A program made the position numbers and the translations under genes. The notes beneath the pieces were generated by a model. That model saw nothing but the letters and a program-made list of their open reading frames with translations. It was not told where the DNA came from and ran no database searches. Of a DNA stretch of 48,250 nt, positions 1-48,250 are shown one piece after another. The first letter of the stretch is position 1. Every line of letters starts with the position of its first letter. The stretch comes from Bacteroidales bacterium (GTDB lineage: Bacteria; Bacteroidota; Bacteroidia; Bacteroidales; UBA12077). The stretch is from NCBI GenBank assembly GCA_019038645.1, contig JAHOYT010000006.1, positions 1 through 48,250 on the forward strand, in the 5' to 3' direction.

Positions 1-36
1 ATATATATATTAATCATATATTTTATTGCTTTTTAA
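1..36 (+). CDS. possible C-terminal tail of an upstream membrane protein (partial)
   Basis: Frame 1 reads eleven codons, almost all hydrophobic (Ile, Tyr, Leu, Phe, Ala), and stops at 34-36, 14 nt before the NuoH-like start. A hydrophobic C-terminus is what an antiporter-like subunit upstream of NuoH would leave here. The stretch is too short and too AT-rich for a firm call; frame 3 is also open to about position 44. Confidence 0.22.
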   Translation: MYILIIYFIAF

Positions 37-50
37 AAATATAATAAACT

Positions 51-959
51 ATGAATCACATTATTATAAAGCTATTATATACACTTTTAGGATTGTTTAT
101 TGTCCTGAACTGGGGTATGTTAATGAGTGTAACAATTCGAAAAATTGTTGCCAGATTAGCTGGCCGCTATGGAATACCTTTTCGTCAACCATGGTTGGAT
201 CTTATTAAGTTATATGCAAATCGTACTTCAATAACTCATGGAGTTATGTTTTACTTAGGACCTGTTTTCCGTTTAGGAGGAGGTGTTGGTATGTTTTTAT
301 TTATTCCGCTAATTTACGGATCAGATTATTTTAGTAATTTCTCATGGGCGGGTGATTTAGTTCTGATTTTATATTTTCAGTTTTTTGGAATGCTTGGAAT
401 GGCTTTGGGAGCTGGTGAAGGAGGACATCCTAATTCGGTAATTGGTATCAGCAGAGGTTTAGCTCAATTTACAACTGTAGAGATACCAATGACTTTAGCT
501 GTCATTTCTATAGCTATTCAGTATCAAACGCTTTCAATATCCGAAATAGTTGCCGCTCAACAAGGTGGCATTTTGAATTGGACTTTATTTACGAATCCCT
601 TAGCTACTGTTGCTGCTATGCTTGCACTATTGGGTGCGTTCAGGCATGCTCCTTTTAATCTGGTAAAAGCTCCAAATGAAATTCCTATTGGGCCTCCAAC
701 AGAGTATCATTCTTCATTCCTTGGAGTATTAAGAACTAATGGCGCAATCTTACATGTAATTGAAGCTGCATTATTTATGAACTTATTTTTTGGAGGAGCA
801 ACAAACTGGATTGAGTTTATTGTGAAAACATTCTTTATTTATTTCTGGTCTGTTTTTGTTGGTGTTGTTTTTCCACGATTCAGAATAGAGCAATCAGTAA
901 CATGGTTTTTAAAAGTTCCTTTGGTTATAGGAATCTTAGCAATAATTATTTTCATTTAA
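51..959 (+). CDS. NuoH/EchB-like membrane subunit of a complex-I-like oxidoreductase
   Basis: This integral membrane protein of 302 aa joins the hydrophilic arm to the ion-pumping arm in complex I and in group 4 hydrogenases. About eight hydrophobic segments are visible. Family landmarks include a basic segment with GRYGIPFRQPWLDLIKL (residues 38-54), the loop APNEIPIGPPTEYHSSF (207-223) with Glu210 and Glu218 where the family carries its conserved acidic residues, and PRFRIEQ (275-281), like the PRxRxDQ of NuoH. The length fits the shorter hydrogenase-type subunits better than classical NuoH (about 330 aa). It sits 22 nt before the NuoB-like gene, in an operon that must begin left of the window. 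The family is clear; whether protons or sodium are moved cannot be read from it. Confidence 0.88.
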   Translation: MNHIIIKLLYTLLGLFIVLNWGMLMSVTIRKIVARLAGRYGIPFRQPWLDLIKLYANRTSITHGVMFYLGPVFRLGGGVGMFLFIPLIYGSDYFSNFSWAGDLVLILYFQFFGMLGMALGAGEGGHPNSVIGISRGLAQFTTVEIPMTLAVISIAIQYQTLSISEIVAAQQGGILNWTLFTNPLATVAAMLALLGAFRHAPFNLVKAPNEIPIGPPTEYHSSFLGVLRTNGAILHVIEAALFMNLFFGGATNWIEFIVKTFFIYFWSVFVGVVFPRFRIEQSVTWFLKVPLVIGILAIIIFI

Positions 960-980
960 AAATTACAAAAAAGTCAAATA

Positions 981-1661
981 ATGTCTGACAATAATAATTC
1001 AAATAATAAAGAGGATAAATTTCTTGCCAAAGAAAATGAGAAAAGAACTGTTACAGGACCTGACGGAGTAAAGTTTGAAATAGATCCTTTAAATGATTAT
1101 TTCTGCGATCAAAAACCGGAAGTTAGAGATCCCAAAAACAAAGTTGTTGAAAAATTTTTAAATTGGGCGAGGGCAGAATCTTTGTGGGTTCTTGGTTTTG
1201 GAACAGGATGTGGAAGTATTGAGATTCCTCCTTTAATGACTCCAAGATTTGATGCTTTTCGTTTTGGTGTACAGATGCGGCCAACGCCAAGACAATCTTC
1301 CGTTATAATTATTTCAGGATATTTAGCGGTAAAAACATTAAAGAGGGTTATTCGAACTTACGAACAAATGCAAAGCCCAAGATATGTTCTTGCTCTGGGT
1401 AGCTGTACCATTAACGGAGGAATGTATTATGATAGTTACAACACCATCAACCGTGTCGATTATTATATTCCTGTTGATGTATATGTTGCCGGATGTATGC
1501 CACGCCCTGAGGCATTACTTGCCGGATTTAATAAATTGAAAGAAAGAATAAAAGCCGGGCGCGCGGAAGGTGCAAACGAATACGCTGAAAAATTTGATTG
1601 GTATAAGGCTAATCAGAAAAAAATTATTAAGGATTGGAATATGCCTGACTATAATTGGTAA
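981..1661 (+). CDS. NuoB-like iron-sulfur subunit with an altered cysteine set
   Basis: This 226-aa soluble subunit should carry the terminal [4Fe-4S] cluster (N2, or the proximal cluster of hydrogenases). After a charged N-terminal extension of about 55 residues comes the core: GTGCGSIEIPP (75-84), LALGSC ending at Cys142 and VAGCMPRPE with Cys172. NuoB normally has two adjacent cysteines in the first motif, and hydrogenase small subunits have CxxC. Here only Cys77 remains and Gly76 or Gly78 occupies the other position. Three core ligands are therefore visible; Cys42 in the extension and cysteines of the NuoD-like partner are candidates for a fourth. The next gene on this strand is the four-helix-bundle insertion, not the NuoC-like gene. 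Family membership is firm and cluster ligation is inferred. Confidence 0.88.
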   Translation: MSDNNNSNNKEDKFLAKENEKRTVTGPDGVKFEIDPLNDYFCDQKPEVRDPKNKVVEKFLNWARAESLWVLGFGTGCGSIEIPPLMTPRFDAFRFGVQMRPTPRQSSVIIISGYLAVKTLKRVIRTYEQMQSPRYVLALGSCTINGGMYYDSYNTINRVDYYIPVDVYVAGCMPRPEALLAGFNKLKERIKAGRAEGANEYAEKFDWYKANQKKIIKDWNMPDYNW

Positions 1662-1669
1662 ATAATTGA

Positions 1670-2168
1670 TTATTTGGTTATTCGTTTATTTGATGAATTG
1701 AAAATAAACAGATAAACAAATAAGTTGATAAACAAAAGCTATGAGACTTTATTCATTTGAGAAACTTGATGTGTGGAAATTATCAAGAAAGTTAACCAAA
1801 AATATTTATCAGATTAGTGCTGGATTTTCTGATAATGAAAAATTTGGGTTAACATCTCAAATCAGGAGGGCATCTATTTCTGTTTCATCTAATATAGCTG
1901 AAGGTAGTTCGAGAAAATCAGGTATAGAACAAGCCCGATTTACGGAAATAGCATTCGGAAGTTTATTAGAAATTCTTAATCAACTTATTGTTGCAAATGA
2001 TTTAGAATATATTAAAGAGGAAGTTTTAAATAACCAAAGACCTTTAATTGAAGAAATAGGGAATAAACTTAATAAGTTAAAAGAAGCTCAATTAAAAAGG
2101 GGTAAAAATAATTAAAATTGATGATTTGGTGATTTAACAAATAACCAGATAACCGAATAAACAAATAA
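1670..2168 (+). mobile_element. IVP-type cassette framed by imperfect inverted repeats
   Basis: The arms 1670-1699 and 2139-2168 are inverted copies of each other, matching at 24 of 30 positions, and enclose the four-helix-bundle gene at 1741-2115. The left arm also starts a small perfect hairpin, with gtttattt at 1684-1691 paired to aaataaac at 1702-1709. A long terminal stem around such a gene is the layout of 23S rRNA intervening sequences, but here it lies between two subunit genes of a protein-coding operon. I see no transposase and no obvious target duplication. Mobility is inferred from the second, related copy at 3895-4136. Confidence 0.45.
1741..2115 (+). CDS. four-helix-bundle protein, 23S rRNA intervening-sequence (S23/IVP) family
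   Basis: This 124-aa protein matches the 23S_rRNA_IVP family: FEKLDVWKLSRKL near the N-terminus, then FGLTSQIRRASISVSSNIAEG (36-55) and a C-terminal helix rich in Lys and Glu. The family forms small oligomeric helix bundles. Members were first seen as open reading frames inside 23S rRNA intervening sequences, and the related Avd protein assists diversity-generating retroelements. No biochemical role is firmly established for stand-alone members. No reverse transcriptase or rRNA is nearby, so neither context applies. It interrupts the order NuoB-NuoC on the same strand, so it should be co-transcribed with the complex. A truncated paralogue lies at 3947-4123. Confidence 0.88.
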   Translation: MRLYSFEKLDVWKLSRKLTKNIYQISAGFSDNEKFGLTSQIRRASISVSSNIAEGSSRKSGIEQARFTEIAFGSLLEILNQLIVANDLEYIKEEVLNNQRPLIEEIGNKLNKLKEAQLKRGKNN

Positions 2169-2175
2169 ACAAATA

Positions 2176-2709
2176 ATGGATAATATATTTGACGATATAC
2201 AAAAGCGATTTGAGATAACAGATATTGTTAAGCAAGACAAGAATCTAAATTTTCTGACTTGTAAGAAAGAACTAACAGTTTCTTTAATTACACATTTAAA
2301 GAATATAGAAGGTTTTTCGCATTTTGTATTATTAACAGCTGTTGATTGGATTGAAGATGAGAAATTTCAATTGACATATATATTAAATAACCCTGATAAA
2401 AGAATTGACATTGGTATAAGAACTTATATTGATAGAGGTACGGCTACAATGGACACTGCTCATCATTTATGGGAACATGTAGCAACTTATCAGAGAGAAT
2501 TAAAAGAAATGTTTGGAATCGATTTTCCAGGTAGCCCAAGAGTAGATGAACAGTTTATTCTTGAAGGATGGGATGATATTCCTCCATACCGAAGAGATTT
2601 TGATACATTGAAATATGCAGAAGAAACATTCTTCCCAAGAGAAGGAAGAAAGTCAAATGATCCTGCTGAATACATGAAGAAAAAGCTATATCCGGATGAA
2701 GAAAAATAA
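2176..2709 (+). CDS. NuoC-like (30 kDa) subunit
   Basis: This 177-aa soluble subunit belongs to the complex I 30-kDa family, which packs against the NuoD-like subunit and stabilises the quinone or catalytic pocket without a cofactor of its own. The signature region YQRELKEMFGIDFPGSPRVD (about 115-134) and the following PPYRRDFD match the family motif ERExxDMFGIxFxGHPxL...PLRKDF. The gene starts directly after the AT-rich right arm of the four-helix-bundle cassette. Its last 14 nt overlap the start of the NuoD-like gene, which suggests translational coupling. It contains no anomalies. The identification is firm; substrate specificity is not encoded here. Confidence 0.88.
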   Translation: MDNIFDDIQKRFEITDIVKQDKNLNFLTCKKELTVSLITHLKNIEGFSHFVLLTAVDWIEDEKFQLTYILNNPDKRIDIGIRTYIDRGTATMDTAHHLWEHVATYQRELKEMFGIDFPGSPRVDEQFILEGWDDIPPYRRDFDTLKYAEETFFPREGRKSNDPAEYMKKKLYPDEEK

Positions 2710-3892
2710 TAAACTTTTTAGTATGCAGGCTGATAGATCAAAATATCCCGAATTGGACAAAAACGGGAATCCTATTGTTGATTTATCATCACAAAAATAT
2801 ACGAAAATATGGCAAGGGCCTAATCACCCTGGAGTAACCGGTAATATGTCACTTGAGTTAACTCTAAGTGGTGATGAAATTGTTGAGGCAAAAACTCATG
2901 TTGGATATTTGCACCGTGGTTTCGAGAAGTTGATGGAGCGTAGATTATACATTCAATGTTTTCCTACTTGTATACGAATGTGTGTTCCTGAGGCAGATTC
3001 TAATGAATATGTATTGGCTGCAAGTATCGAGAATTTAACTGATATTGAAATTCCTGAAAAAGCATTGTGGCTAAGGACATTAGTATTGGAAATGGCTCGA
3101 TTACAAGTACTATTGAGGACTGTTCCTGGGCAAGCTTCTACACTATCTCTTGGGCTCGGAGGACAATGGGGTATGTATCTTCGTGATTTGATTCTTGATA
3201 GATTTGAAGAACTTACAGGTGGACGAATTTATCATATGTTTATTATTCCTGGTGGTGTAAGAGGACATTTACCTGACGGTTTTAAAGAACGTATGGAGGA
3301 AAACCTGAAAGGGATTGAAGAATTTGTTGGAAAAATTGAAAATCTTATTTTTAATAATTCGATATTTAAAAAACGTACTGTCGGTGTTGGTGTTATCGAT
3401 CCTTCATGGGTTAGTAAGTACGGAATTGTAGGTCCTAATGCTCGTGCTGCAGGCTTTAATCGTGATGTAAGAAAAGATTATCCTTATCTTAAATATAAAG
3501 AACTTGATTTTGAACCGCTTGTAGCTACCGATTCTGATATTTATACCAGAAATGTGATTCGAAAGCATGATTTAATTACAACCGTTGATTTAATAAGACA
3601 AATATTAGCAAAGATCCCTGAGAAAGGAGATATAAGAGCAACAACGCCTAATGTTTTACACTGGGAAATTCCGAAAGGAGAAACATATCAACGTTCTGAA
3701 TCATCTCGTGGAGAATATGGTATGTATATGGTTTCTGATGGTTCTAAGTATCCAAGAAGAATAAATTTGAGAGGACCAAGTTATACGCATGCGGTTTCTC
3801 TTTTAGAAAAAATGTTGATTAATGCAAATATTGCAGATGTGCATTCAATTATGGTTTCATTACAAACCTGTCCACCTGAAATTGAACGATAA
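2696..3892 (+). CDS. NuoD / [NiFe]-hydrogenase-large-subunit-like catalytic subunit with CxxE motifs
   Basis: This 398-aa subunit belongs to the 49-kDa/NiFe large-subunit fold: GPNHPGVTGN (41-50), HVGYLHRGFEKL (68-79) and PGGVRGHLPDG (185-195). At the place of the hydrogenase N-terminal CxxC it has Cys96-Val-Pro-Glu99. At the C-terminal DPCxxC position it has Cys392-Pro-Pro-Glu395, three residues before the end. Two additional cysteines, Cys88 and Cys92, precede the first motif. It is therefore neither a normal hydrogenase, which needs four cysteines, nor a classical NuoD, which has none. The alignment is mine, by eye. The start at 2696 overlaps the preceding gene; Met10 (2723) is an alternative. 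Other divergent group 4 complexes, such as the Mbx/Mbs or Ehr types, are the likeliest relatives. Confidence 0.85.
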   Translation: MKKNNKLFSMQADRSKYPELDKNGNPIVDLSSQKYTKIWQGPNHPGVTGNMSLELTLSGDEIVEAKTHVGYLHRGFEKLMERRLYIQCFPTCIRMCVPEADSNEYVLAASIENLTDIEIPEKALWLRTLVLEMARLQVLLRTVPGQASTLSLGLGGQWGMYLRDLILDRFEELTGGRIYHMFIIPGGVRGHLPDGFKERMEENLKGIEEFVGKIENLIFNNSIFKKRTVGVGVIDPSWVSKYGIVGPNARAAGFNRDVRKDYPYLKYKELDFEPLVATDSDIYTRNVIRKHDLITTVDLIRQILAKIPEKGDIRATTPNVLHWEIPKGETYQRSESSRGEYGMYMVSDGSKYPRRINLRGPSYTHAVSLLEKMLINANIADVHSIMVSLQTCPPEIER

Positions 3893-3894
3893 AT

Positions 3895-4136
3895 ATTGAT
3901 GATTTGTGTATTTGGTCATTTGATGATTGTAGAAAAGTAAGAAATTATGAGACTTTATTCGTTTGAGAAACTTGATGTATGGAAGGTGTCACGTAAACTG
4001 GCTAAAGAAATTTTAAATAAAGAAAGATTATTAATTGAAGAAATTGGTAATAAGCTAAATAAATTGAAAGAAGCTCAATTGACCAGAAATAAAAACTCTT
4101 CGAATAATCAAATAAACAAATAATCGAATAAACAAT
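3895..4136 (+). mobile_element. second IVP-type cassette, internally deleted, with inverted-repeat arms
   Basis: The arms 3895-3929 and 4102-4136 are imperfect inverted repeats matching at about 26 of 35 positions. They resemble the arms of the cassette at 1670-2168 in being built from blocks like tttatttg and cgaataaacaaata. The cassette lies between the NuoD-like gene, which ends at 3892, and the ferredoxin-flavoprotein gene, which starts at 4141, so it fills almost the whole gap. Its reading frame is the shortened four-helix-bundle gene at 3947-4123. Confidence 0.42.
3947..4123 (+). pseudogene. internally deleted four-helix-bundle (IVP) gene, 58 codons
   Basis: The frame is open from ATG at 3947 to TAA at 4121-4123. 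Residues 1-20 match residues 1-20 of the 124-aa protein at 1741-2115, with the first 13 identical. From Glu21 on, the sequence matches that protein's residues 94 to the end (…LIEEIGNKLNKLKEAQL). Residues 21-93, 219 nt in all, are missing and the frame is kept. Many codon differences between the copies are synonymous, for example tca/tcg, gtg/gta and ggg/ggt, so both copies were probably under selection after they diverged. The two central helices are gone, so a normal bundle is unlikely. It may be a dead remnant, or a short helical peptide may still be made. Confidence 0.7.
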
Positions 4137-4140
4137 AGAT

Positions 4141-5940
4141 ATGAGTTTGAAAAATATATTAACACCATTCATAGCCTGGGGCAATATTACTAAAGATCCC
4201 GTTACTGTTAAAGATCCACTAAATGAAAGGCCAGGAGCTGAAAGATATCGTGGATTTCATAAAAACGATATTGAAACATGTATTGGTTGCGGAACTTGTG
4301 AAGATATTTGCGAAAATCAAGCTATCGATTTGGTTCCTGTGGATGGAATTGAGACAAAAGATGGTGATAGTGGATTAAGGCCCATGGTTGATTATGGAAG
4401 ATGTTGCTGGTGTGCTTTATGTGTTGATATTTGTACTACCGGTTCATTAACTTTATCGAATGAATATACATGGGTTAGTGAAGATGCCGATGATTTTAGA
4501 TTTATTCCGGGTGTTGATAAAAAATCATGGGATGACAATGAGAAAGGATGGAAGAAGCCTGAAGGTAATTATGAGTTCTACGGAACAAAAAGAGTTCATA
4601 TGCCGGAACTTCATGCTGAAGACAGAGATAAATCATTTATTGAGTTTGTAACAGGATACTCAAAACAGCAAGCAGAAGAAGAAGCCGACAGATGTGTTGA
4701 ATGTGGAATTTGTGTTGCTACATGCCCTGCTCATATGGGAATTCCTGAATATATTAGTGCAATTAGAAATAATGATTTAGAAGAAGGTTTACGAATCTTA
4801 TATGATACAAATCCATTGCCTGAAATATGTGGACGAATTTGTACTCATAAATGCGAAGAAGTTTGTTCGGTTGGTCATAACGGCGATCCTTTATCAATTC
4901 GTTGGTTGAAACGATATATAGCTGATCAAAATCCATCAGAGAAATATAAGGAAATTTTAAATTCCGAGAATGTTGAAAATAATGGCAAAAAAGTAGCAAT
5001 AATAGGTTCAGGTCCTTCTGGATTATCTGCTGCTTATTATCTTTCATTAATAGGATATGAATGTACTATTTACGAAAAATTGCCAGAAGCTGGTGGAATG
5101 ATGCGTTATGGAATTCCTGAGTATAGATTGCCTTACGATCAAATCGATAAAGATATTGATTACATTTTGAGCCTTGGTGTTAAAATAGAATACAATGTAA
5201 ATATTGGAACTGATATTACTTTAGATAAGTTAAAAACAGACTATGATGCAGTATTTGCAGGTACAGGATTACATCTTGGAAGAAGTACAAGAATCCCGGG
5301 TTCAGATCATAAAGATGTATTTTTTGCAACTGACTTATTAAGAGAAATCTCATTAGGTAAAGAAATACAAGTATCAGAAAAAATTATTGTTATTGGTGGT
5401 GGTAATGTTGCAATGGATATTACACGTTCGCTTGCCCGCTTGCAAAATAATAAATTTGGTAAAGTTGATACGACAGCTACTTCATTAGAATCGGAAGATA
5501 TAATGCCTGCAGATAGAGAAGAAGTTGTTGAGGCAAGAGAAGAAAAAGCAATAATTGATCCGGGTTGGGGCCCAACATCTATCGAAATTGAGAACGATAA
5601 AGTTAAAGGATTACATGTTCAGAAATGTTTGTCTGTATTTGACGAAAGCGGACGATTTAGTCCAAAATTTGATGAGAAAAACACGAAATTCTTTGAAGCT
5701 GATATGATTGTAGAATCAATTGGTCAGGGAATGGATATTGAATATATTAGCAAGGAAACTCGTGATCAGATTAAGTTTGATCAGCGTGGCAGAATCCAGG
5801 TTAATGAATATTTCCAGACAGGAGCAAAATGGTTGTTTATTGGAGGAGATATTATTCAGGGACCGGATGTAATTCATGGTATTGCTAATGGACATAAGGC
5901 TGCAATCGGAATTGATAAGTTTATTAATCAAAACGGGTAA
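4141..5940 (+). CDS. NuoI-like ferredoxin fused to a GltD/NfnB-type FAD/NAD(P) oxidoreductase
   Basis: The protein (599 aa) has three parts. Residues 1-110 are NuoI-like with two [4Fe-4S] motifs, Cys47/50/53/57 and Cys88/91/94/98. Residues 180-262 form the iron-sulfur domain found at the N-terminus of the glutamate synthase small subunit, with Cys185/188/191/195 and Cys230/234/238/242. Residues 284-599 hold two dinucleotide folds: GSGPSG (289-294) for FAD and GGGNVA (419-424) for NAD(P). Electrons could thus run from NAD(P)H through FAD and four clusters to the NuoB-like subunit, or backwards, within one chain. That would replace the NuoEFG module of classical complex I. The last gene of the operon, it starts 18 nt after the truncated IVP frame. 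Domain calls are firm; direction and cofactor preference are inferred. Confidence 0.88.
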   Translation: MSLKNILTPFIAWGNITKDPVTVKDPLNERPGAERYRGFHKNDIETCIGCGTCEDICENQAIDLVPVDGIETKDGDSGLRPMVDYGRCCWCALCVDICTTGSLTLSNEYTWVSEDADDFRFIPGVDKKSWDDNEKGWKKPEGNYEFYGTKRVHMPELHAEDRDKSFIEFVTGYSKQQAEEEADRCVECGICVATCPAHMGIPEYISAIRNNDLEEGLRILYDTNPLPEICGRICTHKCEEVCSVGHNGDPLSIRWLKRYIADQNPSEKYKEILNSENVENNGKKVAIIGSGPSGLSAAYYLSLIGYECTIYEKLPEAGGMMRYGIPEYRLPYDQIDKDIDYILSLGVKIEYNVNIGTDITLDKLKTDYDAVFAGTGLHLGRSTRIPGSDHKDVFFATDLLREISLGKEIQVSEKIIVIGGGNVAMDITRSLARLQNNKFGKVDTTATSLESEDIMPADREEVVEAREEKAIIDPGWGPTSIEIENDKVKGLHVQKCLSVFDESGRFSPKFDEKNTKFFEADMIVESIGQGMDIEYISKETRDQIKFDQRGRIQVNEYFQTGAKWLFIGGDIIQGPDVIHGIANGHKAAIGIDKFINQNG

Positions 5941-5964
5941 TATTTAATTATCTGCATATATTGA

Positions 5965-5996
5965 TTTGTTGTGAATAAATTATTATTTTTACTTTG
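5965..5996 (+). promoter_or_regulatory. putative Bacteroidota-type promoter of the CBS-domain gene
   Basis: TTTG at 5965-5968 lies 20 bp before TTACTTTG at 5989-5996, close to the Bacteroidota consensus TTTG-N19-21-TAnnTTTG with one mismatch. Transcription would start near 6003, about 17 nt before the ATG at 6020. This separates the CBS gene from the upstream oxidoreductase operon. Confidence 0.5.
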
Positions 5997-6019
5997 TAAA
6001 CATTAAAATTAAAACGGCT

Positions 6020-6502
6020 ATGTTAGTAAAGGAAATTTTAAATAAAAAGAAGGATCAGGGTAATCATAAAGTTTATACGGTAAAGCAAAGTACATCGGCA
6101 TATGATGCAATTGCACGATTAGATGAGTTAAAAGTTGGTTCGTTATTAGTAATAAATGATAATGATGAAATTGTGGGAATCCTTTCAGAGAGAGATATTC
6201 TTTATAAATGTTATAACTCAGGGATTGCGTTAACAGAACAAAAAATTGAAAATTTAATGACCCCAAAAGATCAATTGATTATTGGGAAAATGGATGATGA
6301 CACAAAATATTTAAGAAATGTAATGACCGAGAAGAGAATACGTCATATTCCAATTATTGATGAATCGAATAATTTGGTTGGAATTATTTCATCGGGAGAT
6401 ATTATTAAAAATGAGTTGGAATTAACTGAGAATGAGGCTGAACTAATGCGTGAGCATATTAAAAACCCATTTGGAATTCATTTGTACAACAAAGAAGATT
6501 AA
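6020..6502 (+). CDS. tandem CBS-domain protein
   Basis: This 160-aa cytosolic protein consists of two CBS motifs and little else. CBS pairs (Bateman modules) bind adenine nucleotides such as AMP, ATP or SAM and report energy state to a partner. The first repeat runs about residues 7-75, with GSLLVINDNDEIVGILSERD, and the second about 84-146, with RHIPIIDESNNLVGIISSGD. No enzymatic or transport domain is attached, so it probably acts on another protein. It has its own promoter and a strong terminator after it, so it appears to be a single-gene unit. The partner cannot be told from the sequence. Confidence 0.85.
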   Translation: MLVKEILNKKKDQGNHKVYTVKQSTSAYDAIARLDELKVGSLLVINDNDEIVGILSERDILYKCYNSGIALTEQKIENLMTPKDQLIIGKMDDDTKYLRNVMTEKRIRHIPIIDESNNLVGIISSGDIIKNELELTENEAELMREHIKNPFGIHLYNKED

Positions 6503-6554
6503 ATAAACAGATATACCTAATCAATATCCTTAAAACAATTTGTTTTAAGATGAA

Positions 6555-6588
6555 AAGCCAGCATAGTTATTGCTGGCTTATTTTTTTA
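6555..6588 (+). terminator. rho-independent terminator after the CBS gene
   Basis: A perfect 9-bp stem, aagccagca (6555-6563) with tgctggctt (6571-6579), has a 7-nt loop and is followed by a run of seven T at 6581-6587. It lies 50 nt after the CBS stop codon. The T run merges into the TATCTTTG box of the next gene. Confidence 0.75.
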
Positions 6589-6594
6589 TCTTTG
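6587..6594 (+). promoter_or_regulatory. putative -7 box TATCTTTG
   Basis: TATCTTTG is a full match to the Bacteroidota -7 consensus TAnnTTTG. It lies 17 nt before the signal-peptide start codon at 6612. No clear TTTG is found 19-21 bp upstream, where the terminator hairpin sits instead, so the call rests on the -7 box alone. Confidence 0.35.
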
Positions 6595-6611
6595 TTTCAA
6601 ACCAATTGTTT

Positions 6612-7871
6612 ATGAAAAAGATATTGTTATTGATTGTTGTTGTCTTTTTATTTACTTCGGCCTTTTGTCAGGAAATACTGTATAATAAAATTTATGATGA
6701 AAATATAAAAACTGTTCTGATGTATTCAGGTGATGATGATGTGTCATGGCCGGTTTGGGATTTAGGAAGCCGTAAATATTTAACCCTCAGTTTTGATTAT
6801 TTGGGCGAAGAAACAAGTGATTATTCGTACACAATTATACATTGTAATTCAGACTGGACTCAATCAGATCTTGACGAAAGCGAATACATCGATGGTTATT
6901 TTGAAGATCAGATTTCAGATTATCAGTCATCCTTTAACACAACAGTAAACTATACTCATTTTAGCCTGCAAATGCCAAATGAATATATGCGGCCAATGAT
7001 TTCAGGAAATTATATTTTGAAGGTTTTTAACGGTTCTGATCCCGATGAAATATTTTTTACAAAACGTTTCATGGTTGTTGAACGAAAAACAAATATACAG
7101 GCTACTGTTCAAAATATGAATCAGGGTTCGTATTTTTATAATGATCAGGAGCTTGAGATTAAAGTTGATTATTTCGAGAATGAATTTTATGATATTGCTC
7201 AGAATCTGAAAGTTCTCATATTAAAAAACAGAAGTTGGTATGATTATTTACAACCGGACAAACCTGACATGATACAGGAAAATGAATTCACCTTCAATAA
7301 TTTCACATACTTAAAGTTCAAAGGGGGAAATGAATTTCATCATTTTAATATCAAAAATATTCATTATGCAGGTGAGAATATCAGAAATATAAGTTTTATG
7401 GATTATATGTATCATTTTCAGTTGGCTAACAACAAGGACCGAACTTTCGATGAGTATATTTATAAACCTGATTTGAATGGTTTGTATAGGATTGATGCTT
7501 CACAAAGCCAGTATCCTGAAACTGAAGCAGATTATTCTTTTGTTTATTTTACTCTTAATATGGATGCTCCGATGCAGCAAGGCGAAATTTACGTCTGGGG
7601 CGCATTAAGTAATTATGAGTTTACAGAAGAAAATAAAATGCAATATAATTTTGAACAAAAAGCATACGAAGGTCGATTACTGTTAAAGCAAGGTTATTAT
7701 AATTATCAATATGTTTTAATGGAAAAAGGAAAACCTGATTTTACATACATTGAAGGCAATCACGCACAAACCGAAAACTTATACACAATTCTGGTTTATT
7801 ATCACGATTTTCGCGGTGATTATGATCGTTTAATCGGTGAGATTGAAATAAGCTCAGAACCTAAAAACTAA
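6612..7871 (+). CDS. type IX secretion Plug-like protein (DUF5103 family)
   Basis: I chose the start at 6612 because it begins a signal peptide (MKKILLLIVVVFLFTSAFC, then Gln), giving 419 aa; an ATG 42 nt upstream would bury the signal. The mature protein shows the DUF5103 pattern: PVWDLGS, LSFDYLGEE, HCNSDW and EYIDGY, then SGNYILKVF and FMVVERK. In the SprA translocon structure from Flavobacterium, a protein of this family closes the periplasmic end of the SprA pore. The residues after about 300 form a second beta-rich part (YVWGALSNYEF). No other type IX genes are in the window, so the presence of the system is inferred. The family call rests on recognition of these motifs. Confidence 0.75.
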   Translation: MKKILLLIVVVFLFTSAFCQEILYNKIYDENIKTVLMYSGDDDVSWPVWDLGSRKYLTLSFDYLGEETSDYSYTIIHCNSDWTQSDLDESEYIDGYFEDQISDYQSSFNTTVNYTHFSLQMPNEYMRPMISGNYILKVFNGSDPDEIFFTKRFMVVERKTNIQATVQNMNQGSYFYNDQELEIKVDYFENEFYDIAQNLKVLILKNRSWYDYLQPDKPDMIQENEFTFNNFTYLKFKGGNEFHHFNIKNIHYAGENIRNISFMDYMYHFQLANNKDRTFDEYIYKPDLNGLYRIDASQSQYPETEADYSFVYFTLNMDAPMQQGEIYVWGALSNYEFTEENKMQYNFEQKAYEGRLLLKQGYYNYQYVLMEKGKPDFTYIEGNHAQTENLYTILVYYHDFRGDYDRLIGEIEISSEPKN

Positions 7872-7903
7872 TCAAAAAGAGTCTATCCAAAAAGTCACAT
7901 AAC

Positions 7904-7985
7904 TGTCATTCCCTTGAAAAAGGGAATCTCATATTTGGCAGTGATACAATTAATTGTGAGATCTCCAATCAGGTTGGAGATGACA
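7904..7985. repeat. cruciform REP-like palindrome
   Basis: Nested inverted repeats: TGTCAT (7904-7909) pairs with ATGACA (7980-7985), and ATCTCA (7926-7931) pairs with TGAGAT (7957-7962). Each half contains its own hairpin, ttccctt/aagggaa at 7909-7926 and tctccaa/ttggaga at 7962-7980. A 12-bp palindrome (7946-7957) sits in the middle. It lies in the 338-nt intergenic stretch 7872-8209, which otherwise holds only the smaller repeat at 8033-8066. Confidence 0.65.
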
Positions 7986-8032
7986 AAAAATAACTTTTTG
8001 AACGGGCTTGAGTGACAAATTAATTATTGATT

Positions 8033-8066
8033 GTTGTCATCCTGAGTTTATCGAAGGATAGACAAC
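8033..8066. repeat. short REP-like palindrome containing GTCATCCTGAG
   Basis: gttgtc pairs with gacaac and atcct with aggat, around a loop of about 11 nt. The GTCATCCTGAG...CGAAGGAT pattern is one I recognise as a common intergenic palindrome in Bacteroidota genomes. It is 144 nt before the serine hydrolase gene. Confidence 0.55.
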
Positions 8067-8209
8067 TTCACAGGATTAAATTATTTTTCTTTTCACATAG
8101 GGAATATTGGTTTTTGGTTATCTAAATATAATAGGAGGAATTCTAAATAATTAGGCGATTTTTTAAGATTGAATTTCTCATACCTGATTTGTTAACTTAA
8201 AACTACAAG

Positions 8210-9376
8210 ATGAAAAAGGCAAACTATTTATTGGCAGGGATTTTTGCTCTTTTAGCATTGTTTGGGTGCAAAGAAGAGAGTATTAGTCCAAATTATGTGT
8301 ATTCTATACCGGAACAAACAAGTGATGGATGGGAAACCGATATTCCTGAAAACCTGGCAATGGATGTTACTCCATTAATTGAAATGATGAATTATATTAA
8401 TTCTACCAATGATCACAATATCCATAATATTTTAATTTTAAAAGATGGGAAATTAGTATTTGAGGAATATTTCGATGGTTATTTGTATTCAAATGATCCT
8501 CCAGGATCAAATGGTGATTATATCACATACAACAGGGAAGTTGATCATTATCTTGCATCTGTTACGAAAAGTGTCACTTCAGTTTTAGTCGGGATTGCAG
8601 AATATGAAGGATTTATTAATAGTGTTGATGATAAACTAATAGATTATTTCCCTGAGTATTCCGATATATTGGTTGGAGAAAAGGCTGATTTAACCATACA
8701 CGATTTAATCACTATGACTTCGGGTCTTGCCTTTGATGAGTCTACATATCCTTATGGTGATTCAAGAAATGATATAACCCAATTATTTGTTAGTGATGAT
8801 CCAACAGCATATGTTTTGTCAAGAGATCTTACTTCTGGTCCGGGAACAAGTTTTTTTTATAATAGTGGAACAACAAATGTTTTAGGTAGAATTGTTGAAA
8901 AGGCTTCAGGAATGAGCTTGATTGATTTTGGAAATCAATATTTATTTGATCCATTAAATTGTCAGGGAGGTTTGTGGGAATCTTTTTCAAGTGGATTACT
9001 TTTTGCTTCCGGTGGATTATATCTTCGTCCTCGCGAATTAATGAAAATAGGGTATTTGTTTTTAAATAATGGGATGTGGGGAACACAACAGTTCCTTTCT
9101 GAAGATTGGATTAATGAATCTAAGTATCCATATATTTCAACAGCTACAAGTTTTTACCCTGGTTATTATGGCTATCAATGGTGGATTCGCGACTTTCATG
9201 CTGAAGGAAATACTTACAGCTGTTTTTATGCTGCCGGTTGGGGCGAACAGTATATGTTCATTTTTCCCGAACAGGATTTGATTATAGAATTCAATTGTGG
9301 AAACTATTACAATTCAGCACGAATTTCACCATTCGATTTAGTTGAAGATTATATTTTAGAAGCTATTAAAAAGTAA
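8210..9376 (+). CDS. serine hydrolase lipoprotein, beta-lactamase/PBP-like family
   Basis: The protein (388 aa) has a lipoprotein signal ending in LFGC with Cys20 as the lipidated residue, so it should be anchored in the envelope. It has the class C beta-lactamase fold: nucleophile motif Ser117-Val-Thr-Lys120 and Tyr217-Asn-Ser219, the YxS/N equivalent. Near the C-terminus, AAGWGEQY stands where KTG or HxG would be. This variant is common in esterase and peptidase relatives rather than true beta-lactamases, so substrates may be peptides, amides or esters. REP-like palindromes lie on both sides and no partner gene is adjacent. The hydrolase family is firm; the substrate is unknown. Confidence 0.82.
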   Translation: MKKANYLLAGIFALLALFGCKEESISPNYVYSIPEQTSDGWETDIPENLAMDVTPLIEMMNYINSTNDHNIHNILILKDGKLVFEEYFDGYLYSNDPPGSNGDYITYNREVDHYLASVTKSVTSVLVGIAEYEGFINSVDDKLIDYFPEYSDILVGEKADLTIHDLITMTSGLAFDESTYPYGDSRNDITQLFVSDDPTAYVLSRDLTSGPGTSFFYNSGTTNVLGRIVEKASGMSLIDFGNQYLFDPLNCQGGLWESFSSGLLFASGGLYLRPRELMKIGYLFLNNGMWGTQQFLSEDWINESKYPYISTATSFYPGYYGYQWWIRDFHAEGNTYSCFYAAGWGEQYMFIFPEQDLIIEFNCGNYYNSARISPFDLVEDYILEAIKK

Positions 9377-9413
9377 AATAGAACAGTTCCTAAAGTAGTA
9401 TTATAAATTACCG

Positions 9414-9476
9414 GTCATGTTGAGCATAGCGAAAAATCTCTTATATTTAAAGATTCTTCGCTTTGCTCATAATGAC
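9414..9476. repeat. REP-like palindrome
   Basis: GTCAT (9414-9418) pairs with ATGAC (9472-9476). The inner arm tgagcatagcgaa (9421-9433) pairs with ttcgctttgctca (9457-9469) with one mismatch. It shares the GTCAT...ATGAC ends with the palindrome at 7904-7985. It sits between convergent genes, where it could also help end transcription. Confidence 0.65.
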
Positions 9477-9497
9477 ATTTAATAACTTAAATCTGTT

Positions 9498-12014
9498 TTA
9501 CAAATTCTTCTCAGGATACAAATCATCCCACTGTTGTGGCTGATCTTTTAGTTTTTTGTCGAACCATGACATAATGGTATAATGCCACTGAATACGTTTT
9601 TTGTAATCAACAATCCAATGATTTTGTCCATCAACTAAAATCAGTTCTACATCTTTACCTAACAGATTTAATGCAGTATAATACTGTAAACTTTCGCCAA
9701 CCGGAACGTTTGTATCATCAGTTCCGTGTAATAAGAGAATTGAGTTTTGAAACTTATCTGCATTGTAAACAGGACTGTTTTGTACAAAAATATCTTTTCT
9801 GTTCCACGGATAACTATATTTAGCTGCTCCGGTATTGTAAGAATAGCCCCAATATCCTTCGCCCCAGTAACTGGTAATTGAGCTAATTCCGGCATGTGAA
9901 ATTGCTGTTTTGAAAATATCGGTTCTGGTTTGGATTAACATAGTTGTATAACCACCATATGATGCTCCAATACAACCTACATTTTCTGTGTCTGCATTTT
10001 TGTGTGAGTCCAGAAACTTTTTTGTTCCGTCAATAATATCATCAATGGCATCAAACCCCCATCCGTTAACATGTAGAGCAGAAAAATCCTGCCCAAAACC
10101 TGTAGCTCCGCTGGGCTGCAAAACATAAACAATATAACCGCCTGTTGTCCAATTGTTTACTGGATAGCGACCGCCAAATGATCTTCCAATAGGAGAAGTT
10201 CCTCCATAAAAGTTTACAATTACAGGATATTTTTTTGATTCATCGTAAAACGGCGGGTAATATATTCTTCCGTAAATTGTTGTTCCGTTTTTATTTACAA
10301 AATTCCATGGTTCTGTTTTTCCAAAACTGATATTTTCGAATCTTTCTTTCTGTGGAAATGCAAGCTGTGAACTGGTTTTCTTTTTCAGATCAATTTTGTA
10401 AAGTTTGCTTGGTGTCGATATACTTGTCCCTGTATAAAGCGCAATATCTTTATTTTTTGCATAACTAATTCTTCCTAACATTTCAACCGACAAGTTTATC
10501 TTACTAAATTCCTTTGATTTAATATCGTACTCATATAGATTTCTATAATCTCTTTCAGTAACAGAAATATATATTTTATTATCATTTATCCACTTTGTCG
10601 AATTAACAGAAGGGTCAAAGTTTTTTGTTATTGGTTCAACCTGTTTTGTCGCTAAATCAAAAATATACAACTGACTATCATAACTATTTGGAATTCTTCC
10701 TTCACTGATATTAACTCCGATATCGCCAAAACATTCTGGACCTCCTTCAACTAAAAGCTTTGTTCCATCAGGTGAGTATTTAGCAGAACCACCATATAAT
10801 TTATCTTCCCAAACAGTCTCTAATTCTAATGTTTTAATATCCATTTCATAAAGATTTTGTTTGCGAAATGGAACTTCAGAGTAGTCCATTCGTGAAGTCG
10901 ATATAAGTATTTTAGAACCGTCAGGTTTAATATCTTCCAGATAAGTTGATAAATTTCCTGATGTTATCTGAGTAGTTTCACCTGAAATTACATTTGTTTT
11001 ATGTAAAAATGATCGGTTTCGGAAGTAAGGTAAACGATCATCAGAACCATAAATCCGTTTTAAGTCACCGGGTTCTTTTGCTGTAACACTTTCTGACCAT
11101 ATTATGAATCCCTCAGTTGGCGACCACGTATAACCCGATAACTTCTCAATTCCACAAATAATAGATTTTTCTTCACCAGTAATAACATTGTAAACCAGAA
11201 TTTCAGATTTCCCTTCAAAAGTACTTATGTACGATAATTTGTCTGAATTTGGTAACCATTTAACTCTTGAAATATTTTTATTTCGAAGTACACTAATATT
11301 TTTTTGATTTTCCAGATCGTATATTTTTGAGTATTTCTTGCTTTTTCCACTGCCGTTAATTACTTCAGAGTAATTTATTAAAGCATATTTGCCGGAAGGT
11401 GAGATTTGAGCTGATGAAACATTGTTGCCTTCCAATACATCATTAATGGTAAAATATCTTTTCGGATTTAAACCTGTAACAGCATTGCAATCTGCAAATT
11501 CATCATCATATTCAAAATTGGCAACTAATTTTAAATTTTCATCAGCTGTGATAAGTTTAATTGTAATTTGATGGTTTCCCGAATTAAGTTCGAGATCAAT
11601 CTTTTTATTTTTTAAGTCGCCTTTATCTTTAGTTTTTATTAATTCATTATCCAGATAAACCTCATATAAAGCATTTAGTGTAAGGTTTAATGAACCCTTT
11701 GTCCATCGGTTAACCGATAAGTAATTCTGAAGAATTAAAAGATTGTTTTTATTAGCTTGATTTAAAACAATACTATCAGTTGCAATTTCAATATTTCTCC
11801 AGCTTAGCGATTTGTTGTTTAAATCAACTTTGGTTTTGCTTAATAAATCAGATGCTTCAAATATATCTCCTTCAATATTTTTTACATCTGAAAATGCAGG
11901 CATATTTATTTTTTGTGGATTTGTAATCATCCACTTATTCATTTCAATTGATTTTTGTGCCTGTGATAATTGTGTGAGAACTATCAGAATAAGGATAAAG
12001 TTTAATTTTTTCAT
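9498..12014 (-). CDS. exported S9-family (prolyl oligopeptidase / DPP-like) serine peptidase
   Basis: The start at 12014 begins a signal peptide (MKKLNFILILIVLTQLSQAQ) and gives 838 aa; the longer frame to 12092 lacks a plausible start context. Residues 170-560 form a beta-propeller with WD40-like blades such as PSGKYALINY and SPDGTKLLVEGG. A C-terminal alpha/beta hydrolase follows, with GASYGG (Ser about 685), HGTDDTNVP (Asp about 767) and NHW (His about 799). The triad is complete. Such enzymes cut short peptides in the periplasm of Bacteroidota that use peptides. An extra N-terminal beta domain of about 150 residues precedes the propeller. No type IX sorting domain is visible at the C-terminus. 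The neighbours are unrelated, so it is probably a single-gene unit. Confidence 0.88.
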   Translation of the reverse strand: MKKLNFILILIVLTQLSQAQKSIEMNKWMITNPQKINMPAFSDVKNIEGDIFEASDLLSKTKVDLNNKSLSWRNIEIATDSIVLNQANKNNLLILQNYLSVNRWTKGSLNLTLNALYEVYLDNELIKTKDKGDLKNKKIDLELNSGNHQITIKLITADENLKLVANFEYDDEFADCNAVTGLNPKRYFTINDVLEGNNVSSAQISPSGKYALINYSEVINGSGKSKKYSKIYDLENQKNISVLRNKNISRVKWLPNSDKLSYISTFEGKSEILVYNVITGEEKSIICGIEKLSGYTWSPTEGFIIWSESVTAKEPGDLKRIYGSDDRLPYFRNRSFLHKTNVISGETTQITSGNLSTYLEDIKPDGSKILISTSRMDYSEVPFRKQNLYEMDIKTLELETVWEDKLYGGSAKYSPDGTKLLVEGGPECFGDIGVNISEGRIPNSYDSQLYIFDLATKQVEPITKNFDPSVNSTKWINDNKIYISVTERDYRNLYEYDIKSKEFSKINLSVEMLGRISYAKNKDIALYTGTSISTPSKLYKIDLKKKTSSQLAFPQKERFENISFGKTEPWNFVNKNGTTIYGRIYYPPFYDESKKYPVIVNFYGGTSPIGRSFGGRYPVNNWTTGGYIVYVLQPSGATGFGQDFSALHVNGWGFDAIDDIIDGTKKFLDSHKNADTENVGCIGASYGGYTTMLIQTRTDIFKTAISHAGISSITSYWGEGYWGYSYNTGAAKYSYPWNRKDIFVQNSPVYNADKFQNSILLLHGTDDTNVPVGESLQYYTALNLLGKDVELILVDGQNHWIVDYKKRIQWHYTIMSWFDKKLKDQPQQWDDLYPEKNL

Positions 12015-12029
12015 ATCTGTTTTTTTGTT

Positions 12030-12049
12030 ATTCCTGCTTAGGCAGGAAT
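12030..12049. repeat. perfect hairpin attcctgc-ttag-gcaggaat
   Basis: A perfect 8-bp stem with a 4-nt loop lies 16 nt upstream of the peptidase start, inside its 5' leader. I recognise TTCCTGC...GCAGGAA as the core of a dispersed intergenic repeat in Bacteroidota. It may also influence translation of the peptidase mRNA. Confidence 0.5.
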
Positions 12050-12160
12050 CTGATTTTGAGTTTGACTTAATTTGTTTCTGCAAGTTTAACAAAGGTTAAA
12101 TATTAATTTTATTATGTATTGTAATGATTTAGTGTTAAAGCTTTTTTATATCTTTAATTA

Positions 12161-12922
12161 ATGGATAATCAATTTATTATTGCTCATCGGGGAGAATCGT
12201 TCGATGCTCCGGAAAACACACTGTCTTCTATTAATCTTGCATGGGAAAATGGAGCAGATGCAGTTGAAGTGGATATACGTTTAACCAAAGATAATCAAAT
12301 AGTTGTTATTCATGATGCAAATACCTGGAGAGTTTTCCGAAAATTCAGATGGATTAGGAATACAGAATTGAAGGAGCTTAAAAGGTTGGATGTGGGTAAA
12401 TATAAAAACAGAATGTATAAAGGGGAGAGAATCCCTACACTACAAGAAGTTTTAAGTACCGTTCCGAATGGCAAGAAAATACTTATTGAAATTAAAAGTG
12501 ATCGCAAAATTATTCCATATCTTAAAAATGTGATTGACGATTCGGCATTACAGACAAAGCAAATAGAAATAATAAGTTTTAAATTAAGTACTCTTATTGA
12601 AGTAAAGAAACAGCTTCCACAATATTCAGTTTTATGGATACAGGATTTTGACAGCCACAGAATTCGCAAATTCTTTTATCCTTCAATTCATAAAATCATT
12701 TTAAAAGCGATTAAATATAATTTTCAGGGATTAGATTTGTCGGAAAGAAGTATAGCTGATAAAGCAATTGTTGAAAAAACAAAATCTGTCGGATTAGTTT
12801 TGTATACATGGACAGTAAATAATCCTGAAAAAGCCAAAAGCCTGTTTGATATGGGCGTAGATGGAATTACTACTGACCGGGCTAAATGGATTAAAAATCA
12901 ATTAGAATTTTACGATAAATAA
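12161..12922 (+). CDS. glycerophosphodiester phosphodiesterase
   Basis: The protein (253 aa) matches the GDPD family, which hydrolyses glycerophosphodiesters to glycerol-3-phosphate and an alcohol using a bound divalent metal. Catalytic residues are visible: His9-Arg10 in IIAHRGESFDAPENT, Glu36 and Asp38 in AVEVDIRLT, and His51 in VVIHD. The C-terminal barrel strand VGLVLYTWTVNN is also typical. No signal peptide is present, so it acts in the cytosol, probably in recycling of phospholipid head groups. It is 20 nt upstream of the lipase-like gene at 12943, on the same strand, suggesting joint transcription and a shared lipid theme. Confidence 0.9.
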   Translation: MDNQFIIAHRGESFDAPENTLSSINLAWENGADAVEVDIRLTKDNQIVVIHDANTWRVFRKFRWIRNTELKELKRLDVGKYKNRMYKGERIPTLQEVLSTVPNGKKILIEIKSDRKIIPYLKNVIDDSALQTKQIEIISFKLSTLIEVKKQLPQYSVLWIQDFDSHRIRKFFYPSIHKIILKAIKYNFQGLDLSERSIADKAIVEKTKSVGLVLYTWTVNNPEKAKSLFDMGVDGITTDRAKWIKNQLEFYDK

Positions 12923-12942
12923 ATTTTTATAATAGTAGATTA

Positions 12943-13914
12943 ATGGCAAAAGTAATTATTGGTATTCATGGATTAGGAAATAAACCATCGAAAGAAACAC
13001 TTCAAAATTGGTGGAAAGAGTCCATGCAGGAAGGCTTAAAAAATTCAGGTCAGAATGTTGAACTTCCTAAATTTGAACTTATCTATTGGGCCGATATATT
13101 GCATGAAAAACCGCTGGACGAAACGATAACTGACGAAAAACATCCTTTATACTTAAACGAAAAATATGTACTGGGAAAAGAAATTAGTAAAAATGTAAAT
13201 CATGATTTAAGAAAGAAAATATTAGATTGGTATGATGAGACTGCCGATAAAATATTCCTGAATGAAGATATGACTATAAATTATTCATTTATACCTGACA
13301 CAATAATTCATGGATATTTTAAAGACCTGGAAGCATATTATTTAAATAATATGATTACATCTGATGGAATATTTATTTTAGCACGTGATCAGATTCGAAA
13401 TAGAGTAATTGATATTTTGCAAAAATACAGGAACGACGATATTTTTCTAATTGCTCACAGTATGGGGTCAATTATTGCTTTTGATATACTTACATTCAAT
13501 TTACCTAAACTTAAAATTAATACATATACAACAATTGGTTCTCCACTGGGAATACCTTTTGTTAGAAGTAAAATTGCACTGGAGCAAAAGGTAGTTTTAA
13601 ACGATGATTATAAACTAAAGACGCCTCCAGGAGTTCAAAAATGGTATAATCTTTCGGATCTTGAAGATGTGGTTGCCATTAATTACAGTTTAAAAGATGA
13701 TTTTGATGAAAATAAGTCAGGAGTTAAAGCCGTAGATTTTATAGTAAATAACAACTACGAGATTGAGAATGAGAAAAACCCACACAAATCGTTCGGATAT
13801 TTAAGAACTCCGGAATTTTCAAATATTTTATTGAAATTTATCCAACAAAAAGAAAAAGGTATTTTTCCAAAAATTAAAGAGATTTTTAGATTACTCAAAC
13901 GCCGAAAAGAATAA
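12943..13914 (+). CDS. lipase-like alpha/beta hydrolase
   Basis: This 323-aa protein begins with a first strand and oxyanion loop (VIIGIHGLGNKP). It carries the nucleophile elbow AHSMGS with Ser173, a variant of GxSxG seen in lipases and PGAP1-like enzymes. No signal peptide or membrane segment is visible. A helical insertion of about 100 residues lies between the first strand and the elbow. A candidate Asp is in LSDLEDVVA and a candidate His in PHKSFGYL. It follows the glycerophosphodiesterase by 20 nt, so an acyl-ester substrate is plausible, though not shown. I know no gene name for it. The fold is fairly sure and the substrate unknown. Confidence 0.7.
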   Translation: MAKVIIGIHGLGNKPSKETLQNWWKESMQEGLKNSGQNVELPKFELIYWADILHEKPLDETITDEKHPLYLNEKYVLGKEISKNVNHDLRKKILDWYDETADKIFLNEDMTINYSFIPDTIIHGYFKDLEAYYLNNMITSDGIFILARDQIRNRVIDILQKYRNDDIFLIAHSMGSIIAFDILTFNLPKLKINTYTTIGSPLGIPFVRSKIALEQKVVLNDDYKLKTPPGVQKWYNLSDLEDVVAINYSLKDDFDENKSGVKAVDFIVNNNYEIENEKNPHKSFGYLRTPEFSNILLKFIQQKEKGIFPKIKEIFRLLKRRKE

Positions 13915-13987
13915 AATCTATTTTGAGCCTAATTCATCATTAATTTAAAGCTTGCATTCATAAAAAGCTCATTTAAAAAGAAAGAAG

Positions 13988-13995
13988 TATCTTTG
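13988..13995 (+). promoter_or_regulatory. putative -7 box TATCTTTG of the RhlE-type helicase
   Basis: This is a full match to TAnnTTTG, 110 nt upstream of the chosen helicase start at 14106. No well-placed TTTG is seen at -33. If used, it leaves a 5' leader of about 100 nt. Long leaders occur before cold-induced helicase genes, but cold control here is only a guess. Confidence 0.35.
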
Positions 13996-14105
13996 CCCTA
14001 AATTAAAAATCAATAATTTACTGCACAAGAACTTTAAATTCAAAGTCAGTGTTTTGTAAGCCTGACAAAGAAGAAGAATTTTACATCTCAACACTCAAAT
14101 TTAAT

Positions 14106-15365
14106 ATGTTATTTCAGTCATTAAATATTATAGAACCTATTTTAAAAGCAATAGATGAAGAAGGCTATACAATTCCAACTCCAATACAGGAGCAATCTAT
14201 CCCGATCATTTTACATGGGACTGATTTATTGGGTTGTGCACAAACTGGAACAGGGAAAACTGCTGCATTTGCAATTCCTATTTTGCAATTATTAGATGCA
14301 AATAGAAATTACGGTAAAAAAAGAAAAATAAGGAGTCTGATTGTTACACCAACACGGGAGCTAGCTATCCAGATTGGGGAAAGTTTTAAAGCTTACGGGA
14401 GACATACAAAAATAAACTGTACAGTTATTTTTGGCGGTGTTAAACAAAATAAACAAACATCATCATTGCAAGGTGGAGTCGATGTTTTAGTTGCAACTCC
14501 AGGTCGGTTATTAGATCTCATGAATCAAGGATTTATTAGTTTACGTGATGTTGAAATATTTGTATTGGATGAGGCTGATCGAATGCTGGACATGGGTTTT
14601 ATTCATGATGTAAAAAAGTTGTTAGCTGTATTACCAAAAAGAAGACAATCGCTTTTCTTTTCAGCCACAATGCCTCCTGAAATTGTTAAGCTGGCAAGTA
14701 CAATATTGTATAAACCAAAAGAGATATCGGTTACGCCTGTTTCTTCGACGGTTGATTTAATAAAGCAATACGTTTATTTTACCGATAAAGGGAAAAAGAA
14801 CGCTTTATTGGTGGAAGTTTTAAAAGACAAAAATATTAAAACTGCGTTAGTATTTACACGCACAAAATACGGAGCCGATAAGGTAGTCAGAGTTATATCG
14901 AAGCAAAATATTAAAGCAGAAGCAATCCATGGTGATAAATCACAAAATGCGAGGCAACGCGCATTAGCAAATTTTAAGGCACAAACCATTCGTGTACTTG
15001 TAGCAACAGATATTGCTGCACGCGGAATAGATGTAGATGATCTGGGGTGTGTTATTAATTATGAAGTACCAAATATCCCCGAAACATATGTACATCGTAT
15101 TGGAAGAACAGGAAGGGCTGGTGCAGAAGGAATCGCATTATCGTTTTGCGATGCTACTGAGAAACCATATTTAAAAGATATTGAAAAATTGATTTCTAAA
15201 TCGATCACAGTAATTGATGATCATCCTTTTCCTTTAACGGACCACAATCCCGAACCAAAACCAAAACAACAACACGGAAGAGGAACGCAGGGTCATGCAA
15301 GACCGAAACCTGCCCGAAATAAAAAACAGAAAAAGTGGTATGGAAAACCTAAAACTTTCCGTTAA
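14106..15365 (+). CDS. rhlE: DEAD-box RNA helicase, RhlE type
   Basis: I chose ATG 14106 (MLFQSLN...), which gives 419 aa and puts the conserved Phe and Q motif (YTIPTPIQEQSIP) at the usual distance from the N-terminus; the open frame extends 57 nt further. All motifs are present: AQTGTGKT, PTRELA, TPGRLLD, DEAD, SAT, ARGIDV and HRIGRTGRAG. A basic C-terminal tail of about 50 residues (KPKPKQQ…KPARNKKQKKWYGKP) probably binds RNA. RhlE-type enzymes remodel rRNA during ribosome assembly and act in cold adaptation. A second helicase follows 69 nt later on the same strand. Confidence 0.88.
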   Translation: MLFQSLNIIEPILKAIDEEGYTIPTPIQEQSIPIILHGTDLLGCAQTGTGKTAAFAIPILQLLDANRNYGKKRKIRSLIVTPTRELAIQIGESFKAYGRHTKINCTVIFGGVKQNKQTSSLQGGVDVLVATPGRLLDLMNQGFISLRDVEIFVLDEADRMLDMGFIHDVKKLLAVLPKRRQSLFFSATMPPEIVKLASTILYKPKEISVTPVSSTVDLIKQYVYFTDKGKKNALLVEVLKDKNIKTALVFTRTKYGADKVVRVISKQNIKAEAIHGDKSQNARQRALANFKAQTIRVLVATDIAARGIDVDDLGCVINYEVPNIPETYVHRIGRTGRAGAEGIALSFCDATEKPYLKDIEKLISKSITVIDDHPFPLTDHNPEPKPKQQHGRGTQGHARPKPARNKKQKKWYGKPKTFR

Positions 15366-15434
15366 TTTTTTTGATTCTTTATCTCCATAATCATATTGAC
15401 GATAAATATTACCTTTACAAAAAAATAGTTATTG

Positions 15435-16787
15435 ATGAATTCATTTGAAGATTTTAAGCTTAACAAACAGCTAAATAATGCAGTTGTCGAATTGGGATTT
15501 GATAAACCAACACCAATACAGGAAAAGGCTTTTCCTGTAATTAATTCAGGAAAAGATATGGTTGGTATAGCGCAAACCGGGACAGGAAAAACAGTTGCAT
15601 ATTTGCTTCCAGTATTAAACGGCTTAAAGTTTTCAAAGCAGCTTAATCCACGAGTTTTAATTTTAGTACCTACGCGCGAATTGGTTTTGCAGGTTGTTGA
15701 GAATATTGAACAACTTACAACATACATGAATATCCGTGCATTAGGTGTTTACGGAGGAACAAATATTAATACACAAAAGCAGGCTGTTGCTCAGGGTACT
15801 GATATTCTTGTTGCAACACCAGGCCGATTGTATGATTTAGCTGTATCTGGCGTTTTGCAATTGAATGGAATTAAAAAATTAGTGATCGATGAAGTTGATA
15901 TAATGCTGGATCTCGGCTTTCGCCCTCAAATAATAAATATTTTTGATTTATTAAAAGAGCGCCGTCAAAACATTATGTTTTCGGCAACTATGACCTCAGA
16001 AATTGATACCATAATTGATGAATTTTTTGTTTTGCCAGACAAAGTTTCAATTGCGATTAGCGGAACACCGCTTGATAATATTGAACAGCAATGTTATCCT
16101 GTAAAAAACTTTTTTACTAAAATTAATTTACTAAGCTATTTACTTACCGACAGAAATGAGTATAGTAAAGTTCTGGTATTTGTTTCCTCCAAGAAAAAAG
16201 CCGATAAAGTTTTTGAAACTATTGAAGAAGAGTATGGTGAAGAAGCTTGCATAATACATTCAAATAAATCGCAGAATTATAGAATAAGATCAGTACAACA
16301 GTTTGATGATGGGAAAAATAGAATTCTGATAGCTACCGATGTTATGGCTCGTGGATTAGATCTGGAAAAAATTACGCATGTAATTAATTTCGACACTCCT
16401 GATTTTCCGGAAAATTACATGCATCGGATAGGAAGAACAGGTAGAGCAGAACAACCTGGTGAAACCATATTGTTTTATACCGAAAAAGAAGCACAATCAA
16501 AAGATGCAATTGAGAAATTAATGTTATTAGAAATCCCTGTTATTGATTTTCCTGAAGATGTTGTCATTTCTAACGAATTATTACCTGAAGAGCGCACTGT
16601 TGTTGGTGAAGTTAAAAATCCACATCGCAATTTGGTAAAAGAGGTTCGCGGCCCTGCTTTTCATGAAAAGAAACTAAAAAACACGAAGACAAATCAGGGA
16701 GGATCTTATTTGAGGAAAGGAAAAAAATATAAAAAACCGCAAACAAGAGGTGATAAAATTTTTAATCAGCGAAATAAAAAGAAGTAA
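15435..16787 (+). CDS. DEAD-box-family RNA helicase with DEVD in motif II
   Basis: The ATG at 15435 gives 450 aa; the TTG just before it is less likely. Motifs are in order: Q motif (KPTPIQEKAFP), AQTGTGKT, PTRELVLQ, TPGRLYD, then DEVD in VIDEVDIMLDLGF where DEAD is expected. SAT, ARGLDLEKI and HRIGRTGRAEQ follow. DExD variants keep the two acidic residues that hold Mg-ATP, so activity should be retained. The C-terminal 50 residues are rich in Lys and Arg. The protein is clearly divergent from the RhlE-type helicase next to it, so this is not a recent duplication. Its RNA target is unknown; ribosome assembly is the usual role. Confidence 0.88.
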   Translation: MNSFEDFKLNKQLNNAVVELGFDKPTPIQEKAFPVINSGKDMVGIAQTGTGKTVAYLLPVLNGLKFSKQLNPRVLILVPTRELVLQVVENIEQLTTYMNIRALGVYGGTNINTQKQAVAQGTDILVATPGRLYDLAVSGVLQLNGIKKLVIDEVDIMLDLGFRPQIINIFDLLKERRQNIMFSATMTSEIDTIIDEFFVLPDKVSIAISGTPLDNIEQQCYPVKNFFTKINLLSYLLTDRNEYSKVLVFVSSKKKADKVFETIEEEYGEEACIIHSNKSQNYRIRSVQQFDDGKNRILIATDVMARGLDLEKITHVINFDTPDFPENYMHRIGRTGRAEQPGETILFYTEKEAQSKDAIEKLMLLEIPVIDFPEDVVISNELLPEERTVVGEVKNPHRNLVKEVRGPAFHEKKLKNTKTNQGGSYLRKGKKYKKPQTRGDKIFNQRNKKK

Positions 16788-16826
16788 ATTTTTACTGTAA
16801 ATCACTCAAGATTTAAGTCGTAACAA

Positions 16827-17543
16827 TTAGTTGCTCTCCAGCCTTTGTAATACTTCGTTTTTATAGCTGCGGCTAATTGGAATTTCATGATTCCCAATTT
16901 CGACATATTCGCTTGTAAATGAATTGATGCTTTTTATTGAAACTATAAATGAACGATGAACTCTTATAAATTCCTTTTTAGGAAGTTTTGCTTCAATATT
17001 AGAAATGGTTTCTCTTGTTATGATAGTTTTATCTTTTAGGTGTATTTTTATATAATCGCTTAAACTCTCAATATAGTTAATTTCACAAAAGTTTATTTTT
17101 ATCATTTTCCTTTCTGAACGAACAAAAATAAAATCATTTTTCTCAGAGATAATTTCTTTAACTGAAACATTTTTAATCGGAGTATTTTCATTCAAATATT
17201 TATTAATAGCCTGAAGTAAACGTTCAAAAGAAATAGGTTTTAGTAAATAATCAACTGCCTGTAAGTCGAATCCTTCAACCGCATATTCTCGATACGCTGT
17301 TGTGAAAATAACTTTAATGTTTTTGTTAATCGATTTGGCAAACGATAATCCGGAAATCTCAGGCATGTTAATATCTAAAAAAATTAGATCTATCTTTTCC
17401 GTATTAATTGTATTAAACGCTTCAAGTGCATTCTTGCAACTAGCCACTACACCAACACTCGAAATTTTTGATAAATGATTTTCCAGAATTTCACGTGCTA
17501 CATATTCGTCGTCTACTATTATGCATTTAATAATCTCAGGCAT
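16827..17543 (-). CDS. LytTR-family response regulator
   Basis: This 238-aa regulator has a receiver domain (1-120) and a LytTR DNA-binding domain (about 135-236). The receiver is complete: Asp11-Asp12, phospho-acceptor Asp57 in FLDINMPE, and the lysine of LLKPI. The LytTR part shows INYIESLSDYIKIHL and FIRVHRSFIVSI, which are typical. LytTR domains bind imperfect direct repeats upstream of target genes. Its start overlaps the last 8 nt of the histidine kinase at 17536-18606, so the two are translationally coupled and surely form a two-component system. Likely targets are the divergent genes at 18818 and 19362, because such pairs often sit beside FtsX-type transporters; that link is inference. 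Confidence 0.92.
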   Translation of the reverse strand: MPEIIKCIIVDDEYVAREILENHLSKISSVGVVASCKNALEAFNTINTEKIDLIFLDINMPEISGLSFAKSINKNIKVIFTTAYREYAVEGFDLQAVDYLLKPISFERLLQAINKYLNENTPIKNVSVKEIISEKNDFIFVRSERKMIKINFCEINYIESLSDYIKIHLKDKTIITRETISNIEAKLPKKEFIRVHRSFIVSIKSINSFTSEYVEIGNHEIPISRSYKNEVLQRLESN

Positions 17544-18606
17544 TTTTATTTGAGTTTAAATTAAATATAGAAAGATTTATTACATGCCAATTGTCCTTAT
17601 TATCAATATTCAATTCATAATTATCTTTATAGTTTAGATCTAATCTCTTTTTTATATTTTCGAGTCCTATCCCTTTATTTTCATCTTTGGTATCAGTTTT
17701 TAATATGGTATTTCGTATCGAAAAATCCAATCGGGATTCTTTAAAATCGATATTAATTTCAATATTTAGAAATCCATCAATTAGGCTACCATGCTTAAAG
17801 GCATTTTCAACAAACGGAATCAGTAACATTGGGGCAACTTCTATTTTATCTTCAATTTCATTTGCCGTAAATAAAACTTTTAAAGTATCTTGAAATCTTA
17901 TTTTTTCCAGTTCAATGTATTCCTTTATATGCAGAACTTCTTCTTTAAGACTAACCCTTGGTTTATTAACTTGATATAATATATAATCCAATAAATTCGA
18001 TAACATTAGAATTATTTCCGGAGTATGTTTCGATTGCTTAATAGCAAATCCATAAATAGTATTAAGTGTATTAAATAAAAAATGCGGGTGTATTTGCATC
18101 TTTAAATAATGAAGCTCTTGCTCTTTTAACTGCAACTGAGTTTCCAGAATTTTAGTTTGTAATTCTTTATTTCTCGATATAGTCTTGAAATTTTGATTCA
18201 GTAAGCTTATGAAGCTTACAACCCCAACAACCAAATACACCAAAATAAGAATAAACACAAAATTTTTGCTCATAGGAGGCATTATGGAAATATTGAAGCT
18301 TAGTAAAAAAATTAAACAACCATAAATAATTAATACTATAATATAAGAGGAAGCAACTAAGGTATAAAAACTATATAGAGAGAAAAGAAGATATTTTTTT
18401 GTGAGTAAATACTTGGGAATTAGAAAATAGACTACAAAGTAAGTCACTATCATTGTTAATGGTAACAAGATACTTGAGAACCAGGTTACATATCTGGTAT
18501 CATCGGAATTATAACTAAAAAAATAGACAAAGAAAAACCATACTGTGATCCATAACAGCATATGAATTATTATTACTTTGGTTTTACTTTTTTGAAATAA
18601 GCTCAT
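17536..18606 (-). CDS. LytS/YehU-type sensor histidine kinase
   Basis: This 356-aa membrane kinase has four predicted transmembrane segments (about 10-30, 43-63, 72-101 and 115-136). A short coiled coil rich in Gln, Glu and Leu follows, then the His_kinase domain. The phospho-acceptor is in IHPHFLFNTLN, His175. The ATP-binding part has PFVENAFKHG as N box and GIGLENIKKRL as G box. There is no separate periplasmic sensor domain, so the signal is likely sensed within or near the membrane. It is transcribed divergently from the MotA/TolQ-like gene at 18818 and overlaps its response regulator by 8 nt. The family is certain; the signal is unknown. Confidence 0.9.
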   Translation of the reverse strand: MSLFQKSKTKVIIIHMLLWITVWFFFVYFFSYNSDDTRYVTWFSSILLPLTMIVTYFVVYFLIPKYLLTKKYLLFSLYSFYTLVASSYIIVLIIYGCLIFLLSFNISIMPPMSKNFVFILILVYLVVGVVSFISLLNQNFKTISRNKELQTKILETQLQLKEQELHYLKMQIHPHFLFNTLNTIYGFAIKQSKHTPEIILMLSNLLDYILYQVNKPRVSLKEEVLHIKEYIELEKIRFQDTLKVLFTANEIEDKIEVAPMLLIPFVENAFKHGSLIDGFLNIEINIDFKESRLDFSIRNTILKTDTKDENKGIGLENIKKRLDLNYKDNYELNIDNKDNWHVINLSIFNLNSNKNA

Positions 18607-18817
18607 AAAACAATATTACATAAATTCTTTTAATCAACATTTTTTTATAGACAAAATACCAATTTAGCACCTAATATTGCATAGTTGGAAATTTATTTTC
18701 ATTTAGTATCTTTATATTTGCTGAAAAGGGTTGTGAATTTATCATCCATCGCATTTTAAATTATTCAATTGAATTCCTTATTAGATTTGACTCTGTATTA
18801 ATTAAAATTCATTTATT

Positions 18818-19186
18818 ATGAAACAAATTATTGACAAGTTTAATGATGGAGGACCTTTCTTTATGTATGCTATTTTAGTATTACTAATTATTATCGTGGC
18901 ATTATTTATTAAAGGTTTATTGGATAAAAAAGAATATGATAAAACAATTGAGTTAATAAAATCGCTAAGTTGGTTTACAATAGCCTGGGGCTTTTTAGGA
19001 CGTACATTTGGATTAATTGTTGCTTTCGATAATGTATCAGCTCATGGAGAACTCACTCCAGGTTTTTTAGCCAGTGGATTAAAAATGGCATTGCTAAATC
19101 CTTTATTCGCAATAATCGTTTTTCTTATAGCTCGTTTAGGAATTATTATTCTTATTTCTATGCAAAAAACAGAAGAGTTTGCATAA
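18818..19186 (+). CDS. short MotA/TolQ/ExbB-like membrane protein
   Basis: This 122-aa protein starts with DGGPFFMYAILVLLIII, which resembles the entry to the first membrane helix of MotA/TolQ/ExbB proteins. Hydrophobic segments are at about 15-36, 50-68 and 92-115. A GLKMALLNPLFAIIVF stretch resembles the GLxxALxxTxxGL signature of the family. At 122 aa it is much shorter than the usual 200-250 aa and lacks most of the cytoplasmic part, and no MotB/ExbD-like partner is adjacent. It may be a minimal channel-like subunit or a truncated derivative. It lies between the two-component system and the permease gene, with 175 nt to the latter. Confidence 0.6.
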   Translation: MKQIIDKFNDGGPFFMYAILVLLIIIVALFIKGLLDKKEYDKTIELIKSLSWFTIAWGFLGRTFGLIVAFDNVSAHGELTPGFLASGLKMALLNPLFAIIVFLIARLGIIILISMQKTEEFA

Positions 19187-19361
19187 AAGAAATAATTTAG
19201 ATTTATTTTAATCATAATCTTTTCAAATTAATCTACAAGATACATTTCTATAGATGTAAAAATATCTTCATCTTTATTGGACAGCGTAATTAATTGATTG
19301 TTAGCTTACATCTTTCATGGTGTACAAGTTGGGTAATTCTTAAAAAATTAAAAATATTGAT

Positions 19362-21776
19362 ATGTTCAGGAACTATTTATTATCTACTTTAAGACAAGTC
19401 AAAAAGCATAGACTTTTCTTTCTAATTAATGTTTTAAGTCTTTCAATTGGCATTGCTACCGTTGTATTAATATCTCTTTATATCCATTTTGAGTTATCCT
19501 TTGATAAAGAGGTAAAAGATTACAAGCATATTTATAGAGTTTGTTGGGAAACTACATTAAATAATGTTGAAAGAAAAGTGCCAGCGTCACCGGCACCATT
19601 GTGTGCTTCTTTTATTAAAGAGTTTCCCGAAGTGGTAAATGGAGTAAGGCTTTATAATAATAATGAATCAATTGTAGTATTGGGTAAAGAATCTTTTAAA
19701 GAAAGGAATTTCTATTTTGCAGATTCTACATTCTTTGAGATGTTTTCTGTGCCGATAATTTCGAGCTTAGAGAGTAAGTTATTAACGAAACCAAATACTC
19801 TTGTACTAACAGAAAATACTGCATTTAAATTATTTGGTGATGAAACTGCTATCGGTAAAAATATATCACTTGATGGCGAGATGGATTTTGAAGTTGTTGG
19901 AATCTGTAAAAATTTCCCTGCGAACTACCATTTAGATATCGATTATATTGCATCTATTAGCTCTTTACCAAAGAGCCAGGCAACAGGTTGGCAAAATAAT
20001 CCTTTCCAAACATACCTTTTATTGCGTAGCGATGCATCTATTGATGATTTACAATCTAAGATACCGGAATTGGTTAAAATTCATATGGGAGCTTTTATAC
20101 AAAGGGTAATGAATATGAGCTTTGATGAATTTATTGGTGGAGGAAGTAATTATAATTATTCCTTGCAAGGGCTTAAAGATATTCATCTGAGATCAGATAT
20201 GACAGAGGATGCAGCAAAGAGAACAAGCATGAGCAATATTTACATTTTTATGATTATTGCCTTGCTGATATTGATTCTTGCCATAGTCAATTATGTAAAT
20301 TTATCTACTGCAAAAGGAATAGAGCGAGGAAAAGAGATTGGAATAAGAAAAATCGTTGGAGCTTCACGTAAGAAAATAATTAAACAGTATTTGGGGGAAT
20401 CAATTTTTATAACAATGTTATCAACTATTTGTGGTATGATGCTGGTTGAAATAGCATTGCCATTTATAAATTCATTATTTGGGAGAACTTTTTCGGTAAG
20501 TTATTTCGATAATTTAGTTGTGTTGCCTTCATTGCTTATTTTAGTGTTAGGACTTGGTCTTTTATCGGGTTTGTATCCAGCATTCGTTTTATCATCGTCA
20601 AGTCCGCTATTAGCATTAAATAAAGAATTAGTTATAAATAACAAACGCACTGATTTTAGGAGTATGTTAATTATTTTTCAATATGTAATTTCATTCATTC
20701 TGATTATAGCAACAATTGTGGTATTCGAGCAATTAAATTATCTGCGAGATCAGAAATTGGGATTTGACAAGGAGCAAGTTCTTGTATTGAAAAATGCAGA
20801 TGTAATAGGTGAATCAATTTTTACATTTAAAGAAGAACTAATGAAAGAGTCATATGTTAGTAAAGTTTCTTTGAGTTCTTCTATTCCAGGGCAGGGATAT
20901 TTTTCAAGTTTTGTTTATAGGGACGGTGATTCAGAAGAAGATATAGTTTCTCCTTTAATATTTCCAGTTGATCATGATTTTATTGATTGCTATGACCTTG
21001 AAATAATCCAAGGGCGTAATTTTGATAGTAATATAAGAACAGATTCTATGGCGCTTATTATGAACCAAGCAGCTGTTGATGTTTATGGATTAAAAGATCC
21101 ATTAAACGAAGCATATTTTAGTTCAGGAGGTGCACAATTTGGAAGCTTCCCGGTTATTGGTGTCGTCGATAATTTTCATTTTGAATCCTTACACGAAAGT
21201 ATTAAACCTTGCTTTATCACAGTTGCACCATTTGGAAGAAATAGGTTTATTACTATCAAATTAAATTCAGATGATATTGCTGGAGCTGTAAAGGGTATTA
21301 AAAGTAAATGGGAGAGTTTTGTTGATAATAAGCTATTTGAATATTATTTTATTGATCAGTATTTCGATTCTTTATATAAACAAGAAGAGCTTTTACAAAG
21401 GATATTCACCATTTTTTCTATCTTATCAATTTTTATTGCAAGCATTGGACTATTTGGTATTGTATTATTAATGACCGGGAGAAGAACTAAAGAGATTGGT
21501 ATTCGAAAGGTGTTGGGAGCATCTCATAAAACAATACTGAAACTTTTTATATCCCAATATTTGCAATGGATAGGTATTTCTGTAATTATCGGTGCACCTA
21601 TTGCATGGTGGGCAACTAATAAATGGTTGCAGCAGTTTGCGTATAGAATCAATTTTCAATTTTGGTATTTATTGGTAGCTTTTATATTACTTATCATTGT
21701 AACATTAATTACAGTTTATATTCGAATAATGAAAGTGTCTAAGCAAAATCCTGTTGATGCTCTTCGGTATGAATAA
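19362..21776 (+). CDS. ABC transporter permease, MacB/FtsX family
   Basis: The protein (804 aa) has the doubled FtsX architecture. There is one N-terminal helix (about 18-40), a MacB periplasmic core domain (about 45-285) and three helices (about 290-410). A second single helix (about 430-450), a second periplasmic domain and three final helices (about 680-800) follow. The cytoplasmic coupling helices are recognisable: GIRKIVGASRKKIIKQYLG and its repeat GIRKVLGASHKTILKLF. Such permeases drive envelope export or mechanotransmission with a separate LolD/MacB-type ATPase, which is not in this neighbourhood. Proximity to a LytTR two-component system suggests stress-responsive control. The start is well supported because the motif MFRNYLLSTLRQVKKH is typical of the group. 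Confidence 0.9.
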   Translation: MFRNYLLSTLRQVKKHRLFFLINVLSLSIGIATVVLISLYIHFELSFDKEVKDYKHIYRVCWETTLNNVERKVPASPAPLCASFIKEFPEVVNGVRLYNNNESIVVLGKESFKERNFYFADSTFFEMFSVPIISSLESKLLTKPNTLVLTENTAFKLFGDETAIGKNISLDGEMDFEVVGICKNFPANYHLDIDYIASISSLPKSQATGWQNNPFQTYLLLRSDASIDDLQSKIPELVKIHMGAFIQRVMNMSFDEFIGGGSNYNYSLQGLKDIHLRSDMTEDAAKRTSMSNIYIFMIIALLILILAIVNYVNLSTAKGIERGKEIGIRKIVGASRKKIIKQYLGESIFITMLSTICGMMLVEIALPFINSLFGRTFSVSYFDNLVVLPSLLILVLGLGLLSGLYPAFVLSSSSPLLALNKELVINNKRTDFRSMLIIFQYVISFILIIATIVVFEQLNYLRDQKLGFDKEQVLVLKNADVIGESIFTFKEELMKESYVSKVSLSSSIPGQGYFSSFVYRDGDSEEDIVSPLIFPVDHDFIDCYDLEIIQGRNFDSNIRTDSMALIMNQAAVDVYGLKDPLNEAYFSSGGAQFGSFPVIGVVDNFHFESLHESIKPCFITVAPFGRNRFITIKLNSDDIAGAVKGIKSKWESFVDNKLFEYYFIDQYFDSLYKQEELLQRIFTIFSILSIFIASIGLFGIVLLMTGRRTKEIGIRKVLGASHKTILKLFISQYLQWIGISVIIGAPIAWWATNKWLQQFAYRINFQFWYLLVAFILLIIVTLITVYIRIMKVSKQNPVDALRYE

Positions 21777-21881
21777 TTTTGCACATTTTGTTTGTTCTTT
21801 GTATTTTTATTAAATAAACCAAAGGAAAAATAAAGATATGTAGTCGATTGTTATAAAGAGAAAAAAGAGGCAACAAGAAAC

Positions 21882-21936
21882 AAAACCTGAAAAGCAAAAG
21901 GAGATAAATCTAAGAATTTTCAGGTTTTAGTTTTTT
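21882..21936 (+). terminator. terminator after the FtsX permease, possibly bidirectional
   Basis: A perfect 12-bp stem, aaaacctgaaaa (21882-21893) with ttttcaggtttt (21917-21928), has a 23-nt loop and is followed on the plus strand by AG and six T. The right arm lies inside the 3' end of the DMT gene on the other strand, so the hairpin may serve both convergent transcripts. Confidence 0.6.
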
Positions 21937-22785
21937 ATTCATCTTATGCTTTAAAATACTATGAATAATTACTCCAAGTAATATTAACAAAGCTCCGGCA
22001 AGCTCTCTTATGTTTAGTATTTCATGAATAATAAAATAACCAAAAATGGCTGCAAAAACAGGTTCAAGTGAAAATATAATTACCACTTTCAACGAAGAAA
22101 CATATTTCTGAACCCAAACGGTAATAAAATAACAAAACAAAGTTCCGATCAGGCCGAGATACAGAAGAGAAAAACCTGCTTTCATACTAATTTCAACTGA
22201 AAGGTTATCTGTAAACAGCCATGCAATCAGGCTGACAATTGAAGCCGCAAAAAATTGATATGTAATAATAGATAATGTATCAGACTTTTTTACATATCTG
22301 CCCGCCAAAACCACATGAACAGCATAAGTTATAGCAGTAATTATAGTTATTAAATCGCCCGGATTTATTGATGTTTCAAAATCGTAAGTTAAAAGGAATA
22401 AACCTGCAAACACAATTGCAACTGCAAGAATCTCTATTTTAAAAAGCTTTGATTTATAAAGAAAGAACATTAAAAACGGAACAATAATTACTGCAGAACT
22501 GGTTATAAAAGCACTATGACCTGTACTTGTGTATTTTAATCCTATGGTTTGCGATGCATACGAAACAGCCAGTAAAATACCTAAAACTGAACCGTACAAA
22601 AAAGCCTTTTTATTGAATAGTCTTTTTGGATCTTTGTAAATCTGAAACAAAAACATAGCAACAAAGGCTAAAGCCGATCTTATAAAAACAATAAGATATT
22701 CGTTAACCGTTGCTACAGTATCCTTAACAAGTAAAAACGTTGATCCCCAAACGATTGCAACAAGAATTAACCAGAATGTTTTCAT
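21910..22785 (-). CDS. DMT-superfamily (EamA) transporter
   Basis: This 291-aa protein contains ten hydrophobic segments arranged as two EamA repeats. The first begins MKTFWLILVAIVWGSTFLLVKD, the usual N-terminus with the WGS motif. The second repeat ends with FSLEPVFAAIFGYFIIHE, matching the family signature LEPVxAxLxGxLxLGE. Such carriers export amino acids, metabolites or drugs across the inner membrane; the substrate cannot be read from the sequence. A basic tail (KHKMNKKLKP) faces the cytoplasm. It lies 6 nt downstream of pgeF on the same strand, so the two are probably one transcript. Confidence 0.88.
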   Translation of the reverse strand: MKTFWLILVAIVWGSTFLLVKDTVATVNEYLIVFIRSALAFVAMFLFQIYKDPKRLFNKKAFLYGSVLGILLAVSYASQTIGLKYTSTGHSAFITSSAVIIVPFLMFFLYKSKLFKIEILAVAIVFAGLFLLTYDFETSINPGDLITIITAITYAVHVVLAGRYVKKSDTLSIITYQFFAASIVSLIAWLFTDNLSVEISMKAGFSLLYLGLIGTLFCYFITVWVQKYVSSLKVVIIFSLEPVFAAIFGYFIIHEILNIRELAGALLILLGVIIHSILKHKMNKKLKPENS

Positions 22786-22791
22786 TCATTA

Positions 22792-23574
22792 TTATTTTAA
22801 CACGATTCCGGTTGCTAATCGGCCTGTTTTATTTTTATCTCTGCGTGCTGAGTAGAATAATTCAGGATTTGAGAATGTACACATCTCAGCAACTTCAATT
22901 TGATTTTCAGGAATTCCGCAATCCACAAGAATTTGTTTATTTACTTCCCATAAATTTAAAAGTCCTTTATCTGAGTTATTAATTGGAGTTACGTTTCGAT
23001 TTCGCCCAAATGATCTGTAAAATATTTCAATAACTTCTGGTCCAACTTCATACACTTTTGGTCCGATGGAAGGACCAATACCTGCAATTATATTTTTCGG
23101 GTTTGTTCCAAACTCTTTTTGCATTATCCTCACTGTATGTTTAGCAACTTTTTGAATTGTACTTTTCCATCCGGAATGAATAGCTGCAACTACTTTTTCA
23201 ACAGGATCAAAAAGCAAAATAGGAACACAATCTGCAGTTCTTATAAAAATACAAATACCAGGAACGTTAGTAACTAAAGCATCAGTGTCAGGGAAAATAT
23301 CATGTCCGGATTTTACTATACCAATATTCTTACTATGCGTTTGTTTAGGAGAAACCATATGGCTTTTTTCAAACCCAATTGATTTAGCCAGTAGTTCTAG
23401 GTTATTGGTTACATTTTTAGGATTGTCGTGTACGGTAAACCCTGTATTTAAACTGTATAAGTGACCTGAGCTTACTCCACCAACACGCGTCGATGAAAAA
23501 TGAGTAATATTATTGTGTACAGACAGATTCTGAAACTGAAGATATTTTATATTGTTTTTATTTTGTGTAATCAT
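22792..23574 (-). CDS. pgeF: peptidoglycan editing factor PgeF (YfiH, multicopper polyphenol oxidase-like)
   Basis: The 260-aa protein matches the laccase-domain YfiH family. The metal-site residues are visible: His80 in PKQTH, Cys116 in TADCVPI and His133 in AAIHSGWKS. The C-terminal SARRDKNKTGRLATGIVL is typical too. In E. coli PgeF removes misincorporated residues from cell-wall precursors. The family has also been reported as purine nucleoside phosphorylases or adenosine deaminases, so the cellular role is not settled. It has no signal peptide and acts in the cytosol. It is the first gene of a two-gene unit with the DMT transporter and is divergent from the B3/B4 gene at 23637. Confidence 0.92.
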   Translation of the reverse strand: MITQNKNNIKYLQFQNLSVHNNITHFSSTRVGGVSSGHLYSLNTGFTVHDNPKNVTNNLELLAKSIGFEKSHMVSPKQTHSKNIGIVKSGHDIFPDTDALVTNVPGICIFIRTADCVPILLFDPVEKVVAAIHSGWKSTIQKVAKHTVRIMQKEFGTNPKNIIAGIGPSIGPKVYEVGPEVIEIFYRSFGRNRNVTPINNSDKGLLNLWEVNKQILVDCGIPENQIEVAEMCTFSNPELFYSARRDKNKTGRLATGIVLK

Positions 23575-23636
23575 ATTACTGGTAAAAGAAATAAACTTTT
23601 TCTAGATTTATGCAGAATTAATTAAAAATATCAAAT

Positions 23637-24299
23637 ATGCCTGATATTAAAATTTCTGATCAACTGAAATCAAAATGGAGTGATATTGCAATTGGTTCAT
23701 TACAAACTAATGTTGTTGTTAAACAATCAGATGACGTATTAATTAAAAAGCTGGACGCTGCATGCAATGATTTTGCAACAAATCACGAAGTAGAAGATAT
23801 TTCAAAATTACAAGTTATTGCCGATTCGCGAAAAGCATATAAAGCAATTGGGAAAGATCCGGCCCGTTACCGTTTATCATCCGAAGCCTTACTACGTAGA
23901 ATTGTAAAAGAAAAAGGAATTTATAAAATCAATAACATAGTTGATATTAATAATCTCTTATCAATTACATCATACTATTCAATTTGTGCTTTTGATATTT
24001 CAAAATTACAAGGACCAATTATATTTACTGTCGGCACAAAAGAAGATGAATATTATGGAATTGGACGGGGATTATTAAACATTGAAAATTTGCCGGTTTT
24101 CGAAGATCAAATTGGTAAATTCGGAAGCCCGACCAGCGATTCCGAAAGAGTTAAAATAACAAATGAAACAATATCTGTTTCTATGAATATTATCTCATTT
24201 AGTGGGATTAATGATCTTGAGTTTCAATTAAATCAACTCAAAGAATTACTTATTCAATTTGCTGATGCTGAAAACATTGAGATAAATATTATTACTTAA
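23637..24299 (+). CDS. free-standing B3/B4 (PheT-type editing) domain protein
   Basis: This 220-aa protein consists almost entirely of the B3/B4 domain of the phenylalanyl-tRNA synthetase beta chain, which in PheT hydrolyses mischarged Tyr-tRNA(Phe). Recognisable parts are WSDIAIGSLQ, SRKAYKAIGKDPARYR and SSEALLRRIVKEKGIYKINNIVDINN. In the C-terminal half are YYGIGRGLLNIENLPVF and a GSPTSDSERVKIT loop. No synthetase core is attached. Stand-alone members could edit mischarged tRNA in trans or act on another small molecule; this is not established. Its stop codon abuts the stop codon of the convergent msrB gene. Confidence 0.8.
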   Translation: MPDIKISDQLKSKWSDIAIGSLQTNVVVKQSDDVLIKKLDAACNDFATNHEVEDISKLQVIADSRKAYKAIGKDPARYRLSSEALLRRIVKEKGIYKINNIVDINNLLSITSYYSICAFDISKLQGPIIFTVGTKEDEYYGIGRGLLNIENLPVFEDQIGKFGSPTSDSERVKITNETISVSMNIISFSGINDLEFQLNQLKELLIQFADAENIEINIIT

Positions 24300-24746
24300 T
24301 TATTTTTTACCTTTTTTAGCTTCCGGAATAAATTTAAGTGAAATTGAATTAACACAATGGCGTGTGTTTTTTGGTGTAAATCCTTCACCAATAAAAACAT
24401 GTCCTAAATGTGCATCACAGTTAGCACAAACAATTTCTGTACGTTTTCCGTCTTCATCAGGAACTCTTTTTATGGCTTCATTTATTTCATCATCGAAACT
24501 GGGCCAGCCACAATGCGAATCAAATTTATCATCAGAATTGTATAAAACTGCATCACATCGTTTGCAGGTATAAACACCTTTTTCTTTATTTTCAACATAT
24601 TCACCCGTAAAAGGATATTCTGTCCCTTTATGAATAATAACATGTTCTTCTTTAGGTGTAAGTTTATTAAATTGCATAGTATCTTTTTGTGAATATATGT
24701 TTGAAAAAGATAAGATTATGATTACTGAAAATATTATTCTTAACAT
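24300..24746 (-). CDS. msrB: exported peptide-methionine (R)-S-oxide reductase
   Basis: This 148-aa enzyme reduces the R-epimer of methionine sulfoxide in proteins. It has a signal peptide ([19 protein letters not shown]) and so works in the periplasm. Zinc ligands are Cys61/Cys64 (CKRC) and Cys107/Cys110 (CANC). The catalytic residue is Cys131 in [11 protein letters not shown], within the HCGWPSF/GHVF framework of the family. No MsrA partner is adjacent. A periplasmic MsrB needs an electron donor on that side of the membrane, which is not visible here. The gene is convergent with, and abuts, the B3/B4 gene. Confidence 0.93.
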
Positions 24747-24832
24747 GATTTTTATTTATATAAACAATATCACAAACAAAAAGTTTTTATTATGATCATC
24801 TAATTTAGTAAATTTAGGCTATATAACAATTT

Positions 24833-25396
24833 ATGTATGATCAGACAAAAATAATTGATGCACTTGCTTTTGCTGCCCATCGTCACAAAAATCAAACCCG
24901 AAAAGGAGCTGATAAAATCCCGTATATAAATCACCCTGTTAAGGTTGCAAAATTATTATCTGATTTTGGAGAAGATGATCCGGATTTAATTATTTCTGCA
25001 TTATTACATGATGTTGTTGAAGATACAACCAAAAATGAAGAGGAAATTCGCGAAACGTCGAATATAATTCTTGAGAAATTTGGTGAAAATGTTTTACTAA
25101 CAGTGCTCGAAGTTTCTGACAATAAGAATTTACCTGTTGAGGAGCGTAAAAGATTACAGATTGTTCACACTCCTTTGCTTTCCGACAGAGCCAAAAAGCT
25201 AAAAATTGCTGATAAAATTTGTAATATTCTCGATATTAAGAACGATCCGCCGGAAAACTGGCCTTTACAAAGAAAACTGTCATATCTCGATTGGTCAAAA
25301 CAAGTCGCTAATGGAGCAAAAGGTTTAAACAAAAAGCTTGACCATTATTTTGTTCAGGTATATAATGAGGTGTATACTTTATTAAAAAATTCTTAA
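24833..25396 (+). CDS. HD-domain (p)ppGpp hydrolase-like protein (small alarmone hydrolase)
   Basis: This 187-aa protein is a single HD domain of the RelA/SpoT hydrolase type. It has AAHRHKNQTRKGADKIPYINHP (His34), ALLHDVVEDT with His59-Asp60 and Glu63-Asp64, and the closing Asp127 in KIADKICNI. The length is close to MESH1-like hydrolases (about 180 aa) and there is no synthetase, TGS or ACT domain. It probably lowers (p)ppGpp by removing the 3' pyrophosphate with Mn2+; some relatives act on NADPH or other nucleotides. It stands alone, followed by a fragment of an NhaC gene on the other strand that overlaps its stop codon. Confidence 0.85.
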   Translation: MYDQTKIIDALAFAAHRHKNQTRKGADKIPYINHPVKVAKLLSDFGEDDPDLIISALLHDVVEDTTKNEEEIRETSNIILEKFGENVLLTVLEVSDNKNLPVEERKRLQIVHTPLLSDRAKKLKIADKICNILDIKNDPPENWPLQRKLSYLDWSKQVANGAKGLNKKLDHYFVQVYNEVYTLLKNS

Positions 25397-25440
25397 AAGG
25401 GCTTTATCGCAAATTTCGCTATTAAAAAAAGTACAAATAA
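25393..25440 (-). pseudogene. fragment of the 3' end of an NhaC-type antiporter gene
   Basis: Reading the minus strand from 25440 gives LFVLFLIAKFAIKPF then stop. The intact NhaC at 27851-29806 ends LFALFLIVKFAGKSY then stop. Over about 33 nt (25409-25441 against 27867-27899) 29 bases match, and the frame and stop codon position agree. Upstream of 25440 the frame stays hydrophobic but similarity fades. This looks like the tail left by a lost or rearranged NhaC copy. Confidence 0.5.
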
Positions 25441-25620
25441 TTGGGATGAGAAGCATATTGTAATAAATTTTAAAAAAATATTTACATCCGGTAATAACAA
25501 TAAGAAATAAATTGTAAATTTGTTATTATACCTCAAAGTCTTAAATGATTAGTCTGGTTTTTTATCGCTTTCAAGTACCTGGATATACAAAAAACTACAA
25601 ACGCAATAATTAACAGAGAT

Positions 25621-26370
25621 ATGAAAATTAAATTTAAAATTCTAACAGGATTTCTTCTCATCATTATTATGCTTTTAATAGCAGGCGCAATGTCAATTTA
25701 TGAATTTTCGCGAATTGGGAAATCCGTGAGAGCATTAATTGACGACAACTATAAAACAATTGAAGCTTCTAAAACTATGATTGTTGCATTAGAAAGAGAA
25801 GACAGTGGTATTCTTCTTTTAATATCCGGTAAATGGAAAGCAGGACGCCGGATTTTACAATCGGCTGACAGTTTATTTTTATCTGCTTTTGATACTGCGA
25901 AAAACAATCTTACAGAGGAAGATGAAGATATACATATTGAAAAAATTGAAACATCATATTTAAAATTTAAAGATAAATGGGAACCACCAATAGTAGGGAC
26001 AAATAAAGAGAACAGTATAAATTGGTATTTTACCGAAGTGCACATGAATTTTATTGAAGTAAAATCAGAAATAGAAGCTCTAATGACTTTAAATCAAGAT
26101 AGTATGCATCTAGAGGCATCAGAACTGAAAGAGCAGGCACACAGGGCTATAATGCCAGGCATTGTTGCAATTGCATCTGCACTTATTTTATTGGTGTTGT
26201 TTAATTTTTTTATAGGAAATATTTTAGTTAAACCAATTAAAAAATTAATCAATTCTGTAAAGGGATATCATTTATTATCACAAGAATTCAATGCCGATAT
26301 ATCAAATCATGATGAATTTAAAATACTCGAAAACGAAATTCAGGAGTTAATCCAACGATTGAAGAAATAA
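25621..26370 (+). CDS. membrane sensor protein with HAMP domain but no kinase
   Basis: This 249-aa protein has a first membrane helix (about 8-26) and a periplasmic helical domain (about 27-176). A second helix (about 177-199) and a HAMP-like segment follow, starting ILVKPIKKLINSVKGY. The periplasmic part, with DDNYKTIEASKTMIVALERE and GILLLISG, resembles KinB-type and four-helix-bundle sensor domains of histidine kinases. The protein ends 50 residues after the second helix, so no kinase, methyl-accepting or cyclase output exists. Only 3 nt separate its stop from the trkH start, so the two are co-expressed. Direct control of the potassium transporter by HAMP movement is a plausible but unproven reading. 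Confidence 0.72.
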   Translation: MKIKFKILTGFLLIIIMLLIAGAMSIYEFSRIGKSVRALIDDNYKTIEASKTMIVALEREDSGILLLISGKWKAGRRILQSADSLFLSAFDTAKNNLTEEDEDIHIEKIETSYLKFKDKWEPPIVGTNKENSINWYFTEVHMNFIEVKSEIEALMTLNQDSMHLEASELKEQAHRAIMPGIVAIASALILLVLFNFFIGNILVKPIKKLINSVKGYHLLSQEFNADISNHDEFKILENEIQELIQRLKK

Positions 26371-26373
26371 AAA

Positions 26374-27813
26374 ATGAGAACTGAAATAGTAATAAGGCAT
26401 ATTGGAATGGTGTTAATGTTTAACGCTATATTTTTGTTTATTTCCTTTTTAATATCACTTTTCTTATCAGAGACTTCGGCTGTACCTTTGTTATATAGTT
26501 CACTTATTGCATTAGTGTTCGGACTTTTTCCCTTAATTTATGTACAACCGTCTAATTATATATCAATACTGGAAGGTACTTCAATAGTTGTATTCGGTTG
26601 GATTGCTACCTGCCTAGTTGGCTCTCTGCCATATGTTTTATGGAGTAGTGAATTTTCATTTATTAATGCCTGGTTTGAAAGTGTGTCTGGGTTTACAACA
26701 ACAGGTTCAACAATAATTACTGACATAGAAATTATCCCGAAAGGTTTGCTTTTCTGGCGTTCATCAACTCACTGGATTGGTGGGATAGGAGTAATATTAT
26801 TTACTATTCTGATTCTGCCGGGTTCAAATACTTCTAAATTAGTTTTGCTGAATACAGAAATGTCAGCTTTGGCTAAAAATAATTTTAAATTCAGAGCAAA
26901 GGAAATTTTAAGGATATTATTGTATGTATATTTAGGTTTAACGATTCTTGAAACCATCCTGCTCAATATAGCAGGCATGTCTTTTTTTGATGCAATAAAT
27001 CACTCTTTTGCAACTATTGCAACAGGAGGATTTTCCACAAAGAACCTAAGTATTGCATATTACAACAGTATATCAATTGAAGTCATAATTATGGTATTTA
27101 TGGTTTTTTCAGGAGTTCATTTTGGATTAATTTTTAATACTGTGTTGGGAAAAAAGAATAATATCTTTAAATCATACATTTTTAAGGTTTTTATTACATT
27201 TCTTATGGCAGGTATTCTGGTAGTTTCTTTAAAACTATACTTTTCTGATATGTATCCTTGGTGGCAGTCGGTTCGTTATGCGGCATTTCAGGTCTTGTCA
27301 TTAGGAACCACAACGGGTTTTGCAACAACTGATACAGCAAATTGGCCAGGCTTTACTCAAATAATTTTAATTTATTTTACTATCCAATGCGCAATGATGG
27401 GTTCTACATCAGGAGGCCTGAAATTTGACAGAGTTTTTATTTTCTTTAAAGCAATTGTTAAACAGATAAAATCAATTCAACATCCACATGCAGTAATTTC
27501 GTTAAAAGTTGATGGTAATTCCATTAATGAAAAAACTGAAATTCATACAATGGTTTTTATAATTCTATACCTGGGTATAATTTTTATTACTACTGCATTA
27601 CTAACATTTTTTGATGTTGACAGTTTTACTGCATTTTCAAGCTCAGCAGCAACTATTGGAAATGTTGGTCCGGGATTTGGGGATGTTAGTTCATTGGGCA
27701 ACTATAGCAATTTACCTGATCCCGGAAAATTTATTTTAACGATTAACATGCTTTTAGGCCGTCTTGAAATTTTTGGAATAATTTCATTATTGTTCATAAA
27801 ATCATGGAAGTAA
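26374..27813 (+). CDS. trkH: TrkH-family potassium uptake protein
   Basis: This 479-aa protein has the four-pore-loop plan of Trk/Ktr/HKT transporters. The selectivity-filter segments are SGFTTTGST (about 105-113), ATIATGGFSTKN (213-224), GTTTGFATTD (311-320) and AATIGNVGPGFG (425-436), each with the filter glycine. The length is normal and about ten to twelve helices are present. Trk channels usually need the cytoplasmic NAD/ATP-binding ring protein TrkA; none is adjacent. Instead a kinase-less membrane sensor is fused into the same transcript 3 nt upstream. An NhaC antiporter is convergent 37 nt downstream, making this a cation-homeostasis block. Confidence 0.93.
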   Translation: MRTEIVIRHIGMVLMFNAIFLFISFLISLFLSETSAVPLLYSSLIALVFGLFPLIYVQPSNYISILEGTSIVVFGWIATCLVGSLPYVLWSSEFSFINAWFESVSGFTTTGSTIITDIEIIPKGLLFWRSSTHWIGGIGVILFTILILPGSNTSKLVLLNTEMSALAKNNFKFRAKEILRILLYVYLGLTILETILLNIAGMSFFDAINHSFATIATGGFSTKNLSIAYYNSISIEVIIMVFMVFSGVHFGLIFNTVLGKKNNIFKSYIFKVFITFLMAGILVVSLKLYFSDMYPWWQSVRYAAFQVLSLGTTTGFATTDTANWPGFTQIILIYFTIQCAMMGSTSGGLKFDRVFIFFKAIVKQIKSIQHPHAVISLKVDGNSINEKTEIHTMVFIILYLGIIFITTALLTFFDVDSFTAFSSSAATIGNVGPGFGDVSSLGNYSNLPDPGKFILTINMLLGRLEIFGIISLLFIKSWK

Positions 27814-27850
27814 ATAAAATATTTGTGCATTTAGCTTATAAACAACATAA

Positions 27851-29806
27851 CTAATAGGATTTTCCTGCAAATTTCACAATTAAGAAAAGTGCAAATAATC
27901 CTGTCGGGAATAATATCCACGATGATATTCCAAAAGCAGCAGGAATAGTACCAATTAAGATTGAGACACCACCAACAGTTAGGGCATAAGGTAATTGAGT
28001 CCTTACATGTTCGATATGATTACACGAACTTGCCAATGAGCTTAAGATTGTCGTATCAGAGATCGGTGAACAATGGTCTCCCATAACTGATCCGGCTAAT
28101 ACCGCAGAAACTACATTATAAAAAATAGCTAATGACTCTGCATGATCCAGACCTGAATTTTGAGCAATAAGCCATGAAGCTGGTAAAATTAACGGATATA
28201 AAATGGCCATTGTTCCCCAGGATGATCCTGTTGAAAATGCAACCAGTGCTCCCAGAATAAATGTAAAAGCAGGAATAAATTGTGGAGCAATATTTATACT
28301 TACAAGGCTCTGTGAAATAAAATCAGCAGTATGTAAATGCTTTGTTACCAAGGCAATTGACCATGCTAAAATTAAGATGACAATTGCCGTTAACATGGTT
28401 CTGAAACCATTTATCATGCTGTCAATAGTATCTTTTAAGTTCAGAATTTTTTGTATTAGTGTAAGTAGAATAGCTGCCAGTACTCCTGAAATAGATGACC
28501 ATAAAAGTGCCTTATAAGAATCACTATTACCAATAACAGTTGATAATTTATTTGAAAAGGACAATGCACCATCATGCCACACTGATTGATCCCAACCTGT
28601 ATACAACAATCCGGCAAAGGTTCCGAATATTACAATAAAAACAGGTATTGCAGCATTATACCATCGTGGGTTTATATGTTCAGAAACTTCTAATTCATTA
28701 AGTTTATTGGAGAAAGTATTACTATCATCATTTATGAGGTTAGCATCCGAATTTCTGGCCTTTTTTTCTGCATGATACATTGGTCCGAAATCAACTTGTT
28801 TTCGAATCAGAATTAAAATAAATAGTAAAGCAAAAATTGGGTAAAAAGAATAACTGAGCGAACTAAGAAAAATACCGTAGGCACTTTCTGTTAACCCAAT
28901 AGTGTTTATGCCGTCCTGAATATAACTAAGCTCAGCTCCAATCCAGGTTGTTACAAACGCAATTGCTGTAATAGGTGCTGCCGTAGAATCAACAATATAT
29001 GCCAGTTTTTCGCGGCTTATCTTCAGTTTGTCAGTTACCGGACGCATTGTATTACCAACAACCAGGGTATTTGCATAATCATCAAAAAATATGGCTATAC
29101 CTAATAACCATGTTACAAATTGACCTGAACGCGGACTGTTTGCATATTTCGATAAAATATTAACGACTCCTTTCATTCCGCCATTCCGTGTAATTATATT
29201 TACCATAGCACCAATAAGCATCGAAAATATAATAATCGCCATATGACCGCTTTCCGATAAAGCTTCAATAATATATGTATCAGCTATTGCAAATATTCCT
29301 TTAAAAACTGCCAGAAAAAGATTTGTGTCCTGATACCAGAACATCGTTGCAGTGCCAACAAGAATTCCAATAAACAAAGCTGTAAAAACTTCTTTAAATA
29401 TAAGTGCAAACAATATTGCGATTAAAGGTGGAATTACTGAAAACCATAATGGAATTGGATTGATTTTTTTTGAAAAGGTAAAACCTGATATTTCAATTTT
29501 AAAATTTTGTTTTTCGGTAAACTTATATTTAAATTCTGCAGATCCTTTGGATACTCTTGCAACAATTGGTTTGCCGTTTACTTTTATGGTTACAGGATAT
29601 CCTTCAAATGTTTTTCTGAATTCGGGGTTTTTGAAATGAACTGTAACCTTTGCTTCCACGCCTTTCATAATAACGTTTGTCATTTCAACTGTGACATCTT
29701 TTTCAGAAAGTTGTGGACCTTCAGGAATGTCATTAGAATAACAATTAAAAGAAACAAGGACTAAACCCAGAAATAAGAACAGAAGTTTTTTTAACACAGA
29801 ATTCAT
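27851..29806 (-). CDS. NhaC-family Na+/H+ antiporter with an N-terminal periplasmic domain
   Basis: The ATG at 29806 gives 651 aa; the TTG 6 nt upstream is unlikely. Residues 1-25 look like a signal peptide. Residues 26-115 form a beta-rich domain with KVTVHFKNPEF and TIKVNGKPIVARV, which should sit outside the inner membrane. The antiporter core follows from about 125 with about twelve helices. Core motifs include FFDDYANTLVVGNTMRPVTD and DSTAAPITAIAFVTTWIGAE (about 245-300), and SVMGDHCSPISDTTILSS near 590. NhaC carriers exchange sodium, or other substrates such as lactate/malate in relatives, for protons. The fused beta domain is the unusual part. It is convergent with trkH, and a fragment of a related 3' end lies at 25393-25440. 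Confidence 0.88.
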   Translation of the reverse strand: MNSVLKKLLFLFLGLVLVSFNCYSNDIPEGPQLSEKDVTVEMTNVIMKGVEAKVTVHFKNPEFRKTFEGYPVTIKVNGKPIVARVSKGSAEFKYKFTEKQNFKIEISGFTFSKKINPIPLWFSVIPPLIAILFALIFKEVFTALFIGILVGTATMFWYQDTNLFLAVFKGIFAIADTYIIEALSESGHMAIIIFSMLIGAMVNIITRNGGMKGVVNILSKYANSPRSGQFVTWLLGIAIFFDDYANTLVVGNTMRPVTDKLKISREKLAYIVDSTAAPITAIAFVTTWIGAELSYIQDGINTIGLTESAYGIFLSSLSYSFYPIFALLFILILIRKQVDFGPMYHAEKKARNSDANLINDDSNTFSNKLNELEVSEHINPRWYNAAIPVFIVIFGTFAGLLYTGWDQSVWHDGALSFSNKLSTVIGNSDSYKALLWSSISGVLAAILLTLIQKILNLKDTIDSMINGFRTMLTAIVILILAWSIALVTKHLHTADFISQSLVSINIAPQFIPAFTFILGALVAFSTGSSWGTMAILYPLILPASWLIAQNSGLDHAESLAIFYNVVSAVLAGSVMGDHCSPISDTTILSSLASSCNHIEHVRTQLPYALTVGGVSILIGTIPAAFGISSWILFPTGLFALFLIVKFAGKSY

Positions 29807-30052
29807 TAGCAACTATTTTTTGAAAAAATACATCTCTAAATTAGAGAAAAAAATGAAATTAATTCTTTTTTTGACATTGTACTTTTAATTTGGTTTAAGT
29901 TTAATATAAAAGTGGTGTCTTTTTCGTAGAAAAATAAGTGCTGTTGATTGTAAATTCTTTTGATTATTAATCTGTTAATAATAGTTAAAACTTAGGCTTA
30001 TTTTTTGACATTTACTAAAAAAAGGATTAATTTAGGGTTATATATTTGAATT

Positions 30053-30646
30053 ATGGGAATATATCTGGATTTTGATTTTCTGAAAATTGAGCACGAAAAC
30101 CCTGCACCAAAGCAAGGTCGTATCCTTATTTCAGAACCTTTGCTATCCGATACATATTTTAAGCGCTCTGTTATACTTATTACCGAACATTCTGATAAAG
30201 GTTCCGTTGGATTTGTGTTAAATAAACCTGTGGATGTACCAGTAAACGAACTGTTATCTGATTTTCCTGATTTTAATTCTAAAGTGTATGTTGGAGGTCC
30301 TGTTGCGAAAGATACAATTCATTTCTTGCATACTCTTGGCGAACTCGTTCCGGATTCTGTACACGTAATCGATGATATATACTGGGGAGGCGATTTTGAT
30401 GTTTTAAAGGAATTAATAAACGAAAGTATAGTTGATTATTCTCAGGTACGTTTTTTTCTTGGTTATTCTGGTTGGAGCGCAAATCAATTGGAAACTGAAA
30501 TCGAAGATAATGCATGGCTGGTATCTGAAGCCGATTCTTCAAAAATCATGTCAGCAGATAAAGATATTTGGAAAAAAACGTTGAATCACTTAGGAAAAAA
30601 ATATAAAGTTTGGTCAAATTTCCCGGAAAATCCTGCAATGAACTGA
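30053..30646 (+). CDS. yqgE: YqgE/AlgH family protein
   Basis: This 197-aa cytosolic protein matches the YqgE/AlgH family. It has PKQGRILISEPLLSDTYFKRSVILITEH and GSVGFVLNKP near the N-terminus, then YVGGPVAKDTIHFLHT and RFFLGYSGWSANQLETEI. The family is widespread, and its molecular function is unsettled; the AlgH name comes from a role in alginate regulation in Pseudomonas. The first 15 residues are a short extension typical of Bacteroidota members. A TATATTTG box at 30041-30048 is only 5 nt before the ATG and so too close to be a normal promoter. The gene is convergent with, and abuts, the class IV aminotransferase. Confidence 0.92.
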   Translation: MGIYLDFDFLKIEHENPAPKQGRILISEPLLSDTYFKRSVILITEHSDKGSVGFVLNKPVDVPVNELLSDFPDFNSKVYVGGPVAKDTIHFLHTLGELVPDSVHVIDDIYWGGDFDVLKELINESIVDYSQVRFFLGYSGWSANQLETEIEDNAWLVSEADSSKIMSADKDIWKKTLNHLGKKYKVWSNFPENPAMN

Positions 30647-31516
30647 TCAGGTTTTTTTTGGCTTACTAAAAGCAATCATATTTAATTTATCGGTAAGTTT
30701 TTTTGCATTATGATTATAATAGCGCTTTTCTTTATAAGCTAAAACCCATTTTATTCCTGAAATACTATTCGTAAAAAAAACTTCACTTGCATTAAGTAAT
30801 TGTTCTTCTTTAACCGATGATTCATGACTTATTTTGAAACCAACAGAATCGGCAATTTCAAGAATTTGCTTACGCATTATTCCTGCAACAGGTCCGTCTT
30901 GTAATGGTGGAGTATACAGTGTTTCGCCTTTGATGAGGAATATGTTTGAACTAATTCCTTCAACAATATTTCCGTTGTCGTTTACTAATAAGCAATCATC
31001 CAGATTTTTTTCCTTAGCATATTGCCCGGCCATTACATAAAGCAATGCATTGGACGTTTTCAAATTTGAAAACTGATTAACAGGTTTTTTAATTTCATTA
31101 TACAAATCTATTGTTAATCCTTTTTGATTTAATTCGTAATAATCATTTTCTATAAATTCCGTTTCTGCTACATAAGAAATGTTGTTATCTGCCGGTGTAT
31201 ATTTTCCTCCTGTATTCCTGAAAATACTTAATCGAATTCGTACACCCTGATAAAGCTTATTTTTATGCAAAAGTTTTATAATTTCTTTCTCCAGAAAACC
31301 GGATTCAATAATAGTTGGAATTTCCATTTTTAAAACTTGCATACCATATTTCAGACGAATCATATGATCTTCAAAAAACTGAATCTCAGTACCGTTGGCA
31401 TGCATTGTTTCAAACAGAGCATCACCATAACAAAAAGCTCTGTTTCCGGGTTTTAATCCAAAATCATCTTTAAAATGATATTCGCCATTGTATAATATAA
31501 ATGAGTTAACGGGCAC
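30647..31516 (-). CDS. class IV PLP enzyme (branched-chain aminotransferase / aminodeoxychorismate lyase-like)
   Basis: This 289-aa protein belongs to fold-type IV PLP enzymes. It begins GNRAFCYGDALFETMHANG and has the Lys-containing NLKTSNALLYVMA strand region. EGISSNIFLIKGETLYTPPL and DGPVAGIMRKQILEIA are the phosphate- and substrate-binding signatures. D-amino acid, branched-chain and aminodeoxychorismate enzymes share this pattern; the length and FETM motif fit PabC-like lyases (folate synthesis) best, but I would not assign one activity. It is the last gene of the minus-strand run from AMP nucleosidase, separated from gmhB by a 193-nt gap that contains an inverted repeat. Confidence 0.85.
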   Translation of the reverse strand: MPVNSFILYNGEYHFKDDFGLKPGNRAFCYGDALFETMHANGTEIQFFEDHMIRLKYGMQVLKMEIPTIIESGFLEKEIIKLLHKNKLYQGVRIRLSIFRNTGGKYTPADNNISYVAETEFIENDYYELNQKGLTIDLYNEIKKPVNQFSNLKTSNALLYVMAGQYAKEKNLDDCLLVNDNGNIVEGISSNIFLIKGETLYTPPLQDGPVAGIMRKQILEIADSVGFKISHESSVKEEQLLNASEVFFTNSISGIKWVLAYKEKRYYNHNAKKLTDKLNMIAFSKPKKT

Positions 31517-31581
31517 TTTTTATATAGTTTAAGGTTCCAGTTTGTATTTAAATTGTATGTTTTTGATGAAAATTACAAAAA

Positions 31582-31706
31582 ACAAACTCCAAAGTACAAA
31601 TAAATAACAATAACCAAATAAACACAAAAGGTAAAATCAAATGCTTTTTAGAGTTTGAAATTTATAACATTGGATTTTAATTGCAATTTGTATTTTGAGA
31701 TTTGTT
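31582..31706. repeat. AT-rich inverted repeat resembling the arms of the IVP cassettes
   Basis: The arm at 31582-31602 and its partner at 31686-31706 match as inverted copies at 17 of 21 positions, 19 if G-T wobbles are allowed. The composition (aacaaactccaaagtacaaat) resembles, without matching, the arms at 1670-2168 and 3895-4136. The 83-nt interior has no reading frame. It lies directly after the gmhB stop codon. Confidence 0.35.
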
Positions 31707-31709
31707 ATT

Positions 31710-32198
31710 TTATTTATTTATTATTTGATCAACATATTTTTCAATATTTTCATTTAATCCGACTTTTATTCCTTTTACACCGGCCTTTTCGGCTGCTTCC
31801 ACATCGCGCATTTTATCACCTATCATATATGATTTTTCGGGATCAATATCAAAACGTGCAATTGCTTTTTCAATTAGTAATGAGTTTGGTTTTCTGCAAA
31901 TGCAATTTTCATTCACACTATGATGCGGACAATAATATATTTCTGTTAGCTGAACGTTTTCCTTTTCAAGTTCATCAGCTAAATATATATGAATAACTTC
32001 AACATGATCGCTGGAATATATCTGTTTTGAAATACCTCCCTGGTTAGTTATTAAGATTAAAAGAAAGCCATTTTCGTGCAAACGTTTCAGGTTTCGAATT
32101 ACTCCTTCGTTAATTTTAAATTCCTCAAGTCTGAAAGTATAATCTCCGGGATCAAAATTTATTACTCCGTCTCTGTCAAGAAAAACAGCTTTATTCAT
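31710..32198 (-). CDS. gmhB: D-glycero-D-manno-heptose 1,7-bisphosphate 7-phosphatase-like HAD enzyme
   Basis: This 162-aa HAD phosphatase has the nucleophile motif FLDRDGVIN (Asp8, Asp10), LITNQGGISK for motif II and GDKMRDVEAAEKAG (127-140) for motif IV. The zinc loop that distinguishes GmhB and HisB phosphatases is present: Cys90-Pro-His-His, then Cys99 and Cys101. The enzyme removes the 7-phosphate in ADP-heptose synthesis for lipopolysaccharide core. A histidinol-phosphatase role is possible, but no his gene is nearby. It is 6 nt downstream of the rhomboid gene in the minus-strand operon. Confidence 0.88.
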   Translation of the reverse strand: MNKAVFLDRDGVINFDPGDYTFRLEEFKINEGVIRNLKRLHENGFLLILITNQGGISKQIYSSDHVEVIHIYLADELEKENVQLTEIYYCPHHSVNENCICRKPNSLLIEKAIARFDIDPEKSYMIGDKMRDVEAAEKAGVKGIKVGLNENIEKYVDQIINK

Positions 32199-32204
32199 GA
32201 TTCG

Positions 32205-32825
32205 TTATAAAAAATTAAATAATTGCCCTAAAAATACATTAATAAGTTTGGGTTCTAAAATAAGCGGGAAAAGAAAACCAAAAACAGCACCAATAAAATG
32301 AGCATCGTGATTAATATTATCATTGTTACGTTTACTCATATATTGCGAATAAACTAGGTACAATACTCCAAATACAATTCCAGGAATAGGAATTACTGCA
32401 TAAAAATATAATTTAGCTAATGGCTGAAAAAAAATACTAGTAAAAACTACAGCAGAAACTGCACCCGAAGCACCCACTGAATTGTACATGTAATCGTCTT
32501 TGTGATTTTTAATGCTCGTAACCGTTGCAAAAACCATACTTGCAAAATATAAAATAACGAATGATAATACAGGTGATTTTATTATTCCTTCTGCGGCAAG
32601 TTGTTTAAAGATATTTTCAACAGCACTTCCGAAAGAAAACAAAACGAACATATTAATAAACAAATGAACCCAATCAGCATGAATAAAACCGTGAGAAATT
32701 ATTCTGTACCATTCCTTTTTATGATAAACTGCATATGGGTTTAGCTGAAGTTTTTCAAATATATCGCGACGATTGAATGCTATAATGGAAATAATTGAGG
32801 TGATAGCAATAAGTAAAATAGTCAT
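32205..32825 (-). CDS. rhomboid-family intramembrane serine protease
   Basis: This 206-aa membrane protein has six hydrophobic segments. The catalytic dyad is complete: Ser120 in GASGAVSA and His176 in HFIGAVFGF. The conserved WVHLFINMF in the second helix carries His54 and Asn58, which stabilise the oxyanion. Rhomboids cut membrane proteins within or near a transmembrane helix; the substrate is not known. There is no extra cytosolic domain. It lies between holA (11 nt upstream) and gmhB (6 nt downstream) in a compact minus-strand run, which says little about its substrate. Confidence 0.9.
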   Translation of the reverse strand: MTILLIAITSIISIIAFNRRDIFEKLQLNPYAVYHKKEWYRIISHGFIHADWVHLFINMFVLFSFGSAVENIFKQLAAEGIIKSPVLSFVILYFASMVFATVTSIKNHKDDYMYNSVGASGAVSAVVFTSIFFQPLAKLYFYAVIPIPGIVFGVLYLVYSQYMSKRNNDNINHDAHFIGAVFGFLFPLILEPKLINVFLGQLFNFL

Positions 32826-32836
32826 TGAGTAAAATA

Positions 32837-33841
32837 TTAGTGCAAAATCTTATAAACCAGTTCTTTTAGTAATTCTCCCTGTGTTGTACTTACGTTGTTA
32901 TAACCTTTCGATTTAAGGTCATATTCCCGGAGTAAGCTAATTATTTTAACAGTCTTTTTTGGATTATATTGTTTTGCAGCTTTTTCGTAATCGCCGGTAA
33001 AGTATGGGTTTATCTTAAGTGTTGCAGCAATATTTCGTCTGTCTCGTTTGTCTTTTAAAAAATGATACGCCAAAACTTTACTAAAAAAATGGTATAATGT
33101 TGAAATAGTTAAAGTGAACGGATTGTTTTTTGGATTGTGGCTGAAATAATTTACTATTCTGTTTGCTTTTAAAACATTTTTCTGAGTTAATGCTTTGTGA
33201 AGCTCAAAATTATTGTAATCCTTACTTATGCCAATATTTCTCTCTATATGGTTGGTAGTAATTTTATGCTCACCATCAGGTAATGTAATTATTAGTTTAT
33301 CAAGCTCGTTTGCAATCTTGCTAAGATCATTACCCAGATACTCATTTAGCAGCATTCCTGCTCCCGGATCAATAGTTTTGTTTTTATTTTTTAAGTATCC
33401 GTTTATCCAGCCTGGTACTTCATTGTCGTATAATTTTTTCGATTCAAACAGAACTCCTTTTTCACCAATAGTTTTATATAGTTTTTTTCGCTTATCAAGT
33501 GTTTTATACTTATAATTAATTACTAATAAAGTTGATTTTAAAGGTGTTCCTGCATAATGAATTAATTCTTCGATATTTTTTATATTCTGTGCTTCTTTAA
33601 CAATTATTACCTGATGATTTGCCATCATCGGAAATCTTTTTGCTGAATTAATTACAGTGTGTATTTCTGTGTCTTTACCGTAAAGAACTGTCTGATTAAA
33701 AGATTTTTCAGCATCGGTTAATACATTGTCACTTATATATTTTGTAATTAAATCGATAAAATAAGGTTCTTCGCCCGATAAAAAATAAATAGGTTTATAA
33801 ATTTTGTTTTTTAAATCAGAAATTATTTGCTCAAAATTCAT
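32837..33841 (-). CDS. holA: DNA polymerase III delta subunit
   Basis: This 334-aa protein matches HolA, the clamp-loader subunit that opens the beta sliding clamp. It begins with an N-terminal AAA+-like domain (IYKPIYFLSGEEPYFIDLI), followed by KRFPMMANHQVIIVKEAQ and the helical lid. The C-terminal collar has FELHKALTQKNVLKANRIVNYF and the helices ending LLKELVYKILH. Delta has no ATPase motif and none is seen. The start codon is 1 nt from the AMP nucleosidase stop, so the two genes are co-transcribed. The length is normal. Confidence 0.92.
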   Translation of the reverse strand: MNFEQIISDLKNKIYKPIYFLSGEEPYFIDLITKYISDNVLTDAEKSFNQTVLYGKDTEIHTVINSAKRFPMMANHQVIIVKEAQNIKNIEELIHYAGTPLKSTLLVINYKYKTLDKRKKLYKTIGEKGVLFESKKLYDNEVPGWINGYLKNKNKTIDPGAGMLLNEYLGNDLSKIANELDKLIITLPDGEHKITTNHIERNIGISKDYNNFELHKALTQKNVLKANRIVNYFSHNPKNNPFTLTISTLYHFFSKVLAYHFLKDKRDRRNIAATLKINPYFTGDYEKAAKQYNPKKTVKIISLLREYDLKSKGYNNVSTTQGELLKELVYKILH

Positions 33842-33842
33842 A

Positions 33843-34613
33843 TTAAAAGCGTAAATGTTTGACAGACTCCTTATTTTCTCTAATTTCTTTTAAAGCTTCA
33901 ATAGCAATTTTAACATGATCGTCAACGTATTTTTCAGTTACCAGTTTATCACTTTTCGAAGTTTTAACTCCGGTAGAAATCATCGGTTGATCAGTGACCA
34001 GTAAAAGTGCTCCTGTTGGTATTTCATTGGCAAAACCTACCACAAAGATAGTTGCAGTTTCCATATCTATTGCCATTGATCGGGTTTTTTGCAGATATTT
34101 TTTAAATCGTTCATCGTATTCCCAAACACGTTTATTGGTAGTAAATACAGTGCCGGTATAATAATCTCTTTTGTATTTTCGTATAGCACTGGAAACGGCC
34201 ATTTGCAGTGCAAAAGCAGGCAATGCAGGAATCTCAGGTGGTAAAAAATCATTTGAAGTTCCTTCGCTGCGAATGGCGGCAATTGGAATTATCAAATCAC
34301 CCAGTTCATTTTTCTTTTTTAATCCTCCGCATTTACCAAGAAACAGAGCGGCTTTTGGGTTAATGGCACTTAATAAATCCATTATTGTTGCAGCATTGGC
34401 ACTTCCCATTCCAAAATCAATCATTGTTATTCCATCAGCAGTAGCACATTGCATATTAGCATTCGGGTCAATAATTTCCACATTGTTCCATTCTGCAAAT
34501 AATTCCAGGTAATGAGAAAAATTGGTTAAAAGAATATATTCCCCAAATTGATCAAGCGCACATCCTGTATATCTGGGTAACCAATCTTTTACTATTTCAT
34601 CTTTTGTTTTCAT
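33843..34613 (-). CDS. amn: AMP nucleosidase
   Basis: This 256-aa protein is of the phosphorylase (PNP/UDP) fold and matches the short AMP nucleosidases of Bacteroidota, which split AMP to adenine and ribose-5-phosphate. Visible parts include ITMIDFGMGSANAATIMDLL, ALFLGKCGGLKKK with ELGDLIIPIAAIRSEGTS, and MAIDMETATIFVVGF with the Glu that binds ribose. The final part, LLVTDQPMISTGVKT, holds the general-acid Asp. It lacks the N-terminal regulatory domain of the E. coli enzyme. It heads the minus-strand run leading to holA and is divergent from the HsdR_N gene at 34677. Confidence 0.88.
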   Translation of the reverse strand: MKTKDEIVKDWLPRYTGCALDQFGEYILLTNFSHYLELFAEWNNVEIIDPNANMQCATADGITMIDFGMGSANAATIMDLLSAINPKAALFLGKCGGLKKKNELGDLIIPIAAIRSEGTSNDFLPPEIPALPAFALQMAVSSAIRKYKRDYYTGTVFTTNKRVWEYDERFKKYLQKTRSMAIDMETATIFVVGFANEIPTGALLLVTDQPMISTGVKTSKSDKLVTEKYVDDHVKIAIEALKEIRENKESVKHLRF

Positions 34614-34676
34614 AGGATGGTATTTTGTTTTAATTCTTTCTTATTTTTATAAACTTAATTAATAAGCAGGTTTTAT

Positions 34677-35132
34677 ATGGAGAGGTTAAATTTACCAACT
34701 TATTCATTCAATATAAAATTAATAGAACAAAGAAAATACATTTTTGATTTTATTCGAAAGAAATTTGTGATATTAACTCCTGAGGAATGGGTTCGGCAAA
34801 ATTTTCTAAAATATTTAGTTGATGAAAAAAAATATTCTGCCTCGTTAATTGCTGTTGAAATGGAATTTAAGTTAAATAATTTATCAAAAAGGAGCGATGC
34901 AGTTGTGTACGGCAAATCAGGAAATCCAATTTTAATTGTAGAATGTAAAGCAACAAGTGTTAAAATTGATCAGAAAGTATTTGATCAGATTGTCCGCTAT
35001 AATATGAAACTAAATGTTGATTTTTTGGTTGTTACAAATGGACTTGAGCACTATTGCTGTAAAATTGATTACAAAAATCAGAAATACTCTTTTTTGAAAG
35101 AAGTTCCGGCATTTGAACAGATTTCAGGTTAG
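34677..35132 (+). CDS. stand-alone HsdR_N-type PD-(D/E)XK nuclease domain protein
   Basis: This 151-aa protein matches only the N-terminal nuclease domain of type I restriction subunit R. The active-site pattern is clear: Glu62 in AVEMEFKL, Asp74 in KRSDAVVY and Glu89-Cys-Lys91 in ILIVECKA. QIVRYNMKLNVDFLVVTNG follows, as in the family. There is no helicase motor, HsdM or HsdS, so it is not a working type I system. Many Bacteroidota carry such a protein close to holA, as I recall, which hints at a housekeeping DNA role rather than defence. Its last 4 nt overlap the convergent GNAT gene. Confidence 0.78.
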   Translation: MERLNLPTYSFNIKLIEQRKYIFDFIRKKFVILTPEEWVRQNFLKYLVDEKKYSASLIAVEMEFKLNNLSKRSDAVVYGKSGNPILIVECKATSVKIDQKVFDQIVRYNMKLNVDFLVVTNGLEHYCCKIDYKNQKYSFLKEVPAFEQISG

Positions 35133-35668
35133 GATTTTGGGTTGATTAACTGAAACATCGATTCATCTTTTGTACCATCAGAAAATACGAGCCAATCTTT
35201 TTTAGTACCAATTAACGTAAAACCTTTTTTTTGAAAAAGATTAATGCTGTCAGTATTATCATGCGTAATATTGCAAAATAACTGATGCAGTTGAAGTACA
35301 GTAAAGCAATAATTAATTAAAACATCTAAAGCGTCAGAAGCATATCCTTTGCCGCGGTTTTCTTTATTGGCAATAAGTATTCCTATTCCAGCACGTTTAT
35401 GCAATGGATCAAAATCAAATAAGTCAATGGTTCCGATTGTTTCAGGTGAATTAACATCAGTTCTGTCAATCATTAATCTAAGTTGTTTTGACTGAAAAAT
35501 ATCAAGATGAGAGTTGTCAATAAACTGTTTAATTACATATTTGGAAAAAGGAGCTACAGTGTTACTAATATTCCAGAATTTACTATTGTTTTCCCAGTTA
35601 TAAATCAGATTCAGATCATCAGGTTCAATAGCCCTAAGCTGAGTAATTTTGCCATTAAGTAATTCCAA
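35129..35668 (-). CDS. GNAT-family N-acetyltransferase (RimJ/RimL-like)
   Basis: The 179-aa protein shows the GNAT fold of the RimJ/SpeG type. It starts LLNGKITQLRAIEPDDLNLIYNWEN, a typical N-terminal strand-helix. The acetyl-CoA loop is NRGKGYASDAL, and the last strands run FCNITHDNTDSINLFQKKGF. Such enzymes acetylate ribosomal proteins, amino groups of small molecules or spermidine; the acceptor cannot be told. The gene ends within the 3' end of the convergent HsdR_N gene. It starts 21 nt beyond the end of the first TPR-PD40 gene, same strand, so it may be at the 3' end of that transcript. Confidence 0.85.
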   Translation of the reverse strand: MELLNGKITQLRAIEPDDLNLIYNWENNSKFWNISNTVAPFSKYVIKQFIDNSHLDIFQSKQLRLMIDRTDVNSPETIGTIDLFDFDPLHKRAGIGILIANKENRGKGYASDALDVLINYCFTVLQLHQLFCNITHDNTDSINLFQKKGFTLIGTKKDWLVFSDGTKDESMFQLINPKS

Positions 35669-35689
35669 CTTATTTTATGATTTAATAGT

Positions 35690-36979
35690 TTATTTATTGT
35701 TTGCAGTTATTTCCAATTTTACAATATCTTCCTGTCCGAATCCATTTTGATCAAATTTAGAGATATAAGCATTGGTACCATCTCCAACAGGGATGAAAAA
35801 TAAATTATCGTCAGTTGAATTTACCGGATAACCTAAATTCTCCGGTTTTGACCATTTATTTTCGCTATCTTTTTGAGCAAAAAATATGTCAAATCCGCCC
35901 ATGTTGGTATGTCCTTGCGAGCTGAAATAAAGCTTGTTGCCATTTTCTAATATAATTGGAGTTTCTTCGTCGAATTCAGTATTAATTGTATTTCCCATGT
36001 TAACAGCTTCTCCCCAGTCCTGAGTTTTTTCACTAAACTCCGATTTGTAAATGTCAGTTCCTCCAAATCCTCCTTTATGGTCGCTCACAAAATAAATTGT
36101 TTTACCATCACTAGAAAGAGATGCAAATGTTTCCTGAAATTTGGAATTGATATTTTTATTTAACTTCCCGGGTAATGACCATCTGTTATTTAATAAATAG
36201 CTAATGTATATATCTCTGTTGTACAAATCATCTTTATAAAGCAAAAGCGTGTTACCATCAGCTGACAAAAAACACGAATAATAATTGCCATCAGAACCCA
36301 GATCAGGAGTAATATTTACCGGAGCAGTCCAGTACTCATCTTTCCTTTTTGTATAGAATATAGCATCATAAAACTTTAATCTTGATATATAAACCATTGA
36401 GTTCTCACTAGAAGAGACTACTGGTCTTATGTTAGAAAATCCATCATTAACAGGTTTTCCTATATTATTTTCTTTTACATTAGCGGGGGTTTTTATTTGC
36501 TCTTTTGCTATTTCACATGACTGAATTTGCTTTTCAACATAGTCTATATTATAAATATTATTAGCAGCTAATGTTTCTTCAAATTTTTTAAATGTTTCGA
36601 TAGCTTTATCAAGTTGATTATCTACCTGATAAGCACAAGCCAGATAAAATATTGTTCTGATTGGAGCATTAGTTTCCTTAAAAGAACCCTCTTTAAAAAC
36701 TTTAGAAGTATTCTCACATGCTTTTTCTAAGTATGGAATTGATTTGCTTTTCTGACCAGGTATTTGTAAATAACATTCGCCAATACGATGATTAATATAT
36801 GCATTATCCCAACCATTATTATAAATATTAAGGTATAATGCAAGTGCTTCAGTATAATCTTCATACAGAATATAATATTCTGCTTCAAAAAACGCTTCTT
36901 TTATAGCATTTTTAAATTGTGAAGATGCCGTGAAATACCCACTAACAGTAATTAACAATATTAAAAGTATTTTTTTCAT
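35690..36979 (-). CDS. exported TPR-PD40 repeat protein (first of three paralogues)
   Basis: The protein (429 aa) has a signal peptide (MKKILLILLITVSGYFTASS, then Gln). TPR-like helices (about 25-160) contain the shared phrase IPGQKSKSIPYLEKA. A WD40-like PD40 propeller follows (about 180-425). PD40 blades end in FGGTDIYKSE and LYFSSQGHTNMGGFDIF. Members with an added OmpA domain (PorE-like) bind peptidoglycan in the type IX system; this one has none. All three paralogues lie in a row on the same strand with gaps of 76 and 112 nt. Its job is unknown; protein-protein contacts in the periplasm are the natural guess. Confidence 0.82.
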   Translation of the reverse strand: MKKILLILLITVSGYFTASSQFKNAIKEAFFEAEYYILYEDYTEALALYLNIYNNGWDNAYINHRIGECYLQIPGQKSKSIPYLEKACENTSKVFKEGSFKETNAPIRTIFYLACAYQVDNQLDKAIETFKKFEETLAANNIYNIDYVEKQIQSCEIAKEQIKTPANVKENNIGKPVNDGFSNIRPVVSSSENSMVYISRLKFYDAIFYTKRKDEYWTAPVNITPDLGSDGNYYSCFLSADGNTLLLYKDDLYNRDIYISYLLNNRWSLPGKLNKNINSKFQETFASLSSDGKTIYFVSDHKGGFGGTDIYKSEFSEKTQDWGEAVNMGNTINTEFDEETPIILENGNKLYFSSQGHTNMGGFDIFFAQKDSENKWSKPENLGYPVNSTDDNLFFIPVGDGTNAYISKFDQNGFGQEDIVKLEITANNK

Positions 36980-37055
36980 AACACTGTTTAAGTAAGTTAA
37001 TATGAGAGGAACAAGTTACTTACATTAAACAAAAAATACCAATTTTAACAGTTAA

Positions 37056-40010
37056 TTATCTGTTACTTTTTTTGTTTGCTTTATCCCTTCTGCGATTGAA
37101 GTAAATAATAATTAAGCCAAGAAGGATTCCAGCAATACTAATGTAAAGGATCATCCATTTATTCGTCTCAACATCAGTGTCAGGTTGAACTTTTGTTCTA
37201 TCTGTTGCAGATATTTTATCTTCTGTGGCAGCCTTTGATGATATGAGCATTCCTTCTAGTAAAGCAAATATCAGATCGAGTTCAGCTTTTGAATAAATAT
37301 TTTTGTTTTCGAGATATGTTTTAAAATCTTCGATACTAACGATATCAATTGCTGAAGCATCCATGTTTTTCAACAGATCAGATATATCGGATTTGAGGAT
37401 ATTTTCAAGATTTGCAATCAAAACATTTACAGGAATATCAGAAGTGTATAAATGTTTTTCCAATAGACTTATAATGTCAAAATAACCATAATTATAAGTT
37501 TCTGATTTCTGATCAAGGTGTTTAATTACTGAAATATTATTTTTAAAATCAGCCTGATTTGAATTGACCGACTTTAAAACAGTATTTAAATCTTCTTCCG
37601 AAATATGATACAATTTACTAATAAATTCATTAGAGTTCTCAGTTGAGCTAATTGCCAAAGCTATAATCAAAGTCTGTGCTTGTTCGAGGGATAATCCCAT
37701 TGAATCAACCTTTACGTAAATTTGTGAAATAAGATCCGGCGCTGAATTGGATGATGTAATTTCAGATAATCCGAGAAGCGTCCTGAATTCCTGACCGTTA
37801 AATGAGCTAATATCTGTTAAAACTTCAGCAAAATCTTTATTTACAGGAGTATGAGAAATAACAATTTCTTCGTTTTTAACATTATTATGTTTATCAACAA
37901 GCTTAAAATTTAGCTTGCTTTTTTCGCCTTTTGGTTCCAGCTCGTAAACAAAGCTTTCCTTTTTAATATCAAAACGTTCTGAATTAATCAATTGATTATC
38001 AACAAAAGTTTCTACAAACAATTTTGAACCCTTTTCAACCGAAAGTTTAATTTTTACACTTTTGTTACCATTTTCAGATAATGAAATAATTTGTTCATCA
38101 ATATTTAATTCTGCAATTAAATCTTTTGGTATATAGGAAACGCTTACTTCTTCTGTTCTTACATTGTTATTTTTATCAACCAGCTTAAATTTAATAATAC
38201 TTTTTCCTTCGAGAGGTTTATACTCATAAATAAAATCATCTTTGTTAATATCAAATTCTTCAGAATTAATTAAATTGTCTTTATAAAAAGTATTTACAAA
38301 TAACTTATTCCCTTTTTGCAGAGATAATTTAATTTTTATATTTCGGTCATCACTGTTTGTTGAGTAAAAATAATTTTCAGGAGTAATTTCCGGTATAGTA
38401 TCAGCAAGCTGTACATCATCATCTGAAACATCCTGTACAAGAGGAGAAAGAAAAATTTCTCTAATATCATAGGCTTTTGATATATAAAACTGATCACCGG
38501 TTTTATCATTCTGCAAACTTTCATAAATCAAATGATTTAATCCCAGTGGAGTCTGATACTGATATTCTACGATGCCGCTGTCGGGCTTTAATACCGCAAT
38601 TGTATCCTGATTAGCCTTATTAATAATGTTAATACTAAAGTCTTTTTTGTTTCTGTCTTCCTCATTGTCCATAGTTTTTACTCCTTCAACAATAAGGTTG
38701 TTGTATCCAGGGAGATCAAGCAATTGAAACCGATATATATCCTGTCCACCAAAACCTTTGTTTGAAAACTGTGAACAGTAAGCAAAACTGCCGTTTTCAT
38801 TCGGAGCAAAGAAGATATCATCATCTGTTGAATTAATCGGATACCCAATATTTACTGGTGTACTCCATGAATCAATATTTTTTTCGGAATAAAAAATATC
38901 GTACCCACCCATTCCTTTATGTCCTTCGGAGCTAAAAAATAATCGTTTTCCATCCGGTGTTAAAAACGGAGTATTTTCATTCCATCTTGTATTAATAATA
39001 TCACCAAGATTTTCGGGTACACCCCAGGTTGAATCGGTTAATCTATTTGAGACATAAATGTCCAGGTCGCCATAACCATCATCTGTACGGTTACTTACAA
39101 AATATAGTTTCTGATTATCAGGCGATAAAGAAGCGTGTGACTCCCAGTATTTAGTATTGATATTCTCACCTAATTTCTTAGCACCTGACCAAATACCCTC
39201 TTTAAGGTAACTTACATAAATGTTTCCGTCAAAATTATCATCACGATAAATATACAATTCGGTTCCATTGAAAGATAAACCGGTTGTAGCACTTTTATCA
39301 TCTATTCCAAGCTGACCCATTATATTTATTGGATAGTTCCATTGTCCTGCGCTATCCTTTTTTGAGTAAAAAATTGCATCGTAAAACTGGAGTGATGCCG
39401 TAAATACTAATGTTGACCCATCACCTGAAACTATAGCATTAAATTCATTAAATCTTGTATTTACAGGAGTTCCAAGATTGCTGGCAATAAAACTAACCGG
39501 TTCATATTGCAAATGCAAGGCATTCCTACAGGCATCAAATTGTCTCGTAATATAATCGGTGTCATAAATGTCTTTATTTGCTAGTTTTTTAGTTCTGGTA
39601 ATCGCATTCTGAAAACCTGAATATGCATCAATAGCTTCATCGATCCGGTTGTTTACAAGATATGCATTACCTAAATAAAACAAAGCATCAACAGGAGCAA
39701 ATTTTTCTGAATAGGTGTTATTCCGATAATTAAAAGTAGTTTTTTGAATTGCACTTTCAAGATATGAAATCGATTTTGACTTTTGACCTGGTATATGAAG
39801 ATATGAAAAACCAATTTTATACATTACATTGTAATTCAATGAGTCTTCTTCGAGAACCCTTAGGAACAAAGGAATTGCTTCCTCATAATCTTCGTAAGAA
39901 AACCACGAGTCGCCATCCAGAAATATTTCTTCAAGCTCATAATATTCCTGAGCAAAAGAATTGGAAATAAAAAATAAGCACGTTATTAAAAGTATAAAAA
40001 ACCTTTTCAT
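37056..40010 (-). CDS. exported TPR-PD40 protein with a long C-terminal extension and membrane anchor
   Basis: The first 430 residues of this 984-aa protein match its two neighbours: signal peptide ending NSFAQ, TPR-like helices with IPGQKSKSISYLE, and a PD40 propeller with SNRTDDGYGDLDIY and KGMGGYDIFYSE. Next come about 100 residues of beta-rich sequence, then two tandem copies of a 70-residue module (about 565-705). These modules share KLFV.TF..N.LINSE.FDI and KLVDK.NNV. A helical, leucine-rich region (about 720-935) ends in one membrane helix (about 952-971) and a strongly basic tail. The protein would thus be held in the inner membrane with its propeller in the periplasm. No catalytic residues are seen. 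I do not know a named homologue. Confidence 0.82.
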   Translation of the reverse strand: MKRFFILLITCLFFISNSFAQEYYELEEIFLDGDSWFSYEDYEEAIPLFLRVLEEDSLNYNVMYKIGFSYLHIPGQKSKSISYLESAIQKTTFNYRNNTYSEKFAPVDALFYLGNAYLVNNRIDEAIDAYSGFQNAITRTKKLANKDIYDTDYITRQFDACRNALHLQYEPVSFIASNLGTPVNTRFNEFNAIVSGDGSTLVFTASLQFYDAIFYSKKDSAGQWNYPINIMGQLGIDDKSATTGLSFNGTELYIYRDDNFDGNIYVSYLKEGIWSGAKKLGENINTKYWESHASLSPDNQKLYFVSNRTDDGYGDLDIYVSNRLTDSTWGVPENLGDIINTRWNENTPFLTPDGKRLFFSSEGHKGMGGYDIFYSEKNIDSWSTPVNIGYPINSTDDDIFFAPNENGSFAYCSQFSNKGFGGQDIYRFQLLDLPGYNNLIVEGVKTMDNEEDRNKKDFSINIINKANQDTIAVLKPDSGIVEYQYQTPLGLNHLIYESLQNDKTGDQFYISKAYDIREIFLSPLVQDVSDDDVQLADTIPEITPENYFYSTNSDDRNIKIKLSLQKGNKLFVNTFYKDNLINSEEFDINKDDFIYEYKPLEGKSIIKFKLVDKNNNVRTEEVSVSYIPKDLIAELNIDEQIISLSENGNKSVKIKLSVEKGSKLFVETFVDNQLINSERFDIKKESFVYELEPKGEKSKLNFKLVDKHNNVKNEEIVISHTPVNKDFAEVLTDISSFNGQEFRTLLGLSEITSSNSAPDLISQIYVKVDSMGLSLEQAQTLIIALAISSTENSNEFISKLYHISEEDLNTVLKSVNSNQADFKNNISVIKHLDQKSETYNYGYFDIISLLEKHLYTSDIPVNVLIANLENILKSDISDLLKNMDASAIDIVSIEDFKTYLENKNIYSKAELDLIFALLEGMLISSKAATEDKISATDRTKVQPDTDVETNKWMILYISIAGILLGLIIIYFNRRRDKANKKSNR

Positions 40011-40122
40011 ATCTATACACGAAATTAGATAAAAATAATGAGAATTTCACGCGGAGGCTTATAATCTTGTTAAAAAATATAAATGGATGAATTATTTATA
40101 TCAAAGAAAAAAATGATTTTTT

Positions 40123-41457
40123 TTAATCAATCGAAGTGTTCGAATTGATATTTAATTCTTTTTCTTTTTCAGGAATGTTTTCTCTGCCAAAAATCTGAAT
40201 ACGATAAATATCGTTATCTCCGTAACCAGTCTTTTTAAATTTTGAGAAATATGCAATTTCACCATTTTTTAACGGAAAAAAGAATGTATCATCATCGGTT
40301 GTATTAAACGGGAAACCTAAGTTTTCAGGTTTTGTCCATTCGTTTCCACTTTTTTTAGATACGAAAATATCGAAGCCTCCAATATTAAAATGTCCCTGAG
40401 ATGAAAAATACAGTGTTTGTCCATCTTCTGTAATAAAAGGAGTAGCTTCGTCGAAACTGGTGTTAATTGAGGCTCCCATATTCAACGGAGCTTGCCAGTT
40501 GCCATCTACATCAATTTCAGATTTATAAATATCAAATCCTCCGAATCCTCCCTTGCGGTCACTGGTAAAATATAGCGTTTTCCCATTATTGCTAACACAG
40601 GCATGAGTTTCTGATGCTGATGTGTTTATAGAATTATTAAGTTTTTTTACTTCACCCCACAAACCATTATTAAACCGACTGGTATAAAGGTTGAAATCAT
40701 CATTATCGTTACTAACTAAGTAAAGGGTGTTTCCGTCTTTGGTGAGATAAACCGGAAATAACGGATTTTCGGAATTAAAATCAAGAGAAATATTTCGTGC
40801 GGGTAACCAGCGTCCATCTCGTTTTTTCGATGAAAAAATCCCGTCGTAAAATCTTAATTCACTTATAAATACTATTGTTTCTTCATCTTCCGAAACCAAT
40901 GGGTTAATATTATTAAACTTGCTGTTTACGTTTTTACCCAGATTAGATTCTATTATGCTTGTTGGAATTTTATTTAGTTCCTGAGCATTTTTACACGCAA
41001 TGATTTCAGCGTCAACAATCTTATTCTTTTCAGCATCTTCAGGTCCTACTATTTCTTTATATTTGTTAAATGCATTAATGGCATCCTGTAATTGGTTGTT
41101 TACTCTGTATGCCATACCAAGATACAAATATGTTTCAACAGGTGCATTTCTTTCAGTATAAAGTCCTACATTATAATCTTCAGAAATATTCTCTGTTGCA
41201 TCTTCAAGGTAAGTTATAGCACTTTTTTTTTGATTAGGAATGTTAAGATAACAGAAGCCAATTCGATGTTTTATGTTTGCGTCTCTTCTGCCGGCATTAT
41301 AAAGTTCAATAAATAAGGGGAGAGCCTCCCGATATTCTTTATATATAAGTGCGAATTCTCCATTTATATATAATCGTTTTAATTCTTTTTTAGTCTGAGA
41401 ACTGACAAAAGCGGATAATGAAAAAATAACAATAATGGTTATTAGTATTTTTTTCAT
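40123..41457 (-). CDS. exported TPR-PD40 repeat protein (third paralogue)
   Basis: The protein (444 aa) has a signal peptide (MKKILITIIVIFSLSAFVSS). TPR-like helices carry IPNQKKSAITYLEDA, the same position as IPGQKSKS in the other two. A PD40 propeller follows with SDRKGGFGGFDIYKSE, LYFSSQGHFNIGGFDIF and the last blade GYGDNDIYRIQIFG. It ends after the propeller with a short acidic tail and has no OmpA or anchor domain. On the minus strand it is the first of the three paralogues, so it may lead the transcript, with 112 nt to the next gene. Function unknown. Confidence 0.82.
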   Translation of the reverse strand: MKKILITIIVIFSLSAFVSSQTKKELKRLYINGEFALIYKEYREALPLFIELYNAGRRDANIKHRIGFCYLNIPNQKKSAITYLEDATENISEDYNVGLYTERNAPVETYLYLGMAYRVNNQLQDAINAFNKYKEIVGPEDAEKNKIVDAEIIACKNAQELNKIPTSIIESNLGKNVNSKFNNINPLVSEDEETIVFISELRFYDGIFSSKKRDGRWLPARNISLDFNSENPLFPVYLTKDGNTLYLVSNDNDDFNLYTSRFNNGLWGEVKKLNNSINTSASETHACVSNNGKTLYFTSDRKGGFGGFDIYKSEIDVDGNWQAPLNMGASINTSFDEATPFITEDGQTLYFSSQGHFNIGGFDIFVSKKSGNEWTKPENLGFPFNTTDDDTFFFPLKNGEIAYFSKFKKTGYGDNDIYRIQIFGRENIPEKEKELNINSNTSID

Positions 41458-41564
41458 GGTGTTTTTAAATATTACTCGAAAAACAAATGTAGTAATTAAT
41501 GTTAGTTTTCTAAATACTGAAGCTAATAAAAATCAAATTGTCAGTTTATTACTGTGATTCTGTT

Positions 41565-42362
41565 TTATAAATTTCTTTTTATATCAAAATTTTCAAGATA
41601 ATCTGAAATTTTCTTTAGGAACATTCCACCCAATGCCCCATCAACAACTCTATGGTCATAAGCAAGAGATAAAATCATGATGTGACGTATTGCAATGGCA
41701 TCACCTGCAGGTGTTTCAATTACAGCAGGTTTTTTCACAATCGTACCGACACCTAAAATGGCTACTTGTGGCTGATTAATTATTGGAGTTCCGGTTGTAT
41801 TACCAAAGGTTCCGAAATTAGTAATTGTAAATGTACCACCTTGTATTTCATCCGGTTTAAGCTTGTTGTCACGTGCTCTTAAAGCTAAATCCTGTACATT
41901 TGAAGTAATTCCAATTAAATTCAACTGGTCAGTATTTTTAATTACCGGAACAATTAAATTTCCTGAAGGCAAAGCGGTTGCAATGCCTATATTGATGTTT
42001 CTCTTTTTAATTATATTATTTCCATCAACAGAAACATTAATCATTGGAAAATCTTTTAGTGCTTTAACTGTAGCTTCAATAAAAATTGGAGTGAACGTTA
42101 ATTTTACATTTTCCTGTTCTAAGATTCTATCTTTGTTTTTATTCCTCCAGTTAACAATGTTTGTAACATCTGTTTCGATAAACGAAGTTACATGTGGTGA
42201 AACTTGTTTTGAATGAACCATGTGTTCTGCAATCAATTTTCGCATTCGATCCATTTCAATAATTTCATAATCTCCTCCCGAATATACCTGATCTTTACTT
42301 ATTTGTGGTTTAGAAATTTGTTGAACAGAGGTTTCTTTCTGTAACGGTGATTTTGTGTCAGG
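41565..42362 (-). CDS. 2-oxoacid dehydrogenase E2, C-terminal catalytic half (frameshifted)
   Basis: This frame continues the E2 gene from the shift point to the stop: a linker (KETSVQQISKPQISKDQVYS), then the acyltransferase domain starting MDRMRKLIAEHMVHSKQ at 42254. The catalytic motif AYDHRVVDGALGG and NFGTFGNTTGTPIINQPQVA are both intact. The open frame begins just after a TGA at 42363-42365 and has no ATG before 42254. On its own it lacks the lipoyl domain and cannot work as a normal E2. If the shift is a base-calling error, the real protein is about 447 aa and spans 41565-42907. No E1 or E3 genes are in the window. Confidence 0.8.
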   Translation of the reverse strand, partial: PDTKSPLQKETSVQQISKPQISKDQVYSGGDYEIIEMDRMRKLIAEHMVHSKQVSPHVTSFIETDVTNIVNWRNKNKDRILEQENVKLTFTPIFIEATVKALKDFPMINVSVDGNNIIKKRNINIGIATALPSGNLIVPVIKNTDQLNLIGITSNVQDLALRARDNKLKPDEIQGGTFTITNFGTFGNTTGTPIINQPQVAILGVGTIVKKPAVIETPAGDAIAIRHIMILSLAYDHRVVDGALGGMFLKKISDYLENFDIKRNL

Positions 42363-42907
42363 TCAATTCCGGTATTGTTTCTTGTGTTTAAATAATATAA
42401 AATATCTGTTTTAGTTATTCTCCCTGTATTTCCACTACCATTAATTTTGTCTAATTCACTAACTGAAATATGCTCTTTTTCTGCAATGCTTCTAACTAAA
42501 GGAGATAAAAATTTACCATTATTCGTTTTAGAAACTATTTGTATGCTTTGTTGTATTTCGGGTTTTTCCGCTGAAACTAATTCCTGATTCGGAATGTTTT
42601 TAGTAATTGTATTATTATCGGATTTTATTTCTGTTCCAACATCTTCGGGTTGATCTGTTTCCGAACCATTAGTACTTAATACTGCAATAATGTCTCCAAC
42701 TTTTGGAACATCATTTTCATTAAATAATATCTTTTCGATTATTCCGTCCTGAGGAGCCGGAATTTCTGAATCCACTTTATCAGTTGCAACTTCAACCAAT
42801 GATTGATCTTCTTCAATTTTATCGCCCACATTTACCATCCATTTTGTAATAGTTGCTTCAATTATTCCTTTTCCCATTGCAGGTAGCAATATTTCAACTT
42901 TTGCCAT
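42299..42907 (-). CDS. 2-oxoacid dehydrogenase E2, lipoyl and E3-binding half (frameshifted)
   Basis: The start is ATG 42907 (MAKVEILLPAMGKG), which begins the lipoyl domain; the longer frame to 42955 is not needed. The lipoylated residue is Lys44 in VATDKVDSE. A flexible linker and the peripheral subunit-binding domain follow (FLSPLVRSIAEKEHI and NGSGNTGRITKTDIL). After that the frame leaves the family pattern and stops at 42299. Adding one A to the run of four (plus-strand tttt at 42351-42354) restores the frame to the catalytic half. The gene lies 50 nt downstream of the glycosyltransferase on the same strand. Mutation and sequence error cannot be told apart here. Confidence 0.8.
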   Translation of the reverse strand: MAKVEILLPAMGKGIIEATITKWMVNVGDKIEEDQSLVEVATDKVDSEIPAPQDGIIEKILFNENDVPKVGDIIAVLSTNGSETDQPEDVGTEIKSDNNTITKNIPNQELVSAEKPEIQQSIQIVSKTNNGKFLSPLVRSIAEKEHISVSELDKINGSGNTGRITKTDILYYLNTRNNTGIDLTQNHRYRKKPLFNKFLNHK

Positions 42908-42957
42908 TGTAATTTTCTTAACTTGTTTTAAACTATTTGTAACTAATTTGGCCAAAA

Positions 42958-44919
42958 TTACCGGCCAATTTGTTTAAAACCTTTGAGAAGAATTTTTAGA
43001 TCGTTCCAAATGGTAAAATTTTTTGCATAAACCATATTGGAATTGTAAATGAAAGAATCAGCTTGATCCTTCTTGGATACTACGTCAAGGGGTGTTAAAA
43101 TTCCATCTTTAATATGAGGAAGGTTATCTGTGCTAACATCACTTTTCTTATAGTATCCTACCCAAGTTTTACATCCTAACAAAACATTTACAGAATTGTT
43201 TATTAGTTTAATAGGAATTTTCAACAAAATTAATATTAACGGACTGGATATCAGTATAAAAAACGATGTGATTATATCAAAAATCCTTTTATTTCTGACA
43301 TTATTTTCTTTTGATATTGAATTAATTTCAACTGTATATAATTCACATGCTGTTTCAATTGAATTACTTCCAATTATTGATAATGTATCTGGCTGTGCAA
43401 TTTTATAATCGATATTAAAAACCGATAACCGGAGCATGGAGGCAATTATCTGATTTGAGGGGATGTCTTTTGCACAAAAAACAATTTCATCGATTTTATG
43501 AATTTTAACTATTTCCTCAAGTTGTATTATTGTTCCGAAGTGATAGTCGCTTTGGGATTCTTCAGAAGGAGCAACTTTTCCAACAATAAATGGTTTTATT
43601 TCAGCTTCGGTAATAATTTCCTCAACTCTTTGTATTTCATCCATTAAACCAACAATAATAATTCGTAATTTTCGATTACGTTTAAATTTTTGAGGTAAGA
43701 ATTTAATAAAATGAACAAGTATTCTATTTATAAATGTTACCGTTAAAGTAAGTGCAGCTCCGATTAAAACTAAAGCTCTCGAAAATCTTAGATTTTCGGG
43801 TAATAATGCATATAAAACAAGTATAACTAATGTACCAATTGTAATTCCTTTTAGCAACTTTGTTAATTTAATTTGTTTAGAATACCCTCCGTTAAACCAA
43901 ATGCTAAAGATCCATATAATGATGTAAGATGGTACGGCAAATAGTAGAAATTCTTTGGGATATTGACCATTACCCTCAAACTTGTAGCTTTCCCAAAACG
44001 GTTTTATAATGTAATAACTAAAAAAAATAGTCGTAATATCTAATCCAGGAAGACAAATGCTTTTTAAAAACCGCGACAAAACCGCTATAAAAGCTCTGAA
44101 ATAAATTGCAATATTTATTAAAACAGAAAACGTTTTTGCGTTTTTATCAGAAAAATGCTTTCGTGCAAAAATTATCATTGCATTATAAAACATGAAAACG
44201 TAGTTGAGGCTTCCTTTTTTAGTACTCTCTCCTTTATAATGGATTATTGTTGTTCCGGGATAATAATAGTTCTTATAACCTGCTTTAGTAATTCTGTAGG
44301 ACAGGTCGATATCTTCTCCATACATGAAATAATCTTCGTCGAGCAATCCTGTTTTTTCTAATATTTCTTTACGAAGAAGCATAAATGCTCCGGGTAAAAC
44401 TTCTATTTCATTTGTTTCTGCGTTATTCAAATGCCCTAAATAATATCTTGCAAATTTTTTAGATTTAGGAAACAGACGGGCCAATCCGAATATTTTATAA
44501 AAAGCAACTTTGGGAGTTGGTAAAGCTCTTTTTGATTCTGGTAAAAACCTACCTTTCCCATCAATCATTTTTACGGTTAGGCCTCCTGCTTCCGGATTTG
44601 AATCCATGAACTGAATGCATTTCTCAAAACTATTTTCTTCAACAACGGTGTCGGGATTTAACAGTAAAATATATTGTCCCGTTGCAATTTTAATGGCCTG
44701 ATTATTAGCAAAAGAAAAGCCATAGTTAGTTTTGTTTTCAATAAGGTTAACCTCAGGAAACCGGTCTTTTACCATGGAACATGACCCATCAACAGAGTTA
44801 TTATCAACTACAAAAACTTCCGTATTAACATTTGTTGTAGCTTTAAAAACAGAAATTAAGCATTGTTCAAGAAAATGCTTAACGTTATAATTAACTATGA
44901 TGATTGAAAGTTTTACCAT
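42958..44919 (-). CDS. family 2 glycosyltransferase fused to a degenerate sugar-phosphate transferase-like region
   Basis: Residues 1-260 of this 653-aa protein are a GT2 enzyme of the rhamnosyltransferase type. It has SIIIVNYNVKHFLEQCL, NPDTVV, PGAFMLLRKE, EDYFMYGEDIDLSYR and the acceptor-site IIHYKGEST. Several membrane helices follow (about 270-290, 310-345 and 355-400). A Rossmann-like CoA-binding_3 region comes next (IIIVGLMDEIQRVEEII to VFCAKDI), as in WbaP-type initiating transferases. The C-terminal part begins like a bacterial sugar transferase (KRIFDIITSFFILISSPLI). It lacks the FRQxRxG and KFRSM motifs and has CKTWVGYYKK and LPHIKDGILTP instead. The initiating activity is therefore probably lost. 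It likely serves surface polysaccharide assembly. Confidence 0.8.
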   Translation of the reverse strand: MVKLSIIIVNYNVKHFLEQCLISVFKATTNVNTEVFVVDNNSVDGSCSMVKDRFPEVNLIENKTNYGFSFANNQAIKIATGQYILLLNPDTVVEENSFEKCIQFMDSNPEAGGLTVKMIDGKGRFLPESKRALPTPKVAFYKIFGLARLFPKSKKFARYYLGHLNNAETNEIEVLPGAFMLLRKEILEKTGLLDEDYFMYGEDIDLSYRITKAGYKNYYYPGTTIIHYKGESTKKGSLNYVFMFYNAMIIFARKHFSDKNAKTFSVLINIAIYFRAFIAVLSRFLKSICLPGLDITTIFFSYYIIKPFWESYKFEGNGQYPKEFLLFAVPSYIIIWIFSIWFNGGYSKQIKLTKLLKGITIGTLVILVLYALLPENLRFSRALVLIGAALTLTVTFINRILVHFIKFLPQKFKRNRKLRIIIVGLMDEIQRVEEIITEAEIKPFIVGKVAPSEESQSDYHFGTIIQLEEIVKIHKIDEIVFCAKDIPSNQIIASMLRLSVFNIDYKIAQPDTLSIIGSNSIETACELYTVEINSISKENNVRNKRIFDIITSFFILISSPLILILLKIPIKLINNSVNVLLGCKTWVGYYKKSDVSTDNLPHIKDGILTPLDVVSKKDQADSFIYNSNMVYAKNFTIWNDLKILLKGFKQIGR

Positions 44920-45002
44920 TTATGTAAAAATCCCTTATATGAGTTAAATACAAATATAACGAAATGTTGTAAGTAAATTTGGAAATCGAAAAAAGTGAAA
45001 TC

Positions 45003-45029
45003 AAAAAAGGGCTTTGTAAAAGCCCTTTT
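45003..45029 (-). terminator. rho-independent terminator after the PLP aminotransferase
   Basis: On the minus strand, 4 nt after the stop codon, aaaagggcttt pairs with aaagccctttt around a very short loop, and the right arm runs into six T. It is a strong, compact terminator. Confidence 0.8.
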
Positions 45030-45032
45030 AAA

Positions 45033-46247
45033 TTATGCAATTCCTATTTCCTCTTTGATTGCTTGTGCGAGGCGTTTAACTCCTTCCGTTGTTTTTTCTT
45101 TTGGCATATACGAGAAGTTTATCCGCATAGTATTTTTACCACTTCCATCGCAATGAAAAACACTACCTAAAACAAATGCTACATTTTGTTCAATTGCTTT
45201 TTTAAACAGAACTTCGGCATCCATATTTTCAGGTAAAGTAAGGAATAAGAATAACCCACCTTCAGGTTCAGTCCATTTTACACCATCAGGCATATATTCT
45301 CTGAAAGCTTTTAGCATATTATCCCTTTTTTCACGATACTGACCAATAATTTCTTTAAGATTTGTATCGAAATATCCTTTTTCAATATATTTATGTGCGA
45401 TTTTTTGATTTAGTGTAGGCGTACATAAATCAGTTGATTGTTTTGCAGTTACAAATTTGTCAACTATTTTTTCGTGACCAATAACCCATCCAATTCTGAA
45501 TCCCGGAACAAATATTTTAGAGAATGTTCCTAATAATATTACCTGACCCGAGTTATCTAATTCATAAATTGTTTTTTGAGCTTTTCCTTCAAAACGAACT
45601 TCACGGTATGGGCTGTCTTCTACAATAAGAACATCGTATTTTTTAGCAATGGCAATAATTTCCAGTCTTCTTGATTCTGGCATTGTAATACCAGCTGGAT
45701 TCTGGAAATCAGGAATTATATAAATAAATTTTGGTTTAATTCCTTGTGATTTAAGCTCTGCAAGGTTTTCTTCCAGGATATCGGCCCTCATTCCTTTTTC
45801 ATCGAATTTAATTCCAATCATTTCAGCACCGTAAGAGTTAAATGCGCCTAAGCCACCAAGGTATGATGGCAGACCAACTATAACTTTATCGCCTCTGTTT
45901 ATAAATATTTTAGCTAATAAATCTAAACCTTGTTGTGATGATGTAGTGATAACAAGATTCTCCAGTTTGATATTTAATCCCTGCGCTTTATATCTGTCAA
46001 CTAAAATCTGTCGTAATTCTGTAACACCTTCAGTTGCTCCGTATTGTAATGCGGCGGGTCCATCCTGATCCAGAACTTCACATGAAATTTCTTTAAGTTG
46101 CTCGATAGGGAATGATTCCGGTGCTGGTAATCCTCCGGCAAACGAAATAATTTCAGGACGTTGTGTAAGTTTAAGAAGTTCGCGGATTGCAGACTTCTTC
46201 ATTCCTTTAATATTGGTCGAATAAATATGTTCTAAATCACTTATCAT
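45033..46247 (-). CDS. PLP-dependent aminotransferase, class I/II (LysN/2-aminoadipate aminotransferase-like)
   Basis: The 404-aa enzyme has fold type I. Key parts: ISFAGGLPAPESFP near the N-terminus, QYGATEGVTELRQIL, and TTSSQQGLDLLAKIF for the cofactor phosphate region. PDFQNPAGITM (Asn183) and EDSPYREVRF come next. The Schiff-base lysine is Lys244 in LGTFSKIFVPGFRIGW. This set matches the aminotransferases related to LysN, KAT II and the MocR aminotransferase domain, which accept aminoadipate, leucine, aromatic and other amino acids. There is no N-terminal DNA-binding domain. It stands alone, has a strong Shine-Dalgarno and ends at a clear terminator. The exact substrate is open. Confidence 0.9.
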   Translation of the reverse strand: MISDLEHIYSTNIKGMKKSAIRELLKLTQRPEIISFAGGLPAPESFPIEQLKEISCEVLDQDGPAALQYGATEGVTELRQILVDRYKAQGLNIKLENLVITTSSQQGLDLLAKIFINRGDKVIVGLPSYLGGLGAFNSYGAEMIGIKFDEKGMRADILEENLAELKSQGIKPKFIYIIPDFQNPAGITMPESRRLEIIAIAKKYDVLIVEDSPYREVRFEGKAQKTIYELDNSGQVILLGTFSKIFVPGFRIGWVIGHEKIVDKFVTAKQSTDLCTPTLNQKIAHKYIEKGYFDTNLKEIIGQYREKRDNMLKAFREYMPDGVKWTEPEGGLFLFLTLPENMDAEVLFKKAIEQNVAFVLGSVFHCDGSGKNTMRINFSYMPKEKTTEGVKRLAQAIKEEIGIA

Positions 46248-46256
46248 TATTATTAT

Positions 46257-46262
46257 CCTCCT
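46257..46262 (-). promoter_or_regulatory. perfect Shine-Dalgarno AGGAGG upstream of the aminotransferase
   Basis: On the minus strand AGGAGG lies 9 nt before the ATG at 46247. It confirms that start. Almost all other genes in this window start without such a site, as is usual in Bacteroidota. Confidence 0.65.
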
Positions 46263-46523
46263 GTTTTTTTAGTTTTCATTATTATTGCTTGTACGATGTT
46301 GGTGCGAAATTGCAAAAACATGATTGGAATTACAAGAAATAAAACCTGTTATACAAAATAACAATAGCAGATTATTATGTAATTGCTTTAATCATGCAAT
46401 AAATTAACTAATATTTTTTGTAAATTACGATGGAAAATAATTTATTGAAATAGAGTTAATTTTAACAAAAAATAAATAAAATTTCACTACTTTTAATCGT
46501 TTCGAATAATATGGGATAATGAA

Positions 46524-47486
46524 ATGAAGAAAGTTTTGCTTATTGAATCCAATATAAAATTACTTGATCAAACGAGTGATTTTTTAAGTAGCAAAAATTT
46601 TGAAGTAGTTGCAACATCAGAAGGAACGTCAGGAATTCAGAAAGCACTTGAGTTTATACCAGATATTATTCTATGCGATTCAGATGCGCGTGGATTAAAC
46701 GGATATGAAATTTTTAATACATTATTGCAAATTAATTCTACTGCAATTATTCCTTTCGTTTTTTTAATGAATAAGGTTTCTACTGAGGATGTGCGGGCAG
46801 CTATGAACTTAGGCGCCGATGATTATCTTGAAAAACCATTTAACCAAAATGATTTATTGAAGTTAATTGAGATAAGACTGGAAAAACAAGAAAAAATTAT
46901 TGGTTTAGCCGATGAAAAGTTCAATACTTTGATGGAGTATTCTAATGATGGTGTTTTTATTTATCAGGATGAAAAGCTTTCGTATGTAAATAAAATTTTT
47001 TGTGATTTTGTTGTTTATTCTAGAAGAGAATTGATCGGGATGAGTCTGGTTAATATTATTTATAAGGATGATATTCATCTGGTGATTGATAAAATTAGCC
47101 GATTACTTAAAGGGATTCATAAAGATATGCAAACGGAGTTCAGGGCAATTAGTGGTGATCAGAAAATTATTCAGTTTTCTTTATCAGGTAGTATAATCAA
47201 TATTAAGGGAAAAAAAAGCATTGTTGGATATATTAAACCCAAAAAAGATTCAGAAAAGGGAGTATTTATTCCAAAAAAGTGTGATATTAATATCACACAA
47301 AGAGAGAAAGAGATACTTCTGTTGATTTGTAAAGGTTTTTCAAATAATGAAATAGCAAAAGAATTAAATATAAGCGACAGAACAGTTGAAGGGCATCGTG
47401 CTAATCTGTTAAGTAAAACTGAATGCAGAAATACTGCAAGCCTTGCCATTTATGCAGTAAGATACGGATTGTATCAAATTACATAA
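46524..47486 (+). CDS. response regulator: degenerate receiver, PAS and LuxR-type HTH
   Basis: This 320-aa protein has a receiver-like domain (1-120), a PAS domain (about 125-235) and a LuxR/NarL helix-turn-helix (about 250-318). The receiver keeps Asp52 in ILCDSDARG and the lysine of LEKPF. It has Ile-Glu8-Ser where an acidic pair is usual, and Met replaces the conserved Thr/Ser (VFLMN). Phosphorylation may therefore be weak or absent. The PAS part shows LMEYSNDGVFIYQDEKLSYVN. The HTH has TQREKEILLLICKGFSNNEIA and SDRTVEGHRANLL, so it binds DNA. No kinase gene is adjacent. The signal may come through the PAS domain. Confidence 0.88.
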   Translation: MKKVLLIESNIKLLDQTSDFLSSKNFEVVATSEGTSGIQKALEFIPDIILCDSDARGLNGYEIFNTLLQINSTAIIPFVFLMNKVSTEDVRAAMNLGADDYLEKPFNQNDLLKLIEIRLEKQEKIIGLADEKFNTLMEYSNDGVFIYQDEKLSYVNKIFCDFVVYSRRELIGMSLVNIIYKDDIHLVIDKISRLLKGIHKDMQTEFRAISGDQKIIQFSLSGSIINIKGKKSIVGYIKPKKDSEKGVFIPKKCDINITQREKEILLLICKGFSNNEIAKELNISDRTVEGHRANLLSKTECRNTASLAIYAVRYGLYQIT

Positions 47487-47749
47487 ATCATCCTAACAAT
47501 TATCTTCCAGACATTTTTAACAGTATTCCGGTCGTTACTATTAATTTTTAGCTAATGGTCACTTTCACTTTTTTATTTCTGTATTAAAGTATTTATACCT
47601 GGTTTTTTATTATTAAGGTTGTTATTGCAAGGAAACTGAAATGTCTGCTTTTTATATAAATCAGGTATTTTTACCCTGAAATAATAAGATAAAATAGTGT
47701 TTATTTGTTAAATAAAAGAGGTAAAGAACTGATTATTTATAAAATAATT

Positions 47750-48133
47750 ATGACTCAAAGCGGGAAAATATTGATTGTTGATGATATTTCGTCTCATTTA
47801 TTGTTATTACAAACAATTTTGCAGGATGAAGGCTATAAAACTGAAATTACTGATAAACCAAAAAATGTAATTAATTTAATCTTACAGAATGAGTATCAGG
47901 TTATATTATTAGATGTAATGATGCCAGGATTGGATGGGTTTCAGGTTCTTGAGAAAATAAGAAATCATGAAAAATTATCATATGTAAATGTTATAATTGT
48001 TTCAGCTAAAACAGATTCGTGGAGTATTAAAAATGCAATGGATTTAGGTGCATTTGATTATATTACTAAACCAATAAATATTCAGGATGTGCGAAATAAA
48101 GTTAAATCTGCTATGATTGAAAGTATTTTGTAA
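47750..48133 (+). CDS. single-domain response regulator (receiver only)
   Basis: The ATG at 47750 gives 127 aa and starts right at the receiver (MTQSGKILIVDD); the frame is open 45 nt further but only from a TTG. All receiver residues are present: Asp11-Asp12, phospho-acceptor Asp55 in VILLDVMMPG, Ser85 in IIVSAK and Lys107 in ITKPI. No output domain follows, so it should act by protein contact, like CheY or Spo0F, or in a phosphorelay. It lies 263 nt after the receiver-PAS-LuxR gene on the same strand, without a kinase in view. The partner kinase may lie right of the window. Confidence 0.88.
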   Translation: MTQSGKILIVDDISSHLLLLQTILQDEGYKTEITDKPKNVINLILQNEYQVILLDVMMPGLDGFQVLEKIRNHEKLSYVNVIIVSAKTDSWSIKNAMDLGAFDYITKPINIQDVRNKVKSAMIESIL

Positions 48134-48153
48134 TATAATTTAGGATGAAAGAT

Positions 48154-48173
48154 ACACCTTATAATTAAGGTGT
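48154..48173 (+). terminator. hairpin after the single-domain response regulator
   Basis: A perfect 8-bp stem, acacctta with taaggtgt, closes a 4-nt loop 20 nt after the stop codon at 48131-48133. No T run follows directly, so it may be a transcript-stabilising hairpin rather than a terminator. Confidence 0.35.
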
Positions 48174-48250
48174 GAGTATTAATTATTACTTTCTAATTTA
48201 TTGTTTTTAATTTGAATTTCTTTTATTTGTTTTTTTATTAAATAAAAATT

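Follow-up and report, generated by a model that had tools for sequence, protein, structure and literature searches.

The stretch of DNA analysed here (the window) is an entire contig of 48,250 bases (G000:C25), so the operon of complex I-like genes found at its start is cut at the 5' end. This operon encodes NuoH-, NuoB-, NuoC- and NuoD-like subunits, plus a NuoI-like subunit that is fused to a flavoprotein (Table 1). The frame of the NuoD-like large subunit is open, and its ATG lies 14 bases within the 3' end of the NuoC-like gene. Of 101 locus records, 89 contain a NuoH-like match, although several records are truncated, and 27 contain a CBS match, with many records stopping short of the slot of this gene.

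Table 1. Genes and sequence features of the MBS/Mbx-type locus in the window
Feature	Position	Strand	Evidence or remark
NuoH/MbsM-like membrane anchor subunit, 302 aa	51..959	+	Pfam NADHdh, E 3.2e-45
NuoB/MbsJ-like proximal-cluster subunit, 226 aa	981..1661	+	phmmer to 6u8y_J, E 3.7e-63
Small four-helix-bundle (IVP) gene	1741-2115		Breaks the run of complex-I-like genes
NuoC/MbsK-like subunit, 177 aa	2176..2709	+	Pfam Complex1_30kDa, E 6.4e-22
MbsL/MbxL-like large subunit, 398 aa	2696..3892	+	phmmer to 6u8y_L, E 3.6e-86; Foldseek TMt 0.93, rmsd 2.0 A, 38% identity
Cys96-Val-Pro-Glu99, equivalent to MbsL C85 to E88	2981..2992	+	Translation, phmmer alignment, column counts
Cys392-Pro-Pro-Glu395, equivalent to MbsL C385 to D388	3869..3880	+	Translation, phmmer alignment, column counts
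NuoI/MbsN-like ferredoxin domain plus GltD/NfnB-type flavoprotein domain, 599 aa	4141..5940	+	NCBIfam NF010590; phmmer to NfnA, NfnL and MbsN chains
Lys257, opposite TmNfnB Glu117 (cluster ligand there)	4909..4911	+	4ylf_B alignment counted by hand
Ser448-Leu449-Glu450, aligned with the NADP-binding YRR	5482..5490	+	Alignment to 9n5u_A; column counts
CBS-domain protein downstream of the operon, membership in the system uncertain	6020..6502	+	Pfam CBS, E 2.8e-20

The residues to which a first-pass annotation of this DNA had drawn attention in the large subunit (Cys88, Cys92, Cys96, Glu99, Cys392 and Glu395) are found in the translation at those positions. Its proposal that the two CxxE motifs occupy the places of the hydrogenase CxxC pairs is supported by an alignment with the large subunit of a group 4 [NiFe] hydrogenase from the same genome (L002), in which Cys96 and Glu99 lie opposite both cysteines of ERICGIC and Cys392 lies opposite the first cysteine of DPCYCC, which places Glu395 at the position of the second. 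The two CxxC pairs of the hydrogenase ligand pattern are thus absent, both second cysteines being Glu, and the protein is not a hydrogenase, in agreement with the first-pass annotation.

The archaeal Mbx/Mbs complexes, which had been named as a comparison, settle the identity of the system. Among solved chains, the closest phmmer match of the large subunit is Pyrococcus furiosus MbsL (6u8y_L), followed by Thermus Nqo4 (E 1.3e-55) and the hydrogenase subunit MbhL (E 7.9e-32). The alignment to MbsL is gapless around both motifs, with CVPE opposite CVPE and CPPE opposite CPPD; the numbering of MbsL E88 and D388 was counted from this alignment, and that of C85 and C385 matches the available part of the published description (PMC7684303). 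A structure model built from 39 sequences (mean pLDDT 83.6) has its highest TMt and identity with 6u8y_L among the 50 Foldseek matches listed, where this chain ranks third by E-value; residues 392-398 fall below pLDDT 50, so the placement of Cys392 and Glu395 is not readable from the model. The best PDB matches of the NuoD-like and NuoB-like subunits are MbsL and MbsJ, which leads to an MBS/Mbx-type reading of the locus, and the complex almost certainly belongs to this family (the MBS of P. furiosus being the former Mbx under a new name). Judged from these alignments, the CxxE residues are a known signature of the MBS/Mbx family and not a new site. The earlier suggestion of two symmetrical changes to Glu does not hold, since these residues are not a matching pair of this lineage: the place of Glu99 is also Glu in archaeal MbsL, and that of Glu395 is Asp in MbsL and in 14 complex I NuoD rows.

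The NuoB-like subunit, for which MbsJ is likewise the closest solved chain, carries Cys77, Cys142 and Cys172 at the places of MbsJ C28, C93 and C123 in the phmmer alignment, and Gly74 where MbsJ has C25. Complex I chains have an adjacent CC at the proximal cluster, whereas the window subunit reads Cys-Gly. The quinone-site residues of complex I are also replaced: a gapless phmmer alignment to 2fug_4 puts Thr48 at the place of Nqo4 H38 and Val97 at that of Y87. Neither element of the complex I signature (the quinone His and Tyr, the adjacent CC) is therefore found, and the site probably acts on a substrate that is neither protons nor quinone, as the first-pass annotation had suggested.

Searches for relatives revealed a patchy distribution of the complex. 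Of the 393 genomes examined within the order, 58 have a match to the large subunit at E 1e-70 or better, representing 40 of 207 genera, compared with 2 of 395 genomes across the phylum, one of which is the window's own. Prolixibacter bellariivorans ATCC BAA-1284 (L095), which has Ala and Tyr at the places of Cys96 and Cys392, is a named strain among the holders. By identity to the window protein, the 67 match rows fall into subfamily A (37 rows, 63-100%) and subfamily B (30 rows, 44-50%), and 9 of the 58 genomes carry one member of each. For column counts, a single contig scan found 513 stretches that encode relatives, and the 80 best were taken, a choice that skews the sample to close relatives; adding the window gene and 13 earlier rows, and removing the unreadable L054 and ten duplicates, gave 83 distinct rows, comprising 82 of subfamily A and one of subfamily B (L016). 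The 29 subfamily B rows counted separately consist of 27 retrieved rows, L016 (also among the 30) and L132, which came from the search across the phylum, with the rows of the 30 from G695 and G672 left out. A candidate selenocysteine in L016, raised by one TGA, was rejected because this stop lies upstream of the start.

Across the 83 rows, Val97, Glu99, Pro393, Pro394 and Glu395 are each invariant, so the motif residues are not a product of chance, in agreement with the earlier view that the pattern does not reflect random decay. Thr48 and Val97 at the quinone-site places are likewise present in 83/83 rows and in all 29 subfamily B rows. Of the 77 NuoB-like rows that are readable (the other six of the 83 being short or missing), 75 have the three cluster cysteines, and the two exceptions are L116, where a frame from the NuoH gene was aligned, and L087, with Tyr at the third cysteine; in a second NuoB-like set they are present in 35/35, three of its 38 rows being short or missing.

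The large-subunit cysteines are less constant. The first-pass annotation had taken free variation of these residues among close homologues as grounds against its own proposal, and such variation was found for the cysteines (Cys96 kept in 72, Cys392 in 70, Cys88 in 50 and Cys92 in 39 of the 83 rows, the last two varying freely) and not for the two glutamates. Where Cys96 is replaced, the residue is Ala (7 rows), Thr (2) or Ser (2), and Cys392 is replaced only by Tyr, in 13 rows. Every row with Cys392 also holds Cys96 (70/70), and two of the 13 Tyr392 rows retain Cys96 (L115 and L117). In a large-subunit tree from one search, in which some long branches are flagged, the Tyr392 rows form one clade (95/84). 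This topology suggests that Cys96 was lost at least twice within the Tyr392 clade, or was lost once and then regained, and the simplest reading would be that use of the cysteine pair ended once Cys392 was lost. Subfamily B has Cys96 and Glu99 in 29/29 rows and Cys392 and Glu395 in 28/28 readable rows, so all four residues were an early feature of the family, and the cysteine pair was lost later, in a single clade of subfamily A. Nine additional subfamily A rows, which share species with the 83 and were kept out of the counts (one of them, L174, equals L096 in the fused subunit), have both cysteines in seven cases and Ala/Tyr in two, with Glu99 and Glu395 in 9/9.

These natural losses parallel published mutagenesis. 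According to the available part of the P. furiosus study, MBS has lost two of the four Ni-ligand cysteines while MbsL C85 and C385 remain, MbsL C85A/C385A and MbsJ C25A mutants are about as active on dimethyltrisulfide as the wild type, the site-differentiated proximal [4Fe-4S] cluster is bound by three cysteines and has a fourth iron that is the proposed catalytic site, and its authors place the complex between hydrogenases and complex I (PMC7684303). The clade that lacks the cysteine pair and retains both glutamates is thus a natural counterpart of the active C85A/C385A mutant. Within the available text of other papers, Caldanaerobacter MbxL is described as being without both CxxC motifs (PMC4596419), Mbx complexes of bacteria and Mbx complexes linked to SudA are already on record (PMC4596419; PMC9431562; PMC3035292), and Thermotoga maritima mbxA is reported to increase 4.36-fold after addition of sulfur (PMC9431562). 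A gene for SudA, a GltD-type protein, was noted in 2010 to be encoded with an Mbx complex in Desulfurococcaceae (PMC3035292, in the part available), so a flavoprotein partner is not as such new. No paper on a Bacteroidota MBS/Mbx was found among the titles and abstract starts of the matches listed in the open-access literature, a search that gives weak evidence.

The fused subunit scores 888.9 bits against NCBIfam NF010590, which is under the cut-off of 946. Its NuoI part has nine cysteines and its Fer4_20 part eight, followed by FAD and nucleotide folds, and each of these 17 cysteines is kept in 76 of 77 rows, with a gap or X in the remaining one. In a hand count from the 4ylf_B alignment, the seven cysteine ligands listed in the available part of the TmNfnB description (PMC7596348) all lie opposite cysteines of the window protein. 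The same source gives Glu117 as a cluster ligand of TmNfnB and Y310-R311-R312 as binding the NADP phosphate (PMC7596348). An electron-bifurcating flavoprotein of the Nfn type was considered and rejected, as the position of this Glu ligand is Lys257 in the window and Lys in 76/76 readable rows, with 33/33 in a second set, leaving bifurcation of this type unsupported.

At the nucleotide site, the alignment to 9n5u_A sets VYRRSKSEMPA opposite ATSLESEDIMPA, so that the window reads SLE and lacks the NADP(H)-type YRR motif. Replacement of the second Arg of this motif by an acidic residue suggests that NAD(H) is the nucleotide used. At this place, 76 rows of the 83-row set are readable (six loci are short or missing and one more row is gapped), and these comprise 70 with xLE (x being variable) and six with YRR, namely five of subfamily A plus L016 of subfamily B; in subfamily A alone, xLE is found in 70 of 75 readable rows. 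YRR occurs in all 24 readable subfamily B rows, and the nine extra subfamily A rows have SLE in seven cases and YRR in two. In a midpoint-rooted tree of 51 fused-subunit rows, hand-picked to cover these types, one clade (100/100) unites all 24 xLE rows and another (100/100) the 20 subfamily B rows, and the seven subfamily A YRR rows fall outside the xLE clade, six of them together (93/88, unstarred) and one, L062, loosely with subfamily B (93/90, unstarred). With subfamily B as the outside group, this distribution can be explained if xLE replaced YRR just once. The idea that the subfamily A YRR rows acquired their fused subunit from subfamily B was rejected because six of the seven group together; for L062, its position in the tree means that a single exchange may have occurred.

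The membrane arm of the complex is visible in relatives. Mrp-like genes lie upstream of the H-B-C-D-I genes in L032, L034, L036 and L132. In L032, L034 and L036, nqr-like genes and a gene of the Crp/Fnr type run divergently from the start of the operon, which contains mrpE, F, G, B, B' and C (names assigned by eye), followed by an MrpD-D fusion of ~1040 aa; the family assignments of the regulator and the D-D fusion come from a search of L032. The subfamily B locus L132 has two separate MrpD-like genes. In the window's own assembly, a search for mrp genes of this operon found only paralogues in the hydrogenase operon. The end of contig C85 is colinear with position 8762 of L036 and the start of the window with position 14487, so the missing arm would fit a gap of ~5.7 kb, and we infer that an Mrp-type membrane arm exists in the window's organism.

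The resulting complex resembles P. furiosus MBS (6U8Y) in having CVPE and CPP(D/E) motifs, a three-cysteine proximal cluster, no quinone residues, a NuoH-B-C-D-I core and, in the window's relatives, two antiporter-like units with Mrp-like genes. It differs from the archaeal complex in being bacterial, in having a NuoI-GltD fusion in the place of MbsN and Gly at the place of MbsJ C25, in the absence of both MbsL cysteines from one clade of relatives, and in the joining of the antiporter units into one protein in the subfamily A operons described above. The electron donor of P. furiosus MBS is reduced ferredoxin, and polysulfide reduction and a ferricyanide-labile unique iron are further traits by which an MBS complex is recognised. 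An Mbx-type core is shared with the SudA-linked complexes of Desulfurococcaceae and with Thermotoga and Caldanaerobacter Mbx, and a GltD-type partner with those of Desulfurococcaceae, as far as the available parts of those sources describe them. The group 4 [NiFe] hydrogenase (Mbh-like) of the same genome has homologous large and small subunits and an Mrp-linked operon, but retains both large-subunit CxxC pairs and the small-subunit CxxC, which the window complex does not. Complex I NuoD has the same fold and an acidic residue at the Glu395 place, but lacks the hydrogenase cysteines and has the quinone His and Tyr.

Based on these comparisons, electrons from NAD(H), possibly with a contribution from ferredoxin, would enter through the FAD of the fused subunit, pass along its [4Fe-4S] chain and reach the NuoB-like subunit, where the one non-cysteinyl iron of the proximal [4Fe-4S] cluster would reduce polysulfide or another small S-S compound in a hydrophobic chamber. 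This reduction would drive the movement of H+ or Na+ across the Mrp-like arm. The cysteines Cys96 and Cys392 would be a dispensable relict pair, and Glu99 and Glu395 might, as a guess, be structural or electrostatic residues of the chamber instead of metal ligands. The polysulfide chemistry that we infer is carried over from P. furiosus MBS, and the electron donor is the weakest step of the mechanism. Given the potentials, the reduction of polysulfide by NADH alone is only weakly favoured, so that ferredoxin may take part through the NuoI domain, or the acceptor or the direction of the reaction may differ. Members of the CoA-disulfide-reductase family (NSR-like kin) were searched for in this genome and none exceeded the cut-off, a result of little power as 0/14 controls did so too. 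Taken as a whole, the proposal of a bacterial MBS/Mbx-type complex without a Ni-Fe site, with an open cluster that reduces polysulfide and a pumping Mrp arm, is reasonably probable.

A different use of the same parts is conceivable, in which an Mbx-style ferredoxin:NAD(P)+ oxidoreductase, or its reverse, would have the flavoprotein as its second substrate site and the chamber would serve only to couple electron flow to pumping. The fusion of an NAD(P)-fold flavoprotein to the NuoI-like subunit suits such an enzyme, and Mbx is called a ferredoxin:NADP oxidoreductase in the available parts of two papers (PMC3035292, PMC4596419); however, the P. furiosus complex is now termed a sulfane sulfur reductase (PMC7684303, available part), and retention of the three-cysteine proximal cluster would be odd if the site reacted with nothing, and we regard this function as unlikely. 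There is also a small chance that the complex is a complex I-like NAD(P)H:menaquinone oxidoreductase with an altered quinone pocket, given that Foldseek finds the fold to be that of the complex I 49-kDa subunit and that menaquinone is the energetically easiest acceptor for NADH, but the uniform Thr and Val at the quinone-site places in both subfamilies and the Cys-Gly at the proximal cluster argue against it.

The cysteine counts bear on the earlier proposal that two thiolates and two carboxylates hold a different metal centre, here taken as an active site. The invariant glutamates, the pairing of Cys96 with Cys392 outside the Tyr392 clade (the only place where Cys96 is lost) and the complete set in the readable subfamily B rows indicate that the four residues act as a set in most rows. 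Yet 13 of the 83 rows are without one or both cysteines, and the pattern is shared with MbsL, whose double cysteine mutant is active and for which the available part of the source mentions no metal at this site (PMC7684303). This proposal was abandoned accordingly, and we consider it very improbable. A decayed hydrogenase or pseudogene, which the disappearance of two of the four Ni ligands might bring to mind, has next to no probability in view of the open frame, the conserved gene order, the invariant columns and the spread of matches over genomes and genera of the order.

The MBS/Mbx-type assignment means that the striking Cys and Glu residues need no new chemistry and instead mark the family. 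The relatives provide a natural test of the published mutagenesis, in which the cysteine pair can go and the glutamate pair is kept in all 83 rows. The less ordinary part of the system is its NAD-type fused input module together with the natural loss of the cysteine pair, and the motif counts mark a candidate NADH-linked version of MBS among these relatives. It is possible, if doubtful, that MBS complexes within one order of Bacteroidota have diverged into two forms, a YRR form of the NADP(H) type (subfamily B and a few members of A) and a derived xLE form of the NAD(H) type (most of A), with NADH entering through NuoI-GltD instead of NuoEFG and passing electrons to an open [4Fe-4S] cluster and on to polysulfide, and with one clade of A having shed both cysteines. 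If the activity is as proposed, sulfur respiration by a relative of complex I would extend beyond hyperthermophilic archaea and thermophilic bacteria to Bacteroidota. The same genome also has an Mrp-linked [NiFe] hydrogenase operon (L140), and so presents a pairing of MBH with MBS, as in P. furiosus.

In the region 4141-6502, the product of the fused gene, which joins a NuoI-like ferredoxin domain to a GltD/NfnB-type flavoprotein, is 90% identical to its counterparts in L112 and L055, two related loci from other genomes, while the NuoH-B-C-D part of the operon has only 63-81% identity to the same loci. The fused gene product has 79% identity to those of two further relatives, L039 and the partial L038, to which the rest of the operon is a better match than it is to L112 and L055. 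A discord of the same pattern separates the tree of the large (NuoD-like) subunit from that of 51 chosen fused subunits, rooted at the midpoint. As judged from these sequence comparisons, recombination has apparently exchanged the gene for electron input, and the boundary would fall somewhere from about 3.9 to 4.8 kb.

Downstream of the fused gene, several relatives carry genes resembling dihydroorotate dehydrogenase (see table); in the window this position is without such a gene, and the CBS-domain gene comes directly next.

Genes downstream of the fused gene in related loci, and IVP genes (23S rRNA-intervening-sequence-type four-helix-bundle) in the window
Feature	Locus	Coordinates	Position	Basis or remark
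Dihydroorotate-dehydrogenase-like gene	L032	15521-16501	3' of fused gene	family match, NF005741/PRK07565
Dihydroorotate-dehydrogenase-like gene	L032	17235-18212	3' of fused gene	named by eye
Dihydroorotate-dehydrogenase-like gene	L034	16256-17248	3' of fused gene	named by eye
Dihydroorotate-dehydrogenase-like gene	L036	19744-end	3' of fused gene	named by eye
IVP gene	window	1741-2115	between NuoB- and NuoC-like genes	
Second IVP copy	window	3947-4123	between NuoD-like gene and fused gene	58 aa, internally deleted

IVP looks like a small gene that repeatedly inserts into the gaps of this MBS/Mbx-type operon. Matches to it were found in 8 of the 101 locus records, two of which are probably duplicates of L094 and L098. 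In the latter two relatives a copy lies ahead of the NuoC-like gene, and in L076 (only 78 aa), L080 and L101 one follows the NuoD-like gene and precedes the fused gene. The two copies in the window have AT-rich flanking repeats in common.

In another relative, L087, Tyr (in GYMPRP) takes the place of the third cluster cysteine of the NuoB-like subunit (about 8793-9473), which may be a real change or an assembly error; the large subunit of this locus is of the normal Cys/Cys type.

The window's own genome also encodes a group 4 [NiFe] hydrogenase in an Mrp-linked operon (L140, G000:C1:120000-138000), which adjoins genes that resemble electron-transfer partners of soluble hydrogenases, as named by eye only. 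Elsewhere in the window, the ORF list places three adjoining genes at 35693-41457 (-), whose products of 429, 984 and 444 aa have N-terminal repeat regions that look alike.
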